NCBI GenBank assembly: GCA_032139905.1
Contig: JAQJDB010000007.1
Coordinates: 434,001-498,000 of the forward strand
Length of the DNA stretch: 64,000 nucleotides
Reading direction: 5' to 3'
Origin: Nitrospira sp. MA-1
GTDB taxonomy: Bacteria; Nitrospirota; Nitrospiria; Nitrospirales; UBA8639
Positions within the stretch are counted from its first letter, which is position 1; each line of letters begins with the position of its first letter. Shown in pieces: positions 1 through 64,000 of this stretch. Below the pieces are notes generated by a model, which made no database searches, was not told where the DNA came from, and worked only from the letters and a program-made list of their open reading frames with translations. Both the position numbers and the translations under genes were made by a program.

Positions 1-146
1 TCCGCCCATTGCCCCATATCTTGCAAAATACGCCGGATATGGTTCGAAGAACGTTCGAGAAAGTAGGAAAAGTTTGCCGGAATGAACTGGTTGAATTCTT
101 GAGGACTATTAATCACACCATTCATTGATGGAGATAAAGTTTTCAA
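1..146 (-). CDS. Partial hypothetical protein running off the left edge
   Basis: An open minus-strand frame of 48 visible codons continues past base 1. The TTG at 146-144 is chosen as start because a perfect AAGGAGG (plus-strand 153-159) lies six bases upstream; an in-frame ATG lies seven codons downstream. The visible N-terminus (MKTLSPSMNGVINSPQEFNQ) has no signal peptide or known motif. No function can be assigned. It is divergent from the hybrid kinase at 508. Confidence 0.5.
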   Translation of the reverse strand, partial: MKTLSPSMNGVINSPQEFNQFIPANFSYFLERSSNHIRRILQDMGQWA

Positions 147-507
147 CGTCGGCCTCCTTGCTGGGGGATAAAGAATGAATGAAACATAAATATCATTTCT
201 TCAAATCATGCCATCTGTCTTGTTGTACAAATTAACGAAATGATCCTCCATTCCGTACTGTTAATATCCCTTGATTCTCCGGATCCCGACCCTAGGGAGG
301 ACGTCCCCTCAATCAGGTTCCATGAAAGGGAAAAACTGAGAAAATCAGAGAGGGTGTTTCCCTCAAGCGGGTGAAACACCCTGATTTGTCAACTGAAAGA
401 ATGGGACAGATGTGATAGGGTTGAGCCTGCGAATCTGGGGCATGAATCAAAAATCTGGTTTCTCTCCGTTAACCTGAGGGGCTCATACAGGTGAAAGGTC
501 TTTTTCC
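147..507. other. Divergent intergenic region
   Basis: This gap separates a divergent gene pair and should hold both promoters. The only clear structure is the inverted repeat at 351-382. No convincing -35/-10 pair was recognised. Confidence 0.5.
351..382. repeat. Perfect 10-bp inverted repeat upstream of hybrid kinase
   Basis: AGGGTGTTTC at 351-360 is mirrored by GAAACACCCT at 373-382 around a 12-nt centre. There is no T-run after it, so it is more likely an operator or mRNA hairpin than a terminator. It lies about 125 bp before the kinase start. Confidence 0.5.
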
Positions 508-3500
508 ATGATGTCATCAAACCAGATGGCAGAACTCATCCGGAATAAGGATTGGACGGATACTCCCTTGGGAGATAGAGCCAACTGGCCCCCTCAGCTC
601 AAAACCTCCGTCCAAATAATTCTGGATTCGAGATTTCCTATGTTTATCTGGTGGGGAGAGCATCAGATCAATATTTATAACGATGCCTATATCCCGATGT
701 TGGGAAATCGGCATCCGGAGGCCTTGGGGGAATGTGCCTCGAAAATTTGGGCAGATATTTGGGAGGTCATTGATCCGCAAGTGCAAATGGTGTTTCAGGA
801 AGGTCGAGCAACCTGGAATGAAGACCTTCCGCTTTTTATGAGCAGATACGGGTTTTTGGAAGAAACCTTTTTTTCTTTTTCGTACAGTCCGATCAAGAAC
901 GATCAGGGCATGGTCGTGGGTCTCTTCTGTGCCGTGACCGAAGAAACAGGTCGAGTCTTAAAGGGGCGAAGACTCGACACCCTCCGGCAAATTTCCAAGG
1001 TCACCGAACGGTCAGAGTCGGTTGAAGAAGTCTGCCGGTTGTCGGCGGATGTTCTTGCCCGGAGTTCGCTGGATATCCCCTTCAGTTTGATATATCTATG
1101 GGACGCTGAAGAGCGTCATGTGTGTTTGAGGGCACAGTCGGGATTGGCGCCGGAATCCTCCCTTGTTCCGAATCGCCTGGAGGTGGATGGAGATAATTTT
1201 TATCCACGGCCGTGGTGGCCGGTGTCCTTTTCGCCCAGGTGGGAGGAGGCCGCGTTTTCCATTACGGTTGATTTGGGTGCTTCTGCAGGAGTCTGGCCGG
1301 AGCCCTGTCGGCAGGGCATGGTCTTACCTTTACCATCGTGGGAGCGAGAAAAAAAAGCCGGATATCTGGTTGTGGGGACCAGTCCGAGATTAGCGGTGAA
1401 TGGGAGATATTTTGAGTTTCTGAACTTGCTCGCCAACGGGATTTCCGGTTCTATCAACCGGGCGCAGGCGCTGGCCGAAGAGCGGAAACGGAATGAAGCA
1501 TTGGCGGAACTGAATCGTGCCAAAACAGAATTTTTCAGCAACGTGAGCCACGAGTTTCGAACGCCGCTGACACTGATTCTCGGTTCCTTGGATGAGGCGA
1601 TGCACCCGACCACTTTCCCCACGGCTCCGGCTGTGGCGGTGGCCCACCGGAATGCTTTGCGGATGCTAAAGTTGGTGAACACGCTATTGGACTTTTCCAG
1701 CCTGGAAGCGGGCCGGATGAAGGCACTATTTGAACCGGTGGATGTAAGCGGATTGACAAGTGACCTGGCTTCGACATTTGAATCGGCCATGAAAAAAGCC
1801 GGCCTGGAATTTATTGTGTCCTGTTCCACGCTGTCTCAACCGGTCTATGTTGATCGAAGTTCCTGGGAAAAAATCATTCTGAACCTGCTTTCTAATGCTC
1901 TGAAATTCACGCTGCAAGGACGGGTTTACGTGGAAGTCATTCCTCATGCGGAAGGCGTGGATGTTCGGGTTGGGGATTCCGGGGTCGGTATGAATCGGGA
2001 GACGCTTTCTCATGTGTTTGAGCGTTTTTTTAGGGCCAAGGAAGCCTTGGGACGAACATTTGAAGGAACCGGAATCGGTCTGGCCTTGGTGAAAGAGTTG
2101 GTGGAAATGCATGGCGGGAAGGTTCATGTTGAGAGTGAACCCGGAGAGGGAAGTGTGTTTACCGTGAGGGTCCCCTTCGGCTTTCATCACCTCCCGCCGG
2201 AGCAGGTAAGCCACACGTCCACGAAACCAACCGACGAGCGTTTAGCGAAGTCTTTCATTCTGGAATCCGAACAGTGGGCGGGAGGAATCGATCATGAGCC
2301 GTCCGGTCAAAAAGTTCTCCAGGATGAAAGAGATTCCGTTCAGAAGACGGATCGCTCACGTCCCATCATTTTATTGGTGGAAGACAATCGAGATATGCGG
2401 GACTATATGACGCGATTATTGCGGGCGGACTATGAGGTGGTTTCTGCATGTGATGGGCTGGAAGCCTTGGAGCAGGTTCACATGGTCCATCCCCATCTTA
2501 TTCTGAGTGATATCATGATGCCTCGCATTGATGGGCTCGAGTTGCTTAAACGGATTCGGTCCAATCGGGACCTGCAATCGACGCCGTTTATTTTCCTCTC
2601 GGCAAGGGCCGGTCAGGAGGCGCAGGTGGATGGACTGCTGACCGGTGCGGATGACTATCTGGTCAAACCGTTTTCGGCGGCAGAACTGCTGGCCAGAGTG
2701 AAAAAAACACTGGTATTGACAACGATGCGTCGTGCTGCGATCGAATATGAATCCCGCTTCCAGCATCTGGCTCACCACCCCGATGTCATGACCTGGATCA
2801 CAGAAGCAGACGGGAATTGTATCTTTCTCAGTCAAACCTGGTATGACTTTACCGGTCAGACGGAGGAAACCGGCCTGGGTGAGGGATGGATGACGGCTAT
2901 TCATCCTCACGATCGTTCATCCATTCAACAGGCGTTTTACGAAGCGAACAGAAAAAGACAATCCGTTCGACTGGAATATCGTCTTCGGAGTGCAAAGGGT
3001 GAGTATCACTACGTTCTGGATTCCGCCTCTCCCCGCTTTGAATCGGACGGCGGCTATCTGGGGTATGTCGGTTTGGTGCTGGATCTTTCCTATCAAAAAG
3101 AGATGGAAGAACAACAGCGGGAAAGTGAAGAACGGTTTCGCACGCTTGCCAATACGATTTCTCAATTTGCCTGGATGGCCGACTCGACGGGATGGATTTT
3201 TTGGTACAACGCACGTTGGTACGAGTATACCGGTACCACGCTCAAGGACATGGAAGGGTGGGGGTGGAAGACTGTCCATCATCCTGATCATGTCGACCGG
3301 GTGGTTGAGAAAATCAGCCGATGTTTTCAGACGGGTGAAATATGGGAAGACACCTTTCCTCTCAAGAGCAAGGACGGAGAATACCGGTGGTTCCTTTCCC
3401 GGGCCGTACCGATTCGGGATCAGAATGGGAAGGTGGTGCGATGGATTGGCACCAATACGGACATTACCGAATTAAAAACGATGCAGGAGCAACTCCAACA

Positions 3501-4320
3501 TCTGACAGCCAAATTGGAAAGTCGAATTGCCCGACGCACGGAGGAACTGCGCCATAACCAATCTCGCCTTCAATCGCTCATCGGGGAGCTGATTCTGACG
3601 GAACAGCGGGAACGACGCAGGATTGCGGAGGAACTTCATGATTTTTTGGCTCAGCTCCTTGTGGCCTGCCGGTTACGGGTCAGTAGCCTGGAGCAAATGG
3701 TGAGTGCTTCGGGGGGTCTGGTTTCTGTTCTTCAAGAAATTGATCGCATTCTCGATCAATCGTTGGGCTATACGCGCTCTCTGGTCGCTCAACTGGTCCC
3801 GTCGGTGCTGTATCAATTCGGGTTGTTAGAGGCCTTGCGGTGGTTGGCCGAGGATATGAAGGAATATGGGCTCTCTGTGGAAGTTCAAATGGATCGTGAC
3901 CATCTGACCCTCACGGAGAATGAGGCGGTGCTCCTGTTTCAATCCGTTCGTGAACTTATGCTGAACGTAGTGAAACATGCAGGTGTGAACAGGGTGTGCT
4001 TGGCTGTCACCCTTTCCTCACCGGAGGAGGTCTGCATCGAAATTGCGGATCAAGGCAAAGGATTCGATCTTCACCTCATCGAACAACACAGCCATTCCTC
4101 CAATCAATTCGGACTGTTCAGTATTCGGGAACGTATGTCTTTATTAGGTGGGCGGATGGTCATAGACTCAACTTCCGGTTCAGGGACACGCATCCGCCTG
4201 TATGCATCCCTGCCCGATCAGGCGCGACCGAATGCGGCCTTTTCTTCTCTGGCTCCGGCCCCGATGGTGGTTACGGAGATCAGTCAGGAATCAAGTCCGG
4301 AAAGGTCGTCAGGATTTTGA
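508..4320 (+). CDS. Hybrid sensor histidine kinase with two kinase cores
   Basis: This 1270-residue cytoplasmic signalling protein has no membrane segment. In order it shows a PAS-like domain (about 30-150), a GAF-like region (155-330), a classical HisKA box with phospho-acceptor H348 (NVSHEFRTPL) plus HATPase (about 455-565), a receiver (about 620-735, phospho-acceptor D668), two PAS domains (about 745-995), and then a second kinase of HisKA_3 type with H1044 (EELHDFLAQLL) and HATPase (about 1130-1230). Two complete kinase cores of different classes in one chain is uncommon. The second core matches those of the kinases at 7217, 16534, 24914 and 30263. The stop TGA at 4318-4320 is followed in the same frame by a receiver domain, so the protein may have lost a C-terminal receiver. 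The ligand is unknown. Confidence 0.9.
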   Translation: MMSSNQMAELIRNKDWTDTPLGDRANWPPQLKTSVQIILDSRFPMFIWWGEHQINIYNDAYIPMLGNRHPEALGECASKIWADIWEVIDPQVQMVFQEGRATWNEDLPLFMSRYGFLEETFFSFSYSPIKNDQGMVVGLFCAVTEETGRVLKGRRLDTLRQISKVTERSESVEEVCRLSADVLARSSLDIPFSLIYLWDAEERHVCLRAQSGLAPESSLVPNRLEVDGDNFYPRPWWPVSFSPRWEEAAFSITVDLGASAGVWPEPCRQGMVLPLPSWEREKKAGYLVVGTSPRLAVNGRYFEFLNLLANGISGSINRAQALAEERKRNEALAELNRAKTEFFSNVSHEFRTPLTLILGSLDEAMHPTTFPTAPAVAVAHRNALRMLKLVNTLLDFSSLEAGRMKALFEPVDVSGLTSDLASTFESAMKKAGLEFIVSCSTLSQPVYVDRSSWEKIILNLLSNALKFTLQGRVYVEVIPHAEGVDVRVGDSGVGMNRETLSHVFERFFRAKEALGRTFEGTGIGLALVKELVEMHGGKVHVESEPGEGSVFTVRVPFGFHHLPPEQVSHTSTKPTDERLAKSFILESEQWAGGIDHEPSGQKVLQDERDSVQKTDRSRPIILLVEDNRDMRDYMTRLLRADYEVVSACDGLEALEQVHMVHPHLILSDIMMPRIDGLELLKRIRSNRDLQSTPFIFLSARAGQEAQVDGLLTGADDYLVKPFSAAELLARVKKTLVLTTMRRAAIEYESRFQHLAHHPDVMTWITEADGNCIFLSQTWYDFTGQTEETGLGEGWMTAIHPHDRSSIQQAFYEANRKRQSVRLEYRLRSAKGEYHYVLDSASPRFESDGGYLGYVGLVLDLSYQKEMEEQQRESEERFRTLANTISQFAWMADSTGWIFWYNARWYEYTGTTLKDMEGWGWKTVHHPDHVDRVVEKISRCFQTGEIWEDTFPLKSKDGEYRWFLSRAVPIRDQNGKVVRWIGTNTDITELKTMQEQLQHLTAKLESRIARRTEELRHNQSRLQSLIGELILTEQRERRRIAEELHDFLAQLLVACRLRVSSLEQMVSASGGLVSVLQEIDRILDQSLGYTRSLVAQLVPSVLYQFGLLEALRWLAEDMKEYGLSVEVQMDRDHLTLTENEAVLLFQSVRELMLNVVKHAGVNRVCLAVTLSSPEEVCIEIADQGKGFDLHLIEQHSHSSNQFGLFSIRERMSLLGGRMVIDSTSGSGTRIRLYASLPDQARPNAAFSSLAPAPMVVTEISQESSPERSSGF

Positions 4321-4329
4321 GTCATTCTG

Positions 4330-4692
4330 GTGGATGATCATGCCGTGGTTCGGCAGGGTTTGCGAAGTCTGCTGGGCGCCTTTTCCGACATTGAGGTCGT
4401 GGGGGAAGCCGGGGATGGGATAGAGGCTATCCGTCTGACAGCATCTCTGCAACCCGATGTAGTGGTCATGGATATCAATATGCCCAAAATGAATGGTATT
4501 GAAGCCACCAGGCAGATTCGTCATCACCACCCTGGGATTCACGTAATCGGATTATCGGTTCGTCAGGATAAGGAAACGGAGCAAGCTATGCGTGGAGCCG
4601 GTGCAGCGGCATATTTATCCAAAGAGTCTGCCGGCCAGGAACTCTATCGCCTGATTGTTCAAATCGTCTGCATGCATCAAAAATTCAGTTGA
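4330..4692 (+). CDS. Orphan receiver-domain response regulator
   Basis: This is a 120-residue receiver domain with no output domain. It has the acidic pocket (VDDH), phospho-acceptor Asp in VVVMDINMP, and the conserved Lys in AYLSKE. It is NarL-like in sequence but lacks the HTH. It lies in the same frame as the preceding kinase, directly after its TGA; the first residues VIL of the fold are encoded between the stop and the GTG at 4330. No good ribosome site precedes it. Translation may restart at ATT 4324, CTG 4327 or GTG 4330, or the two genes were one fused protein like the kinase at 7462-11601. The receiver itself looks intact. Confidence 0.75.
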   Translation: MDDHAVVRQGLRSLLGAFSDIEVVGEAGDGIEAIRLTASLQPDVVVMDINMPKMNGIEATRQIRHHHPGIHVIGLSVRQDKETEQAMRGAGAAAYLSKESAGQELYRLIVQIVCMHQKFS

Positions 4693-4799
4693 GCCTCAAC
4701 GCAGATTCCAATCCAGGACATTTTTTGTTCACGCTCGCCAATTTTGTCAACTGACATCCTCTGAGCGTTTCCTCATTCTAATTCAAATCTTTCCTCTGT

Positions 4800-6329
4800 A
4801 TGTTCCATGGAAATGGGGGTATGCCGGTGCTGTTCCATATTGCCATATTTGCTTTGTCCTTTGGTCTGATGGTCGGCTTGGGAATAGCCGAAGAGGATGT
4901 GGAAAACACCGCCGAGGTTACGGGAGAAGGGGCTGAAGAGGTTGATGATACCCGTGTGGCCGTGGCCGTGAAAAATCGATTTTCTCGAGTCGATCCAAAG
5001 TCATTTTCTTCAATCGAAGTCACGGTTAAACATGGGGTCGTCACTCTCACCGGGACTGCGGATAGTCTTTGGACGCAACAGCGTGCCACAGAACTTCCGC
5101 AGACTATTCGGGGGGTTCGGGGAGTGATCGACCGCCTTTCAGTAGGACCGGTCGGCAGGATCGATGATTCGGTTCTCGAAAAGCACCTGACATACCTGTT
5201 CGATGAAAATCCTGTGGTGGAGCGCGATAACATTCATCTTGATGTTCAAAATGGGGTCCTCACCTTGAAGGGACGGGTGCACTCCAGACAAGAAAAACAG
5301 ACTGCGCTCAATTTAGCAAAAATGGTCAAAGGCATCGTCGAGCTGCGGGACCTACTGAATGTGGAGGGTGTTCGAGACAGGCCGGATTCGGTCCTGAAGG
5401 AGGAAATCATTCATCGTCTGGTATTCGACGTCTGGGTGGTACGTCCATCCTTATTAAAGGTTCAGGTGAAAAAAGGGCATGCGATTCTGACAGGACAAGT
5501 GGGAAGCGCCTACGAAAAAGGCCGGGTGGCCGAATTGGCGTGGGTTGAGGGTGTCCATGACGTAGATGTGAGCGGTATCACCGTCAATTGGGTGTCGCCG
5601 GATCCGATGCTGCGTACTCAGCGTCCCATCTTTTCGGATCAGGAAGTTTCCAATGCCATTCAAGGGGTGCTGGCTTATGACCGCCGCGTGGCTCCCTTTC
5701 ACATCCACGTGTCGGTAAAAAATGGGACCGTGACCCTGGAGGGCAATGTGCCTTTTCTGTCCATCAGACGTGAGGCTGAACAAAATGCGAATAACACCGT
5801 CGGGGTCCAATCCGTGAAGAACCTCATCACGGTCCAGTCTAACGCGACTCCTAAGGATGCCGATGTTCAGGCCCGGTTATTGGAGGCGTTTTCACGAGAT
5901 CCTGTCTTGGAGCAGTTCACGCTTGGGGCCGTGGTGAAGAAGGGAGCCGTCCTGCTCACGGGGACCGTCAATTCGATTTATGAACGAAACCATGCCGAAA
6001 ACGTGGCTTCCCGGATTCAAGGGGTGAAGAGCCTGACCAATCAAATCAGTTTTTCCACATCTGAAATCAAAAAATCTGATTGGGAAATTCAACTGGATTT
6101 CGAAAACCAGGTGTGGTGGAGCCCATTCTTATCGAGCCAGGATATCGTGGCGACGGTGGAAGATGGCAGGGCGACCTTGTCCGGTTCCGTGCAGCATATT
6201 CACCAACGTCTCATTGCCGAACAGCAGGCTTTTGAAGCCGGGGCGTCGACCGTGATTAATCGGTTGCGGGTTGGAAACTCTCCAGGTTCCGCGGAATCAT
6301 CAAGTCCAAGGATTCCTGCCGGACGTTGA
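4800..6329 (+). CDS. Secreted protein with six tandem BON domains
   Basis: The protein has an N-terminal hydrophobic signal segment (LFHIAIFALSFGLMVGLGIA), then six consecutive BON domains of about 65-75 residues. Each has the pattern of a helix, then VxVKxGxVxLxGxV, then a helix ending in GVxxVxNxIxV. BON domains are known from OsmY-type periplasmic proteins and are thought to bind phospholipid or membrane surfaces. ATG 4821 may be the true start, since GGAAATGGGGG lies just before it. A periplasmic role in envelope stress is inferred. Most BON proteins have one to three copies, so six is long. Confidence 0.8.
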   Translation: MFHGNGGMPVLFHIAIFALSFGLMVGLGIAEEDVENTAEVTGEGAEEVDDTRVAVAVKNRFSRVDPKSFSSIEVTVKHGVVTLTGTADSLWTQQRATELPQTIRGVRGVIDRLSVGPVGRIDDSVLEKHLTYLFDENPVVERDNIHLDVQNGVLTLKGRVHSRQEKQTALNLAKMVKGIVELRDLLNVEGVRDRPDSVLKEEIIHRLVFDVWVVRPSLLKVQVKKGHAILTGQVGSAYEKGRVAELAWVEGVHDVDVSGITVNWVSPDPMLRTQRPIFSDQEVSNAIQGVLAYDRRVAPFHIHVSVKNGTVTLEGNVPFLSIRREAEQNANNTVGVQSVKNLITVQSNATPKDADVQARLLEAFSRDPVLEQFTLGAVVKKGAVLLTGTVNSIYERNHAENVASRIQGVKSLTNQISFSTSEIKKSDWEIQLDFENQVWWSPFLSSQDIVATVEDGRATLSGSVQHIHQRLIAEQQAFEAGASTVINRLRVGNSPGSAESSSPRIPAGR

Positions 6330-6438
6330 ATGCGAGTCTGGTCATCAGGACCAATGTAATTTCATCAGCCACACAGCGTTGAGAGTGATGAATGACGAAT
6401 GGAATGGCCGCGACTTGCTCCATGACGCGATTAGGTAT

Positions 6439-6454
6439 TTACCCTCAAGGGTAA
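6439..6454. repeat. Short palindrome TTACCCT-CA-AGGGTAA
   Basis: A perfect 7-bp inverted repeat with a 2-nt centre lies about 100 bp before the STAS gene. It has the size of an operator site, but no regulator can be named. Confidence 0.3.
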
Positions 6455-6551
6455 TGTAGAGTGGTACGAGAGTCCGGAATGCGTACAATTGGGAAAATTT
6501 CTTCATACTTGTTGAACAATATCTTTATTTTCATGTAAGGAGGTCATTGTT

Positions 6552-6974
6552 ATGAAATGCACCATTAGCACTCCTGGCCAACTCGTGGTCCTCACCCTCA
6601 CGGTAGATCTCAGTATCAACACACCCAATTTGAGCCGAACAGATTTATTATTGGACCACGTGGTATCGTCACCGATTTCCTTACTTATAATAGATTTTAG
6701 GAACTTGTCTTGTGTGAATTCAATTGGGTCTTGGACCCTCTTCCAGATCGTGTTCAAAGCCAGGGAGCAAAAAAAGGCTGTCTATCTGTACAACCTCCAA
6801 CCTGCCTTACAACCACATTTGAAAGAGGCAGGAATACTTGAAATGGCCCACGTGATTAACACCAGAGAAGATTTGGGGAATTTATTACACGGAAATTACC
6901 GACTTCCGGAGTCAGGCGCGAAAATTTCTTTAAAGGAGGAACAGGTTTCTTCTGCCAGCATGTCATCGGTGTAA
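6552..6974 (+). CDS. STAS-domain protein (anti-sigma-factor antagonist type)
   Basis: The 140-residue protein carries a STAS domain: a beta strand LLIIDFRNLSCVNSIGS followed by helix, strand and helix. The family phospho-site Ser/Thr normally lies in D-S-x-G; here the matching segment reads NSIG, so a serine is present but the Asp is Asn. Such proteins act in partner-switching with anti-sigma kinases or as subunits of stressosome-like complexes. A strong AAGGAGG lies nine bases before the ATG. No partner kinase is adjacent. The target is unknown. Confidence 0.7.
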   Translation: MKCTISTPGQLVVLTLTVDLSINTPNLSRTDLLLDHVVSSPISLLIIDFRNLSCVNSIGSWTLFQIVFKAREQKKAVYLYNLQPALQPHLKEAGILEMAHVINTREDLGNLLHGNYRLPESGAKISLKEEQVSSASMSSV

Positions 6975-7216
6975 AAATCACATCGGCGGGATTTAATATT
7001 GTATTTTTGCAAGATCAATTGATCACACGTTTAGGGTTAAGAAATCTCGTTTAGACATAAAATAAAAAACTGTATGCGAGGAATTCACATCTCGCGTATA
7101 CAATTCGGATATACAGAGGATGAGGATGAGAAAGGAACATATTCGGTGCGAAATCTTTCTTTAAAGCCGTAAGTTAGGTAATATTCTCCCTCAATAAAAG
7201 ATCAGCAAGGACTTTT

Positions 7217-7461
7217 GTGACCCCTAAAAAAAAATCTTCCAAGGGTCGATCTGCCTCCTCGTCTACCCCTTTCCCCAAAAAATCGTCAATACGCCAAAAA
7301 GCACGGAAGTCCTCAAGTAGGCTCTTTCTTCAGCACCAACTCGTTCCCCCCATCATCAGGGAGTTTCGCCGGACACACACGCCCATGCGTTTCCCATTGT
7401 CGGGATAGGGGCCTCTGCGGGCGGGTTTGAAGCTTTTACGAAATTCTTCTCCCTTCTTCCT
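7217..7461 (+). pseudogene. N-terminal part of CheB/CheR kinase, cut off by a frameshift
   Basis: A GTG at 7217 with AAGGA five bases upstream begins a basic Lys/Ser-rich N-terminus (MTPKKKSSKGRSASSS), typical of CheB-CheR fusion proteins. This frame ends at 7408. The frame of the main protein is open from 7321 and encodes FPIVGIGASAGGFEAF, the CheB N-terminus with its catalytic Ser (codon 7414), but has no ATG, GTG or TTG before 7462. One extra C in the C-run at 7346-7351 would join both frames into one protein. This is either a sequencing error, a recent mutation or a programmed -1 shift. Confidence 0.65.
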
Positions 7462-10400
7462 GTGAACACCGGGATGGGGTTTGTGCTGGTACAGCATTTG
7501 GCCCCCGATCATGACAGTCTGATACCTGAACTCTTGGGGAAGCACTCGTCCATCCCCGTTCAAGCCGTCGCGGATCAAACCCGAGTGAAACCCAACCATG
7601 TGTATGTCATCCCCCCCAATGCCGATCTGACGATTGAAGGGGGGCTGTTGCGGCTGGTCCCCCCCGTTCAGCCCCATGGGCACCGGACCCCGATCGATCG
7701 TTTTTTCATGTCCCTGGCCGAAGACCAGGGTCCATACGCCATCGGTCTGATTTTCTCCGGGGCGGGATCTGACGGCACCAACGGTGTTCGCGCGCTCAAA
7801 GAGTACGGAGGGATGTCCATAGCCCAATCGGCCGAAACGGCCAAATTCAATAGTATGCCGAAGAGCGCCATTTTAACCGGGCTCGTCGATCATATTTTGA
7901 CGATCGAAGAGATGCCGGAGACGCTCATGAAGTATGGAATGTATCTCTCCGGTCTCCGTGAGGGTAAAGGCCTGGACCATCTTGGTGAAGAAACGTTAAA
8001 GCGGTTGGATACGATCTGTACACTTCTGCGGCGGCACACCGGGCACGACTTTCGTCAATACCGCAGCAGCACCATTAGCCGACGGGTTCAGCGACGCATG
8101 CAGATCTTCCACATGGATTCCGTCACGCAATACCTCGAACGACTTCGGGAAAATCCGGACGAAATCCAGCAACTGTTCAAAGATCTGCTGATCGGGGTCA
8201 CGCAGTTCTTCAGGGACCTGGAAGCGTTCGATGCCCTGGATCGGGACATTATCCCCAAAATCGGCCACATCAAAGGTTCAGGGGAATCCCTCAGGATTTG
8301 GGTTGCCGGCTGTTCAACGGGAGAAGAGGTCTATTCCCTGGCCATGTTAATGCATGAATATCTTTATCGTGAACATCTGGACCTTTCTGTTCAAATTTTT
8401 GCGACGGATATCGATGAACAGGCATTGGACACGGCCCGCCAGGGACGATATCCAGAAAAAATCGCCGAGCATGTGACGGCCGAGCGGCTTTCCCGGTTCT
8501 TTGAAAAGGATGGTTCCTCCTATCGGGTCGTCAAGGCCATCCGCGATGTCTGCGTGTTTTCCCTTCATAATATCGTCGCCGATCCGCCCTTTTCCCGCAT
8601 GGATCTCATCTCCTGCCGGAATCTGTTGATCTACATGGATTCGGACCTTCAATATCAGATCCTTTCTTTGTTTCATTATTCCCTGAACCGGGGAGGGTAT
8701 CTGTTACTCGGCTCCTCTGAACACGCGGCGGGGCACTCAAAATTTTTCCGGTCGGTGAATAAACGGCATCGGATTTTCCAGGCCAAGGAGATCATGCATC
8801 AAATCCCGTTTGATTTACCCTTGAGAGGGCCCAAGGAAGACACGTCGGGTCAGAAACCCGCCTTTCACCATCACCCGGAAAAAAACTTCGAATTTTTCGA
8901 TCGCCTGATCAGACAGGAATATGGCCCGCCCGCCGTGCTGATTGATAGAGAGAGCCATGTGCAATACATCTCCGGGCAGACCCGAGATTATCTGGAACTG
9001 CCTTCGGGCTCATTGAGCATCAACCTGATCCAGTTGGTCAGGCCGGAATTGCGTATTGCCTTGCGCTCAGGCATTTTTCAGGCGATGAAAACCGGCAAGG
9101 AGATCGTTCAGGAACATATACAGTTTTCCAAGGACAAGGTCATCCAATCTGTGGATGTCATTGTCCGGCCCATCGTCAATTCGAAGGAAAAACCGGAATG
9201 GCTGATGGTGGTGTTTCGGGAGCGGGGCCCGATCGCAACAAGCCCGACGGAACCGAAATCCCCGAGGAAGCGCTCGAATGACCATCCCCGGATCATTCGG
9301 GAATTGGAGCAGGAAAACAACTCGATCAGGGACCATTTGCAGTCGGCCGTGGAGGAACTGGAGGCCTCGAACCAGGACTTGAAAACGTCCAACGAGGAAC
9401 TGCTTTCCGTGAATGAGGAATTGCAATCCGCCAACGAAGAACTGCAAACCTCCAAAGAGGAAATGCAATCCATCAATGAAGAGTTGGGAACGGTCAATGC
9501 CCAATTGGTGAGTAAGGTGGAGGAATTGGACCAGTCCCATGCAGACGTGGAAAATCTTTTTCTGACATCGGACATCGCCACGCTGTTTCTTGATTCCAAA
9601 CTCGCGATCAAACACTTCACCCCTGCGGTTCAAAAAATTTTTCGGTTTCGGGATATCGACTTAGGCCGACCCGTTTCCGAATTGGCGGCATTCTTGGAGG
9701 ATGAGACCTTAGTCCCGGATATTCAGGAAGTGATTCGAACCTCAATGGTCAAGGAAACGGAACGACCGTTGGGCAAGGATTCCAGGATTTATCTATCCCG
9801 AATGATTCCCTTTCGGACCCAGGACAATCTGCTAGAGGGAGTGGTGTTGACTTTTGTGGATATCACCAGGATCCGGAAGGCGGAAATCCAGGTGGCGGAT
9901 TTCTCGCGCCGGCACAATGCCATTGAGGTGGTCGCCGCTTTCGGACGACTGGCGCTTCAGGAACGGGATCTGGCCAAGGTCATGGACGAATGTGTCAGGC
10001 TGCTGAGCCGCACGCTTTCGGTCGAACTGGTCAAGGTCCTGGAATTATTACCTGGCAAACAGTCCCTCCTGCTCCGGGCAGGAGTCGGCTGGAACGACGG
10101 GATTGTCGGACACGCCGTCGTAGGCGCCGGTCGAGAATCGCAAGCCGGCTATGCGCTGTTGTCCGGTGCCCCGGTGGTCGTGGCGGATCTCTCTCAGGAA
10201 ACCCGGTTTTCGGACCCCGCATTATTGTCCAATCATCATGTGGTCAGCGGCATGAGTTGCCTCATCCGCGATCATGAGGGCGTTCCTCACGGCGTCCTCG
10301 GTGTGCATTCCACGTCGAAAAGGTCGTTTACCGAGGAGGATGTCATATTTCTTCAAGCCATGGCGAATATTCTGGCCTACGCCGTCTACCGCACGGGTGT

Positions 10401-11601
10401 CGAAGCACAATTGCAGTCCATAAAGGATTCACTGGAAGGCCGCGTGGCGGAACGGACGGGGGCGCTCCTACGGCACCAACACCGTATTCGGAACCTTGCT
10501 TCAGAGTTACTCCTGACCGAACAACGGGAACGTCGCCGGATTTCGAACGAATTGCACGATTATTTAGCCCAGTTGTTGGTTGTCGGAAAAATCAAAGTCA
10601 GTCAGTTGCAGCAAAGCGGTGTGTCGGAAGAGCAGTCTCTCTTGATCAAAGAGGTGGAGGAATCACTGGATGAGGCGTTAACCTATACGCGCGATCTCAT
10701 GGCACAGATCAGCCCACCCGTTTTGTATGAATACGGACTTCTGGCGGCCCTTCGATGGTTAGCGGAGAAGATGACCCGATATGAGCTGCATGTCACGGTC
10801 ACCGCTCATCCTGATGACGAGTCTATTCACCTGCCCGAATCAACGGGGGTTATTCTGTATCAGGTTGTGAGAGAACTTCTTTTTAATGTGGTTAAACATG
10901 CCAAAACCGGAGAAGCCAGGGTTGAGATGACCCGTGACTCGCCTGATGTCATCGGTATTGAAGTGACAGACCGCGGATGTGGCTTCGATCTTGATTCTAC
11001 CTTTGAAAAAATTGGCAAATCTCCGAAATTCGGTCTTCTGAATATGCAGGAGCGCCTGGAGGGTTTGGGAGGACAATGTGAGATTTATTCGAAAAAAGGG
11101 GAGGGCACCCGTGTCAGGATCACCATTCCCCTTTACACCCGTTTTATGGCAGACCCCGAGGCAGACCCCGAGACCCACAACCATTCCGAATTTTCTCCAA
11201 CTGACGTTGAGAAATCCGGCGACCTCATTCGTGTCATTCTTGCTGACGATCATCCAATATTGCGGGAAGGGTTGGCCACCCTGTTGAATGCCTGTCCCTA
11301 TATACAGGTGGTCGGAGAAGCCGAGAATGGTCAAAAGGTTGTCGAGCTTGTTCAGATGCTCCATCCTGATGTGGTTGTGATGGATATCAATATGCCGGTG
11401 ATGAACGGCATCGAAGCCACCCGTCGCATCAAAGCCAGCCACCCGTCAATCTATATCATCGGGTTGTCAATGCATGGAGATCAAATTGTGATGAAGAACT
11501 TTTCTGAGGCTGGAGGGGACGAATATGTAACCAAAGGGGATTCCTTTAATTCCTTTGCCGAAGTCATTCGATCCAGTCAAAAGAACCATAGCTCTTCCTG
11601 A
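7462..11601 (+). CDS. CheB-CheR-PAS-GAF-histidine kinase-receiver fusion
   Basis: From the GTG at 7462 this is 1379 residues, but the true protein probably begins at 7217 through a frameshift. It contains a CheB methylesterase domain (catalytic His12 in LVQHL and Asp104 in GAGSDGTNG; the catalytic Ser is encoded upstream of 7462), a CheR methyltransferase (SAM motif IWVAGCSTGEE near 280), and a long Glu/Asn-rich coiled coil (about 610-690, repeating N-E-E-L). A PAS domain, a GAF domain (about 820-975), a HisKA_3 core with H1032 (NELHDYLAQLL), HATPase, and a C-terminal receiver (D1308) follow. CheB/CheR fusions to kinases are known in many bacteria, usually outside flagellar chemotaxis. No chemoreceptor or flagellar gene is nearby, so a signalling role other than chemotaxis is inferred. 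Confidence 0.88.
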   Translation: MNTGMGFVLVQHLAPDHDSLIPELLGKHSSIPVQAVADQTRVKPNHVYVIPPNADLTIEGGLLRLVPPVQPHGHRTPIDRFFMSLAEDQGPYAIGLIFSGAGSDGTNGVRALKEYGGMSIAQSAETAKFNSMPKSAILTGLVDHILTIEEMPETLMKYGMYLSGLREGKGLDHLGEETLKRLDTICTLLRRHTGHDFRQYRSSTISRRVQRRMQIFHMDSVTQYLERLRENPDEIQQLFKDLLIGVTQFFRDLEAFDALDRDIIPKIGHIKGSGESLRIWVAGCSTGEEVYSLAMLMHEYLYREHLDLSVQIFATDIDEQALDTARQGRYPEKIAEHVTAERLSRFFEKDGSSYRVVKAIRDVCVFSLHNIVADPPFSRMDLISCRNLLIYMDSDLQYQILSLFHYSLNRGGYLLLGSSEHAAGHSKFFRSVNKRHRIFQAKEIMHQIPFDLPLRGPKEDTSGQKPAFHHHPEKNFEFFDRLIRQEYGPPAVLIDRESHVQYISGQTRDYLELPSGSLSINLIQLVRPELRIALRSGIFQAMKTGKEIVQEHIQFSKDKVIQSVDVIVRPIVNSKEKPEWLMVVFRERGPIATSPTEPKSPRKRSNDHPRIIRELEQENNSIRDHLQSAVEELEASNQDLKTSNEELLSVNEELQSANEELQTSKEEMQSINEELGTVNAQLVSKVEELDQSHADVENLFLTSDIATLFLDSKLAIKHFTPAVQKIFRFRDIDLGRPVSELAAFLEDETLVPDIQEVIRTSMVKETERPLGKDSRIYLSRMIPFRTQDNLLEGVVLTFVDITRIRKAEIQVADFSRRHNAIEVVAAFGRLALQERDLAKVMDECVRLLSRTLSVELVKVLELLPGKQSLLLRAGVGWNDGIVGHAVVGAGRESQAGYALLSGAPVVVADLSQETRFSDPALLSNHHVVSGMSCLIRDHEGVPHGVLGVHSTSKRSFTEEDVIFLQAMANILAYAVYRTGVEAQLQSIKDSLEGRVAERTGALLRHQHRIRNLASELLLTEQRERRRISNELHDYLAQLLVVGKIKVSQLQQSGVSEEQSLLIKEVEESLDEALTYTRDLMAQISPPVLYEYGLLAALRWLAEKMTRYELHVTVTAHPDDESIHLPESTGVILYQVVRELLFNVVKHAKTGEARVEMTRDSPDVIGIEVTDRGCGFDLDSTFEKIGKSPKFGLLNMQERLEGLGGQCEIYSKKGEGTRVRITIPLYTRFMADPEADPETHNHSEFSPTDVEKSGDLIRVILADDHPILREGLATLLNACPYIQVVGEAENGQKVVELVQMLHPDVVVMDINMPVMNGIEATRRIKASHPSIYIIGLSMHGDQIVMKNFSEAGGDEYVTKGDSFNSFAEVIRSSQKNHSSS

Positions 11602-12152
11602 AAGCCTCACACCTGGCTTCCTCATTTCCCCTTCGGTGTTCCACAGCCATGCTGAGATGAAGACGAAGCATCAGACAAAGCCATGGTCCCGTCGAACCGG
11701 GCACAGATCCTTCGCTTCTTTCAGAATGACAATGAGAGGAGCTGGGGACGCAGTGGTCTGGGAAATCAGGAATAAAATATAACCAGTCAGTAAAAGAGCT
11801 TCCGCCTTCGGTTTCACCTCTCAATCCAGTATGACAGAGTCACAGAGGGTGAGTGTTTTATTGGTTGGTTCCCCTCTTTCAGGCATGGGGTGCGTATATC
11901 ACTAGTCCAGTAAAACCCACCAGATTGTCATTCTGAACGATAGCGAAGAATTAATGTCCAGCTCGAAAGGCTCCAACGCTCAGCGAGATACATTGTGGAA
12001 TTTATCCTGAGCGTCCGATTGACAGAGAGTGACCTCCCTCGTGGCAGATTATGGTGCAACATCCCTCCGAGGCCCTGTTTCCGGATCTGCCGAATAATTT
12101 GTTGACTCTCTCTCGTTTGGGCATCCATCCCCAGTTGGTAGAATGAAAATGG
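11602..12152. other. Gene-poor intergenic region with dispersed repeat
   Basis: No supported gene is seen. The stretch holds two inverted copies of a short repeat (11706-11733 and 11924-11951). It ends at the terminator of the minus-strand gene. Confidence 0.5.
11706..11951. repeat. Inverted pair of a short dispersed repeat
   Basis: The core CTTCGCT-(5 to 7 nt)-TTCAGAATGACAAT occurs at 11710-11733 on the plus strand and at 11924-11950 on the minus strand, about 190 bp apart. Similar ATCCTTCGCT...CAGGATGACA repeats are common between genes in many bacteria. Only these two copies were noticed in the window. Confidence 0.5.
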
Positions 12153-12187
12153 CAAAAAAAAGCCGGCTGAATCCGCCGGCTTTTTTC
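12153..12187 (-). terminator. Rho-independent terminator, probably bidirectional
   Basis: AGCCGGC (12161-12167) pairs with GCCGGCT (12175-12181) around a 7-nt loop, with A8 on one side and T6 on the other. It sits 15 bp after the stop of the minus-strand gene at 12202-12591. Confidence 0.85.
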
Positions 12188-12201
12188 CCTGACTCTAAAG
12201 C

Positions 12202-12591
12202 TTAGTTCATGTCATTTGCTTTTTTCAGCATGACTGCGTGACCTTGCGGGGTGACCTCGGCTTTAATCTTGTCTCCCTCTATTAATTTTCCGGACTTTTC
12301 CGTGGATTCGTCCACATGCAATTGCACTTCTTTGCCTGTTGAATCTTTAACGGTATACAGATCCCCTTCGACAGTAAGAATTTCACCTGTAATCTCGGAC
12401 CCCATAATGTTCCCTTGGGCGGATCCCATGGAGCTTTCGGAATGCTCAGGTCCGGGCTGGTTCGTGGGATCCGTGTTTGTGCCATGGTGTAATTCTGGTT
12501 CGTTCATGCTCTCCGGAGGCATTCCCATGGCGGCCGTAGATAAAAGACCGAAGCAGGCAAGGGTTAAAATTGAATTTCGCATTATTGTCAT
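12202..12591 (-). CDS. Small exported hypothetical protein
   Basis: The 129-residue protein has a signal peptide (MTIMRNSILTLACFGLLSTAAMG), a polar Met/Pro/His-rich linker, and a C-terminal beta-rich part (GEILTVEGDLYTVKDSTGKE...). The C-terminal part resembles the small OB-like domains seen in short periplasmic proteins of this phylum. No catalytic residues are evident. AAGGAGG lies seven bases before the ATG and a strong terminator follows the stop, so it is a single-gene transcript. Function is unknown. Confidence 0.7.
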   Translation of the reverse strand: MTIMRNSILTLACFGLLSTAAMGMPPESMNEPELHHGTNTDPTNQPGPEHSESSMGSAQGNIMGSEITGEILTVEGDLYTVKDSTGKEVQLHVDESTEKSGKLIEGDKIKAEVTPQGHAVMLKKANDMN

Positions 12592-12842
12592 TGAAGCACC
12601 TCCTTGTTGTGAATAAACGGGAATTCATTAAAATGACCGGCTGTCCTTCTTCTTTACCTCTTATAGAGATTTCGCCGACCTGTGCATTAGACATACAGGG
12701 ACACCTGGGTCATAATATTTAGAAGTACCAGCTGGATGGGAGAAAAGGCGATGGACAAAATCCGGTAATCTCACTCAAAAATATATGAAGTTCTGAGAGC
12801 TCTCAATTTCCTCTCATCATAACTCACAGATTCCCGGGACCC

Positions 12843-14354
12843 ATGAATCAACACCCTCCCGACAATATGTCCTTATCCGTTCAATTCAGAAATGCTGGGC
12901 TATTCTTGGTGATCTTCTTGTGGGCCTGGATGGGCTCCGAAACCATCTGGGCATCAGAACGCAGTGACATTTACCTTCAGTCCCGCTCGAGTGCGGTTCT
13001 TCTGGTTTCTGTAGACCGGGAGACCAAATCACTGTCTTTTGGGACGGGTTTTTTTATGAGTCAGGATGGACATATTCTGACCAACGCCCATGTCCTGATC
13101 TCATCCGCCAAATTGCTTGTCTATGTCCCTGATCAGGGGGTGTTTACTGATGCGAAAATCGTCACCATCGACCAGGATGCCGACCTGGCCGTTCTTCATC
13201 TTCCCCAGGGTCATGACCGGGCCTTATCTCTTTTCGGAACCTTGGCCGAAGATGGCGCAGAGGGTCTCGCTGTGGGATTTCCTCGGGTCATAGACACGTT
13301 GCAAATGGGGTTGATGCTCCATGGCACAGTGAAACCGGTAAATGTCAGTGGGTTGACCATGGGCCGTTCAAGGACACAGGGCCGAACCATGCCTTTTCTT
13401 CAAGTCTCTGGCGTCCTTCACGCAGGAACCAGCGGTGGTCCGATTGTTGATGCGGTGAGTGGCCAGGTCTTGGGGATCGTCGTTCATTCGGTTCCGTATA
13501 TTGGTCAGGCTACGGACAGGAAGGGCTCATTGATCGGGAGTGTTCAGCTCAGGGCCGATATGAGCTATGCCATTCCTTCTACGTTCATTCGGCAATGGTT
13601 GGCGGATCAGCATATTCCTTATGAAATGTCCCCGTCTCAGGTCGCCAGTTCCTCTTCTTCCGGGTCGCCTGGCCGCTTACCGGTAGATCCTCAAATATTA
13701 GGGATGGGGTTCTTTCTCACGGGTCATCTGATGCAGACGATTGCGGGGACCTTGAACGATGAACCCGAGTTTATGGAACTTGCCGTCAACCATTACGAAA
13801 AAGCGCTCGAAATTATTCCTGGGAATATGGTTATCCTCAAAAACATGGCTCTGGGCTATGGCGCATTGCACCGGTATAAGGATGCCTTGCATATCTATGA
13901 AGGCCTTCTTCAACAATTGCCGGCCGATCCTTTTATTTTGACCGAAACGGCCAAAACTTTGAAATTACTTCACTATGACGACCGAGCCATGATGATGTAT
14001 CGAACTGTCCTGGATCATGAGTCGTGTCATCTTGATGCCCTCAATAAGCTTGGCAGTCTGTATTTCAGTCATCAGGAATATGAAAAGGCAGTTCCCACAT
14101 TTCGACAGGCCGTGAAGTGCGAGCCTTCATCTGCGTATGCCTGGTTTTATCTCGGTGAATCGATGACCCGTTCCGGCTTGGTGGAGGAAGCTCATGCTGC
14201 CTGGAAGGAATCATTGGAGCGGGTTGTCATTCAGAATTCTCAGGAGAAAGAGTTGTTTAATCTCATGCGCGAGCGGGCTGTGAGTGGGCCTGCGATCCTC
14301 TCCCATGCCTCTCCGGTCGAGGCCATCAGCAGCCCGCAAGTTGTCTCCCGGTAA
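12843..14354 (+). CDS. Exported trypsin-like serine protease with TPR repeats
   Basis: A hydrophobic N-terminal segment (about 17-37) directs export or anchoring. The S1C/DegP-like trypsin fold follows with the full catalytic triad: H83 (LTNAHVL), D114 (DADLAVLHL) and S197 (GTSGGPIV). No PDZ domain is seen. From about residue 285 the chain has tetratricopeptide repeats (NHYEKALEIIPGN, DALHIYEGLLQQLP, EKAVPTFRQAVKCEPSS). HtrA proteases normally have PDZ domains for substrate recognition, so TPRs may take that role here. It is likely periplasmic protein quality control; the substrate is unknown. Confidence 0.85.
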   Translation: MNQHPPDNMSLSVQFRNAGLFLVIFLWAWMGSETIWASERSDIYLQSRSSAVLLVSVDRETKSLSFGTGFFMSQDGHILTNAHVLISSAKLLVYVPDQGVFTDAKIVTIDQDADLAVLHLPQGHDRALSLFGTLAEDGAEGLAVGFPRVIDTLQMGLMLHGTVKPVNVSGLTMGRSRTQGRTMPFLQVSGVLHAGTSGGPIVDAVSGQVLGIVVHSVPYIGQATDRKGSLIGSVQLRADMSYAIPSTFIRQWLADQHIPYEMSPSQVASSSSSGSPGRLPVDPQILGMGFFLTGHLMQTIAGTLNDEPEFMELAVNHYEKALEIIPGNMVILKNMALGYGALHRYKDALHIYEGLLQQLPADPFILTETAKTLKLLHYDDRAMMMYRTVLDHESCHLDALNKLGSLYFSHQEYEKAVPTFRQAVKCEPSSAYAWFYLGESMTRSGLVEEAHAAWKESLERVVIQNSQEKELFNLMRERAVSGPAILSHASPVEAISSPQVVSR

Positions 14355-15002
14355 GACGCGGATTCTATCCTTCTTTTCTTCTTTCCCCGAATTTTTTTAA
14401 ATCGTTTTCACTCCCCTGGTGGATGTTTGTTTCGTCGATGCCTTCAAGGTCTCAGTGGTGCCTGAGCCGTGCATCCTTGTCATGGGAATGTTGAATAGTA
14501 CTAGTTTCCAAGGGGATATAGACCCACAGGCACGTTGCCTATCAGAGGCCTCGGGGCAGTTCAAAAAATTTCGTCCAGTCCTGCCTTGAGTCATATCGAA
14601 GAGAAGGCCGCAGGCATTGTTGCGCGCAGAGCATACTTCCAGTAAAGGAGCAGGGAAAAATGGCGACCTGCCTGCGCGCTTGCGCGTCGAAGCGCTTCAG
14701 CGCGTAGACGCGAAGCCACTTTCAGCTTTCGTCCCTACTTCGGCGAGGAAGAACCGGGGAAGGCAGGGAACGCCGCTGGCGGTCTTTTTCCACCAGCCTG
14801 TAATGGGCGCGATGAAATCCTTGTGGTGTGGGTTACTCTTTCGCCTCCTTATTCAGTTCTTTCACCTTCCTTTCAAAAATATTCAAGGGACCTTCCCCAC
14901 TAGACCAAGGGTTTTCAGTAGTAGTGGCTTGCAGGGTGAGAATTTAGAGTCAGAGCATGATTATCAATTCTCAACCTTTTATGAAGTTATGAAGGAGGCG
15001 GT
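14355..15002. other. Long intergenic region with palindromic GC block
   Basis: No gene is supported. A GC-rich block at 14671-14716 is dense in palindromes (GAAGCGCTTC at 14689-14698; CGCGTC 14683-14688 with GACGCG 14707-14712). A frame across 14617-15015 is open but has low-complexity, unrecognisable content and overlaps the next gene's ribosome site, so it is not called. Confidence 0.4.
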
Positions 15003-15308
15003 ATGCAAACGTTGACTTTAGAAGCCATGCGAACTGATCACCCCGATGTATTCCCTCAATTGATGAAACAAATGCAGCAATCACATTGTTCGCGGTGTGG
15101 AGGAACGATGATTGAGGAGACGTGTATGGATATTTTCTCCGATTATGAGGATTTCCAGTTTCAGGCCAAGCACTGTATTCAATGTGGTGACGTGATAGAT
15201 CCTTTCATCCTCCTGAACCGGTTGTTGAAAAATCAAACCGAAACTCCTGCCTTGAACTCATTTCCTCAGGCGCGTCCTCGTGGAAATGGGTTGGTCATGA
15301 CCGCGTAA
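15003..15308 (+). CDS. Small zinc-ribbon-like hypothetical protein
   Basis: This 101-residue protein holds two CxxC pairs (CSRCGG near 29 and CIQCGD near 58), an arrangement that suggests a single structural zinc ribbon. The N-terminus is short and helical and the C-terminus is polar. A strong GAAGGAGG precedes the ATG. It has no signal peptide, so it is cytoplasmic. Similar small CxxC proteins occur as uncharacterised genes; the partner and role are unknown. Confidence 0.65.
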   Translation: MQTLTLEAMRTDHPDVFPQLMKQMQQSHCSRCGGTMIEETCMDIFSDYEDFQFQAKHCIQCGDVIDPFILLNRLLKNQTETPALNSFPQARPRGNGLVMTA

Positions 15309-15419
15309 AAAGATGAATACTCTCGATAAGGCCGGGAAGTTGGTAAGGATTCACTGTTCTATCGAGAGATACGTTCAGGATCCCAGGGCAACGAAGGGTC
15401 CGATGGAGGGATTCATATC

Positions 15420-15800
15420 ATGAGAAACAACAAATTCTGTTTTCACTGGATTTTCGGATTCGTATTCTGTCTCCTCTTTGGGGGAAACGGGATGGCTGCA
15501 GATATGCCGAATGAACCTGGTGAAGCCAATCTTATTCATGAAGACGTGAATATCATTACGGGATTGTATATCCGGGAATACTCCTTGAAGGGAGATGAGA
15601 TCGTCGATTATAAAACGGCCCGCCAAATTATTTTTTTTGAAAATAACAAATTTTGGAATACGGTAATTGAAACCGTTGAATGGCCATTATTTTATTGGAT
15701 AGACGAGAATCGAGATGGGGTTTTCGATCACTTTGTCGATCAGAGGGTAGAAGGGAAACGAGAATATATTATCCCGTATTTGCCGGTTTCGGGGAATTAG
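15420..15800 (+). CDS. Exported hypothetical protein
   Basis: The 126-residue protein has a signal peptide (FCFHWIFGFVFCLLFGGNGMAA). The mature part contains an acidic segment DENRDGVFDHFVD that resembles a single calcium-binding loop; this is a resemblance only. The stop is three bases before the next ATG, so it is translationally linked to the secreted Lon-like protein and may work with it. GGAGG lies ten bases before the start. Confidence 0.65.
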   Translation: MRNNKFCFHWIFGFVFCLLFGGNGMAADMPNEPGEANLIHEDVNIITGLYIREYSLKGDEIVDYKTARQIIFFENNKFWNTVIETVEWPLFYWIDENRDGVFDHFVDQRVEGKREYIIPYLPVSGN

Positions 15801-15803
15801 CCA

Positions 15804-16523
15804 ATGAAACAGTTTCTACGGATAGCTCTTATCTTCAGGGTTTTGGCATGGGCGATTCCGGTTGTCTGGTTCTGCTCTTTACCTCGTCCCGCCGAGGCCG
15901 CACCGTCGTTTTGGCAGCAACAAACCGTGACATTTCTGGGAACCACGCTGAACCAGCATCATCAGCCCAAAGGAATTGTGGGAAAACTTGAAATCGCGTT
16001 CCGCAAACAGGAAGGTCAGGAAGTGTTGAATGTGTCCTTTTCCAGCGGACCGGGAAAATTTTCGCCTTTTACTCAGGTGGCTATTCAATCAGGAATTATG
16101 GCTGCAGCTCGTGTTGCGGGCCTGGATCCAAAGACCTGGGATATATTTTTAAAATTTCCCAATCCAGGTGTGACGATATACGGCGATAGTCTGACAGCAA
16201 TGGTGAGTCTGGTGGTTCTAGCCATGGCCAACGATAACACCATCCTCCTGAGCCGAGTGATGACCGGGAAAGTGACCCGTGATGGACATATTGGGGCGGT
16301 CGGAGGGATACCTTTGAAAATCCAGGCTGCCTATGCGGAACATATCCGAAGAGTGATTATTCCTGAAGAGCGTTTACCTGAGGACAATGATTGGCAGACC
16401 CCTTTTCTGATGCAGATTTCTCCTGTTAATACGGTATTTCAAGCCTATCAGATTTTGACGGGGGCGAACCTACCCAACGTCGAAAAAGCAGGCGGACGGA
16501 TGACGAAGAATGAAAACGAGTAG
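15804..16523 (+). CDS. Exported Lon-like (S16) protease-domain protein
   Basis: The 239-residue protein begins with a hydrophobic signal segment ending near AEAAP (residues 6-33). Residues about 95-225 match the Lon protease proteolytic domain. MTGKVTRDGHIGAVGG aligns with the Lon MTGEITLRGxVLPIGG motif, and RRVIIPEE matches the segment after it. The catalytic dyad is kept at exactly the Lon spacing of 43 residues: S129 (in GDSLT, where Lon has GPSAG) and K172 (PLKIQAA). There is no AAA+ ATPase and no PDZ domain. A secreted, ATP-independent S16 peptidase or a peptide-binding relative is inferred. It is paired with the gene at 15420. Confidence 0.75.
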   Translation: MKQFLRIALIFRVLAWAIPVVWFCSLPRPAEAAPSFWQQQTVTFLGTTLNQHHQPKGIVGKLEIAFRKQEGQEVLNVSFSSGPGKFSPFTQVAIQSGIMAAARVAGLDPKTWDIFLKFPNPGVTIYGDSLTAMVSLVVLAMANDNTILLSRVMTGKVTRDGHIGAVGGIPLKIQAAYAEHIRRVIIPEERLPEDNDWQTPFLMQISPVNTVFQAYQILTGANLPNVEKAGGRMTKNENE

Positions 16524-16533
16524 GAGAGAAAGG

Positions 16534-18516
16534 TTAGACGGGCTTTTTCTGTTGCCAGGATTTTCTGACCATGGTGACTAAGCTTTCGGCCGGTCCTCCT
16601 TTCGTGACAAAAGTCTCGGCTCCTGCCTCTTGGAACCATCGGGCCACATCCGGAGTGTCGTAAACAGATAATCCGATAATCACAGTTTCAGGAATGGCTT
16701 CTTTAATCCTTCTGGTCGCTTCCAGACCGTCCATATTGGGCATATGAAGATCCATCACGATGACGTCAGGGCGAAGGGATTCACACAGGGTCATGGCTTG
16801 TACCCCGTCTTCTGCCTCTCCCACGACTTCGAAGTCCAACTGAGAGTTCAGGATATGACAAAACCCCTCACGAACCATCTTGTGATCGTCCACGAGAAGA
16901 ATTCGAATTTTCTCTGAATGAGAACGGAGGGAAGGTATCTTCTCGACCGCTCGCACTGTTGTTGGACGAGCAGTATGTGGTCGGAACTCCTCGATGCCCT
17001 TTTCTACCGGAATACGCAGGAGGACATGAGTCCCTTTCTGCAGGGTCGAATTGAGCACCATTTCTCCGCCGAGGGCTTCCAATCGTTCCCGGATGCTAAA
17101 GAGTCCAAAATTGGTTGGTGATTGCTCATTTCTGTCTTCGGCACTGTCTATAAAACCGCAGCCAAAATCTTCCACCTCGATCATCAGGTGGTGGTCCTGT
17201 TGAATGGCCAGGTTCACCGTCACTTCATTGACTCCGGAATGCTTGAGTACGTTATATAATAATTCACGAACCGATTGGAAGATGAGGACAGCCTGATCTT
17301 CCGGAAGGTTCAACGATAAATTTGCGCCGTTGACGTTGACGGTCAACCCCTGCTTCCTCATTTCAGATCCCAACCAGACGAGAGCTGCATAGAGTCCAAA
17401 TTCATAGAGACAGGTCGGACTGAGTTGGCTGACGAGTGTCCGCGTATAGGTCAAGGATTGGTCCAAGAGAGCATCCGCCTCCTGGATCACCTTTACGAGG
17501 CTTTCCGTATCGGTGAGCGATTGACCCTGACCTAATTTCAGTCGGCACACGACAAGGAGTTGTGCCAGATAATCATGAAGATCCGAAGCCAACCGACGTC
17601 GTTCGCGTTGTTCGGTGACTGTGAGATCTGAAGCCATGGCTCGTAAGCGCTCCTGGTTGCGAGTGAGTTCCTGGGTTCGTTGGATTACGCGTTCTTCCAG
17701 GGTGCGATTGAGTTCGGCTAATTTGTCCCTGGCATCTTTTTGCGCGCTTTTGTCCCGAACCACTTTGGCGAATCCAATGAGGTGGTCCGTTGAGTCGCGT
17801 ATGGCTGTCACTGCCCCGCTGGCCCAGAATCGCGACCCATCAGCTCGAACCAGCCAATTATCATCGTCCCCCTTTTCTACTGCCTCGGCCCTCAGGAGTT
17901 CGTTTTCCGGACGACCGTTGCGTTTGTCCTCATCGGTAAATAGCATAGAAAAATGTTTATGCAAGGCGGCGTCTTCCGGATAACCGAAGAGCCGCTCCGC
18001 TCCTGAATTCCAATGAGTAATGTTCCCGTGCAAGTCAAGCATGACAAAGGCCAAACCGGTGGCTCCATCCACAAATAACCGGTATTTTCTTTCGCTATCG
18101 CGGCGAATCCGGTCGTTCTTTTCCCGTTCTATGGCATAGTGCAGAATTCGGGAAAGTAGCACGGCATTCATGGAAGATTTCGGAACATAGTCCTGTGCCC
18201 CTAATTTGATCGCTTCAAGGGCTAAGGGTTCATCCTCATGCACGGTTAACACGACGAGTGGAATTACCGAGTTTGCCGACCGGATTCGTTTTAATGTTTC
18301 AAGGCCGTTGGTTTCGGGCAGGTTTAAATCAAGAAGGATGACGTCAAACGACGTGTTTTGAAGGGTTGTCAGAGCTTCGTTGAGTGTCGATGCGCGCGTC
18401 ATATAAAAAGGAGACATGCCGGAGGCATCCTTCAGCCGTTCCCGCACTAATTCCGCGTCAGCAGGATTGTCTTCCACGAGCAGGATGGAATGGGTTGGAG
18501 AATGAAGATCGCTCAT
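16534..18516 (-). CDS. Receiver-PAS-HisKA_3 kinase-receiver hybrid
   Basis: The 660-residue cytoplasmic protein has a receiver (about 8-128, Asp in VILLDLNLP), a PAS domain (145-260), a coiled coil, a HisKA_3 core (ERRRLASDLHDYLAQLL, about 300-320), HATPase (about 415-510) and a second receiver (about 540-655, Asp in VIVMDLHMP). It is the last gene of a three-gene minus-strand operon: its ATG overlaps the stop of the CheY-like gene by four bases (ATGA). The N-terminal receiver suggests it is controlled by an upstream kinase, most simply the membrane kinase at 18971. Confidence 0.9.
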   Translation of the reverse strand: MSDLHSPTHSILLVEDNPADAELVRERLKDASGMSPFYMTRASTLNEALTTLQNTSFDVILLDLNLPETNGLETLKRIRSANSVIPLVVLTVHEDEPLALEAIKLGAQDYVPKSSMNAVLLSRILHYAIEREKNDRIRRDSERKYRLFVDGATGLAFVMLDLHGNITHWNSGAERLFGYPEDAALHKHFSMLFTDEDKRNGRPENELLRAEAVEKGDDDNWLVRADGSRFWASGAVTAIRDSTDHLIGFAKVVRDKSAQKDARDKLAELNRTLEERVIQRTQELTRNQERLRAMASDLTVTEQRERRRLASDLHDYLAQLLVVCRLKLGQGQSLTDTESLVKVIQEADALLDQSLTYTRTLVSQLSPTCLYEFGLYAALVWLGSEMRKQGLTVNVNGANLSLNLPEDQAVLIFQSVRELLYNVLKHSGVNEVTVNLAIQQDHHLMIEVEDFGCGFIDSAEDRNEQSPTNFGLFSIRERLEALGGEMVLNSTLQKGTHVLLRIPVEKGIEEFRPHTARPTTVRAVEKIPSLRSHSEKIRILLVDDHKMVREGFCHILNSQLDFEVVGEAEDGVQAMTLCESLRPDVIVMDLHMPNMDGLEATRRIKEAIPETVIIGLSVYDTPDVARWFQEAGAETFVTKGGPAESLVTMVRKSWQQKKPV

Positions 18517-18956
18517 AACTCTGGTACTTTTGGAGGAAGTTTCACTACGGAGAGCCAGAAACTTTCGAGGGATTGAATCATTTTGATGAATCGCAGAACA
18601 TCGATGGGTTTGACCAGATAGGCATTAGCATGAAGATTGTAACTACGCAACACGTCTCCTTCGTCCTCGGAGGTGGTCAGCACGACTACGGGAATTGTGC
18701 GCGTGTGGGGATCAGATTTAATTTCCTTCAGAATCTCTCTCCCGTCCTTCTTCGGAAGGTTTAAGTCTAACAGAATAAGGTCCGGTCGGGGAGCATCCTG
18801 AAAGGGGGCTGTCTGTCGAATGAAGGACATGGCACTGACCCCGTCTTGAGCGACATGAATGGTATTATGGAGGCGCGCTGCCTGAAAGGCTTCCTGGGTC
18901 AGGCGGATATCAGCCGGATTATCTTCTATTAACAAAATTTCAATAGGATTTTGCAT
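18513..18956 (-). CDS. CheY/Rcp1-like response regulator
   Basis: This single receiver domain of 147 residues has phospho-acceptor Asp in LILLDLNLPKKDG and Lys in AYLVKPID. The sequence type is that of Rcp1-like regulators, which are usually partners of phytochrome-like HisKA kinases. It lies 14 bp after the PAS kinase of exactly that HisKA class and overlaps the next hybrid kinase by four bases. A phosphate path from membrane kinase to this receiver is likely; the role of the third gene is less certain. Confidence 0.9.
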   Translation of the reverse strand: MQNPIEILLIEDNPADIRLTQEAFQAARLHNTIHVAQDGVSAMSFIRQTAPFQDAPRPDLILLDLNLPKKDGREILKEIKSDPHTRTIPVVVLTTSEDEGDVLRSYNLHANAYLVKPIDVLRFIKMIQSLESFWLSVVKLPPKVPEL

Positions 18957-18970
18957 GAAAAATCTCCGGT

Positions 18971-20446
18971 TTATTTTGGTATGGTAAAGGAAAACTTGGT
19001 TCCGTTTCCCGGTTGGGATTCGACCCAGATGCGGCCCCCACGGCGCTCCACGATTTTCTTACAGATGGCCAGACCGATTCCGGTGCCCTGGTATTCTTCC
19101 CTGGTATGTAGTCGTTTGAAGGGAAGAAAAATTCGCTCGAAATATTCCGGTTCCACCCCAATCCCATTATCCTGGACTGAAAAAAGCCATTCGTTGGTTT
19201 TTTTCTGGGCGGAAAGATGAATGCGTGGTGGTTTCGGGCCATGAAATTTAATAGCATTGGTAATCAGATTCTGGAGCAGATGTTGAAATTGTGACCGATC
19301 CGTCCGAATGATGGGCAGAGGGTCATGAGTAATCGAAGCCTGCTTGTCTTCAATGACCATGAGGAGATGTTCGAGGATTTCCTGAAGCACTTCCTCGCCA
19401 TTGACCTGGACTGTGTTCAGCTCCTGGGCTTGGATTCTCGAATATTTTAGCAGGTCCTGAATGAGGGTTTGCATCCGATTCGCTCCATCGGTCACGAATC
19501 CAATAAATTCCCTACCCTGGTCGTCTAATTGGTCTTTATAGCGTTCCGCCAACAACTGCGTAAAGCCATGAATGGTGCGGAGGGGTTCTTGGAGATCATG
19601 AGAGGCAATATAGGCAAATTGTTCGAGGTCTTCATTTGATTGCTTCAGTGAGGCCGCATGGCTGGCCAATGTCAGGTTTTGTATGGCCAGGAGATTTTCC
19701 AACCCCTTTTGCTGGGAAATATCCCGTGCAATTTTAGAGGCGCCAATAACCTTTCCCCATCGGTCGATAATCGGAGAAATGGTTACCGATACAGGTATTT
19801 CCTGACCGTCCTTCCTGCGTCGAATCGTTTCAAAATTCTTTATCTGCTTGCCACTGTGGAGTTTTTCCAGAATATCTTTTTCTTCGGGAATCCGGTCTGG
19901 TGGAAAAAGAAATGTCAGGTATTGCCCGATACTCTCCTGTGGGGAATAACCGAACATCTGTTCGGCTCCGTTGTTCCAATTGGTGACCTTTCCCTCGAGT
20001 GTTTGACCGATGATGGCGTCATGCGTGGATTCCACGATGGACCCTAACCGAAGCCTGACCTCTGCTCCCTGACGATATTGATAGGTGAGTAGGGCGGTTG
20101 CCCAAATCATAAAAAGCGACAACAGACGATTGACCACAGCATTCCCGGCAATGGTGCTGCCGGAATGCACCACATTCACGCCCGGCGAATAGATTATTCC
20201 AATGATAGCCAAGACCGTACACACTCCTGCAACCATGAACGGGGATTTCGGATGTGGCAACCATGGGGTCAGCATAACGGCACTCACATATAACATGCCG
20301 ATTGCCACGCCTGTTTTGGTGTACAGGTCCAATATGAATATTGCACCTATGAGAGCGCAAATGGCTATCAAAAGGCTTGTATCCCATTTTGGGGAGCGAG
20401 TGCCTGTTTGAGTTCCGTCCTGAGGCAGCGTCATGACTTCATCCAT
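18971..20446 (-). CDS. Membrane PAS sensor histidine kinase
   Basis: The 491-residue protein begins with about four transmembrane helices (22-122), then a PAS domain (135-245), a short coiled coil, a HisKA domain of phytochrome-kinase type with H283 (YIASHDLQEPLRTI), and HATPase with N, G1 and G2 boxes to the C-terminus. GGTAGGAA precedes the ATG. It is the first gene of the operon with the CheY-like receiver and the REC-PAS-kinase-REC hybrid. The membrane part has no large periplasmic loop, so it may sense a membrane or intramembrane signal. Confidence 0.9.
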   Translation of the reverse strand: MDEVMTLPQDGTQTGTRSPKWDTSLLIAICALIGAIFILDLYTKTGVAIGMLYVSAVMLTPWLPHPKSPFMVAGVCTVLAIIGIIYSPGVNVVHSGSTIAGNAVVNRLLSLFMIWATALLTYQYRQGAEVRLRLGSIVESTHDAIIGQTLEGKVTNWNNGAEQMFGYSPQESIGQYLTFLFPPDRIPEEKDILEKLHSGKQIKNFETIRRRKDGQEIPVSVTISPIIDRWGKVIGASKIARDISQQKGLENLLAIQNLTLASHAASLKQSNEDLEQFAYIASHDLQEPLRTIHGFTQLLAERYKDQLDDQGREFIGFVTDGANRMQTLIQDLLKYSRIQAQELNTVQVNGEEVLQEILEHLLMVIEDKQASITHDPLPIIRTDRSQFQHLLQNLITNAIKFHGPKPPRIHLSAQKKTNEWLFSVQDNGIGVEPEYFERIFLPFKRLHTREEYQGTGIGLAICKKIVERRGGRIWVESQPGNGTKFSFTIPK

Positions 20447-20949
20447 TTCCTACCGACCTGAAGAGGAGGGTCTCCGTTCCTGAGTATGGCTTAGTTTTCG
20501 ATCTGAAAACTGTGTCATCCCGCATTACATCAGGATTCTTAAAATCGTTTTTCACAATTCGTGCAATCAGCGGGAGACCTCGTTTTCTAAAAGGGTCTGA
20601 CTCTGAAATATATGGATACACAGTGTAATAGAGGTCACGCCACCGAATGATGGAGCTTTTCCCCCGCTGTTGTAAACCGAACGCCATTCGTGACATGTCG
20701 TGAAAGTACGTAGACGAGAAAAGTATAGCGTCAAGGAATAAGTCTTGTCTAAGAGGAAATACCCTACAGGTGCAGGCACAGGAGAATCCAGGGATATTGT
20801 TCACTCATTCCAGGGTTTTTATCAGGACTTCCGACCCAAAAAATTTGTAGTAATAAGGCAACCAAGAAAACGAGACAAATGTAATTTTGGAAATGAACAA
20901 CCGGGCCTGACAGATATCAAATTAGATTAGCAATAAGGAGAACAAAACC
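20447..20949. other. Intergenic region, divergent promoters expected
   Basis: This region separates the minus-strand kinase operon from a plus-strand run of small genes. No gene, hairpin or convincing promoter was recognised. Confidence 0.4.
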
Positions 20950-21135
20950 ATGAACAAAATTCTTGAGGAGGACATGCTAGGCAGCAATGGATCGGGGCAG
21001 AGTGGAAAGTCCCGTTGTTTTTTTGGGGACTGGCCGCGTCGGGCTCTACTCAAGACGGCTCTGCCTATGAAAGACTGGCCACGTTCTGTCCATGTCAGTG
21101 AGGAGACGATGAGCACTGATCATACAATCTCATGA
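20950..21135 (+). CDS. Possible small hypothetical protein
   Basis: A 61-codon frame starts with ATG nine bases after AAGGAG, which is the main evidence for it. The product is polar, with a Gly/Ser-rich start and a basic middle (PRRALLKTALPMKDWPR). No family is recognised. It lies 22 bp before the DUF3309 gene on the same strand. It may be a real small protein or a leader. Confidence 0.4.
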   Translation: MNKILEEDMLGSNGSGQSGKSRCFFGDWPRRALLKTALPMKDWPRSVHVSEETMSTDHTIS

Positions 21136-21157
21136 CGGAATGGGAGGAACCATATTT

Positions 21158-21310
21158 ATGTCTACTATCGTACTAGTCATTCTTATTCTTTTATTGGTGG
21201 GCGCCTTGCCGGTCTGGCCGTACAGTTCATCGTGGGGGGCTTACCCCAGTGGTGGGTTGGGATTGGTTCTGGTGATCGTGCTGATTCTGGCTCTTACCGG
21301 AAAACTATAG
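21158..21310 (+). CDS. DUF3309 small membrane protein
   Basis: A 50-residue protein of two hydrophobic helices (STIVLVILILLLVGALP and GGLGLVLVIVLILALTG) is joined by a WPYSSSWG-Y-PSGG turn. This is the signature layout of the DUF3309 family. GGGAGGAA lies eight bases before the ATG. Family members are often found near stress genes, but the function is not known. It is encoded between two other small reading frames and easily missed because of its length. Confidence 0.85.
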   Translation: MSTIVLVILILLLVGALPVWPYSSSWGAYPSGGLGLVLVIVLILALTGKL

Positions 21311-21359
21311 CACGGGTCAGGTTCATCATTTTTTGCCACGAAAAACAAGGGGAGGCTCC

Positions 21360-21830
21360 ATGCCCTTTAAAGAATTGACATTGTTGGCCGTAGTGCTTGG
21401 ATCACTGTTTTTGGGTTCGATTGGGGGAATGTTATTGGCTTCTCCCAACCCGACCGAGTCAGCGTTGGCTTCTGAAAATTCAACAAAGCCGATCTCCACT
21501 TCTGCCCTTAATATTGTGAACCAGGAGGGAAAGGTCCGGGCTACACTTAGCCTATGGGATGGTGTACATCCAGCACTCATTATGGGGGATAATCACTGTA
21601 ACCGTCGAACCTCTCTTGCTGTGTATGGCAAAGAGCGAACTGGATTAACCCTCTATGGCGAGGATTGTAAGCGGCGGGTGGCATTGGAAGTTCAGAGCGA
21701 TGACCTTCCCACGTTTGTGTTGAGAGATTATCTGGATAACCCTAGAGTTCAAGTCGTGTTAAATAAGGACGGGAGTCCCCTTGTCCGGCTGTTTGATGAA
21801 AATGGGAAGACCTTGTGGGAAAAGCCATAG
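21360..21830 (+). CDS. Membrane-anchored hypothetical protein
   Basis: The ATG at 21360 is chosen because AAGGGGAGG lies just before it; a TTG at 21333 is less likely. The 156-residue product has an N-terminal hydrophobic anchor (LTLLAVVLGSLFLGSIGGMLLA) and then short beta-strand repeats (ATLSLWDGVHPALIMGD, SLAVYGKERTGLTLYGED, RVALEVQSDD). The repeats resemble a small beta-solenoid or beta-barrel. It is probably periplasmic or outer-envelope exposed. Function is unknown. Confidence 0.65.
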   Translation: MPFKELTLLAVVLGSLFLGSIGGMLLASPNPTESALASENSTKPISTSALNIVNQEGKVRATLSLWDGVHPALIMGDNHCNRRTSLAVYGKERTGLTLYGEDCKRRVALEVQSDDLPTFVLRDYLDNPRVQVVLNKDGSPLVRLFDENGKTLWEKP

Positions 21831-21911
21831 GATAAGCGACCATTTTCGGATTAACTTCCCGGTTATTTCTAGACCTTGTGTCCCTATAACGGCCATAAAA
21901 TAAGGAGAACA

Positions 21912-23483
21912 ATGGATATCTATTCAACAGTTTCTCAAGTGACATGGCGGATGAGCCGGAGTCTCATCATGGGGTGTATTTTGATCGCTAGCAGCGGTTT
22001 GGGAATGGGACTGGCTGCGGATCAGGGCAAGCCAGAAAGTTGGGAGGCTGTGCCCGGTTCGGGACAGCTGGTTCCTCAAATCGGGCCTCCGGCTGTGGTC
22101 AAGGATTGGCAACGGGCCTATCCACAATATCAACCGGTTGGAAAAGGGGACACCCAAGAATCTCCGGATGCCAAACCGGGAACTCCCAACCCTCCGGCTA
22201 TTCATACCTTTGGTGGTCGAACTCCCAGTTCCTTTGTCTTTGACCTAAGTCCGGATGAACCATTGGAGAAGGTGATTGAGGAGGAAACCCAACAACGATC
22301 GAAGATTAAGTCCCAGCAGCAAGATCTGCTTGAGGAACGGTATGATTTGTCTCCCCAATTTGTTGAAGGGGTGACCATGACTCGTGGGAAACCCGTTCCT
22401 AAGGGACCCACGGCCCGCTTGAAGAATGGGCTTACCTTTGCCCAACTCGCCCGAATGCCGGAGGAGGACATCAAAGCAGAAGATCTCTTCCCGTATTTGC
22501 CGTTGCCGCATCCGCTTCACTCCACAGGGGGAATGGTGTTTCCTTCAATGATGACTGAAATTCATCCTGAGCGCGAACGTTTCGACGTGGTTCATGATTT
22601 GCCTGATCATTTTTTGCCGGAATTTCCTCCGCCTCTGTTCCTCACAAGCAGGCCGGATTTGGGAGATGTTTCACAAGGTCAGGAAATCACCAACGAAAAT
22701 TTTTACGCGTTGTTCGATGGCATTCTTTCGCCGGTGCAATTTGACGGCGTTCGATTACTGGTGGAAAAAATCCCCCAGCAGCAATTCAATGCGACGGATG
22801 ATCGAAAAACAGTGCCGCCCAGTCGTGGTGTGGCTTGTTTCGATTGCCATGTAAACGGGCATACGAATGGGGCCATTCATTTAAATCCTGATAACCGGCC
22901 ACAATTTTCGAGGTTTCGCATTGAAACGCCCTCCTTACGGGGTGTCAATATTCAAAAAGTCTTCGGATCCAAGCGGGCGATGACGTCTGTTGAGGATTTC
23001 TCTGAATTTGAAAACCGGTCAGCGTATTTTGATCATGATCTGGCGACTGCCGAGAAAAAGGGTCGTCGTGATTTGACTCGCACGGAAGTGATGAAAATGG
23101 CACAGTTCCAGAAGCTTGTCGATTTCCCCCCTGCGCCGAAATTAGACCTCTTTGGCCGATTGAATCCTAAAAAAGCCACGGAAGAAGAGTTGCGAGGGGA
23201 GGCCTTGTTTTCCGGAAAAGCTAAGTGTGTAGCCTGCCATACTGCTCCCTATTTTACCGATAACCTGATGCACGATTTGAAAGTGGAACGGTTTTATCAT
23301 GGTAGGGCCGAGGGATCTATCAAGACCTTCCCTCTTCGAGGAATAAAGGATTCCCCACCCTATCTCCATGACGGCCGTCTCTTGACTCTTGAAGACACGG
23401 TGGAGTTTTTTGCCCTCGTCACTGGTGTGCAGTTGACAAAAGAGGAAAAGGCGGATCTTTCCGCATACCTACGAACCTTGTGA
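21912..23483 (+). CDS. Di-heme c-type cytochrome, peroxidase/MauG-like
   Basis: The start at 21912 follows AAGGAG with good spacing; a TTG at 21876 is open but unsupported. The 523-residue protein has a signal segment, a long region of about 250 residues without heme motifs, and two CxxCH sites at C309-H313 (CFDCH) and C439-H443 (CVACH). The C-terminal stretch LRGIKDSPPYLHDGRLLTLEDTVEFF corresponds to the conserved end of bacterial di-heme cytochrome c peroxidases and MauG. A periplasmic electron-transfer or peroxide-handling role is inferred. The long N-terminal part is extra compared with classical CcpA. Confidence 0.8.
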   Translation: MDIYSTVSQVTWRMSRSLIMGCILIASSGLGMGLAADQGKPESWEAVPGSGQLVPQIGPPAVVKDWQRAYPQYQPVGKGDTQESPDAKPGTPNPPAIHTFGGRTPSSFVFDLSPDEPLEKVIEEETQQRSKIKSQQQDLLEERYDLSPQFVEGVTMTRGKPVPKGPTARLKNGLTFAQLARMPEEDIKAEDLFPYLPLPHPLHSTGGMVFPSMMTEIHPERERFDVVHDLPDHFLPEFPPPLFLTSRPDLGDVSQGQEITNENFYALFDGILSPVQFDGVRLLVEKIPQQQFNATDDRKTVPPSRGVACFDCHVNGHTNGAIHLNPDNRPQFSRFRIETPSLRGVNIQKVFGSKRAMTSVEDFSEFENRSAYFDHDLATAEKKGRRDLTRTEVMKMAQFQKLVDFPPAPKLDLFGRLNPKKATEEELRGEALFSGKAKCVACHTAPYFTDNLMHDLKVERFYHGRAEGSIKTFPLRGIKDSPPYLHDGRLLTLEDTVEFFALVTGVQLTKEEKADLSAYLRTL

Positions 23484-23551
23484 AGAAAAGCTTTTCAATG
23501 AAGTGTTGATGAGCGGGCAGTCGGGGTCGCAGGAAAAATGGAGGATGTACC

Positions 23552-23974
23552 ATGAAAAAAACAGCCGTTGCCGACCAGGTCTTCAGAGTGTCGTTATCCT
23601 GTCTAGGATTCATGTTTGTTGTGATGTCTCCCCTAACGGAACCCGTCTTCGGGGATGAATTTAAGGAAGTACCTACCGATGAAATTCAATCCAAAGACCG
23701 TTCAGAAAATCCCTCTACTTCTCCTTCCATAGGAGAGAAAACCAAAGATTCCCCCATTCTTGGGGAAGGGGTACGGACACCACCCGACATCGGAGCTTCA
23801 GGCACCGCATCGTCCACTCCTCCGGTTGGAACCGAATCACCGACAGACGACCCCCAAATCCTTCCCGACATCTCCCCAGTTCCCACGCATCCCTTGAATT
23901 CGGAAATGGCTCCAATCAATGAGAGCGAGCCGTTAGGGCAACCAAATCATCTTAAAAAGACACCCGAAGAATGA
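23552..23974 (+). CDS. Exported Pro/Ser/Thr-rich hypothetical protein
   Basis: The 140-residue protein has an N-terminal hydrophobic segment (FRVSLSCLGFMFVVMSPL), followed by a disordered Pro/Ser/Thr/Glu-rich tail with repeats of P-x-I-G (SPSIGEK, PPDIGAS) and no fold. GGAGG precedes the ATG. It follows the di-heme cytochrome by 68 bp on the same strand and may be co-transcribed. No function is suggested by the sequence. Confidence 0.6.
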   Translation: MKKTAVADQVFRVSLSCLGFMFVVMSPLTEPVFGDEFKEVPTDEIQSKDRSENPSTSPSIGEKTKDSPILGEGVRTPPDIGASGTASSTPPVGTESPTDDPQILPDISPVPTHPLNSEMAPINESEPLGQPNHLKKTPEE

Positions 23975-24127
23975 GGGACTTTTAGAAACTTTATCTTGGT
24001 CCAAAATAAAATAAATTTGTCAAAAATTTTAGCTAATTATTCTAATGAAGAAATCTTTAATGCCGGCTGCTTTGATATTCAACCCTAGTCCGTTTTGTTT
24101 TGTTTTTGCGGCAGGCTCCTTCCTTCG

Positions 24128-24733
24128 TTAATCTAATGTGGGATCGATCCATAAACGAATGCGGACATTCTTCGCTCCGGCTTCATAGGCGTTTTTCACT
24201 GCATCCACAATTTCCCCTCGATTTTCGACTCTTCCCGAGAGTATGACGGTTCCGCTTTGAGCTTCAACGCGGATGGGAACCGAATTCACAAATGGACTCC
24301 AATACAGCTCGGCTTCAACCGCCTCTTTCAATTTCTGGTCGTTTATCTCTCTCCATGGATGGTCAAGCTGAATTTGATTGTCCACGTTCGTGGCTCCGGA
24401 GTCATAAGCGATTTCGATCACCTCCACTATAGAATCGTGGTCTTTGACATATCCTGAGAGTACCGTTTCGCCCTGTTTCACATGAACCGTGATGTCGGCA
24501 TTCCGATATGGACTGATCTCCAAGCGTCTTTGAATGCGATATTCTAACTCTTCGTCTGAATGCCCACGCCTATTGTCCTTGTCGGAACGCGGAACAAGTG
24601 TTTCCGGAGATATCGTTTCCTCAAAACCGGCCAGAGGGACAACCAGGACCTGTCCTTCTGTATTTTCCATTATGGTTGCGATGAATAATGGACACGTCAC
24701 CAATACAACAAAATATTTAAATGGGGATTTCAT
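24128..24733 (-). CDS. Exported protein with two BON domains
   Basis: The 201-residue protein has a signal segment (FKYFVVLVTCPLFIATI) and two BON domains (about 58-118 and 128-195). Each has the VxVxxGxVxLSGxV core and an unusual ending AYDSGATNVDN / AYEAGAKNVRI. It is the second BON protein in the window; the other has six copies at 4800. GGAG lies seven bases before the ATG. Periplasmic, membrane-associated function is inferred from the family. Confidence 0.8.
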   Translation of the reverse strand: MKSPFKYFVVLVTCPLFIATIMENTEGQVLVVPLAGFEETISPETLVPRSDKDNRRGHSDEELEYRIQRRLEISPYRNADITVHVKQGETVLSGYVKDHDSIVEVIEIAYDSGATNVDNQIQLDHPWREINDQKLKEAVEAELYWSPFVNSVPIRVEAQSGTVILSGRVENRGEIVDAVKNAYEAGAKNVRIRLWIDPTLD

Positions 24734-24913
24734 AGGCGACTCCAGAATGATTCGAGGTTTCTTCCATTCTGAGAGATTATGCAGGAAAAGCTCTCATCCG
24801 ATTCCTTCCGGTCGCGGGCTGCTACCGGTCGTCTGGCAGAGGAGTTTCTTTAAAACATATCAAGTTGAAAGAGAAAGGAAACTGATCGAAACCCTTGAGG
24901 TATGGATGGAGAA

Positions 24914-26101
24914 TCAATGTGGGGGAGAAGGTGGTGACAAAGGAATGGTGAGAGAGGCCCGTGTGCCTTGGCCTGGATAAGAATTCAGCGATATTGTTCC
25001 ATGAAGCGCCGTCATTCGTCCCCTGATGCCGGATAAACCGAAATGATCCTGACCGGGAATCTCCCCCGCCATGGTTGCAGGATCAAAGCCGCATCCGTGA
25101 TCGGAAACCATGCAATGAAGGTGTGTGCCGTGAAGTTGGTGAATGCTGATCGTGGCTTGGTCGACGTGAGCGTGTTTAATCACATTAAATAATAACTCAC
25201 GAAGGGACCAATAGAGAAGAAATTCCTGATTTTCGGATAGGTCGGGCAAAGGGCGTTCGGCTTCGAGGGTGACGACCAACCCAAGCAACTTCATCTTTTT
25301 AGTCAGTTCCTCTAAAACCTTCAGTAGGCCTGATTGATGAAGGTTAAAAGAGTTCAGCTCCGTCATCAACGTTCGTGTATAGCTCAATGATTCCTGAAGG
25401 AACTGATCGACGGTATTGAGAAGACTCAAAACTTCCGGGTCTGATGTCAAGTGGCTTCCTTGAGCCAGCTTTATTCGGCCAACTGCCAACATTTGGGCCA
25501 GATGATCATGAAGCTCGCCCGCTAAGGCTCGCCGTTCCCGAGTTTCGGTTGAGATGAGGCTTTCCGAAAGCTCTAAGAGCTGTTGTGTATGGTCAAAAAC
25601 TAAATTGTTCCTTGCCCCTACATGATTATCCAATTCATCTTTGGCTTGTTGTAATTCTCGCTTTGCGAAATTTTTTTCATTTATCTCTTTTTGAAGTCGC
25701 ATGGTCAGAAATTGTTCTCGATGCCAGAGGGTTTCAAGCAGGCTTGTGGGCGTAATGGCTCCAATAAACCGCTGCCCGCTATCTATGACAGAGAAGGCAT
25801 CGATACGGTGTCGTTGGAAATCTGCGTACAGCACATCAAGAGGAGTGGAGGGTTCGACATGGGGGGACGTGGAACATGAGAGAAGATCCCCAAAAATCCT
25901 ATAAGGATATCGCCCTATCATATGTTTGGGGACGATGCCCAGAAATTGCTCGGAAGGCTTCTGGTTCACGACTTCAGAAAATACGGCATAGGCTTCATAA
26001 CTCTGTAGTTTATGATTCAGATTGAGGTCACGCAGGCCCATCTCTGCGGATACCATCAAAACGGAGGGACTGACGGCATCTTGTGCAGTTAAATGAACCA
26101 C
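24914..26101 (-). CDS. CBS-like domain HisKA_3 histidine kinase
   Basis: The 395-residue cytoplasmic protein has an N-terminal region with a CBS-like segment (TPLDVLYADFQRHRIDAFSVIDSGQRFIGAITPTSLL, about 83-123), a coiled coil, a HisKA_3 core (RERRALAGELHDHLAQML) and HATPase with DHGCGFD. The first 80 residues may be a second, degenerate CBS unit. CBS pairs usually bind adenosine nucleotides, so an energy-state input is possible. The GTG start lies ten bases after the stop of the gene at 26111, so the two are probably translated together. No receiver is attached. Confidence 0.8.
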   Translation of the reverse strand: MVHLTAQDAVSPSVLMVSAEMGLRDLNLNHKLQSYEAYAVFSEVVNQKPSEQFLGIVPKHMIGRYPYRIFGDLLSCSTSPHVEPSTPLDVLYADFQRHRIDAFSVIDSGQRFIGAITPTSLLETLWHREQFLTMRLQKEINEKNFAKRELQQAKDELDNHVGARNNLVFDHTQQLLELSESLISTETRERRALAGELHDHLAQMLAVGRIKLAQGSHLTSDPEVLSLLNTVDQFLQESLSYTRTLMTELNSFNLHQSGLLKVLEELTKKMKLLGLVVTLEAERPLPDLSENQEFLLYWSLRELLFNVIKHAHVDQATISIHQLHGTHLHCMVSDHGCGFDPATMAGEIPGQDHFGLSGIRGRMTALHGTISLNSYPGQGTRASLTIPLSPPSPPH

Positions 26102-26110
26102 GAGACCATT

Positions 26111-26446
26111 CTACAATTCTTGGGTAATGGTGATTTCTGTGTCCAACTGAATGTGGAGGATATCATCCGCCACCATCAAGGGCTTTACTTGATCAAGAAG
26201 GAAAGTCACCACGCGTTTTTGTGTTAATCGTCTGGTAATGGAAGATCGTATCAGCATGCTATTGATGACTTCATCCTGAATTTCGATATGGTCAAATTCT
26301 TCCGGGATGAGCAACCGCAGCGCCTTCTGTAAGGCGCTCACACCAATAGCCGCATCCTTACCAATGATGAGTCCGTCGGTGATAGGAGGGATGGAAAATT
26401 CTTTAATCTTCGCCGTGATGAGAAATTTTGGTTCGTTGGAAAGCAC
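26111..26446 (-). CDS. Hypothetical protein coupled to the CBS-like kinase
   Basis: The GTG at 26446 is preceded by GGAGGT with seven-base spacing, so it is preferred over the TTG at 26461. The 111-residue product is soluble and mixed alpha/beta (KIKEFSIPPITDGLIIGKDAA near the start). No known motif was found. The ten-base gap to the kinase downstream suggests a joint role, perhaps as a sensor or regulatory subunit; this is only inference. Confidence 0.6.
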   Translation of the reverse strand: MLSNEPKFLITAKIKEFSIPPITDGLIIGKDAAIGVSALQKALRLLIPEEFDHIEIQDEVINSMLIRSSITRRLTQKRVVTFLLDQVKPLMVADDILHIQLDTEITITQEL

Positions 26447-26562
26447 CCGGGTTACCTCCAAAAGCCTTTAACGCATCTCAAGAAATTTGAAATTTAGGGC
26501 GGACTCCTGCAAGGAATAGTATTCGGAAACGTAGTGTATTGATCCCTTTGAAATTATTCAAC

Positions 26563-26590
26563 AAAAAAGATACCCCCCGCTGAAAGGGGT
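26563..26590 (-). terminator. Probable terminator on the minus strand
   Basis: On the minus strand ACCCC (26590-26586) pairs with GGGGT (26576-26572) and is followed by TxTCTTTTTT. It could end transcription of the gene at 26747-27262. The rest of the 26447-26746 gap holds nothing recognisable. Confidence 0.5.
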
Positions 26591-26746
26591 GCCCCAAATC
26601 AGAACCGCCTAGGTTATTTTACCCGGAAATCGTTCAGGGGGTTGGAGGAGGGCTTCTCACCAGTTTTGAAGGACACATCACAAACCGATATCAGAGCAGA
26701 GCCTATCAGATTGTCATGGAAAGAGGGGTGATGAAAAAAACCTGAG

Positions 26747-27262
26747 TTAACTTCGGTCGGTGGATCTATCAGTGGTTTTCACGTTGTGTTCATGGGTGGC
26801 ATCGATAATAAGCTGGGCGGCTTTTTCAGGATCACATTCGGCAGCAAATGTTTCCGCGGCTGCAAGAAGCATCTCGGATTTCACCTGGTGATTCGTCGAT
26901 CTCCCTACGGCGTGGGATTTGAGGATTTTGAGAATATGTGTGGCTTTTAATGCCTGATCAAGCTGGTCATCATCAAGCAAGCGATGAATTTCCTCCAGTA
27001 TTCGTGTGTCAATTTCCGCATGCGATAAAACTGCATGTTCCTGAAGAGTTTCGGTGGGAGACGGGACCATCGTCGGTTGGGAAATCCAGTGAATCGCCTC
27101 AGGAGAAAGTGGCACCTTCTCGTTGCGAATGGTTTCAATAAGAAAGCCCAAAACATTCCACGCATGAATTGTGAGATCTTCAACCCCCTTCATCCCGAGG
27201 GCGGATTGAAGGGCAGTTAATTCCTTGCCCATTTCATCGGATATGGTGAATTGGATATTCAT
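26747..27262 (-). CDS. Hypothetical cytoplasmic protein
   Basis: ATG 27262 is chosen because AAGGGG lies just before it; a longer frame to 27331 is open but unsupported. The 171-residue protein starts with a strand and helix (MNIQFTISDEMGKELTALQS) that recalls small ribbon-helix-helix DNA-binding domains, and is otherwise alpha-helical. The RHH resemblance is weak. Function is unknown. Confidence 0.55.
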   Translation of the reverse strand: MNIQFTISDEMGKELTALQSALGMKGVEDLTIHAWNVLGFLIETIRNEKVPLSPEAIHWISQPTMVPSPTETLQEHAVLSHAEIDTRILEEIHRLLDDDQLDQALKATHILKILKSHAVGRSTNHQVKSEMLLAAAETFAAECDPEKAAQLIIDATHEHNVKTTDRSTDRS

Positions 27263-27503
27263 AAATCCCCTTACACTCTTTTTAACTTTTTGAAAACTTA
27301 CTCCATAGCGGAGAGGAAGGCGACTAGGCAAAACCCTGGTCGAAATGTTTTTTCCCCGACCGGAGATTCCCGGAACAAGGGTTTTTTCCAGTTATACAAC
27401 AGCATAATTTCATGTAATTTCAACGAAAGTGACGGGGCTGTATTTCGCTGAAAGCTCTTGGAATGAGCAATAAATTGTGATTGGGGAAGGAGAAATCACA
27501 CCT

Positions 27504-28127
27504 ATGAAGACAAAGAACGATAAAAATTATCCGGTCAAGGAATTCCCCCTCAAAGGATTAACCGGTATTTCAGATAAAACCTTAGAGATGCATTTTAAGC
27601 TCTATGAAGGATACGTGAAGGCGACCAATTCTCTCACCAGGCAAATCGGGGAATTTTTGATTGATGGACAGGTGGATCAGGAGGAAATGCCTGCCTATTC
27701 TGAACTGACCCGTAGATTGGGATTTGAATATAATGGAATGGTCCTACATGAATTATATTTTGAAAATTTGTCATCCCAGGAGTCGAAAGGTCCACAACAG
27801 GGACAAATATCACTCCAAAAAGCCATTGAAGATAGTTTTGGGAGTTTTGACATTTGGAGGGCAGACTTTTCAAGCGTCGGGAAAATGCGGGGAGTCGGTT
27901 GGGCTGTGTGCAATATTAATCCGGCAAATGGTCGGGTTTCCAACCACTGGGTGAGTCTTCATGAATTCGGCAATGTAGCAGGGTTTCGTCCCCTTCTCGT
28001 TATGGATGTGTGGGAACATGCCTATTTGCTGGATTTTAAACCATCGGAACGAGGCGAATATATTGAACGTTTCCTTTCCCACGTTAATTGGGATGTGTTT
28101 GCCAAGCGCCTGGAGGGGCAATCATGA
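27504..28127 (+). CDS. Fe/Mn-type superoxide dismutase
   Basis: The 207-residue enzyme converts superoxide to hydrogen peroxide and oxygen. All four metal ligands of the Fe/Mn family are present: H30 (LEMHFKLY), H82 (VLHELYF), D168 and H172 (MDVWEHAYLLDF). There is no signal peptide, so it is cytoplasmic. The sequence is a divergent branch of the family, with FEYNGMVLHELYF replacing the usual NNAAQ-x-NHxFYW segment, and metal choice cannot be told by eye. ATG 27504 is preferred over GTG 27477. The stop overlaps the start of a proline-rich mini-gene (ATGA). Confidence 0.85.
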   Translation: MKTKNDKNYPVKEFPLKGLTGISDKTLEMHFKLYEGYVKATNSLTRQIGEFLIDGQVDQEEMPAYSELTRRLGFEYNGMVLHELYFENLSSQESKGPQQGQISLQKAIEDSFGSFDIWRADFSSVGKMRGVGWAVCNINPANGRVSNHWVSLHEFGNVAGFRPLLVMDVWEHAYLLDFKPSERGEYIERFLSHVNWDVFAKRLEGQS

Positions 28128-28333
28128 ATAGCTTCGAATTCAATGGCTGGTGCCTTTCAAGTTTTAACTTTGGATATGCCAACCCGAATCCTATCCCTAA
28201 CCCCAATCCCAACCCTTTTCCTCCTCCCGGACCGATTCCCACTCCTCCTCCAGAACCGCCTATTCCTCCTCCTCCTCCAACCCGTCCCCCCATACCCAAA
28301 ATTCAGCAATTTCTCTTTCGGCTTCGAAGATAG
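28124..28333 (+). CDS. Proline-rich small protein overlapping the SOD gene
   Basis: The ATG at 28124 overlaps the SOD stop by four bases, and CTGGAGGGG lies just upstream, so coupled translation is likely. The 69-residue product has a short N-terminus (MNSFEFNGWCLSSFNFGYA), then NPNPIPNPNPNP, then poly-proline runs, and a basic end (FLFRLRR). It is almost wholly disordered. It could be an interaction tag or assembly partner of the dismutase. No family is known to me. Confidence 0.55.
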   Translation: MNSFEFNGWCLSSFNFGYANPNPIPNPNPNPFPPPGPIPTPPPEPPIPPPPPTRPPIPKIQQFLFRLRR

Positions 28334-28520
28334 GTTGTCAGGTGGGTCGGATTTGTCGGTCCACCAGTTCACAGGCCGAAGGTCAGGCTTTGTGATCCCA
28401 TATACTAAAGGTTTGCCAAAACCAATCTTGGTGCTCATTGTGGACTTATATGAGTGATTCTTTCATAATACCTATCTCAAGGTTTTATATTAAAAATTTA
28501 TTCTCCAATCCTCTATTGAC

Positions 28521-29174
28521 ATGAGCAAAACTCGGGTACTTTTAGCTGAGGATCACGTCCTGGTAAGTGAGGGACTGACCAAATTGCTGGAAACGGATTT
28601 TACATTGGTGGGGACCGTTGTAGACGGTCATGCTTTAGTTCAAGCCGTCAAGAAACACACACCGGACATTGCGATTGTTGATATTTCCTTGCCCCTGCTG
28701 AATGGGTTGGAAGCGGCCCGTCAAATAAAAAAATGTGAACCCCAGACAAAAATAATTTTTCTCACCATGCATTCGGAAGACCATTTTGTCCAGGAAGCCT
28801 TTAAGGCTGGCGGGGCGGGGTATATCTTAAAACAATCTGCGACGGCAGAATTAGTATTTGCCATTAATGAGGTTTATCAGGGACGTACCTACGTTTCCCC
28901 TTCCATTGCCCAGGGAATCGTCAGCCAGGCCCTGAATCCCTCATCTAATTCAAAGAAGACGGCCCAACCGGAGACTCCCCCACTGACTCAACGACAGGTT
29001 GAAATTCTCCAACTGGTTGCTGAGGGGAAATCCAATAAAGACATTGCGGTTGTATTAAATCTGGCCGTCAAGACTGTGGAATTTCATAAAACCCGGATCA
29101 TGCAAATTTTGGGACTCAAGACCGCATCGGAACTCACGAAATATGCCATTGCCACCGGAATTATTTCCATTTAA
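28521..29174 (+). CDS. NarL/FixJ-type response regulator
   Basis: The 217-residue protein is a receiver (phospho-acceptor Asp in IAIVDISLP, Lys in GYILKQSA) followed by a LuxR-type helix-turn-helix (LTQRQVEILQLVAEGKSNKDIAVVLNLAVKTVEFHK). It is a DNA-binding transcription regulator. It is convergent with a close paralogue at 29295. HisKA_3 kinases normally pair with NarL-type regulators, so the receiver-less kinases at 24914 and 30263 are the likely inputs. Confidence 0.9.
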   Translation: MSKTRVLLAEDHVLVSEGLTKLLETDFTLVGTVVDGHALVQAVKKHTPDIAIVDISLPLLNGLEAARQIKKCEPQTKIIFLTMHSEDHFVQEAFKAGGAGYILKQSATAELVFAINEVYQGRTYVSPSIAQGIVSQALNPSSNSKKTAQPETPPLTQRQVEILQLVAEGKSNKDIAVVLNLAVKTVEFHKTRIMQILGLKTASELTKYAIATGIISI

Positions 29175-29294
29175 TAGCTTCTAGAAGTTCTTTCTTCCAG
29201 TCTCCAATCCGAGACTTTTCCTCCTCACTTCTACCGATACATCCTGTGATCATGCACGCCCTCTAATCCTCAGGAGCTTCTGTCCGCTCAATCC

Positions 29295-29954
29295 CTAATC
29301 AAGAGGAGAAATTCCTAATTTGACCGCGTATTTCGTGAGATCGGCCTTGGAATGAAGACCTAATGCCTGCACAATTTGCATTTTATGGAACGCCACCGTG
29401 CTTTGGGAAATAGTTAACACGTTGGCGATGTCCTTAGCAGAGAAACCTTGAGCCACAAGTTTTAACACCTCCTGCTGTCTGGGAGTCAATTTTCCGGAAA
29501 GTTCGGTACCCGGCATACCATCCATCTGGGCAAGAACGGCATATTGCACCTCCTCAGGAATTAAAGGAGAGAGGTATCTCTGTTTTTCCTGAACCTGTTG
29601 AATGGCTGATAATAATTCGCTGCCTGCCGTTTGCTTTGGCACGTAGCCTTCTCCTCCCGCACGAAACGCTTCCATGATAAAGGTGGGCTCCAAATGCATC
29701 GACACAAAAATTATTTTTACTGATGGGCAGGCGACTTTTAAGAGTCGAGCGGCTTCGTATCCGTTCTGGTCCGGCATTGAAATATCCATAAGGAGAATGT
29801 CGGGTTTTGCTCGTCGGACTTGGCTGACCAAATCGCTTGCGTCATGAGCCTCCCCCACAATGTCATGGTGGGGTTCGAGCAGTTTTTTGCAACTCTCCAA
29901 AACAAGAATATGATCGTCAACAAGGAATAATCTTGCTCGCTTGAGTGTGTTCAT
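29295..29954 (-). CDS. NarL/FixJ-type response regulator (paralogue)
   Basis: The 219-residue protein has the same layout as the regulator at 28521: receiver (Asp in ILLMDISMP, Lys in GYVPKQTA) and LuxR-type HTH (LTPRQQEVLKLVAQGFSAKDIANVLTISQSTVAFHK). The two share the C-terminal pattern DLTKYAxxxGI and arose by duplication. It is transcribed towards its sister and in the same direction as the ABM-kinase upstream at 30263, 300 bp away. Confidence 0.9.
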   Translation of the reverse strand: MNTLKRARLFLVDDHILVLESCKKLLEPHHDIVGEAHDASDLVSQVRRAKPDILLMDISMPDQNGYEAARLLKVACPSVKIIFVSMHLEPTFIMEAFRAGGEGYVPKQTAGSELLSAIQQVQEKQRYLSPLIPEEVQYAVLAQMDGMPGTELSGKLTPRQQEVLKLVAQGFSAKDIANVLTISQSTVAFHKMQIVQALGLHSKADLTKYAVKLGISPLD

Positions 29955-30262
29955 ATATTAAAAAAATGTCACATATCAATGGTTGTTTGCACGTTCCAAT
30001 CCGCATGTCTAAGGGAAATAATTACACCATATGTTTTTGTAGGAGTGTCTACATAAAGTGGTGCAATATGATGGTCCTTCCATGTTAGGTTCGGATGCCT
30101 GCCGTTCCTTCACTGTAACGAGAGTCCGGCCCATGGCCAACTGACCAAAACCCTTGAAAAGGAAGCTTCAATGTCGACCTAAAGGCGTCTGAACCTATTG
30201 TGGCGGTTTTCAGTTGAGTCCAGCAAGCCGTGGGGAGGCCATGATAAGACGGGCAAAGGATT
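29955..30262. other. Intergenic region before NarL-type regulator
   Basis: A gap of about 300 bp between the ABM-kinase stop and the regulator start. No hairpin or gene was recognised; it should hold the promoter of the minus-strand regulator. Confidence 0.35.
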
Positions 30263-31741
30263 TTACGGGGATGGAGGAACGATGATGGTGATGGTCGTTC
30301 CCATTTTCGCGCTGGAAGTAATATCAAATTGTCCCTTTAACGCCCTTATGCGTTCCCGGTAAAAGAAGAGGCCAAGATGTCCCCGTTCTTGTTCAAGTTG
30401 CCGGGTTTCCGGATCAAACCCCTTTCCGGAGTCACTCACCCTTATCAGGAGAACATGTTCCGAAGGGCATTCCCAATGTATCGATGCGGTGGTAACTCCT
30501 GCATGTTTTAACACGTTGAGCAGTAACTCTCGCACTGTTTTATAAACTACGATGCTGATATCTTCCGCCACCTTCACCGGTAGGATCGTCTCAGGGCTTG
30601 CCACGGTTAAACCAAAGCGCTGCATGTCTTCGGAAAGATATTTGAGGGCAGTGAGTAAACCATGGTGCTGGAGTATGGACGGGTTTAAATCAGAGATCAG
30701 TGTTCGGGTGAACGTCAATGATTGATCGATCATTCCGTCAACTTCCTGAATCACCTTGGAATGTGACGGAGGAGTGAGCTTATGGTCTATTTGCCCGAGC
30801 TTGAGTCTGCAGGCGATGAGCATTTGGGCGAGATAATCGTGTAAATCATTTGCCAAATTTTGACGTTCGAATTGTTCGACAAGGGCTAACTTCACCAACA
30901 TGGCACGCAATTGTTCCTGATGGTAAACCAGGTCTTTTGTCCGTTCGGTCACCAGCTGATTCAAATATGAATTATTTTCCGACAGTTTGTTCCCGCTTTT
31001 TACTTCCTCTCGCATTTTGACCGTCATTTCGTTTTGAATCTGCATGAGTTCCACGAATGCCCTCTGGTTGAACTTTTCCGGTTCTTCCCCGATGAGAATG
31101 GTGGTGTCAGCAGAATTCTTCTGCACCAAACAGTCCAGTGTATGAGGGATTCCGGACGAATCGAGGAAATTAAGTCGCATCCGATTGCTGTGGCTGGAGA
31201 TCCCATCTTCAAGGATATCGCGCAGGTGCTTTTGGTCCGGATCAGTAAGAAATTCCCAGATAAATTTTGTCTGCAATTCCGCTCTGGACACATTGAGTTT
31301 GGTCAAGAGGACGTCATTGTAGACCTGAATCCGTCCATCAGGGGTCATGACGCAATACACAATGGTATCTGTCTGGTTGAGGAATTTTTCCAGGAGCAGG
31401 ATCGAGTCGCCCAGAAAATCCTGTAGTCCGCCCTGTGGCCCCGTTTGTGGGAGACGCTCCAGTTCAAGGATTTGCGTCACGGTGGGGTCCAGCTTCAGTC
31501 CTGTGGGGAGCATGCCGTGAGAAAGGCGATGGTCCGGGCTTTTATGCCAGGCGTGAAAGGTTTCCCGATCCGTCCAACGAGTCACCAAATGGAAAATCGT
31601 TTGGTCTGAGTGAGGCGTGTAGACTTCCATCCCTAAAAAGCCCGGAACGGCCTCAACCAATCGCGGGCGCTTTTGAAAGGCTTCGACCACGTCCCCTTCA
31701 AGTCCGTTTGCCACCTTAAATCGTGATATGACTAAAACCAT
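30263..31741 (-). CDS. ABM-domain/PAS HisKA_3 sensor kinase
   Basis: The 492-residue cytoplasmic protein begins with an antibiotic-biosynthesis-monooxygenase (ABM, HmoA-like) domain (1-97). This contains the RWTDRETFHAWHKSPDH motif (W65, H66, H71) and PGFLGMEV. A PAS domain (about 118-222), a coiled coil, a HisKA_3 core with H301 (NLANDLHDYLAQML) and HATPase (about 390-490) follow. ABM proteins bind heme or quinol-like substrates; the active-site Asn of IsdG-type enzymes is at the place of Ser6 here, so the domain may sense rather than catalyse. It follows the cobalamin-binding gene by 13 nt, with AAGGAC inside that gap. Confidence 0.85.
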   Translation of the reverse strand: MVLVISRFKVANGLEGDVVEAFQKRPRLVEAVPGFLGMEVYTPHSDQTIFHLVTRWTDRETFHAWHKSPDHRLSHGMLPTGLKLDPTVTQILELERLPQTGPQGGLQDFLGDSILLLEKFLNQTDTIVYCVMTPDGRIQVYNDVLLTKLNVSRAELQTKFIWEFLTDPDQKHLRDILEDGISSHSNRMRLNFLDSSGIPHTLDCLVQKNSADTTILIGEEPEKFNQRAFVELMQIQNEMTVKMREEVKSGNKLSENNSYLNQLVTERTKDLVYHQEQLRAMLVKLALVEQFERQNLANDLHDYLAQMLIACRLKLGQIDHKLTPPSHSKVIQEVDGMIDQSLTFTRTLISDLNPSILQHHGLLTALKYLSEDMQRFGLTVASPETILPVKVAEDISIVVYKTVRELLLNVLKHAGVTTASIHWECPSEHVLLIRVSDSGKGFDPETRQLEQERGHLGLFFYRERIRALKGQFDITSSAKMGTTITIIVPPSP

Positions 31742-31754
31742 TGATATGTGTCCT

Positions 31755-32804
31755 TTAAGGTAATAGTGCCGTTAAGGACCGTAAATCATACGCAAACGCA
31801 TCGGCGCCTATATCCCGATACACATCCGGAAGTGCACGAAAGGCTGATCCTCCAACCAGGATGCGGGGAGTGGCAGCGGGGGGGAAATGGTTTCGAATGT
31901 CCCTGATCAAATCTCTCACGGTCGGAACTTTTAAAACCATGGTTGCGGAAATTCCGACGAGAGTCGGTCGGAAATCCTTAATCAATTGGAGGATAGATTG
32001 ATGAGGAACATTCACCCCTAAAAATCGAATATCCCATCCCTGCAATTCCAGCATATCTGCGACCATGTGGGGTCCGATTTGATGCAGTTCACCTTCTACG
32101 CCGGTGACGATCCCTTTCCCTTGCAAGGGTTGGGCAGGTGTCACACACGTATATAAATTGGCCATGACATATTGGGTGATGGCGGTGGCCACGTGTTCTT
32201 GAGCGACGGAAATGTGATTGGCTTCCCAAAGGCTGCCTATCTTATACAACGATTCTTGAAAGAGCTCCACATACACATCCGAGAGAGAGCGGGTACTTGA
32301 AAAGGCCTCAAGCGCGATCGTTCTGGCCGCATGGCGGTCACCGGCCAAAAGAGCTTGAAGGAAAACCTCCTGATGGAGTGCTATGGGAGTTGTTGAGCGT
32401 GCGGGGGTTTGAGGTTCTGGTGGTTCCGATTCTGGGGTCTCCAACAAATGGGACCGAACGACTGTTTTTTCGGGCTCGGTCAGGTGGGGTTCCAATGCAT
32501 GAGAAATGTGTTCCAAAAATCGCTGTAACACATGTTGCGGAATGTTTCTTGTCTGGAGCACCTTTGTCGTCCAACGCAGATATTGTCTGAATGTGTCCTT
32601 GTTTCCAAATTCAATGGCCGTTCTGAGAAAGGTCAAGTGGTAGCGTGCATCGGTGATACAGTGGTTTTTGGCAACTTCTCCCTGTTCTTTGGTCTCGGGA
32701 TGTTGTTGGAGAAATGTGGTCGTGATGACCTCAATGACGTCTCGTTCAAGAAATCGAATTTTTTCTGCAAGCCGGTGCCGGTCGTGTGTTTGAATGTCTT
32801 TCAT
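31755..32804 (-). CDS. Cobalamin-binding protein with CarH-type signature
   Basis: The 349-residue protein has an alpha-helical N-terminal domain (1-118) of unknown family, a Pro/Glu linker (121-140), a four-helix B12 cap domain (about 143-222), and a Rossmann B12-binding domain (about 228-345). W193-x9-E203-H204 matches the W-x9-EH motif known from CarH/LitR adenosylcobalamin photoreceptors. E239-L-H241-Q-I-G244 fits the ExHxxG cobalt-ligand motif, with H241 as lower ligand; VGIS and LVGGSAF follow. There is no MerR DNA-binding domain, so output must pass to another protein, most simply the ABM-kinase downstream. Light or cobalamin sensing is inferred. Confidence 0.85.
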   Translation of the reverse strand: MKDIQTHDRHRLAEKIRFLERDVIEVITTTFLQQHPETKEQGEVAKNHCITDARYHLTFLRTAIEFGNKDTFRQYLRWTTKVLQTRNIPQHVLQRFLEHISHALEPHLTEPEKTVVRSHLLETPESEPPEPQTPARSTTPIALHQEVFLQALLAGDRHAARTIALEAFSSTRSLSDVYVELFQESLYKIGSLWEANHISVAQEHVATAITQYVMANLYTCVTPAQPLQGKGIVTGVEGELHQIGPHMVADMLELQGWDIRFLGVNVPHQSILQLIKDFRPTLVGISATMVLKVPTVRDLIRDIRNHFPPAATPRILVGGSAFRALPDVYRDIGADAFAYDLRSLTALLP

Positions 32805-33354
32805 GTAAATGGGGAAAAGACCCTGAGAAGGATCATTGCTTCACGACGATAAGAAAATCTCAAAAATATGAAGAGGAGCAAACGAAATGGGTCGTGATCC
32901 TTCACTTGCCGGTTCACAATGGTCAGAATCAGCATTCTAAGCCTGGTACGTCAGCATTTTCAACCCGAATGGGTCGATGGTCAAGCCCCAAGGCTTGTTC
33001 GTCAGGGTCTGAGACCCGTGGGGAGGATGGTAGGATGTCGGTTTTGTTGCTGGATTTCCTGGCGGAGATAACTTTCGATTATTCACGGGGCTTAGCCAGT
33101 AAAAAACCATGAGCCGCTCGCAAGGCCGGATTTTTGCCTGCGATACGGCTCATTAATTATTAGACAGGCCAATGGTCATTGAATTCGTAGCCTGAATATT
33201 CCCCCATTTTTTATATACATGTTCACGCGTGTGATAAGAAGATGAACGGAGAGTTTCAAGTTACTATCTTTACCACCGAAGCCTGTTTTGCCATTCCAAG
33301 TCCATCAGTCCATACGGAATGACTTCCAATGTCAGATTTAAGCCAGGACCAGGT
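32805..33354. other. Intergenic region upstream of the B12/kinase operon
   Basis: No gene is supported. The region holds the hairpin at 33109-33153 and should hold the minus-strand promoter of the cobalamin-binding gene near 32805-32950. Confidence 0.4.
33109..33153. repeat. Long imperfect hairpin
   Basis: ATGAGCCG (33109-33116) pairs with CGGCTCAT (33146-33153), and TCGCAAGGC pairs with GCCTGCGA inside it, giving about 16 pairs with small bulges around a CGGATTTTT loop. A5-6 lies before it and ATTAATTATT after it. It could be a terminator remnant or a REP-like element. Confidence 0.5.
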
Positions 33355-33651
33355 TTAGTCCTTTTCAATTTTGAGAACCTCTCCTGTTTGGGCATCCACG
33401 TAGATTTCTCTTGCGGCTCCTGTCTCATCGATGACTTTAACCTCGAATACCGTTTTGCCGTCTTCCTTTTCCAGCTCTGCATTAAATGCCTTTCCCTTTA
33501 CATTGGTTAGAGCGGTTTGGACGGCCTCGACTAAGGTAACTTTGGTGCCCTGAAGTAATTCTGCCTTATCATCTCCGAACAACGCCCAGGCTGGGTTAAC
33601 CGATAGAGTGAAAGTGATGGCCATTACACCCGTAATAAGCTGCTTGTTCAT
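33355..33651 (-). CDS. Exported PepSY-domain protein
   Basis: ATG 33651 is chosen because GGAG lies eight bases upstream and a signal peptide follows (MNKQLITGVMAITFTLSVNPAWA). The 98-residue product carries a single PepSY domain: helix VTLVEAVQTALTNVKGKAFNAELE, then strands FEVKVIDETGAAREIYVDAQTGEVLKIE. PepSY domains are found in periplasmic inhibitors and membrane reductases; here it is alone and exported. Function is probably small-molecule or protease modulation, but unproven. Confidence 0.8.
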   Translation of the reverse strand: MNKQLITGVMAITFTLSVNPAWALFGDDKAELLQGTKVTLVEAVQTALTNVKGKAFNAELEKEDGKTVFEVKVIDETGAAREIYVDAQTGEVLKIEKD

Positions 33652-34216
33652 AATGAACTCCATTTCGTGCTTGAGAGTGGTTGTAAAGCGCACAAGTTGA
33701 AATAAACACACATTAAGGAAATTGATTATGGCAACTCCTTCTGAGTGAGAATAATGGCTGAACCTCCATCCGTAATCATTGGACAAATTCCCGAGCGTTC
33801 TTTCCAGGTGGTCCAATGCCGAGACAAAAACACTTGTTCAGACAAGCCATTGACATGAAACGATGTCCTTAATGAAGGAAACGGGTATCCCTTTGATGCA
33901 GGGAATCCGAATGTTGGGGCCACAATACCAACGGAAATGTCGGTTACGTTTCGATGTCAGGAACAAGCGGGGAATCTTCTGCATTCTTTGTCAGAGCTGA
34001 TGGCATCGAGGCAGCCTATATCCCCAGAGGGAATAACAACCACGGTCAGAAAGGTTGCTAAAGAGGAAAAATTACAGACATAATTGTCAAGAAATGTTTT
34101 TCGAGAGTCAGGAAAAGTGGATAAATGCCGGAGAGTTCGGCTATGAAACTCTAAAGGGTTCATTGATATTTTAGCGTCATATACTCCGTTTTCTGGAAGA
34201 AAGTGAGGTTTTCCGG
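33652..34216. other. Intergenic region between PepSY and metallothionein-like genes
   Basis: A divergent gap of about 560 bp. Frames on both strands are short and have no ribosome site. Nothing recognisable is seen. Confidence 0.35.
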
Positions 34217-34381
34217 ATGAATACCGTCTGTGCCCATCCCCCATGTTCATGCGAAAATTTAGAAGGCGAGGAATACTGTTCAGAAGAATGTGCGAATGTC
34301 ATTACCGCGCCGGTAGGGAAATGTCGGTGTGGCCATGATGGTTGTGAAGGTTATTTGAAATATCGGGACGCCCAGACCTAA
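34217..34381 (+). CDS. Bacterial metallothionein-like protein
   Basis: A 54-residue protein with eight cysteines (C5, C10, C12, C21, C25, C36, C38, C43) and two histidines (H7, H40). The blocks CAHPPCSCEN, YCSEECA and CRCGHDGC follow the layout of SmtA/BmtA metallothioneins, which bind zinc, cadmium or copper in a Cys/His cluster. GAGG lies about eight bases before the ATG. The C-terminus (EGYLKYRDAQT) lacks the final Cys-rich part of SmtA. No SmtB-like repressor is adjacent. A role in metal buffering is likely. Confidence 0.75.
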   Translation: MNTVCAHPPCSCENLEGEEYCSEECANVITAPVGKCRCGHDGCEGYLKYRDAQT

Positions 34382-34679
34382 CCGACATTCATGTTTAATC
34401 CGCTCATGTGAGTCATAGTCGTCAAAAGTCAGGTTCTTCTTCCGGAGGGAAACATGATGATCGGTAATATGATCTGAAACATCCTCCGCTACAAATAATA
34501 CCTTCGTCACACGATTACTGTGGTGCATCATCACATTTCCTAATTTCTGAGACATCGTTGTGGACTACTTTTTGATGATCCCTCGGAGTGATTTGTCTAT
34601 TCACCATGGTCCGTCTTCATGGTACTTATACATTATGGAAATCGTTAATCGAAACTAAACACTAGAAGTGAGGAAATGT
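34382..34679. other. Short intergenic region
   Basis: About 300 bp between the metallothionein-like gene and the YtxH gene. A minus-strand frame at 34280-34555 overlaps the metallothionein antisense and has no ribosome site, so it is not called. Confidence 0.35.
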
Positions 34680-34997
34680 ATGCGTCACCATGAATCAGAT
34701 GTCGTAGATGGAAAGCTGTTAGGTGTATTTGCCATGGGCTTAATTATTGGATCTGTTGCCACATTACTACTTTCTCCTCAGTCGGGACGGGACTCGCGGG
34801 AGCAAATTCGTGATTATGTTCGTCGAAAAGGAGAAGATTGGAGTGATTTGCAAGAAAAAACTGTTGAGACCTATCAAGACATCGTGTCCGGCACGCATAA
34901 GGGATTGGCAGAGATTCAGGAGACGATAAGAGAGGCAGTCCATGCCGGAATGGATGAATTTCGTAAGGAATGGAAGGACGTCAAAAACAATCGATAG
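34680..34997 (+). CDS. YtxH-like small membrane protein
   Basis: ATG 34680 is preferred because GAGG lies just upstream. The 105-residue protein has one hydrophobic helix (LLGVFAMGLIIGSVATLLLSP) followed by SGRDSREQIRDYVRRKGEDW and a long amphipathic helix. This is the hallmark of the YtxH family, small stress-related membrane proteins. The soluble tail is in the cytoplasm by family topology. The role is poorly known. Confidence 0.75.
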   Translation: MRHHESDVVDGKLLGVFAMGLIIGSVATLLLSPQSGRDSREQIRDYVRRKGEDWSDLQEKTVETYQDIVSGTHKGLAEIQETIREAVHAGMDEFRKEWKDVKNNR

Positions 34998-35572
34998 AAA
35001 AGAACCAAGACAGTTGTGTGAATGAGAAATAACTGAAGACGGTCATGGTTGTGAAATACTCTGCCATTGATGAAACAGATGAAGATGAAGAGAACAAAAT
35101 AAACACAATGTGGAGTAATTCTTTTCCGTCTTCGCGAACAGCTCCAAGTTTCGTTTGAATCAATTTCCCATGACCCATCTAAATTTACCTCAGAGCGCAT
35201 GCTGCGCCTACTTGGGATACGATAAGCTCGCACTCTGAGGCCGCATTCGTTCAATTTCAGGTGTGGCCGCTTAGAAGGTCGCAGTGATAGATTTTTTTTG
35301 TTCAGGCCCGTAAACTCTTTCCTCCATCTTCCGCCAACCGTGCTATTACCTTTACCAACGTTCGTTATATTTGTTTTTGAATTGATCAAAAGATGTGTTC
35401 TTACCCTCGCTCCCCCATGAACGACAGTCCGGTTGCCGATCTGCAGGTCGTGAGGCATATGATACTGCAGGGGCAGGGCTCGAAAAAAAAGGACTTGGAC
35501 TAGCGGGTGGGTAGGTAGGACCATGTTTTCAGGAGTCTTCTGTAATCCTAAAAAAGGTGTGTTAAAAGAATT
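34998..35572. other. Gene-free stretch
   Basis: A minus-strand frame spanning 34916-35524 is open but overlaps the YtxH gene and has no ribosome site or family. No RNA gene or repeat was recognised. Confidence 0.35.
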
Positions 35573-36436
35573 TTACCTTTCAGAGGTGACGGTCATCTTG
35601 CGGGCTTCTTGTAGAGAAACCCTTGGTTTTTTGAGGAGCCGTTCGGATCGGGAGGAGTCCATGGTGAGGTTTTTGGGGCGGCACAATCCGGATTCCTCGA
35701 TTGTTCCCTTTTGAATATTCGATGTCTGTGTGACTCCAAAGTGCCGGAGCAATCCCATCCCCAATTCCCACCTGTTCAGGCTTTCAGGACCTCCGAGATG
35801 TACGAGTCCTGGCACATCTTTGGTGGCGACTTCCAGTAACAGTTCGGCAAGATTTTCCACCCAGATGGGACAGCGAAGTTCATCTATAAACAAGCGATAC
35901 TGTTCGCCGGTTTTTGTGGACTCGATTAAGCGGGTCGTCTGGCGGTCCGGTGTGCGCAAATCATAGAGCAACGAAGTGCGGACGATGGTGGCCTTCGGAT
36001 TCAGGGAGCGGATGAGTTCTTCCGCCTGGGCTTTGGCCTTACCGTAGGGATTGATGGGATTCGTGGGGCTTTCTTCGGTATAGGGCGCGGAAGTCCCATC
36101 AAAGACTTGATCAGTCGAAAGGTGAATGAAACGAATGTTTCGTTCTACTGATTGCATGGCGAGGAGTCCTGCTGCAGGGAGGATCGCTTCAATTCCTTTT
36201 CCCTGTTCCGAGCAGGCGGTGTGAATAATGACGTCCGGTTGCACCCGATCCATGAGGACTCGAACTTCCTCAGGGTTTTGGAGATCACAGACGTGAAACG
36301 TCACACCGGGAAGGGATATGGAGGGCGTGGCGTGCAGCGTTCCGGCTGCGACAAATTGATTGGCCCGACGAAGGAGGTGATTCCCTAAAAAGCCCGCTCC
36401 GCCGGTGACGAGGAGACGTGGTTTCATCGTCCGCAT
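35573..36436 (-). CDS. RmlD-like NAD(P)-dependent sugar-nucleotide reductase
   Basis: The 287-residue protein has the extended short-chain dehydrogenase fold: N-terminal nucleotide motif GGAGFLG, STDQVFDG, and catalytic Y-x3-K in PYGKAKAQAE. This pattern is that of dTDP-4-dehydrorhamnose reductase (RmlD) and relatives. The other rml genes are not nearby, so the exact substrate is uncertain. It is divergent from threonine aldolase 91 bp away. The start could be the ATG at 36436 or the ATG at 36427; neither has a strong ribosome site. Confidence 0.75.
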   Translation of the reverse strand: MRTMKPRLLVTGGAGFLGNHLLRRANQFVAAGTLHATPSISLPGVTFHVCDLQNPEEVRVLMDRVQPDVIIHTACSEQGKGIEAILPAAGLLAMQSVERNIRFIHLSTDQVFDGTSAPYTEESPTNPINPYGKAKAQAEELIRSLNPKATIVRTSLLYDLRTPDRQTTRLIESTKTGEQYRLFIDELRCPIWVENLAELLLEVATKDVPGLVHLGGPESLNRWELGMGLLRHFGVTQTSNIQKGTIEESGLCRPKNLTMDSSRSERLLKKPRVSLQEARKMTVTSER

Positions 36437-36527
36437 TGTAGACCAATGCCAAAAGGAAAATCTTGTGTGATGGAGGACGGTTCCTTAGAATACGAATAGA
36501 ATATATCCTTGTTGAAGGAATTGATGT

Positions 36528-37568
36528 ATGCAAAAAATTGATTTACGTAGCGACACCGTGACGAAACCGACACCGGCCATGCGAGAAGCGATGGCTCAGG
36601 CTGAAGTGGGCGATGATGTGTATGGAGAAGATCCGACCGTGAATCGCTTGGAAGCCATGGCTGCGGATATGTTAGGCAAGGAGGCCGCAGTGTATGTTCC
36701 ATCAGGGGTGATGGGCAATCAATTGGCCCTCCGGTTACATACGCGGCCCGGTGATGAAGTGATCGTTGACAGTACATCCCATCTCATTCGCTATGAAGGT
36801 GGATCGGCGTCTTCACTCTCCGGTGTCCAATTGTGTTGTGTGCCGGGTGATCGTGGACGCCTGTCGCCGGAATTGGTCAAGGCGGCCATTCGGCCAAAGG
36901 GTCTTCATAATCCTCCATCCACCTTGGTGTGTCTTGAACAGACACATAATGTGGGTGGAGGATCGATTTATTCATTGGAGACCATCAATCGAATTGCAGA
37001 GGTGGCCCGTACCCATGGCCTGGCCCTGCATTTGGATGGCGCTCGATTGTTTAATGCAGTGGTCGCAACCGGGGTGGCGGCGGCTGACTATTCTCGTCCT
37101 TTCGATACGGTGTCCTTTTGCTTGTCGAAAGGTTTGGGGGCTCCCATTGGGTCGCTGGTGGTGTCGGATACTGCACGAGTTCAAACATTGCGCCGCCTTC
37201 GCAAAGTGTTTGGCGGAGGAATGCGGCAGGTGGGAATTTTGGCCGCGGCCGGTGTGTATGCACTTGAGAACCATATTGCCCGATTAGCTGAGGATCATGC
37301 GAATGCGCATTACCTGGCGACTCTGTTGGAGGACATTCCCGGCGTGGTGGTGGATGTTAAGGCGGTGGAGACCAATATGGTAATGTTTCAGGTCCCTCGT
37401 TCCTCGAAAACGACCGACGTGTTATTAGCTGACTGCCTGGAGGCCGGAGTCCTGCTGAATGCCATGGGAGATCGGGCGTTTCGGGTGGTAACGCATTTGG
37501 ATGTTAATCATGAAGACATGGTCGCCGCGGGTCGGATCTTCAGGCGTGTTTTTTCAGCCACGGAGTGA
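36528..37568 (+). CDS. ltaE: Low-specificity L-threonine aldolase
   Basis: This PLP-dependent enzyme of 346 residues cleaves L-threonine or allo-threonine to glycine and acetaldehyde. It shows the family start DLRSDTVTKPTPAMREAM, the GDDVYGEDPTVN motif, the substrate-side LHLDGARLFNA segment, and the PLP lysine in SFCLSKGLGAPIGS. Length and motifs match the family. It provides glycine or recycles threonine. A small unrelated gene follows within 65-80 bp on the same strand. Confidence 0.9.
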   Translation: MQKIDLRSDTVTKPTPAMREAMAQAEVGDDVYGEDPTVNRLEAMAADMLGKEAAVYVPSGVMGNQLALRLHTRPGDEVIVDSTSHLIRYEGGSASSLSGVQLCCVPGDRGRLSPELVKAAIRPKGLHNPPSTLVCLEQTHNVGGGSIYSLETINRIAEVARTHGLALHLDGARLFNAVVATGVAAADYSRPFDTVSFCLSKGLGAPIGSLVVSDTARVQTLRRLRKVFGGGMRQVGILAAAGVYALENHIARLAEDHANAHYLATLLEDIPGVVVDVKAVETNMVMFQVPRSSKTTDVLLADCLEAGVLLNAMGDRAFRVVTHLDVNHEDMVAAGRIFRRVFSATE

Positions 37569-37650
37569 ATTTCCACTCTCTATGAGTTCTTGGACAGAGC
37601 CTGGCACCGTTTCTACAATTTCATTGATCAGCATGGCGAAGGGAGTCGAC

Positions 37651-37884
37651 GTGAGTTTATTGGATACGGTTTCGTTTCAACACATCACGAGGATTTTAGA
37701 AGTGATAGATGATTTGGATATTTCACGAGAGGCGGTGGAAATCCCTCTCTCCCCGGCAAGTCCTGGAGTGGTTCGTCGGTTGCCCAATGGTAAGTTGGAA
37801 ATTGTCGTGGATGCCGACCTGCCCTTTGATGAGTGGGTACAGACGTTGCCTGAAAAAGTCCGGGCGCAAATGCCAGACGATTGA
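37651..37884 (+). CDS. Small hypothetical protein
   Basis: The GTG at 37651 is preceded by AAGGGAG with five-base spacing; ATG 37633 or 37582 are alternatives in the same frame. The 77-residue product (SLLDTVSFQHITRILEVIDDLDI...) is mixed alpha/beta and acidic. It resembles no family known to me. It follows threonine aldolase on the same strand and may be co-transcribed. Confidence 0.5.
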   Translation: MSLLDTVSFQHITRILEVIDDLDISREAVEIPLSPASPGVVRRLPNGKLEIVVDADLPFDEWVQTLPEKVRAQMPDD

Positions 37885-38208
37885 GTCCGAATCATTGGGT
37901 TGTGTAAGTAAGAGGTTGGCAAAGGAGGCCAACCACATGGCTGTGCGTGTCGAGAGTGGCCTGGATATACCCTTTAGTATTGTTGTCAGGAATGTGGCCG
38001 TTTGTGGACGTATCAGGGGTCAGATGTCGTGGCGTTGTGGACCTCTGTATTTCACTAGGCCCGGCCATTGTCGGGGACGGCGTCCGCGGACAAGTCTGTG
38101 CAATTTGTAAAGGGCGGTGGCATGCGCCGTCGTCTGAAATTTAAAGACCGTGATTGTATGGGGAAGTCAAGCGATTGGCCTCAACGAACCCATGATTCCT
38201 TAGCTCAT
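37885..38208. other. Intergenic region between convergent genes
   Basis: No gene or clear hairpin was recognised in this 324-bp stretch. Confidence 0.35.
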
Positions 38209-38643
38209 TTACTGAGAGCCAACAGCGACTGCTTGGCCCTTCATGTCGGTCTCGCCTGACCTTTCTGTGGTTTTTTCCACTGACCATTCATTGGGGGTAA
38301 TCTTTAAGAGATGACCTTTGAGCGTATAGAACTCGCCTTCCGGTATTTCCACCTGATCAGTGCCCGTCACGTTGATGGCCAGCACGCGTTTTTGATCCCC
38401 TCTGTTGGATAAAACCAAGCCGGTCTCCAACCGTTCCAGGTGATAGGCTCCCTGTTCGTTGATGACCAGAGAATTGGCTTCTATCTTTGCGTGAATTTTC
38501 CCAACTTTATCGAATATGGCAAAGTTTACTCGGACAGGGGTTTTTCCGGTTTGTCGGAGTGTCATTTCGATTTGAGGGAGTCCGTCGACTTCAACAATTC
38601 CATTGGAATTGCGGTACCAGTGCGGTCCGACTTTCACATCCAT
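38209..38643 (-). CDS. Hypothetical beta-rich protein
   Basis: ATG 38643 is preferred over TTG 38649. The 144-residue product has no signal peptide and is rich in short strands (EMTLRQTGKTPVRVNFAIFD, LVINEQGAYHLERLETGL, RVLAINVTGTDQVEI), suggesting an immunoglobulin- or jelly-roll-like sandwich. No catalytic residues are visible. Function is unknown. Confidence 0.6.
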   Translation of the reverse strand: MDVKVGPHWYRNSNGIVEVDGLPQIEMTLRQTGKTPVRVNFAIFDKVGKIHAKIEANSLVINEQGAYHLERLETGLVLSNRGDQKRVLAINVTGTDQVEIPEGEFYTLKGHLLKITPNEWSVEKTTERSGETDMKGQAVAVGSQ

Positions 38644-39045
38644 GCCCAAAAGCCTCCTTTTTTCGTCAGTGAATAGACTAAATACTGAATCGTATTGTAC
38701 TGACCGGATCAGCCTGGTGGCTAGAGGAAATGTTCCGGAGGAGCGTTGAAAGCAAAGGTTGCACTCTTCGTGAGGCTTTTAGGAATGTGTTTTGGCTGCT
38801 TGGCCATGGTCTAGTTCCCAGTCGGGTTTCTGGTAAGCGTGTGTTGTTGAAAAGACAAAATATTAAAAATTGGCATCAGCCCCAGGGATTTGTGCAACCA
38901 TCCCAAAATTGCCCATTTGACTCTTGCTGTGCTGCAACTGCAGATAGAGGATTCGAACTTCAGGAAGGGGTTGGAATGAGTCTGTGAGGGACCTTGGGAT
39001 GTGATAGGGGGAATTAAACGGAAAGGCCGTCAATGGTTCCCTGAG
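38644..39045. other. Gene-free stretch of 400 bp
   Basis: Short plus-strand frames (for example 38730-38987) have no ribosome site and unremarkable composition. The promoter of the minus-strand gene at 38643 should lie at its left edge. Confidence 0.35.
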
Positions 39046-39261
39046 TCAGGACTTATCTTTGATTCGATTCAGAATGAGGGCAATGCACCCACCCAATAGA
39101 CCTCCCCCAAAGATCGGGGGGCCCAACTCGACCAGCTTGATTTCCCATATGGGTTCATTCGCTAACATCAGATCGCGGACCCCCCCTTGAATCATAATGA
39201 CAGCGAGGGCCATGAGAGAACCAATAATGAACCACCATCGAAAAACTTTAAACGATTCCAT
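39046..39261 (-). CDS. Small two-helix membrane protein
   Basis: The 71-residue protein has two hydrophobic helices (FIIGSLMALAVIMIQGG and PPIFGGGLLGGCIALIL) and a Lys/Arg-rich C-terminus. AAGGAC lies five bases before the ATG. It follows comM by 18 bp on the same strand, so it is probably in one transcript with it. No family is recognised. Confidence 0.65.
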   Translation of the reverse strand: MESFKVFRWWFIIGSLMALAVIMIQGGVRDLMLANEPIWEIKLVELGPPIFGGGLLGGCIALILNRIKDKS

Positions 39262-39279
39262 GAAATGTCCTTATGCCAA

Positions 39280-40806
39280 TTATGCCAGAATAGGTCGATC
39301 TAATGTTCGGTACTGAATCGCTTCAGCAACATGTGTGGATGAAATCATAACCGATTCTCCTAAGTCGGCAATAGTTCGGGCCACACGTAAAATCCTGCCA
39401 TACGCCCGCGCGGACAATCCCAGGCGGGTGACGGCTTGATCCAACAGTGTGTTCCCGGCTTGATCCAATTGGCAATATTTTTTGAGCAAGCGAGGCTTGA
39501 GCTGTGCATTGTTTAGGGTGTGCTCGGCGCGGTACCGGTCGATTTGACGATGTCGTGCCCGGATCACCCTGTCTCGAATTTTCGAAGAGGATTCACCGAT
39601 TGTCCTGCCCGATAGTTCTTTCACCGGGACGGCAGGAACTTCGATGTGGATATCCAGTCGGTCGAGGAGCGGGCCGGACAGACGGCTTCGATACCGTTGA
39701 ATGTGATAGGGCGTACACACGCATTCATGGGTGGGGTCTCCGCAATACCCGCATGGGCAGGGATTCATCGCGACGATCAACATGAGTCTGGCTGGAAAGG
39801 TTAGGCTGGCATGGGCGCGGGTCAGTGTGACGGTTCCATTTTCCAGTGGCTGGCGCAAGCTATCCAAGAGCGACCGCTTAAATTCCAAGGCCTCATCTAA
39901 AAAGAGGACGCCATGATGTGCCAGAGAGACTTCTCCGGGACGGGGGATGGATCCTCCTCCAACGAGGCCAGCTTCTGAAATGGTGTGATGGGGAGCCCGA
40001 AAGGGGCGATTGGCAAGGAGGGCCGCATGAGGTGGAAGGTTTCCCGCTACACTGTGGACCTGACTGGCTTCCAAACATTCCTGAAAGCTCATGGGTGGAA
40101 GAATACCTGTTAACCGTTGGGCTAACATGGTTTTTCCTGATCCTGGTGGTCCCACCATCAGAAGATTGTGCCCGCCTGCCGCAGCCACCTCCAGGGCACG
40201 TTTGGCCTGATATTGTCCCACCACATCGGCAAAGTCTTCCTCGATAGAGGAGGGGCCGGCTTGCCCAATAGAGAAGGTATTTTTTGCAGGAAGGAAGGTG
40301 AGGGACCCCTGAAGAAATTCCACCACCTGAGGGAGGGTGGAGACGCCAAACACGGTGGCATGGTCGACCACGGCAGCCTGCGAGGCATTGTCGTGCGGTA
40401 GAATTAATGAAAAGGGGTGATGGGTGGCAATGGCCATGGACAGCGCTCCGGGAACTGCTTTGATTCTGCCATCCAGCGCCAGTTCACCGACAAAAATGTA
40501 GGACATGACCTCTTCCTGGGACAGGACGCCTTCAGCTACCAAAATGCCAATGGCAATTCCCAACTCAAGTCCTGCTCCTTCTTTTTTCAATCCGGCCGGG
40601 GCCAAATTAACGGTGATTTTTTTTGCTGGGAAGTGGAACCCGGTATTTTTGAGTGCGGATCGAACCCGGTCTCGACTTTCACGAACAGTCGCATCCGGTA
40701 GTCCCACGATGGAAAATTGCGGGAGGCCACCGCCTATATCCACCTCAATTTCAATGAGATTAGCGTCTAATCCCACCAATCCCACACTTTGAATTTTGGC
40801 TAACAT
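39280..40806 (-). CDS. comM: YifB/ComM family Mg-chelatase-like AAA ATPase
   Basis: The 508-residue protein has an N-terminal Lon-fold domain (IEVDIGGGLPQFSIVGLPDATVRESRDRVRSAL), an AAA+ core with Walker A GPPGSGKTMLAQ and the LFLDEALEF Walker B segment, a CxxCG-x2-C zinc motif (PCPCGYCGDP), and a C-terminal helical domain. ComM is a hexameric helicase that drives branch migration during natural transformation. Length and order of motifs match the family. Confidence 0.92.
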   Translation of the reverse strand: MLAKIQSVGLVGLDANLIEIEVDIGGGLPQFSIVGLPDATVRESRDRVRSALKNTGFHFPAKKITVNLAPAGLKKEGAGLELGIAIGILVAEGVLSQEEVMSYIFVGELALDGRIKAVPGALSMAIATHHPFSLILPHDNASQAAVVDHATVFGVSTLPQVVEFLQGSLTFLPAKNTFSIGQAGPSSIEEDFADVVGQYQAKRALEVAAAGGHNLLMVGPPGSGKTMLAQRLTGILPPMSFQECLEASQVHSVAGNLPPHAALLANRPFRAPHHTISEAGLVGGGSIPRPGEVSLAHHGVLFLDEALEFKRSLLDSLRQPLENGTVTLTRAHASLTFPARLMLIVAMNPCPCGYCGDPTHECVCTPYHIQRYRSRLSGPLLDRLDIHIEVPAVPVKELSGRTIGESSSKIRDRVIRARHRQIDRYRAEHTLNNAQLKPRLLKKYCQLDQAGNTLLDQAVTRLGLSARAYGRILRVARTIADLGESVMISSTHVAEAIQYRTLDRPILA

Positions 40807-40908
40807 GCCTGTTTCATATATTTAGATTACAACCTGTAGGGTCTGTTTATTCAAGGATTATAGGTAGCGTTCATGGAGGTACAGAGAATCCGTCATGTGA
40901 GCCTGTGG

Positions 40909-42798
40909 TTATGGGGGAGATACTGGTGACGGAAGAGCCGGGAGTTTCGGTGAAGGGGGAAGGGACGGTGAATTTGGAGCAGATGGAAGTAAAGTGCCTG
41001 GTCCATCTTTTGGAACTATGGGTGCGGTCTCAGGGCTCTGCACCGAATCCAATATGTCTTTAAGTTCCTTGCTTTCAACGTTGTCCAGCGATTCTGCGTT
41101 CGGGGAGAGAGCCGAGTCCTGTATGGGTTGGGGTCCCGTGTGGGAAACCTCTGACGACTCTTTAGAGTGTGAAGAATGTTTATCAGGGTCTGGGGGGACA
41201 CCCGCCTGATCAGTTTCCGACACGATTGCTGGAGGCCTTGGTGTGGACTCGGGTAGGGTGACCGGAGTTGTCGGTTTCTTGAGCAATGGTGGATTGCCAA
41301 TCGTGAAATTGTCTTGGGGTGGCAACGAGTGAGGTTGAGCCGTAACTGGTTTGGCTTCGGGTTTGGGTTGCGGGCTCAAGTTCTGAGGTTGTGTCCTTGT
41401 GCGTTCCGGTGTGGAAGGCAATGGCGTTCCTGAGTGTTGTGATACATCAGGTTGCAATGGGTGATCCTTTGTCACCACGGGTGTCGGCATTGGTGGTGTG
41501 GTCCTGATTGAGGGATCGCCTTTTGATGTGTCATTGGTATTTAGGCGCGGCTCCTCCGCCTGTGAGGAATGGGGTGGAGAAGAAATTTGGGGTCCAGGGG
41601 TTATGGTCCTGAACGGGTCAACTGGAGGAACTGAAGGGGCCGGTTCGTTGATTCGTGGCTGCTCTGGGACCCTGAATTCAGGGGATGTAAGAAACGGGAT
41701 GCCGAGCTTTTCCTTGTAGATATAACCCATGGTGCCACCAAGCAAAAGGAACAAGCTGATTCCAATCGTTACGCCTAATTTTTTTCTCGTCTTGGCTTGG
41801 TGTATTCCTTGATAGTCGGTAGAGTGTTTCGGCCGGGTCACGGCAGGCGGTTGGTTTGAAGAGGGTACTGATACTGGTGCCTGTGGTGGAAGGCTCGGTG
41901 CCTCTACCTTGGTTGTTTGGATTTCTGGCGTTGGTTGAGGTTCTGCAGGGGCCACTGGGGGCTTCAAAACGTCAGGGGCAAATTTTGCCAATTGCTGATT
42001 CAAAATCGTGAGAACATGGGTGGCATCTTGAAGTCGCTGTGAGGACTGATTCCGGGTCATTTGGCGGATAAGCTCGCAGATGGCTTTTGGGACATGGTCC
42101 GGGAAGTCAAACACTGGGTCAGCCTGGTCGAAAGCCAGTTTTCCCATAATCGATGTTTTTGGGAGACCTGAATAGGGCACTCGCGTAGTGAGCATGTCGT
42201 ACATCATGAATCCCAAACAGTACAAATCGCTGCCGAGGGTCAGGAGTTCGCTTTTGGCAGTTTCCGGGAGCAGGTAGGGTAATGGTCTGAGTAACTCAGC
42301 ATCACAGTTTTTTAGGATGTCCATCAGGATCCAGGATAATCCGAGGTCCATGACTTTGATCTGGCCTTGAGGGCCGACCAGGACATGACCTGGATGGAGT
42401 GTGCCGTGAATGATCCCTTGAAAGTGGATATGAACTAACACTTCCGCAATTTCACGAGCCAGCATGAGCATCTTTTCGACTGAAAGAGGCCCCTCACTCT
42501 GAATGACGTGTTGGAGACTGGGAGCGTCAAAGAATTCCATGCAGACGATAGGTGTGCCGTCCTGCTCTTCCACTTTGAAGATTTTAATGAGATTGGGATG
42601 CTCCAATCGAAGGAGCGATTGGGCTTTTTCGATGAAGGCTCTTCCGCGAATGAGCCGACCATTGATATGGGTATGATAAACCTTAATCGCCATTTCCTGC
42701 CGAAGTTCGAGATCATACCCATAGTAAATAGTCCCGGTTTGGCCTTTGGCTATTTCTCCTTGTATTTCAATTTTTCCCGGCAAAAGCTGTGTATTCAT
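40909..42798 (-). CDS. Membrane-anchored Ser/Thr kinase-like protein, probably pseudokinase
   Basis: ATG 42798 is chosen as start because the kinase fold begins right after it. The 629-residue protein has an N-terminal Hanks-type kinase fold (about 8-270) with the ATP lysine K39 (MAIKV), Glu57 and DLG (D151). The catalytic loop reads HGTLHPGH instead of HRDLKPEN: the catalytic Asp is Thr133, and the Lys and Asn are His135 and His138. This predicts little or no phosphotransfer. A transmembrane helix (about 369-388, GVTIGISLFLLLGGTMGYIY) and a long Pro/Ser/Thr-rich extracytoplasmic tail follow. It may bind ATP and act as a scaffold or envelope sensor. Confidence 0.8.
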   Translation of the reverse strand: MNTQLLPGKIEIQGEIAKGQTGTIYYGYDLELRQEMAIKVYHTHINGRLIRGRAFIEKAQSLLRLEHPNLIKIFKVEEQDGTPIVCMEFFDAPSLQHVIQSEGPLSVEKMLMLAREIAEVLVHIHFQGIIHGTLHPGHVLVGPQGQIKVMDLGLSWILMDILKNCDAELLRPLPYLLPETAKSELLTLGSDLYCLGFMMYDMLTTRVPYSGLPKTSIMGKLAFDQADPVFDFPDHVPKAICELIRQMTRNQSSQRLQDATHVLTILNQQLAKFAPDVLKPPVAPAEPQPTPEIQTTKVEAPSLPPQAPVSVPSSNQPPAVTRPKHSTDYQGIHQAKTRKKLGVTIGISLFLLLGGTMGYIYKEKLGIPFLTSPEFRVPEQPRINEPAPSVPPVDPFRTITPGPQISSPPHSSQAEEPRLNTNDTSKGDPSIRTTPPMPTPVVTKDHPLQPDVSQHSGTPLPSTPERTRTQPQNLSPQPKPEAKPVTAQPHSLPPQDNFTIGNPPLLKKPTTPVTLPESTPRPPAIVSETDQAGVPPDPDKHSSHSKESSEVSHTGPQPIQDSALSPNAESLDNVESKELKDILDSVQSPETAPIVPKDGPGTLLPSAPNSPSLPPSPKLPALPSPVSPP

Positions 42799-43071
42799 AT
42801 GAATAAACCTAACCGTTTCAATGAACCTTTGTGAGAAATGAAGACGTGATGGTGATCGTGGCCCATTGAAACGAAGACACACTTATCAATAATAATGAGG
42901 AAATCTCGGACCCATGGAATTCCTGCTCATCTTGTCGGAATACCGTTTGATTTTCTTGAATGGAGGGAATTCTTGATCGCTTGGAGTTTCGAATGTAGGT
43001 CAGCAGAGAAAGGTGTCTTTTTAAGATCAGCTGGTAGAAACAAGAGAAGCCCAAGGGCAGCAATTCTTTTC

Positions 43072-44232
43072 TCAGAGAACCTTAAAGGCTGTTCCCACTT
43101 TCCGTAATGCCCGGAGGGCAGTTTCGAGATGCTCTGGCGAATGGTCAGCTGTGACCGTGATTCTGAGGCGGCTGGTCCCTTTAGGCACCGTAGGGGGGCG
43201 GACAGCAGGAATCCACACTCCTTCTGCTCGTAGATGTTGGCTCATTTGGACTCCGAGTTCCGGGTCGTTCACCATGATAGGGAGAATAGGGCTCTGGGTG
43301 TTGGTCAGTTCAAATCCCATGGTTACTAAGCCGTGATGCAAAAATTCCCGATTGCGCCAGAGTTTTGCCCTTCGTTGCGGTTCTTCTTGAATGACTGTCA
43401 GGGCTGCACTCGCTGCTGCGGCGATGGCTGGTGGCGGGGCAGTGCTATAGATAAATGATCGTGCGGTATTGACCAGATAGGCCACGAAATCTTTCGGCCC
43501 GGCGACAAATCCGCCACTACCCCCAAGAGCTTTACTGAGGGTACCCATCTGCAGGATGCGGCGGGGGTCTAACCCAAAATGTTCCACCGTGCCTCGACCG
43601 GTTGCGCCCATGACCCCTGTACCATGTGCGTCATCAATGAGCAGGATGGCACCATACTCTTCTGCCAATTGGGCTATCTCAGGCAGCGGAGCCACATCTC
43701 CATCCATACTAAACACCCCTTCAGTTAGAATGAGCGTCGAGGCTCGGGAACGTGGTCCGGACAGAAGGCGCTTGAGATGGCCAACGTCATTATGGTGGAA
43801 GACGCGCAATGTGGCCCGGCTGAGACGGCAACCATCAATCAGGCTGGCATGGCAGAGTCGATCCGCCAAAATCAGGCTGTCCGCCGTGGCAAGATTCGGG
43901 ATAACTCCTATATTGGTGGCGTATCCTGAAGAAAAGGTGAGAGCCGCTTCTGCGTTTTTAAAACTGCCCAATTCCCTTTCTAATACGTGATGAGGAGTGA
44001 TGGTGCCGGAAATTAATCTAGAGGCTCCAGATCCTACCCCAAATTTTTCGATGGCATTCACGGCGGCCTCTTTTACCTTTGGATGGTTGGCCAGTCCAAG
44101 ATAGTTATTGGAGGCAAAAAGGAGGACTTCCCGCCCTTCCACTGAAATAACCGGATTCGAGGGGGAGTTGATGAGAGATAATTCCCTCAGGAGGTGTTGT
44201 TGCGCTCGGGTCTGAAGCTCTTCTTTGAACAT
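43072..44232 (-). CDS. bioF: 8-amino-7-oxononanoate synthase
   Basis: This PLP enzyme joins pimeloyl-CoA or pimeloyl-ACP and L-alanine in biotin synthesis. ATG 44232 gives 386 residues, the usual family length; GTG 44283 is also open. Motifs are FASNNYLGLANHP near the start, DDAHGTGVMG for the PLP Asp, and TLSKALGGSGGF with the PLP lysine. The alpha-oxoamine synthase family also includes glycine C-acetyltransferase, so the substrate assignment is likely but not certain. Other bio genes are not in the window. Confidence 0.82.
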   Translation of the reverse strand: MFKEELQTRAQQHLLRELSLINSPSNPVISVEGREVLLFASNNYLGLANHPKVKEAAVNAIEKFGVGSGASRLISGTITPHHVLERELGSFKNAEAALTFSSGYATNIGVIPNLATADSLILADRLCHASLIDGCRLSRATLRVFHHNDVGHLKRLLSGPRSRASTLILTEGVFSMDGDVAPLPEIAQLAEEYGAILLIDDAHGTGVMGATGRGTVEHFGLDPRRILQMGTLSKALGGSGGFVAGPKDFVAYLVNTARSFIYSTAPPPAIAAAASAALTVIQEEPQRRAKLWRNREFLHHGLVTMGFELTNTQSPILPIMVNDPELGVQMSQHLRAEGVWIPAVRPPTVPKGTSRLRITVTADHSPEHLETALRALRKVGTAFKVL

Positions 44233-44311
44233 TGAGATGCCCACAGAATTTTGGAATTCTAAGCTAGGGAGCCCGGGATCCACAGGTATTTCGTAATGCG
44301 ATCAACCCTGT

Positions 44312-44422
44312 TACAATAAATGTTGACTTGAAAAAACCATAATGATTACCATGGTTTATTTACTTCCCCAGACAATAAAATTATCACAATTGGGGAATCT
44401 TTTTTGTTGGAGAGGTTTTTGA
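44312..44422 (+). promoter_or_regulatory. Possible ilvB leader peptide and attenuator hairpin
   Basis: A TACAAT -10-like box (44312-44317) precedes a 26-codon frame (44342-44422) that starts MITMVYLLPQ and holds eight Ile, Val and Leu codons. Inside it, TTCCCCA (44364-44370) pairs with TGGGGAA (44391-44397) over a 20-nt loop, followed by TCTTTTTT, a terminator-like end. This resembles amino-acid attenuation as known for enteric ilv operons. The loop is long and no rival antiterminator stem was worked out, so this is tentative. No T-box sequence is seen. Confidence 0.4.
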
Positions 44423-44491
44423 GGGAATTTCCCGTGACGATGTGGTTCACCAGGTCTCGTCCAACGTCAAATTAACCAGAGGGTGAGAATC

Positions 44492-46267
44492 ATGAAAATC
44501 ACTGGTGCAGAAATTTTTTTAGAAGCATTAAAGCGTGAAGGCGTGAAAACCATGTTTGCCTTACCAGGCGGAGTGGTTCTCAAAATATTCGATGTCTTGC
44601 ACCAGCAAAAAGATATTCGGGTAATCCTGACTCGGCATGAACAAGGTGCCGGGTTTATGGCCGTTGGATACGCGAAAGCCATGGGCAAACCCGGTGTGGC
44701 GCTCATTACCTCGGGCCCCGGAATGACAAATGTTATCACGTCTCTTGCAGATGCGTATATGGATTCAGTTCCCATCGTCGTTTTTTCTGGACAAGTTCCG
44801 ACCGCATTGATAGGCAATGATGCCTTTCAAGAGGCAGACAATATTGGTCTCAGTCGTCCATGCACCAAATATAATTTTCTAGTCAAGGACGTGAACGATT
44901 TAGCGCAGACGATTAAGGAAGCGTTTTATATTGCCACCACTGGTCGTCCTGGCCCGGTTTTAGTCGATATTCCTAAGGATATTTCGCTGGACAAAGCGGA
45001 ATTTCACTACCCGACGTCTGTCTCCATTCGAGGATATAATCCCACCTACGACGGAAGTCGTTGGAAAATTAAGCAAGCAGCTGACGCGATTATGAAATCC
45101 AAGCGTCCTATTTTATATGTGGGTGGCGGAGTGGTGTTGTCTGGAGCTTCTCATGAGGTGAAGGATCTGGCAGAATTGACTCAAATCCCGGTGGATATGA
45201 CGTTGATGGGGTTGGGAGCATTTCCTGGCAATCACCCATTGTCCCTGGGAATGTTGGGCATGCATGGAACGTATGTCGCGAACATGGCTATGCATTATTC
45301 TGACCTGGTTATTGCCGTTGGGGCACGATTTGATGATCGAGTGACGGGCAAGGTGTCAGAGTTTTGTCCCGATGCGACTATTATTCATATTGATATTGAT
45401 CCGACCTCCATCAGAAAAAATATTCAGGTAGACATTCCAATTGTGGGTGACTGTAAGCGGGTGCTCACCGAATTGAATAATATTCTTCGTGCCACGGTGA
45501 ATGGGAATCAAAAAGAACAACGGAAGCCCTGGTGGGATCAACTGAATGCCTGGAGGGAAGCACACCCACTGCACTATGACCAAGATCCTGACGGATTAAT
45601 TAAGCCACAATTTCTTATTGATCGTCTGTATCACTTAACGAGCGATCGAAATCCTATTTTGGCCACGGATGTCGGTCAACACCAAATGTGGGCAGCGCAA
45701 TATTTTAAATTGCAAAATCCTCAGTCCTGGTTAACATCCGGTGGTCTTGGAACTATGGGTTTTGGGTTGCCGGCCGCTATGGGTGCGCAGGCTGCGTTCC
45801 CGGATCGTCTGGTTTTGTGCGTCGCTGGGGATGGCAGTATTCAAATGAATACCCAGGAATTGGCGACTGCGGTCGTCGAGCAACTACCAGTTAAAGTGTT
45901 TATTATTAATAATCGGTTCCATGGCATGGTTCGCCAGTGGCAAGATTTGTTTTATGAAGGCCGGTATGCCTCAAGTTACCTGGGGACCGTTCCTGATTTT
46001 GTTAAGTTAGCTGAAGCCTATGGGGCTACCGGTATCCGGATCGAAAAGGTGTCGGAGATGGATAGCGGCATTCGTGAAGCCCTCTCCATTAAGGGGCCAG
46101 TCGTGATTGATGTCCCGACCTACCAGTTTGAAAATTGTTATCCCATGATCCCGGCCGGAGGCTGTAATCATGAAATGTTGTTAGGGGATCCCCCGGACTT
46201 GAAGAAACCCAATGCGATGCAAAAAATCGGGACTCGGGCGGATTCAGATTCTGTCATCACAGCTTAG
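44492..46267 (+). CDS. ilvB: Acetolactate synthase large (catalytic) subunit
   Basis: This ThDP enzyme makes acetolactate from pyruvate, the first shared step of valine, leucine and isoleucine synthesis. The 591-residue protein has the three ThDP-family domains: the Glu-bearing [15 protein letters not shown] motif, [12 protein letters not shown], and the ThDP motif [10 protein letters not shown]-x14-FIINN. ATG 44492 is preferred; AGAGGGTGAG lies before it. It is the first gene of the ilvBNC-psd-pssA-leuA-leuB-asd operon-like run. A leader with possible attenuation precedes it. Confidence 0.95.
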
Positions 46268-46289
46268 AGTACAACTATAAAAGGGTATT

Positions 46290-46811
46290 ATGGAGCACAT
46301 TATTTCCTTGACCGTAGAGAATAAATTCGGATCATTGTCTCGAATAGCGGGCCTCTTCAGCGGGCGGGGTTTTAATATTGAAAGTTTGTCAGTAGCCCCC
46401 ACTCTGGATCCCTCTGTGTCCATGATGACAGTGGTGACTAAGGGGGATGATCCGATTATCGAACAAATCCTGAAGCAGCTGAACAAACTCATTGATGTGA
46501 TAAAAGTCGTTGATATTAGCGAAAGCGAGTTTGTTGAACGAGAGACTGCGCTCATTAAGGTTCATACCCGGGCAGAGGATCGAGCGGAAGCTCTTCGCAT
46601 TGCGGATATTTTTCGAGCTAATGTTCTGGATTCCTCTCCGACCAGCTACACTATTGAAGTCACTGGAGATGTGAGGAAAGTCCAGGCGATCATCAATCTC
46701 CTGCAGCCACTTGGCATCAAAGAGCTGGTACGAACCGGCAGAATTGCCATTGGGCGCGAACCGACACGCTCGACACAAACCCAATCCCGACCGCTTGCGA
46801 AAGCGAATTAA
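46290..46811 (+). CDS. ilvN: Acetolactate synthase small (regulatory) subunit
   Basis: The 173-residue protein has an N-terminal ACT domain (ISLTVENKFGSLSRIAGLFSGRGFNIESLSV) and the C-terminal domain seen in IlvH-type subunits. It binds branched-chain amino acids and gives feedback control of the catalytic subunit. It starts 22 bp after ilvB, typical of an operon pair. The C-terminal tail (Thr/Gln-rich) is a short extension. Confidence 0.93.
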   Translation: MEHIISLTVENKFGSLSRIAGLFSGRGFNIESLSVAPTLDPSVSMMTVVTKGDDPIIEQILKQLNKLIDVIKVVDISESEFVERETALIKVHTRAEDRAEALRIADIFRANVLDSSPTSYTIEVTGDVRKVQAIINLLQPLGIKELVRTGRIAIGREPTRSTQTQSRPLAKAN

Positions 46812-46877
46812 TCAGGCCAACCAACACCTGCCTTTAGACTGAGGGGATCCGTCCACCCTGATCGACGGAACGACTAA

Positions 46878-47921
<1,044 letters not shown>

Positions 47922-47954
47922 TGAGAAGGTTGCGGGACGTGAGACCCAATCCCA

Positions 47955-48620
47955 ATGGCTGATCAGGCAAAAGGAATTCCTGTTGCCAAAGAAGGCCTTC
48001 CCTTTATCGCTGGGGGAGGGCTTCTGACGCTTGGGTGTTGGGTGGCCGGGCCGGTCTGGCTCACGTGCCTGATGGGATCGTTAACCCTGTTTACTGCCTG
48101 GTTTTTTAGAAACCCGGCCAGAACGATACCGCAGGGGAGAAATCTCATAGTGTCTCCCGGTGATGGGACGGTCGTAGCGGTGGAACAGGAATTTGAACAT
48201 CGATTTCTCAAAGAACCCAGTATCAGAATCAGTATTTTTTTAAATGTCTTCAATGTACATATTAATCGGTTGCCTGCGACAGGAGTGCTGCAGGATGTCG
48301 TCTATGCTCCAGGTAAGTTTTTAGTAGCCAGTCGTCCAGAGGCTTCAGTGGAAAATGAGCAAAATGCGCTCATGCTCAAGCGTTCCGATGGGAAGAAAAT
48401 ACTGTGTGTGCAAATTGCCGGGTTAATTGCCAGGCGAATCGTTTGTTGGGTGAAGCCCGGTGAACAGGTTGAAGTTGGCGAACGGTTTGGACTTATAAGG
48501 TTTGGATCTCGGATGGATTTGTATCTTCCCCACGATTGTGCCATTCAAGTCAAGGTTGGCGAAAAAGTGAAGGGGGGATCGTCCATCGTGGCGGAGTTGC
48601 CATGCCTGGAGCCTTCATGA
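47955..48620 (+). CDS. psd: Phosphatidylserine decarboxylase proenzyme
   Basis: The enzyme makes phosphatidylethanolamine from phosphatidylserine at the membrane. The 221-residue protein has an N-terminal hydrophobic hairpin (about 18-52), the SPGDGTV and FLNVFNVHINR segments, and the self-cleavage site near the end in FGSRMD, where the serine becomes the pyruvoyl group. The short length and GS site fit the short, archaeal-type subgroup found in many bacteria. Its stop overlaps the pssA start (ATGA), so both phospholipid genes are coupled. Confidence 0.93.
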   Translation: MADQAKGIPVAKEGLPFIAGGGLLTLGCWVAGPVWLTCLMGSLTLFTAWFFRNPARTIPQGRNLIVSPGDGTVVAVEQEFEHRFLKEPSIRISIFLNVFNVHINRLPATGVLQDVVYAPGKFLVASRPEASVENEQNALMLKRSDGKKILCVQIAGLIARRIVCWVKPGEQVEVGERFGLIRFGSRMDLYLPHDCAIQVKVGEKVKGGSSIVAELPCLEPS

Positions 48621-49387
48621 AACAACCCAAAAAACGACGGGTCGTCTATTTAATTCCCAATCTTCTGACCACCGGAAATCTTTTTAGTGGTCTGGCCTCT
48701 ATCTTGTTTGTCTTTGGGGGCGATTATGGGCCTGCGGCCATTGCGATTCTTGTGGCGATCGTTTTTGACGTGTTGGATGGGACGTCAGCCCGTCTGATGA
48801 AAAGTACGAGTGATTTCGGGCTGCAATACGATTCGTTGGCAGATGTCGTGGCTTTCGGAGTGGCTCCGGGCTTGCTGATGTATTCCTGGGCGCTCAGTGG
48901 TCCGAAGATGTTGGGTGCCGCGGTGATGTTTGCCTTTGTTGCCTGTGGTGCCTTGCGATTGGCCAGGCATAACGTTTTGGCGACAACTGGCGGAGATGGG
49001 AAGCCGTTTACGGGGCTTCCTATTCCCGGCGCAGCGGGGGTGATGGCCACGTTGGTGATTTTCGATCATCATGTTGCGCCTTTAGGGGAGAAGGTGAAGC
49101 CTATTCTTGGGATCGTCTTGACCTTAGGGCTGGCGTTTCTCATGGTGAGTACCTTTCGTTATCGTAGTCTGAAAGAATTAAAAACGCAGGAACACCACCA
49201 TTTTAATTATTTGGTGTATGCAGTCCTCATTCTCATGGCGGTCTTAGCGTATCCACAGGCGATGCTTTTTGTTGTGTTTGCTGCCTATGCGCTTTCAGGC
49301 GTCTTGGAGCAAGGGTGGAAGCTTGTGGCAGGTCTGATGGGGAAAAAGCCTGCGGAAGAAGTGGGGACGGATGGACTCCACAAATAA
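48617..49387 (+). CDS. pssA: CDP-diacylglycerol-serine O-phosphatidyltransferase
   Basis: This integral membrane enzyme makes phosphatidylserine, the substrate of Psd. The CDP-alcohol phosphatidyltransferase motif is complete: DGTSAR-x8-G-x3-D-x3-D, with several flanking hydrophobic helices. ATG 48617 overlaps the psd stop and follows GGAG; ATG 48602 is an alternative. Length is 256 residues. The gene pair with psd inside a branched-chain amino acid operon is a common arrangement in this lineage. Confidence 0.92.
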   Translation: MKQPKKRRVVYLIPNLLTTGNLFSGLASILFVFGGDYGPAAIAILVAIVFDVLDGTSARLMKSTSDFGLQYDSLADVVAFGVAPGLLMYSWALSGPKMLGAAVMFAFVACGALRLARHNVLATTGGDGKPFTGLPIPGAAGVMATLVIFDHHVAPLGEKVKPILGIVLTLGLAFLMVSTFRYRSLKELKTQEHHHFNYLVYAVLILMAVLAYPQAMLFVVFAAYALSGVLEQGWKLVAGLMGKKPAEEVGTDGLHK

Positions 49388-49449
49388 ATGACCGGCAGGC
49401 GGGAAAAAATTGGAGCTTGGATGAAGAGCAAATGTGGGGGAGATGAGCC

Positions 49450-50997
49450 ATGACACGGATGATTCGAATTTTCGATACCACCTTGCGGGATGGAGAGCAA
49501 TCGCCTGGCGCGAGCATGAATATCGAAGAAAAAATCCTCGTGGCGAAGCAATTGGCCAGGTTGAATGTGGATATTATCGAAGCCGGTTTTGCGTTTAGTT
49601 CTCCCGGTGATTTTGAAGCGATTCATCGTATTGCACAGGAAATAGAAGGTCCGGTCATTTGCAGTCTGGCCCGGGCAAAACCGGAAGATATTGACCGGGC
49701 TTGGGAGGCACTCAAAGGTGCACCCAAATGCCGTATCCATACGTTTTTGTCTTCTTCGGATATCCACCTGAAACATCAATTTCGTATGACCAGGGACGAA
49801 GCCCTTAAGAGGGCAGTGGAGATGGTTCGCCATGCCCGGGGGTACGTTGAGGATGTGGAATATTCTCCCATGGATGCCACCCGTTCCGATTTGACCTATC
49901 TCTGTGAGGTGGTGGAAGCCGTAGTGGAGGCTGGAGCGGGAACGGTGAACATTCCGGATACGGTGGGGTATACGACTCCTGAGGAGTTTGGAAAGATTAT
50001 TCGGACATTAAGAGAGCGAGTCCGGGGGATGGAGACAGCCATTATTTCCGTCCATTGTCATAACGACTTGGGGTTGGCTGTCGCAAATTCCATGGCCGCC
50101 ATTTATGCGGGAGCAGGCCAGGTTGAATGTACGATCAATGGGATTGGTGAACGAGCCGGCAATGCCTCATTAGAAGAAGTTGCGATGGGACTTCGTACGC
50201 GAACAGATTTTTACCAGTCCGATACCAGAATACGCACAGAGGAAATCTCCAAAGCCAGCCGCTTGGTGAGCAATATCACCGGGATGGTGGTACAGCCCAA
50301 CAAAGCGATTGTGGGTGCCAATGCCTTTGCGCATACGTCGGGAATTCATCAGGACGGGTTACTCAAGGACAAAAGTACCTATGAAATCATTCGGCCCGAA
50401 TCCGTCGGATTAACCCAAAGTCGATTGGTGATGGGTAAACTGTCTGGTCGACATGCCTTTCGTGAGGAACTGGCCAACCTGGGGTACACCCTTTCTGATC
50501 AAGAATTGCAAGAGGCCTTTGAACGCTTTAAACGGCTGGCGGATCAAAAGAAGGAATTATTTGAGGAGGATTTGGAGACAATCGTCAATAAGGCTATTAC
50601 CAAAGTTCCTGAGCGCTATGCCTTAAAGGGGTTGCATGTGGAGAGTGGGTTGGAGCAGCGCCCGTCCGCAATGGTGGAATTGATAATGGATGGGCGTATC
50701 GAGAAGCGGACGGGTACGGGTGATGGTCCCGTGGATGCGGTGTATCGGACCATTGCGGCCTTGACTGAAACGAAGAGTCTTCTTCGTGCCTACATCGTTA
50801 AAGCGATTACGGGTGGTACCGATGCGCAGGGAGAAGTGTCGGTCCGTGTCGAAGAAAATAGTGAAACTGTTACCGGTCACGGATCGGATACGGATATTAT
50901 TCTTGCTTCTGCGCAGGCCTACCTCAACGCCCTCAATAAATTGGCGGATTTGGCGGAACGACATGCCAAGGCCGAACAAAAAATTGGGTTGTGTTGA
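49450..50997 (+). CDS. leuA: 2-isopropylmalate synthase
   Basis: The enzyme condenses acetyl-CoA and 2-oxoisovalerate, the first committed step of leucine synthesis. The 515-residue protein has the HMGL-like TIM barrel with FDTTLRDGEQSPGASM at its start, the metal-binding HCHNDLG motif, GIGERAGN, and the C-terminal LeuA dimer regulatory domain that binds leucine. GGGGGAGATGAG precedes the ATG. The length is the family's full size. Confidence 0.94.
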   Translation: MTRMIRIFDTTLRDGEQSPGASMNIEEKILVAKQLARLNVDIIEAGFAFSSPGDFEAIHRIAQEIEGPVICSLARAKPEDIDRAWEALKGAPKCRIHTFLSSSDIHLKHQFRMTRDEALKRAVEMVRHARGYVEDVEYSPMDATRSDLTYLCEVVEAVVEAGAGTVNIPDTVGYTTPEEFGKIIRTLRERVRGMETAIISVHCHNDLGLAVANSMAAIYAGAGQVECTINGIGERAGNASLEEVAMGLRTRTDFYQSDTRIRTEEISKASRLVSNITGMVVQPNKAIVGANAFAHTSGIHQDGLLKDKSTYEIIRPESVGLTQSRLVMGKLSGRHAFREELANLGYTLSDQELQEAFERFKRLADQKKELFEEDLETIVNKAITKVPERYALKGLHVESGLEQRPSAMVELIMDGRIEKRTGTGDGPVDAVYRTIAALTETKSLLRAYIVKAITGGTDAQGEVSVRVEENSETVTGHGSDTDIILASAQAYLNALNKLADLAERHAKAEQKIGLC

Positions 50998-51145
50998 AGA
51001 AAGCGTTCCCTTCATCCAATTAAATGAGCACCTGTTTTCCTGCCATTGTATTGTCTTTGGGCATGTAGTTTCTGGTAGACCATTTCAGGTACGCAGTTAT
51101 CGCTGGAATTAATCTAAAACTGTTCATTATATTATCGGGGGAATC

Positions 51146-52219
51146 ATGAAGAAACGGATTGCCGTATTACCGGGTGATGGAATCGGACCGGAAATTATGC
51201 CACAAGCGATTCGGGTTCTTGAGGCCATTGGTCAGAAATGTGGGCATCAATTTACCTTTACCTATGGGCAGGTTGGGGGGGAGGCGATTGACGCCACAGG
51301 CTTTCCATTGCCGGCCGAGACTCTGAAATTGGCTCAATCGAGTGATGCTGTCCTCTTGGGAGCTGTGGGTGGACCGAAGTGGGAGGGCCTTGAATATGAG
51401 CGTCGCCCGGAACGCGCCTTGCTGGGGTTGCGGGAGCAGCTTGGACTTTTCGCTAACCTTCGCCCGGCAAAAATGTATTCAGCGTTAATCGGGTCGTCCA
51501 GTCTAAAACCGGAAGTCGTCGAGGGCATTGATATTCTGGTTGTTCGGGAATTGACCGGTGGAATTTACTTTGGCAGACCGAAAGGCATTGAACAAACGGC
51601 GACAGGACATCGGGGGTTCAATACTGAAGTCTACACGACGGAGGAAATCCGCCGGATCGCTGATGTGGCTTTTCAAGCAGCCCGGAAGCGGCGTGGTCTT
51701 GTTCACTCTATCGATAAGGCCAACGTTCTGGAGTCATCCGAGCTCTGGCGGCGAGAAGTGATTAACGTGCATCAGAGCTACCCGGATGTGGAATTAAGAC
51801 ACATGTATGTGGACAACTGTGCCATGCAACTCGTTCGCTATCCCAAGCAATTCGACGTAGTTGTGACAACCAATTTGTTTGGGGATATCCTGAGTGATGA
51901 GGCGGCGATGTTGACCGGGTCGATAGGCATGCTCCCTTCCGCCAGCGTCGGAGCGACAGTGGGAATGTTTGAGCCTATCCATGGGAGCGCTCCGGATATT
52001 GCAGGAAAAAACCTCGCCAATCCTATTGGGACCATTGCTTCGGCAGCCATGATGTTGTCTTATTCGTTCGAGTTGACGAAAGAAGCCGAGATGATTGAAT
52101 CGGCGATTCAGAGGACTCTTGAGCAAGGATATCGCACGAAAGATATTGAGAGTCCGGGGAGTACACTGGTTGGAACCGCTGAAATGGGCGATCACATCCT
52201 GAAGCAGTTAGGACATTAA
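51146..52219 (+). CDS. leuB: 3-isopropylmalate dehydrogenase
   Basis: This NAD enzyme oxidises 3-isopropylmalate in leucine synthesis. The 357-residue protein has the start [13 protein letters not shown], the substrate-side [17 protein letters not shown], and the [25 protein letters not shown] motif. GGGGGAATC precedes the ATG. It is followed four bases later by the NHL-repeat gene, and isopropylmalate isomerase (leuCD) is not in the window. Confidence 0.94.
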
Positions 52220-52222
52220 AGG

Positions 52223-53437
52223 ATGATTGGGCAAGGGAAGAGTGGGCAGATTATCACGATAGCGGGGACCGGGGAACCTGGGTATGAGGGCGACGGACAA
52301 CCAGGGACCCGAGCAATTTTAAATGAACCCAAGAATGTGTGCTTTGACGCTGAAGGCAACCTTCTCATTGCCGATTCTGAAAATCACGTCATTCGCCGAC
52401 TGATACATTCGACTGGTGTTATCGAAACGGTAGCCGGATGTGTTGGGACCCGCCGCGCCGGTGAGGGAAATCCAGAAACTCCGATGCCATCTCCAATTTC
52501 TCAGGTAGAGGAAGAGATTGATCCTCTTGCGGATGTGGAAGAGATTCCTGGCCAAGCCTACTCTCAAACGCCTGATCTGAGTGGAACGGTTCGTTACATC
52601 GTTGGAAAGGGGATTGGCAAAGATCGGTTTGCCGGAGATGGGGGCTTGGCCACGAGTGCACAATTAAACTTTCCCTCCTCCGTTGCCGTCGATGCGGCAG
52701 GGACCCTCTTTATTGCGGACACGTGGAACCATCGCATTCGACGGGTAGATGCCAAGACGGGGCTTATCCAGACCGTGGCCGGGAACGGTCAGTCGAAGTG
52801 GATGGGGGACGGTGGTCCGGGGATCTCCGCCTCGTTGAATGAACCGGTGGCATTAGTCGTGGATGGTGTACGCCTATATATTGCCGATCAGAGTAATAAT
52901 CGTATCCGTATGCTGGATTTGGAATCAGGTATTATCACGACTATCGCAGGCACGGGAGATTCCGGATATACCGGGGATGGCATGCCTGCCGTGGAATCTG
53001 CGCTTGCGGGACCGAGCGGGTTGGCACTGGATCACGAGGGAAATCTCTATATCGCTGATACGTTTAATAGCCGTATTCGAATGCTGGACCACAACACGGG
53101 GCTTCTGTCCACGGTTGTAGGGGATGGAGCCGAGTTTCGCTACGAGCGGGGGGTGAATGAACAGTCTCAGGCATTGGCCAGGCCCTATGGCATTGCGATC
53201 ACACCACAAGGACATGTGCTTATCACGGATTCCGATCATCACTTAATCCGGAAGTGGGATATCGGGAAAAAGGAAATGACCCTTGTCGCCGGCAATGGTC
53301 AATCGACATGGACTGGAGATGGAGGCCTGGCTTCGGATAGTAGCCTCAGTTTTCCGTTTGGGGTTGCAGTTGACGCTTTGGGCAATATTGCCATTGCCGA
53401 TACCTTTAATCACTGCATCCGTTTTATTCCTTTCTGA
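52223..53437 (+). CDS. NHL-repeat beta-propeller protein
   Basis: The 404-residue protein has no signal peptide and consists of NHL-type propeller repeats, each about 55 residues with the pattern IADTxNHxIRxxDxxTGxIxTVAGxG. A low-complexity insert with Pro and Glu interrupts the second blade (about 75-115). NHL propellers bind proteins, RNA or small molecules. It starts four bases after leuB and is therefore in the operon, but has no obvious role in leucine synthesis. Confidence 0.85.
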   Translation: MIGQGKSGQIITIAGTGEPGYEGDGQPGTRAILNEPKNVCFDAEGNLLIADSENHVIRRLIHSTGVIETVAGCVGTRRAGEGNPETPMPSPISQVEEEIDPLADVEEIPGQAYSQTPDLSGTVRYIVGKGIGKDRFAGDGGLATSAQLNFPSSVAVDAAGTLFIADTWNHRIRRVDAKTGLIQTVAGNGQSKWMGDGGPGISASLNEPVALVVDGVRLYIADQSNNRIRMLDLESGIITTIAGTGDSGYTGDGMPAVESALAGPSGLALDHEGNLYIADTFNSRIRMLDHNTGLLSTVVGDGAEFRYERGVNEQSQALARPYGIAITPQGHVLITDSDHHLIRKWDIGKKEMTLVAGNGQSTWTGDGGLASDSSLSFPFGVAVDALGNIAIADTFNHCIRFIPF

Positions 53438-53600
53438 TAAAATCTCCGAGGCCATCACGGGAGTGCCAAGATTTTCTGCCTCTGGTTGCTCGCCTGCCTT
53501 GGGTTTCCCTTTCGTCATTTTTGAGTCAAGGATTTTGAACTGATAGGATATGCGTATTACCTAGTGTCATCCGTGTTTTTCTTGAGGGAGTGAGTCTGAC

Positions 53601-54614
53601 ATGATGAAGAAAAAATCGGCCTATACGATTGCCGTGGTTGGAGCAACCGGTGCTGTTGGAACAGAAATGATCCAGGTCTTGGAAGAACGGGATTTTCCTG
53701 TCGGAGAGTTAATACCGCTGGCTTCGTCGCGGTCTGAAGGCCATGAGGTGACATTTCGCGGTCAAACCCTTCTTGTGAAGGTGCTGGAACCCAACTCGTT
53801 CGATGGTGTTGATGTGGCCTTGTTTTCGGCAGGAGCCGGTGTCAGCAAAGAATTTGGTCCCATAGCTGTCAAAGCGGGAGCGGTGGTGGTAGACAATAGT
53901 TCCGCGTGGAGAATGGATCCCGAGGTCCCACTCGTGGTGCCCGAGGTGAATGTCCATGCTCTTTCGGGGCATCAGGGATTAATTGCCAATCCCAACTGTT
54001 CCACCATTCAAATGGTCGTGGCCTTGAAGCCGCTTCATGATGCCGTCCGAATAAAACGGATTATTGTCACGACGCTTCAATCCGTGTCCGGAACCGGAAA
54101 GGATGCAATGGAAGAATTAGTTGAACAGTCTCGTCAACTACTCAGTTTCGGGGAAGCCAAAGTAGCGGTCTATCCTCATCAGATTGCTTTTAATTGTTTG
54201 CCGCATATTGATGATTTTCTGCCGAATGGATACACCAAAGAAGAAATGAAAATGGTCAACGAAACCCGAAAGATCCTGGGTGAATCGTCATTGCCGATTA
54301 CGGCGACGACAGTCAGGGTCCCGGTCTTTATCTGCCATGCGGAATCCGTGAATATTGAAACTGAGCAAAAACTGAGCGCCAATGATGCTCGGGCCATACT
54401 GGCTGCCGCTCCAGGCATTCAGGTCTACGATGATCCCGATCGCAATTTGTATCCTCTGCCGATCGACGTGGCGGGGACCGATGCGGTATTTGTAGGACGA
54501 GTGAGGGAGGATGAATCGGTGCCCAATGGTCTGAATGTGTGGATTGTGGCGGATAATTTGCGTAAAGGTGCTGCGCTCAACGCTGTACAAATCGCTGAGG
54601 AACTAATTCGATAA
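53601..54614 (+). CDS. asd: Aspartate-semialdehyde dehydrogenase
   Basis: This NADPH enzyme reduces aspartyl phosphate to the semialdehyde used for Lys, Met, Thr and diaminopimelate. The 337-residue protein has the N-terminal GATGAVGTEMI nucleotide motif, the catalytic cysteine in IANPNCSTIQM, and the substrate-binding region RVPVFICHAESVNIE. GAGGGAGTG lies before the ATG. Length matches the USG-1-like class. Confidence 0.94.
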   Translation: MMKKKSAYTIAVVGATGAVGTEMIQVLEERDFPVGELIPLASSRSEGHEVTFRGQTLLVKVLEPNSFDGVDVALFSAGAGVSKEFGPIAVKAGAVVVDNSSAWRMDPEVPLVVPEVNVHALSGHQGLIANPNCSTIQMVVALKPLHDAVRIKRIIVTTLQSVSGTGKDAMEELVEQSRQLLSFGEAKVAVYPHQIAFNCLPHIDDFLPNGYTKEEMKMVNETRKILGESSLPITATTVRVPVFICHAESVNIETEQKLSANDARAILAAAPGIQVYDDPDRNLYPLPIDVAGTDAVFVGRVREDESVPNGLNVWIVADNLRKGAALNAVQIAEELIR

Positions 54615-54629
54615 TGGGTGAGAGTCGGC

Positions 54630-54869
54630 ATGATGAGTGGAATGGGAAAAGCCCTGATCCTGATGGGGGGCATTCTTCTGGTGCTGGGTCTTCTATTCCT
54701 TGCCCTGGATAGATGGTCAAATCCTGAGGGGGGACTGGGATGGCTTGGCCGGTTGCCAGGCGATTTTATTATTAAACGGGATCATGTGACGTTTTACTTT
54801 CCTCTTGCGACCAGCATCATTATCAGTGTGGTCGGAAGTGTGATGATTTATTTTTTCTTCCGGCGGTAG
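54630..54869 (+). CDS. DUF2905 small membrane protein
   Basis: ATG 54630 begins a 79-residue protein with two hydrophobic helices (ALILMGGILLVLGLLFLALD and FPLATSIIISVVGSVMIYFFF) joined by GRLPGDFIIKRDHVTFYFPL, the signature of DUF2905. The family is widespread and of unknown role. It sits between asd and a SpoIID-like gene in the same direction. Confidence 0.8.
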   Translation: MMSGMGKALILMGGILLVLGLLFLALDRWSNPEGGLGWLGRLPGDFIIKRDHVTFYFPLATSIIISVVGSVMIYFFFRR

Positions 54870-54878
54870 GCAAGAGTT

Positions 54879-56075
54879 ATGGTGTGTGTGGAACATCGTA
54901 TCGGCATTATGCTGCTGTTTGTCAGTTGGGTCATGTTGTCCTCTCCGGTCGTTGAGGCTGCTGAACCAGCTATTCGCGTGGGTCTTGCCGATGCAGCCCA
55001 GGTCCTGTCCATCCAATCGTCGGATTCATTTTTCCTCCGCCTGGCCTCGGGGAAAAGATTTCATATTTCAGGGCGAGTGACTATTCGAATGCAGGGTGCT
55101 GGTCTGTTGCTCAATGACCGTCCCGTGGCGGATTCTCATCTGTGGGTTGAGGGATCAGCAGGCACCTATCAGGTTAGAGTGGAGACGAAGAGGGAAACGT
55201 CTCCGCCTAGCAATTCAGGGCCAGAGTGGGTGGTACGCGGACCACTTGAAATTCAATCGAACCCGTCTGGATTAGCTTTGATTAACTGGATTGATCTTGA
55301 AGAGTATGTCGCAGGCGTAGTCTCGGGTGAAGTCGGGGCCAAGTGGCCATTGGAAGCATTGAAAGCACAAGCCGTTGCTGCCAGAACCTATGTGTTGTAC
55401 AAGAAAATTGAAAACCAATTGCAATCGTTTGATGTGGTCGCTGGTGTGCAAGATCAAGTCTATCATGGCCATTCCGTACGAGCTGAATCCGTGCTTCATG
55501 CTGTTGCGGCTACCAGAGGCCAAGTGGTGACGTATGAAAATCGCCCAATTTTCGCGGCCTATTCGTCGACGGCGGCTGGTCCTACCGAGGATGCCTTATA
55601 TGTGTGGGCCTTGGACCTTCCTTATCTCAAAGGAGTTGACTGCCCGTTTGATGAGCAAGCCCCACGGTATGATTGGCGTGCATCATTTTCCTTCGACTTC
55701 CTAGAGCAGCAACTGGTTAAAGAAGGGTATGACGTTGGCAAAATCGCAACTTTCACACCCTATACCTTCACCCCATCCGGGCGAGTCGATCGTGTGCGTT
55801 TACTTCATTCTCGTGGAGAAATTATCCTGCGGGGGCAGGATTTGCGACGTGTGGTCGGATACTCCAAAATTTTCAGCACCCAATTTTCCATCGAATCATT
55901 GGGGCAGGAAGTGGTCGTGGTGGGTCATGGGGCGGGACATGCCGTGGGGATGTGTCAGTGGGGCATGCGGGAGATGGCCGAATTAGGGTATGACTACCAA
56001 TCGATTATCCGGCATTATTATCCCCACACCATACTTCTTCCTCTTGATCGCGTGCTCCTTACTGCGGCCGACTAA
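54879..56075 (+). CDS. SpoIID/LytB-domain protein
   Basis: The 398-residue exported protein has a signal segment (IGIMLLFVSWVMLSSPVVEA) and a SpoIID/LytB domain with the motifs EEYVAGVVSGEV, LKAQAVAARTYVLYK, AYSSTAAG and GHGAGHAVGMCQWGM. Family members cleave peptidoglycan glycan strands denuded of peptide (lytic transglycosylase) or regulate amidases. The first part (about 30-130) is a small beta domain. It is probably periplasmic, in peptidoglycan remodelling. Confidence 0.88.
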   Translation: MVCVEHRIGIMLLFVSWVMLSSPVVEAAEPAIRVGLADAAQVLSIQSSDSFFLRLASGKRFHISGRVTIRMQGAGLLLNDRPVADSHLWVEGSAGTYQVRVETKRETSPPSNSGPEWVVRGPLEIQSNPSGLALINWIDLEEYVAGVVSGEVGAKWPLEALKAQAVAARTYVLYKKIENQLQSFDVVAGVQDQVYHGHSVRAESVLHAVAATRGQVVTYENRPIFAAYSSTAAGPTEDALYVWALDLPYLKGVDCPFDEQAPRYDWRASFSFDFLEQQLVKEGYDVGKIATFTPYTFTPSGRVDRVRLLHSRGEIILRGQDLRRVVGYSKIFSTQFSIESLGQEVVVVGHGAGHAVGMCQWGMREMAELGYDYQSIIRHYYPHTILLPLDRVLLTAAD

Positions 56076-56102
56076 CTCTATCGTTTCTTTCCTTTCCTGG
56101 TC

Positions 56103-57125
56103 ATGGATCTTTCCCAATTCAACTTTCCCTTTGACCAGACCCTGGTTGCTAAATATCCGGTTCATCCCCGGGATCATGCCCGATTGTTGGTGCTGACCCG
56201 ATCAACCGGAGATATCACCGATCGGCAAGTCAAAGATCTCCCAAAAACATTACGACCCGGGGATTTACTCGTGGTCAATAATACCAAAGTCATTCCGGCA
56301 CGCCTCTGGGCAAAGAAGGTACCAAGTGGAGGGCGGGTAGAATTACTGATTGTCAAAGAAATTGGTGAGGACCATGCAGAAGTCCTTATTCAGGGGAAAG
56401 TTGGAGTCGGACAGATTGTGGAATGTGAGGGTTCTGCCCGTGCGCAGATTGTGGAAAAAGAACCAGGTCGAACGGTGATTCATTGGCTGGGTCCTGGTGC
56501 CTTGCGAACATGGTTACTTTCTCATGGAGAAATTCCGCTTCCTCCGTATTTGAAACGTCAGCCTGGGCCAGGCGATCAAGAAGATTATCAAACCGTATTT
56601 GCCAAGGTGGAGGGGGCCATTGCTGCGCCAACTGCCGGATTGCATTTTACGCCAGAATTGATCACGCAACTGGCAGAGAAGGGGATCGGAACAGCCATGG
56701 TTACCCTGCATGTTGGACCTGGAACCTTTCAGCCCGTCAAGACGACGGATGTGGAGCGTCATATCATGCATCCGGAATGGTTCGAGGTGTCGGAGGAGAC
56801 CGCGAGGAGAATTCGCGAGGTTCGGAACCGGGGCGGGAGAATTGTCGCTGTCGGGACTACCGTGGCACGAAGTCTGGAGTCAGCCCTGGATGAGACCGGC
56901 GAGCTCAGGCCCTGTTCAGGAGAGACGCGCCTCTTTATCCTGCCAGGATTCCGATTCCGGGTCATTGATGCGCTTCTGACCAATTTTCATTTTCCCGAAA
57001 CGACCCTTTTAATGCTGGTTTCGGCGTTTGCGGGATTGGCGGAGGTCAAGGAGGCGTATGCGCATGCGGTACGCGAGCGCTATCGGTTCTACAGTTACGG
57101 CGACGCCATGCTCATTTATGAATAA
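56103..57125 (+). CDS. queA: tRNA preQ1(34) S-adenosylmethionine ribosyltransferase-isomerase
   Basis: The enzyme moves the ribosyl part of SAM to preQ1 in tRNA, making epoxyqueuosine. The 340-residue protein has the family motifs: start FPFDQTLVAKYPV, LRPGDLLVVNNTKVIPARL, AAPTAGLHFTPEL, TLHVGPGTFQPV and the C-terminal FHFPETTLLMLVSAFAG. Length is complete. It is followed by a convergent SurA-like gene. Confidence 0.95.
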   Translation: MDLSQFNFPFDQTLVAKYPVHPRDHARLLVLTRSTGDITDRQVKDLPKTLRPGDLLVVNNTKVIPARLWAKKVPSGGRVELLIVKEIGEDHAEVLIQGKVGVGQIVECEGSARAQIVEKEPGRTVIHWLGPGALRTWLLSHGEIPLPPYLKRQPGPGDQEDYQTVFAKVEGAIAAPTAGLHFTPELITQLAEKGIGTAMVTLHVGPGTFQPVKTTDVERHIMHPEWFEVSEETARRIREVRNRGGRIVAVGTTVARSLESALDETGELRPCSGETRLFILPGFRFRVIDALLTNFHFPETTLLMLVSAFAGLAEVKEAYAHAVRERYRFYSYGDAMLIYE

Positions 57126-57317
57126 TGAAGTTGGAAGAAATAGTGAGGTAATCCAGGGGTGATTTTCCCAGCAGGTGTTATCTGACGTATGGGGCGAAGG
57201 ATTTGTGGTAAGGACGAATGAGTCGGGGGCAGGTATCTGCGGATAAAATCCCGAGCTGAGCCACTGGGGGAGGACTCCAGGCAGACCAGATTGCAGGGTA
57301 AGGCCAAGGGCTGCCTC

Positions 57318-58019
57318 TTACAACAGTTCCTGGTGAATTGTGACATCCCCACGAGCTCGAAGCGCAGTTTGGAATGCCTGCATGGCCCGTTGTTTCTTTT
57401 GCATGAGAAATTGAAGGCGAATCTGTTCTAGGACCGTGAGATCGGGCTCGGCCCCGTCAAGTGTTTGTCGATCAGCGAGTTCTTTGACTTCTTTCATTTC
57501 GGCCGGGGTGAGTGTTGTGGCTTCAGAGACGAGCAGTCTCGCCTTTTCCGCCAGTAATTCGTTTCGGCGTTGCTCCTCATATTGATGAGGTTTCATCCGG
57601 TTGGCCGCCAAGATTCTTTGGTAATATTCTGTATCGAAGACGCCATCTTTTTGGAAGTCTTTTTGATTCACAATCGCATCGTGGAGTTCTTGAGCCGAGA
57701 CAGCCAAATTCATTTCATCGGCCAGTAATTGCCAGGATTTTGTGGTGATTAATCCCTCGAGAGCGAGTTGCTGGATGGTCTCTTCTTTTACGTCTTCTTG
57801 TTTAAGTTGGTCCCGATAGAATCGGAAGTAACCTTGCTTTGTCCGGAGATATTCATCCTTGGAGACCTTATAGGGGCCAACGGTGGCCACGGCGTTACCT
57901 TGAGTGGAATCGTACCCATACCAACCCATGCCAATGACAAAAGTGACAGCGATTCCCAGGATGAGAAACTTGAGAATCCATGGGTATTTTGCGGAACCCT
58001 CGCGTATAATTCGAATCAT
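57318..58019 (-). CDS. SurA-N-domain membrane-anchored chaperone-like protein
   Basis: The 233-residue protein has a signal anchor (FLILGIAVTFVIGMGWYG) and a SurA/PpiD N-terminal helical domain (VGPYKVSKDEYLRTKQGYFRFYRDQL...). It ends without a parvulin PPIase domain, so it is shorter than SurA or PpiD. AGGAGG precedes the ATG. A periplasmic chaperone role in outer-membrane protein folding is inferred. It is convergent with queA and divergent from gltX. Confidence 0.75.
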   Translation of the reverse strand: MIRIIREGSAKYPWILKFLILGIAVTFVIGMGWYGYDSTQGNAVATVGPYKVSKDEYLRTKQGYFRFYRDQLKQEDVKEETIQQLALEGLITTKSWQLLADEMNLAVSAQELHDAIVNQKDFQKDGVFDTEYYQRILAANRMKPHQYEEQRRNELLAEKARLLVSEATTLTPAEMKEVKELADRQTLDGAEPDLTVLEQIRLQFLMQKKQRAMQAFQTALRARGDVTIHQELL

Positions 58020-58355
58020 GCGTCCTGCCTCCTGAGAATGTCTTTGATGACCATGACGAAATTTTAAGGGCCGGCAACGGGAAAGGCAAGTGAGTGGGCC
58101 GTGTCAATTCAGTTCTTTACATGAGTCGGGTGGCATGGTAAAGCAACGGGCCGGAGAGTGAGAATGATAGATATTTCTTAAATGGTCGTCCGGGATAGAG
58201 TGTGAGGATTTCCTGGAATTGCTCTGTCCTTGATTTTCATTGGAAAGCGGCGTGGAGAACGGAACATGGCGTCTCTGCAAAACAATGTTTCTGATGGGAG
58301 AGTTGTTTCCTATAATATGTGCCTGAGTCATAATGAGAAAGGTCGGTGAAAGCAA

Positions 58356-59786
58356 ATGAGTGAGGTTCGAGTTCGCTTTGCGCCCAGTCCGACTGGTTTC
58401 CTCCATATTGGCGGAGTGCGGACAGCATTGTTTAATTGGTTATTCGCTCGTCATGAGGGTGGCACCTTTATCCTCCGTATTGAGGACACCGATCGGGACC
58501 GGTCTACGGATGATGCAATTCAGGTCATCCTGGATGGCCTAAAATGGACCGGGTTGAATTGGGATGAGGGGCCTTACCGGCAGACAGACCGCTTGGAACT
58601 GTATCGTGAACGGGCCATGGATCTCTTGAAGAGAAAGTTAGCCTACTGGTGCATCTGTACGCCTGAGGAATTAGACGCGAGAAGGAAGGAAGCTCAGGCT
58701 AAAGGCGAATCCATCAAATATGACGGGCGGTGTCGACATCGAGGAATTTCCGAATTCACCGAGCCGGCGGCTCTTCGATTTCTCACTCCTCAGGAAGGGC
58801 AAACCGTCGTCAATGATCGAATTAAGGGTCGGATCGTGTTTGATAATACGGTTATGGACGACCTCATCATACTCAGATCCAATGGCTATCCCACCTACAA
58901 TTTTTCTGTGGTGGTGGATGATGGGCTCATGAACATTACGCATGTCATTCGGGGGGACGATCATGTCAATAATACTCCGAGACAAGTTCCGCTCTTTTCC
59001 GCAATGGGATTTTCGGTGCCTGAGTTTGCCCATCTACCCATGATTTTGGGATCGGATAAAGCGCGTCTGTCTAAACGCCATGGGGCCACCTCCGTTTTAG
59101 CATATAAGGAGATGGGGTATTTGCCTGAAGCCCTCATTAATTATTTAGTCCGATTGGGATGGTCCCATGGGGATCAGGAAATTTTCTCAATTCAGGAAAT
59201 GGTCGAGTTTTTCGATTTCAAGCAGGTGCAAGCCTCGGCAGCCGTTTTTAATCCTGAAAAACTACGGTGGGTGAATGCGCAGTACATTAGAAGCAGCAAC
59301 CCCAAGCAGGTGGCCGACGCCCTCATGCCATTTTTGCAAAATGCAGGCTATGACGATGCTGCTTTGGCCAGAATTCCCGGGGGAGCCGAGGCCTTGATTC
59401 CACCCTTACGAGAGCGATCAGAAACGCTTTTAGACCTTGTTCAAGGTGCCGTTCCCTATTTATCAGAGCCCATGACGATGGATGAGGATGCCGCGAAAAA
59501 ACATCTCACCCTGTCAATTGCCCCGAGCCTTCAGGCGTTTGCTGATCAGGTTGAGGCGGAGTCAGACTTTTCCAAGGAGGCGCTTGAGGGTATTCTTCAT
59601 GGCATTATCGAGCGGCAGGGGCTCAAAATGGGCAAGATCGCGCAACCGTTACGCGTGGCTTTAACCGGTAGGACTGTCAGCCCTGGCATTTATGAGGTAA
59701 TGGCGTTATTAGGGAAAGAAAGGTCGCTCCAACGAATCCGTGCCGGTGTTAAGCGAACGATGAATCCCCAAAGCCATCCTTCATAA
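58356..59786 (+). CDS. gltX: Glutamyl-tRNA synthetase
   Basis: The class I enzyme charges tRNA with glutamate. The 476-residue protein has the HIGH-type motif PSPTGFLHIGG, the RIEDTDRDR motif, and the KMSKS-type KARLSKRHG. It precedes tRNA-Gln. Many bacteria without GlnRS use a non-discriminating GluRS and GatCAB to make Gln-tRNA. Whether this enzyme accepts tRNA-Gln cannot be told by eye, but the neighbour is suggestive. Confidence 0.95.
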   Translation: MSEVRVRFAPSPTGFLHIGGVRTALFNWLFARHEGGTFILRIEDTDRDRSTDDAIQVILDGLKWTGLNWDEGPYRQTDRLELYRERAMDLLKRKLAYWCICTPEELDARRKEAQAKGESIKYDGRCRHRGISEFTEPAALRFLTPQEGQTVVNDRIKGRIVFDNTVMDDLIILRSNGYPTYNFSVVVDDGLMNITHVIRGDDHVNNTPRQVPLFSAMGFSVPEFAHLPMILGSDKARLSKRHGATSVLAYKEMGYLPEALINYLVRLGWSHGDQEIFSIQEMVEFFDFKQVQASAAVFNPEKLRWVNAQYIRSSNPKQVADALMPFLQNAGYDDAALARIPGGAEALIPPLRERSETLLDLVQGAVPYLSEPMTMDEDAAKKHLTLSIAPSLQAFADQVEAESDFSKEALEGILHGIIERQGLKMGKIAQPLRVALTGRTVSPGIYEVMALLGKERSLQRIRAGVKRTMNPQSHPS

Positions 59787-59845
59787 ATTGTTTTTATGAA
59801 GTCCCTTGACTGGTTCCGAGAGGTGAATTAAGCTCACTCCTAGGT

Positions 59846-59919
59846 TGGGGGATCGTCTAGCGGTAGGACGCCAGTTTCTGGAGCTGGCTGCCCAGGTTCG
59901 ATCCCTGGTCCCCCAGCCA
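59846..59919 (+). tRNA. tRNA-Gln (anticodon CTG)
   Basis: A 74-nt cloverleaf with encoded CCA. The acceptor stem TGGGGGA pairs with TCCCCCA, and the discriminator is G. The D arm is GTCTAGCGGTAGGAC. Anticodon stem CCAGT/GCTGG holds loop TTCTGGA (CTG anticodon), and the T arm is CCAGG-TTCGATC-CCTGG. All stems close. It follows gltX by 59 bp. Confidence 0.95.
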
Positions 59920-61686
59920 ACTTTTTCCCTCTTCTGAATTATAATCTTCAAACTCTTTCTTCAACTGCTTCATTTTTCCATTGGGTTTATTCTGGGAATA
60001 TAAGCGACCTGTAGCCTGTCGAATTTGCGCTATGCCGAAGGTGGCGGTTCGACTCGGCTTCCTTCCTAGTTCAAACCAGCCCTCGTTGTTTAAGAGCTTT
60101 GTTGACGGTTCCTGCTGAGAGATGGCCCCATCTCATATCCTTTTGGGCTCTAATGGTCTGGAATTCCTGAAATTGCTAGAAAAGCTCCAGCCCGACTATT
60201 ACTCCCCGACTGGCTGTGGTATGCCGGAGGGTATGCCACTAGCCTCAGGTGATGAATGTGATTTCTTAGGTGTATTTGTGCCGTGTCTCAAAACGAGCCT
60301 GACTCTACACGGGGGCAGGGTTTGTTGTTTCATCCAGCATCAGGATCTTCTCTTCAGACTTTTTAACAAAAATTCTTGGGTCTGGCAGGACCAAGATTTT
60401 TTCGCAGGGACTTCTTGACCGTACAAAACCAAAGATTCCCTGGCTTTATTAACCACATTGTCAGAAAACACGTTGGTGCAGAAAACCTTATCGTGTACGC
60501 CTCCCTTCCATGTCCGGCCTATCTGATTAGCCAGATTTGCAGCGATTGAACTCTTCTCTCCCTGGGTGCATTCTTTGCTCCTCTTGATCTGATGAGGATT
60601 TTGTCTCGTCCGAAATACTTATGCCTAGGCCGTGGAGGGAGTGTTGATCATTTTTTTGCCGAAATAGTGGGATTTTATAAGGTCATAGAAGTTCATCATG
60701 AAATCACGAACAGCTTTTGTCATTTTTGTGAGCAGTGTGTCCTTAACGTTAAGTATGCTCAACATAAAACCTGCGCGGGCTGCGTAGTTTATGGGGTTGG
60801 GGAAATTCTCGGTGAAGGTTTTTTAGCCAAGCTTTGGCTGTTTCTACCGAAGGATTTGTAGTCGTGGACATGGGGCTGGCTTTTCGGGGGACAGCCGGTG
60901 GCTTTGAACCCATTGGCGATTTGACAGGGATGATGACTCTTACGGCTAATGGAGTAACTAGTGATGGTCGTTTAATAATTTAATAATCGAAGGATAATCC
61001 CATTAGGGATTAGGGCTGAAAGCACAAGCTTGGAGATGGACAGTAGGTAGCGGCGTTGTTGGCTTGGGGAATCTCTATGGGGGATTTAGAAGTAATGTTA
61101 CGGCTATCTCGTTCGATGGATTAGTGATCGTGGGCAATAGCACAGGCGGAAGCAGGCAAGGAGGCATTCCGGTAGATCAAGGAGCGGCATGGTCGAATTT
61201 GGATTCCTGCCTGGAGCAATATTTAATTCAAATGCATGGGCCATTTCTGATGATTGATCAGTAATACTTGGAAGCAGCTGCTTACTTCTGGTGGCGAAGG
61301 GTTAATGCGTGGAAAAAATTAGGATGCCCCTTTTTTTTTAATACAGGGTGTGCATATGTGGGATTTCAAGCTGGAACGATCCACGTTTTTTGCCCCATGC
61401 TCACAATCACCGTATTGAAACATTGGCCGAGTAGAGTCTTATCGGTCTGATTGCCCTCTCATTCCCCTTGGCTTGCGCACTGCTAATGGGTTGGCGAGCG
61501 TACAGAATTGAAGACAACGAAATACCCAATCTATAAGGCCGGGATGCTTGCTGGCGTAATTGGGTTAGGTTTTGCAGATATGGTTGAACTTAGCTTTATC
61601 CGCCAGTGGGTAGTTCTCATGCTGTTCATCCAGCTAGGGGTTGTTGCTCATTTTTCCAGTCAGCAAAAATTTCATAGAGGGGCGTC
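59920..61686. other. Gene-poor decayed region
   Basis: No intact gene is supported over 1.77 kb. The recognisable content is a HAF-repeat pseudogene (60897-61180). Around 60065-60140 on the minus strand a segment LSAGTVNKALKQRGLV looks like the helix-turn-helix of an IS-type transposase, but the frame is broken. A minus-strand frame at 60343-60618 is open for 92 codons without a start codon. A plus frame at 61508-61699 (TTG start, two hydrophobic segments) overlaps the next gene and is doubtful. The pattern suggests a scar of past insertion or gene loss after the tRNA. Confidence 0.5.
60897..61180 (+). pseudogene. Degraded HAF-repeat extracellular protein
   Basis: Two fragments match the HAF repeat pattern of extracellular proteins. 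The first, in one frame, reads GGFEPIGDLTGMMTLTANGV and SDGRLII and ends at a TAA near 60980. The second, in another frame from 61013, reads AWRWTVGSGVVGLGNLYGG and ISFDGLVIVGNSTGGS. A stop and a frame change between them show decay. No start, signal peptide or full-length frame remains. Confidence 0.6.
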
Positions 61687-63897
61687 ATGTTCAAATTGAT
61701 CCCTATTCCTCAAATCGTTACTAGGTGGGCCACCATTTCTTTGGCCTGTGCATGTTTGGTTTTGGGGGTGTGGCCTCAGTGGGCCACTCAATTGCAAGCA
61801 CAAACCGGCTATAGGTACATATCACCCGCGTTCATAATCGATAGCGGAGTCACCCCGGCGAACTCAGATACAGGAAGTCCCGGCAAGCCAGGTATAGGTT
61901 TTGACGGAGTCAATTTTCTAATGGTGTCCTGCCGAGAGAATGGCTCCGCCGCCAATATCCAGGGGACACTCGTCTCTACGATAGGCTCAAACGTAACGTC
62001 TTTTCCGATTGCCGACCTAACTCCAGTTTATGGTTGCTCCCTACAACGGCCCTCTGTGGCTTTTGACGGAAGTAACTATCTGGTTGTCTTCAAGCAAGTA
62101 ACCGAAACGGGGAGAACGGACATTGTGGGGGCTAGAATTACCCCGGCCAGTGCCGTACTTGACGGGCCAAGGGGATTCACGATTCTCCAAGATGTGGTGG
62201 GAGCTGCCGTTGTTGCGTTCGACGGTTCCAACTATCTTGTCGTGTCAGATAGATATAGTGATGCCACCCTTCACGACATCATTGGAGCCAGAGTGAATTC
62301 TGACGGACATGTGTTAGATGAATTTCCGATATTTACCGCCCCGGGTGGTCAAGTCTTACCTTCAATTGCATTTGATGGCAACAACTACCTCGTCATTTGG
62401 TCGGATACAAGAAGTGGATCACCCATAGGAACGGATGCCAATATTTATGGCACCCGGGTGTCTCCGCTGGGCCTGGTGTTGGATCCAGGGGGAATCCCGA
62501 TCTCTACTGCTCCGGGTAGTCAAGGATTTAATGATGTCATTTTTGACGGAGAGAATTATTTTGCCGTCTGGGATGACACACGCAATGGTCTAGGCGGTTT
62601 TGATCTCAAAATAGACATTTATGGTACGCGCATAACCCCTTCCGGTGTATTACTCGATGGATCACCGGACACAGGGGGGATTGCTATTAGCACTCATCCC
62701 CGCCCTCAGGAGCGTCCTGTGGTCAGTTTCACTGGCACAGAATATTTTGTCACTTGGGGGATGTCATATTTTCTAGATCCCCCAGAAGGAATATTTGCAG
62801 CGAGGGTCTCTACTGGGGGTGTTCTCCTTGATGGGCCGCCTGGTGTTGGAGGGATACTGATAAGTAATCCGAAAAACAACGACTCCAAATTCGTTTCGCC
62901 TAATAGTTACTTCAATGGGAGCAATGTGCTTCTGAGTTGGATTAATAACAGAGAATTAGGTGGAACCTTCAAGGATCTCTTCGGTGTTTTGGTATCAGAT
63001 ACATCACATACCCCCTATGACCTGAATGGGGACAGCAATGCCGATATTCTCTGGCGTAACACCAGTGATGGCAACATTGCCATCTGGTTCATGAATGGGA
63101 TGGCCACGGCCTCTTTCAGCTTTCCCGGTGCGGTATCCTTGGCTTGGAAAATCGCGGGGGTTGGCGATGTGAATGCAGATGGCAAAGGGGATGTCATCTG
63201 GCACAATCAGACCAGTGGCGCGGTTGCCATCTGGCTGATGAACGGCGGGACCGTGACAGCGGTGGGCTTTCCCGGTACCGCCCCGACGACTTGGAGCATT
63301 CAGGCCGTTGGGGATATCAACGGCGATGGCAAGGCGGACCTGATCTGGCGCAACACCAGTGAGGGTCATACGGCCATCTGGTTTATGAATGGGACCGCCA
63401 TGGCTTCCTCCAGGTTTCCGGGCGGGGTGCCAATGGCCTGGCAGATCGCACAAGTGGGCGATGTGGATGGCGATGGCAAAGCGGAAGTCATTTGGCGCCA
63501 TAGCACCAGTGGTGCAGTGGCGATCTGGCTGATGAATGACGGGACTGTGACAGGGGTGGGCTTTCCCGGCGCCGCCCCGACGGCGTGGAGGATTCAGGCG
63601 GTCGGCGATGTGGACGGTGATAGGAGGGCGGATCTGTTGTGGCGCAACACCAGGGATGGTAACACTGCCATTTGGTTCATGAATGGGACTGCTGTGGTTG
63701 CCGCAGCCTTTCGAGACGGTGTGCCCTTAGTGTGGCAGATTGAACAGGCGGCCGATGTGAATGGGGATAGCAAGGCCGACATCATTTGGCGCAATGCCAT
63801 CCGCGGCACAGTGGCCATCTGGTTGATGGATGGGCTAACTGTGACGGCGGTAGGATTTCCCGGCAGTGTGTCGACGGGGTGGAAGATCCAACCGTAG
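61687..63897 (+). CDS. Large exported FG-GAP/VCBS-repeat protein
   Basis: The 736-residue protein has a signal peptide (about 17-38), then a beta-propeller-like half of repeats FDGxNYLVxxxD...VxGARV. From about 440 six FG-GAP/VCBS-like repeats of about 47 residues follow (GDVNGDGKADxIWRN). The repeats alternate in two types, giving three A-B pairs. The D-x-D-x-DG loops are typical of calcium-binding blades. GAGGGG precedes the ATG. It is probably surface-exposed or secreted; adhesion or polymer binding is possible. It ends with its own stop in the window. Confidence 0.85.
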   Translation: MFKLIPIPQIVTRWATISLACACLVLGVWPQWATQLQAQTGYRYISPAFIIDSGVTPANSDTGSPGKPGIGFDGVNFLMVSCRENGSAANIQGTLVSTIGSNVTSFPIADLTPVYGCSLQRPSVAFDGSNYLVVFKQVTETGRTDIVGARITPASAVLDGPRGFTILQDVVGAAVVAFDGSNYLVVSDRYSDATLHDIIGARVNSDGHVLDEFPIFTAPGGQVLPSIAFDGNNYLVIWSDTRSGSPIGTDANIYGTRVSPLGLVLDPGGIPISTAPGSQGFNDVIFDGENYFAVWDDTRNGLGGFDLKIDIYGTRITPSGVLLDGSPDTGGIAISTHPRPQERPVVSFTGTEYFVTWGMSYFLDPPEGIFAARVSTGGVLLDGPPGVGGILISNPKNNDSKFVSPNSYFNGSNVLLSWINNRELGGTFKDLFGVLVSDTSHTPYDLNGDSNADILWRNTSDGNIAIWFMNGMATASFSFPGAVSLAWKIAGVGDVNADGKGDVIWHNQTSGAVAIWLMNGGTVTAVGFPGTAPTTWSIQAVGDINGDGKADLIWRNTSEGHTAIWFMNGTAMASSRFPGGVPMAWQIAQVGDVDGDGKAEVIWRHSTSGAVAIWLMNDGTVTGVGFPGAAPTAWRIQAVGDVDGDRRADLLWRNTRDGNTAIWFMNGTAVVAAAFRDGVPLVWQIEQAADVNGDSKADIIWRNAIRGTVAIWLMDGLTVTAVGFPGSVSTGWKIQP

Positions 63898-63906
63898 GCG
63901 GAGGCC

Positions 63907-63957
63907 CCACTCAATTTCCCGCATTGAGGTGGCGTCTTACGGGGTTGGGCTTTTTTT
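63907..63957 (+). terminator. Weak terminator after the FG-GAP protein gene
   Basis: CCACTCAAT pairs imperfectly with ATTGAGGTGG, and a T7 run follows after about 18 nt. The gap between stem and T-run makes this a weak candidate. Confidence 0.3.
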
Positions 63958-64000
63958 GTGATGGAAAGCCTGAATAAGGTCCAGGTGATTGACCGAAAAA

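Follow-up and report, generated by a model that had tools for sequence, protein, structure and literature searches.

Photocobilins, in which a globin-like photoglobin domain is fused to an adenosylcobalamin (AdoCbl)-binding domain, are an already known family, described in 2022-2024, and are grouped by whether the AdoCbl domain is N- or C-terminal (PMC10979010). In the photocobilin SasPcob, Asp270 and Trp296 contact biliverdin, excitation of the bilin can drive the same AdoCbl photolysis, and photolysis changes the dimer state (PMC10979010). Standalone photocobilins can also act through contact with a separate enzyme (PMC10979010). The light sensors CarH and LitR combine an AdoCbl domain with a W-x9-EH motif and an N-terminal MerR DNA-binding domain. 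Biliverdin-dependent photoreceptors need a source of bilin, and many photocobilin and phytochrome genomes are without a recognised PF01126 heme oxygenase. For bacteriophytochromes, the bilin is made by BphO, an HO-1-type heme oxygenase (PF01126) encoded with the photoreceptor. The heme degraders of the IsdG family have an ABM ferredoxin-like fold and an Asn-Trp-His catalytic triad, and mutation of the Asn in LFO1 reduced heme degradation (PMC5557675).

The window analysed here, a stretch of 64,000 nucleotides from Nitrospira sp. MA-1, contains a photocobilin gene, P0001, at positions 31755..32804 of the minus strand. In the ORF listing of the window its frame reads from 32804 to 31755 and encodes 349 residues; the plus strand across 31755-32804 has many stops. 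The AlphaFold model has a mean pLDDT of 91.9 and a pTM of 0.88. The best sequence matches in the PDB are the photocobilins 8J2X and 8J2W from Saccharothrix (E ~1e-26), and CarH ranks behind them (E ~1e-7). Judged by sequence and model, P0001 is a two-chromophore photocobilin with a C-terminal B12 domain, and is predicted to bind both chromophores and to respond to light. The order of its domains is the reverse of that in SasPcob. This is no novelty, as photocobilins with a C-terminal AdoCbl domain are already described in PMC10979010 and the globin-then-B12 order is widespread, ranging from Paenibacillus and heliobacteria to Bacteroidota and Lokiarchaeota MAGs. Lokiarchaeota and Bathyarchaeota MAGs (L050, L081, L102) also encode photoglobin-B12 proteins, which may reflect contamination of the MAGs. 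At three other loci (L025, L026, L094) a B12 domain as in P0001 is joined to another N-terminal domain without the bilin Asp.

The AdoCbl-binding domain of P0001, a four-helix cap followed by a Rossmann domain, spans residues 138-349 (31758..32393, minus strand). Pfam assigns B12-binding_2 to residues 146-217 (E 4.7e-15) and B12-binding to residues 230-336 (E 1.1e-18), and the B12 region of the AlphaFold model superimposes on SasPcob (8J2W) with a Z-score of 27.2 over 205 residues and an rmsd of 1.7. The adenosyl-cap motif W193-x9-E203-H204 (32193..32228, minus strand) and the motif E239-L-H241-Q-I-G244 (32073..32090, minus strand), in which H241 would be the lower axial cobalt ligand by homology (PMC10979010), lie at the residues given in the initial annotation, and the VGIS and LVGGSAF stretches that it named are likewise present. 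W193, E203, H204, H241, G244 and P267 are identical in all 79 aligned relatives, which means that these motifs are not there by chance. The signature published for light-responsive B12 domains, GxxW, EH, GxxH and GxxxP, correctly singled out light-responsive proteins (PMC11796333), and P0001 carries all four elements (G190-W193, E203-H204, G238-H241 and G263-P267). It thus shares with SasPcob and AbDPcob (PDB 8J2W/8J2X/8J2Y; PMC10979010) an AdoCbl domain with W-x9-EH and ExH, as well as a photoglobin with the key Asp and Trp. It also resembles CarH and LitR in its W-x9-EH light-sensing domain. Unlike them, P0001 has no MerR domain (no Pfam MerR match; a photoglobin stands in its place), and its predicted output is through a kinase rather than DNA binding. 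The initial annotation had treated this absence of MerR as unusual, a point that falls away since photoreceptive B12 domains without MerR, such as photocobilins and AerR, are already known.

The N-terminal 118 residues had been set apart there as a different helical domain. The AlphaFold model indeed places a separate helical domain at the N-terminus, for which Pfam yields no HTH or MerR match that would make it DNA-binding. It is, however, not a novel domain: by fold and profile matches, residues 5-127 (32424..32792, minus strand) are a phycocyanin-like photoglobin of the bilin-binding type, with bilin binding predicted. The region matches allophycocyanin with a Z-score of 16.4 over 122 residues. 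Because the B12 domain dominates a structure search with the whole model, the assignment also leans on a profile built from the globin domains of 27 relatives. Among its matches are the SasPcob globin (E 1.3e-7), AbPcob (E 4.5e-5) and numerous allophycocyanins, the best of them at E ~1e-6. Pfam has no family above threshold for the N-terminus; an RNase III-like match (E 0.02) is weak and was taken as chance.

Three residues of this domain are expected to line the bilin pocket. The motif C49-I-T-D52 (32649..32660, minus strand) aligns with the phycobiliprotein CxRD chromophore motif, C49 taking the place of the chromophore Cys, while D52 aligns with SasPcob Asp270. W78 (32571..32573, minus strand) is the equivalent of SasPcob Trp296 and invariant in 79 of 79 relatives. 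D52 is kept in 71 of the 79, and its spacing of 26 residues to W78 equals that between D270 and W296. In contrast to SasPcob and AbPcob, P0001 has a Cys at the bilin position. It resembles the photoglobin of Schneider et al. 2022, as later papers describe it, in combining a non-heme globin with a B12 domain, in its link to signalling genes and in a CxxD motif; PMC10151467 reports CxQD for the photoglobin family, where P0001 has CITD.

The novelty of the locus lies in the partner of P0001. As stated in the initial annotation, a kinase follows: only 13 bp downstream of the photocobilin lies a gene for a soluble histidine kinase of 492 residues with the architecture ABM-PAS-HisKA_3-HATPase (30263..31741, minus strand; Pfam). 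Its sequence lacks hydrophobic segments of the kind seen in membrane helices, and its HisKA_3 domain (30677..30868, minus strand) has the phospho-acceptor H301, followed by a HATPase_c domain. A separate histidine kinase bearing an ABM domain also distinguishes the predicted output of P0001 from that of SasPcob and AbDPcob. The photocobilin gene was found in seven of 49 Nitrospiraceae genomes searched, and the gene-bearing genomes keep the photocobilin-kinase pair, with a gap of 13-15 bp on intact contigs. A receiver-LuxR response regulator lies 308 bp further downstream (29295..29954, minus strand; Pfam), an arrangement shared by five further genomes of the genus. The pair is also kept in the genome G022, although the proteins are only ~52-56% identical there and the regulator is missing beside them, which marks the two-gene unit as the conserved element. 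The conserved kinase partner makes phosphotransfer the likely output of P0001. The next step, from kinase to regulator, is suggested by gene order, with the regulator at 29295..29954 as one candidate target and a second, divergent receiver-LuxR regulator (28521..29174, plus strand; Pfam) as the alternative. The proposal of a light sensor acting through phosphotransfer is thus largely right, given the light signature, the photocobilin relatives and the kinase pair, but the family was already published.

The most informative part of the kinase, which the initial annotation missed, is its N-terminal ABM domain of 97 residues (31451..31741, minus strand). It is the best conserved part of the protein, being 78% identical to its counterpart in G022, while the PAS/linker region reaches 43% and the kinase core 55%. 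We propose that it is a heme monooxygenase that makes bilin. Like IsdG, MhuD and HmoB, it has a ferredoxin-like ABM fold with a conserved Trp and, ten residues further on, a conserved His; these two, Trp65 and His75, correspond to the Trp and His of the heme degraders, which are also the best named matches at the level of sequence profiles. The fold is shared with IsdG, MhuD and HmoB but also with non-heme ABM oxygenases, and fold scores give no clear separation between the two groups. The subfamily differs from these enzymes in being linked to photoreceptors and in its triad, which reads Ser-Trp-His (S6, W65 and H75 in the kinase), with Ser at the catalytic Asn position in all 92 scorable sequences. 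This places it outside the IsdG family as defined in PMC5557675. Despite this, a function like that of a heme oxygenase is still the best inference. Three Paenibacillus photocobilins (L078, L090, L099) are preceded by a different type of ABM, also Ser-Trp-His, which is weakly related to the main subfamily.

Beyond Nitrospirales, the subfamily occurs as a standalone protein of ~99 residues. Of 72 full-length photocobilin loci in the genome collection, 19 have it at the photocobilin gene. In 18 of these it is the gene immediately upstream in the same orientation, with end-to-start gaps of -109 to 115 bp, and in one it is divergent, 130 bp off. The hosts include Verrucomicrobiota, Bacteroidota, Acidobacteriota, Gemmatimonadota and Planctomycetota, sulfur gammaproteobacteria, a syntrophobacterium and a myxobacterial MAG, and histidine kinases often come next. 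Among 345 evenly drawn Bacteroidota, five carry the subfamily, in each case immediately upstream of a photocobilin. Four of these five genomes were newly found, and a HisKA kinase comes next in all three that were scanned. A search of 50 photocobilin genomes gave 21 strong ABM matches, one per genome, of which 20 lie at the photocobilin or close to it. The remaining one, in Pontibacter diazotrophicus, lies directly upstream of a bacteriophytochrome (PAS_2-GAF-PHY) with a biliverdin-type Cys near its N-terminus. Cys49 tracks this linkage, occurring in 18 of 25 ABM-linked versus 8 of 51 unlinked photoglobins (Fisher P 4e-6, a value that ignores relatedness).

The Pontibacter case finds its counterpart in the Hymenobacteraceae, where we counted the ABM subfamily, PF01126 and phytochromes (PF00360) in 200 genomes. 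ABM is present in 70 and PF01126 in 76, and the two never occur together, against 26.6 genomes expected (hypergeometric P 5e-20, which ignores relatedness). Phytochromes are found in 163 of the 200, and 144 of these 163 have exactly one of ABM or PF01126. The other 19 phytochrome genomes at first count have neither; 16 of them (all but G862, G925 and G992) were inspected, and each carries a divergent heme oxygenase gene overlapping or just before the phytochrome gene, so that for these 16 the idea of a phytochrome genome without any heme oxygenase was rejected. Only two ABM genomes are without a phytochrome, those of Adhaeribacter soli and A. terrigena, and both have the ABM beside a photocobilin. 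By position, 41 of 66 Hymenobacteraceae ABM loci have a phytochrome within ~4.3 kb, in many cases within 200 bp, while four adjoin a photocobilin; a fifth photocobilin-adjoining locus in the set examined is from an acidobacterium and is not counted here. At the other 21 (e.g. L193, L194, L197-L200) neither photoreceptor is within ~6 kb, and the phytochromes are elsewhere in these genomes. On the phytochrome tree, at least two switches between linkage to heme oxygenase and linkage to ABM are needed; since two suffice for the exclusion, the 200 genomes are not independent. ABM appears to replace the heme oxygenase in the Hymenobacteraceae phytochrome genomes that carry it. It sits in the genomic position of BphO and, by inference, does the same job, while belonging to an unrelated fold and family. 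The exclusion is not universal, as PF01126 also occurs in three of the 21 ABM-positive photocobilin genomes from outside Nitrospirales, none of the three being Hymenobacteraceae. None of nine Nitrospiraceae genomes tested has a match to PF01126, the one heme oxygenase family searched there, with the control working.

The simplest reading of this linkage and of the replacement of heme oxygenase is that the ABM makes bilin. We assign a probability of roughly 0.6 to an explanation in which P0001 acts as a photocobilin that switches the downstream kinase, with the ABM domain serving as an alternative heme oxygenase whose bilin loads the photoglobin. Here, the N-terminal photoglobin would hold a biliverdin-type bilin at C49, D52 and W78, and the C-terminal CarH-type domain would hold AdoCbl, with H241 below the cobalt and W193, E203 and H204 around the adenosyl group. 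By homology with SasPcob, the Co-C bond would break, and the dark-state dimer loosen, when AdoCbl absorbs green light or the bilin absorbs red light. The altered P0001 may then switch the histidine kinase through protein contact, and the kinase would phosphorylate a LuxR-type response regulator. The contact with a separate enzyme reported for standalone photocobilins is what this pair would require. The ABM domain of the kinase would open heme and so produce the bilin with which the photoglobin is loaded; chromophore maker and output kinase would then be united in one polypeptide.

The broader proposal is that the Ser-Trp-His ABM subfamily forms a second, structurally unrelated heme oxygenase for photoreceptors. 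Photocobilins of many phyla would obtain their biliverdin from it, as would the bacteriophytochromes of genomes without PF01126, and in Nitrospirales it would be fused to a sensor kinase, one protein making the chromophore and carrying the light signal. We consider this slightly better than an even bet. Our text searches found no paper that links the subfamily to biliverdin photoreceptors. If correct, the subfamily would answer where the chromophore comes from in genomes without PF01126, add a type of bilin-forming enzyme usable in optogenetics and make photocobilin operons recognisable from DNA. Nitrospirales would gain a defined two-colour light-sensing two-component system.

The strongest competitor to a bilin-making ABM, which we nevertheless think unlikely, is that the subfamily makes no bilin and serves photocobilins and phytochromes as a heme- or bilin-binding sensor, a carrier or a chromophore-loading factor. 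The invariant Ser in place of the IsdG-type catalytic Asn (92/92) would fit such a role, MhuD R26S, which has this fold, binds biliverdin (PDB 6PLE), and the fusion to a kinase in Nitrospirales is what a sensor input would look like. However, W65 and H75 are retained, and a loading role leaves it unexplained that PF01126 is missing from phytochrome genomes with ABM but present in the others, often as the gene preceding the phytochrome.

Slightly less probable is a photoglobin that is structural or vestigial. P0001 would then sense green light through AdoCbl alone, as a CarH-like protein, and act on the kinase, with the ABM serving simply for input or dimerisation. In AbDPcob, biliverdin binding is poor and AdoCbl is enough for function (PMC10979010), and most photocobilin loci outside the ABM clusters are without Cys49, just as most are without PF01126. 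Yet P0001 retains C49, D52 and W78, while AbPcob has a His for the Asp, and the ABM subfamily goes with bilin photoreceptors of two unrelated kinds.

That P0001 senses cobalamin status or redox and is not a photoreceptor seems improbable. Light action is not established for every AdoCbl-binding regulator, but the complete signature (PMC11796333) and the fusion of a bilin-type globin to the B12 domain speak for a photoreceptor here. A plain methyltransferase corrinoid protein, which would share the B12-binding folds, was already disfavoured and can be practically dismissed, as P0001 keeps the W-x9-EH cap, scores far under all corrinoid-protein cut-offs and has kinases, regulators, SOD and PepSY but no methyltransferase among its scanned neighbours.

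Two further B12 proteins with MerR domains are encoded in the same genome. One (L004, G000:C6:784432-784866 region; 1093-1992, plus strand) has an intact W-x9-EH and is CarH-like. In the other (L002, G000:C6:773905-774315 region; 1375-2334, minus strand) the motif reads W-x9-EQ, the cap His being lost. The window itself is dense in two-component genes (508-4317, plus strand; 16537-20446 and 24917-26101, minus strand; 28521-29954), which encode hybrid kinases, a CBS-domain HisKA_3 kinase and the two LuxR-type regulators.
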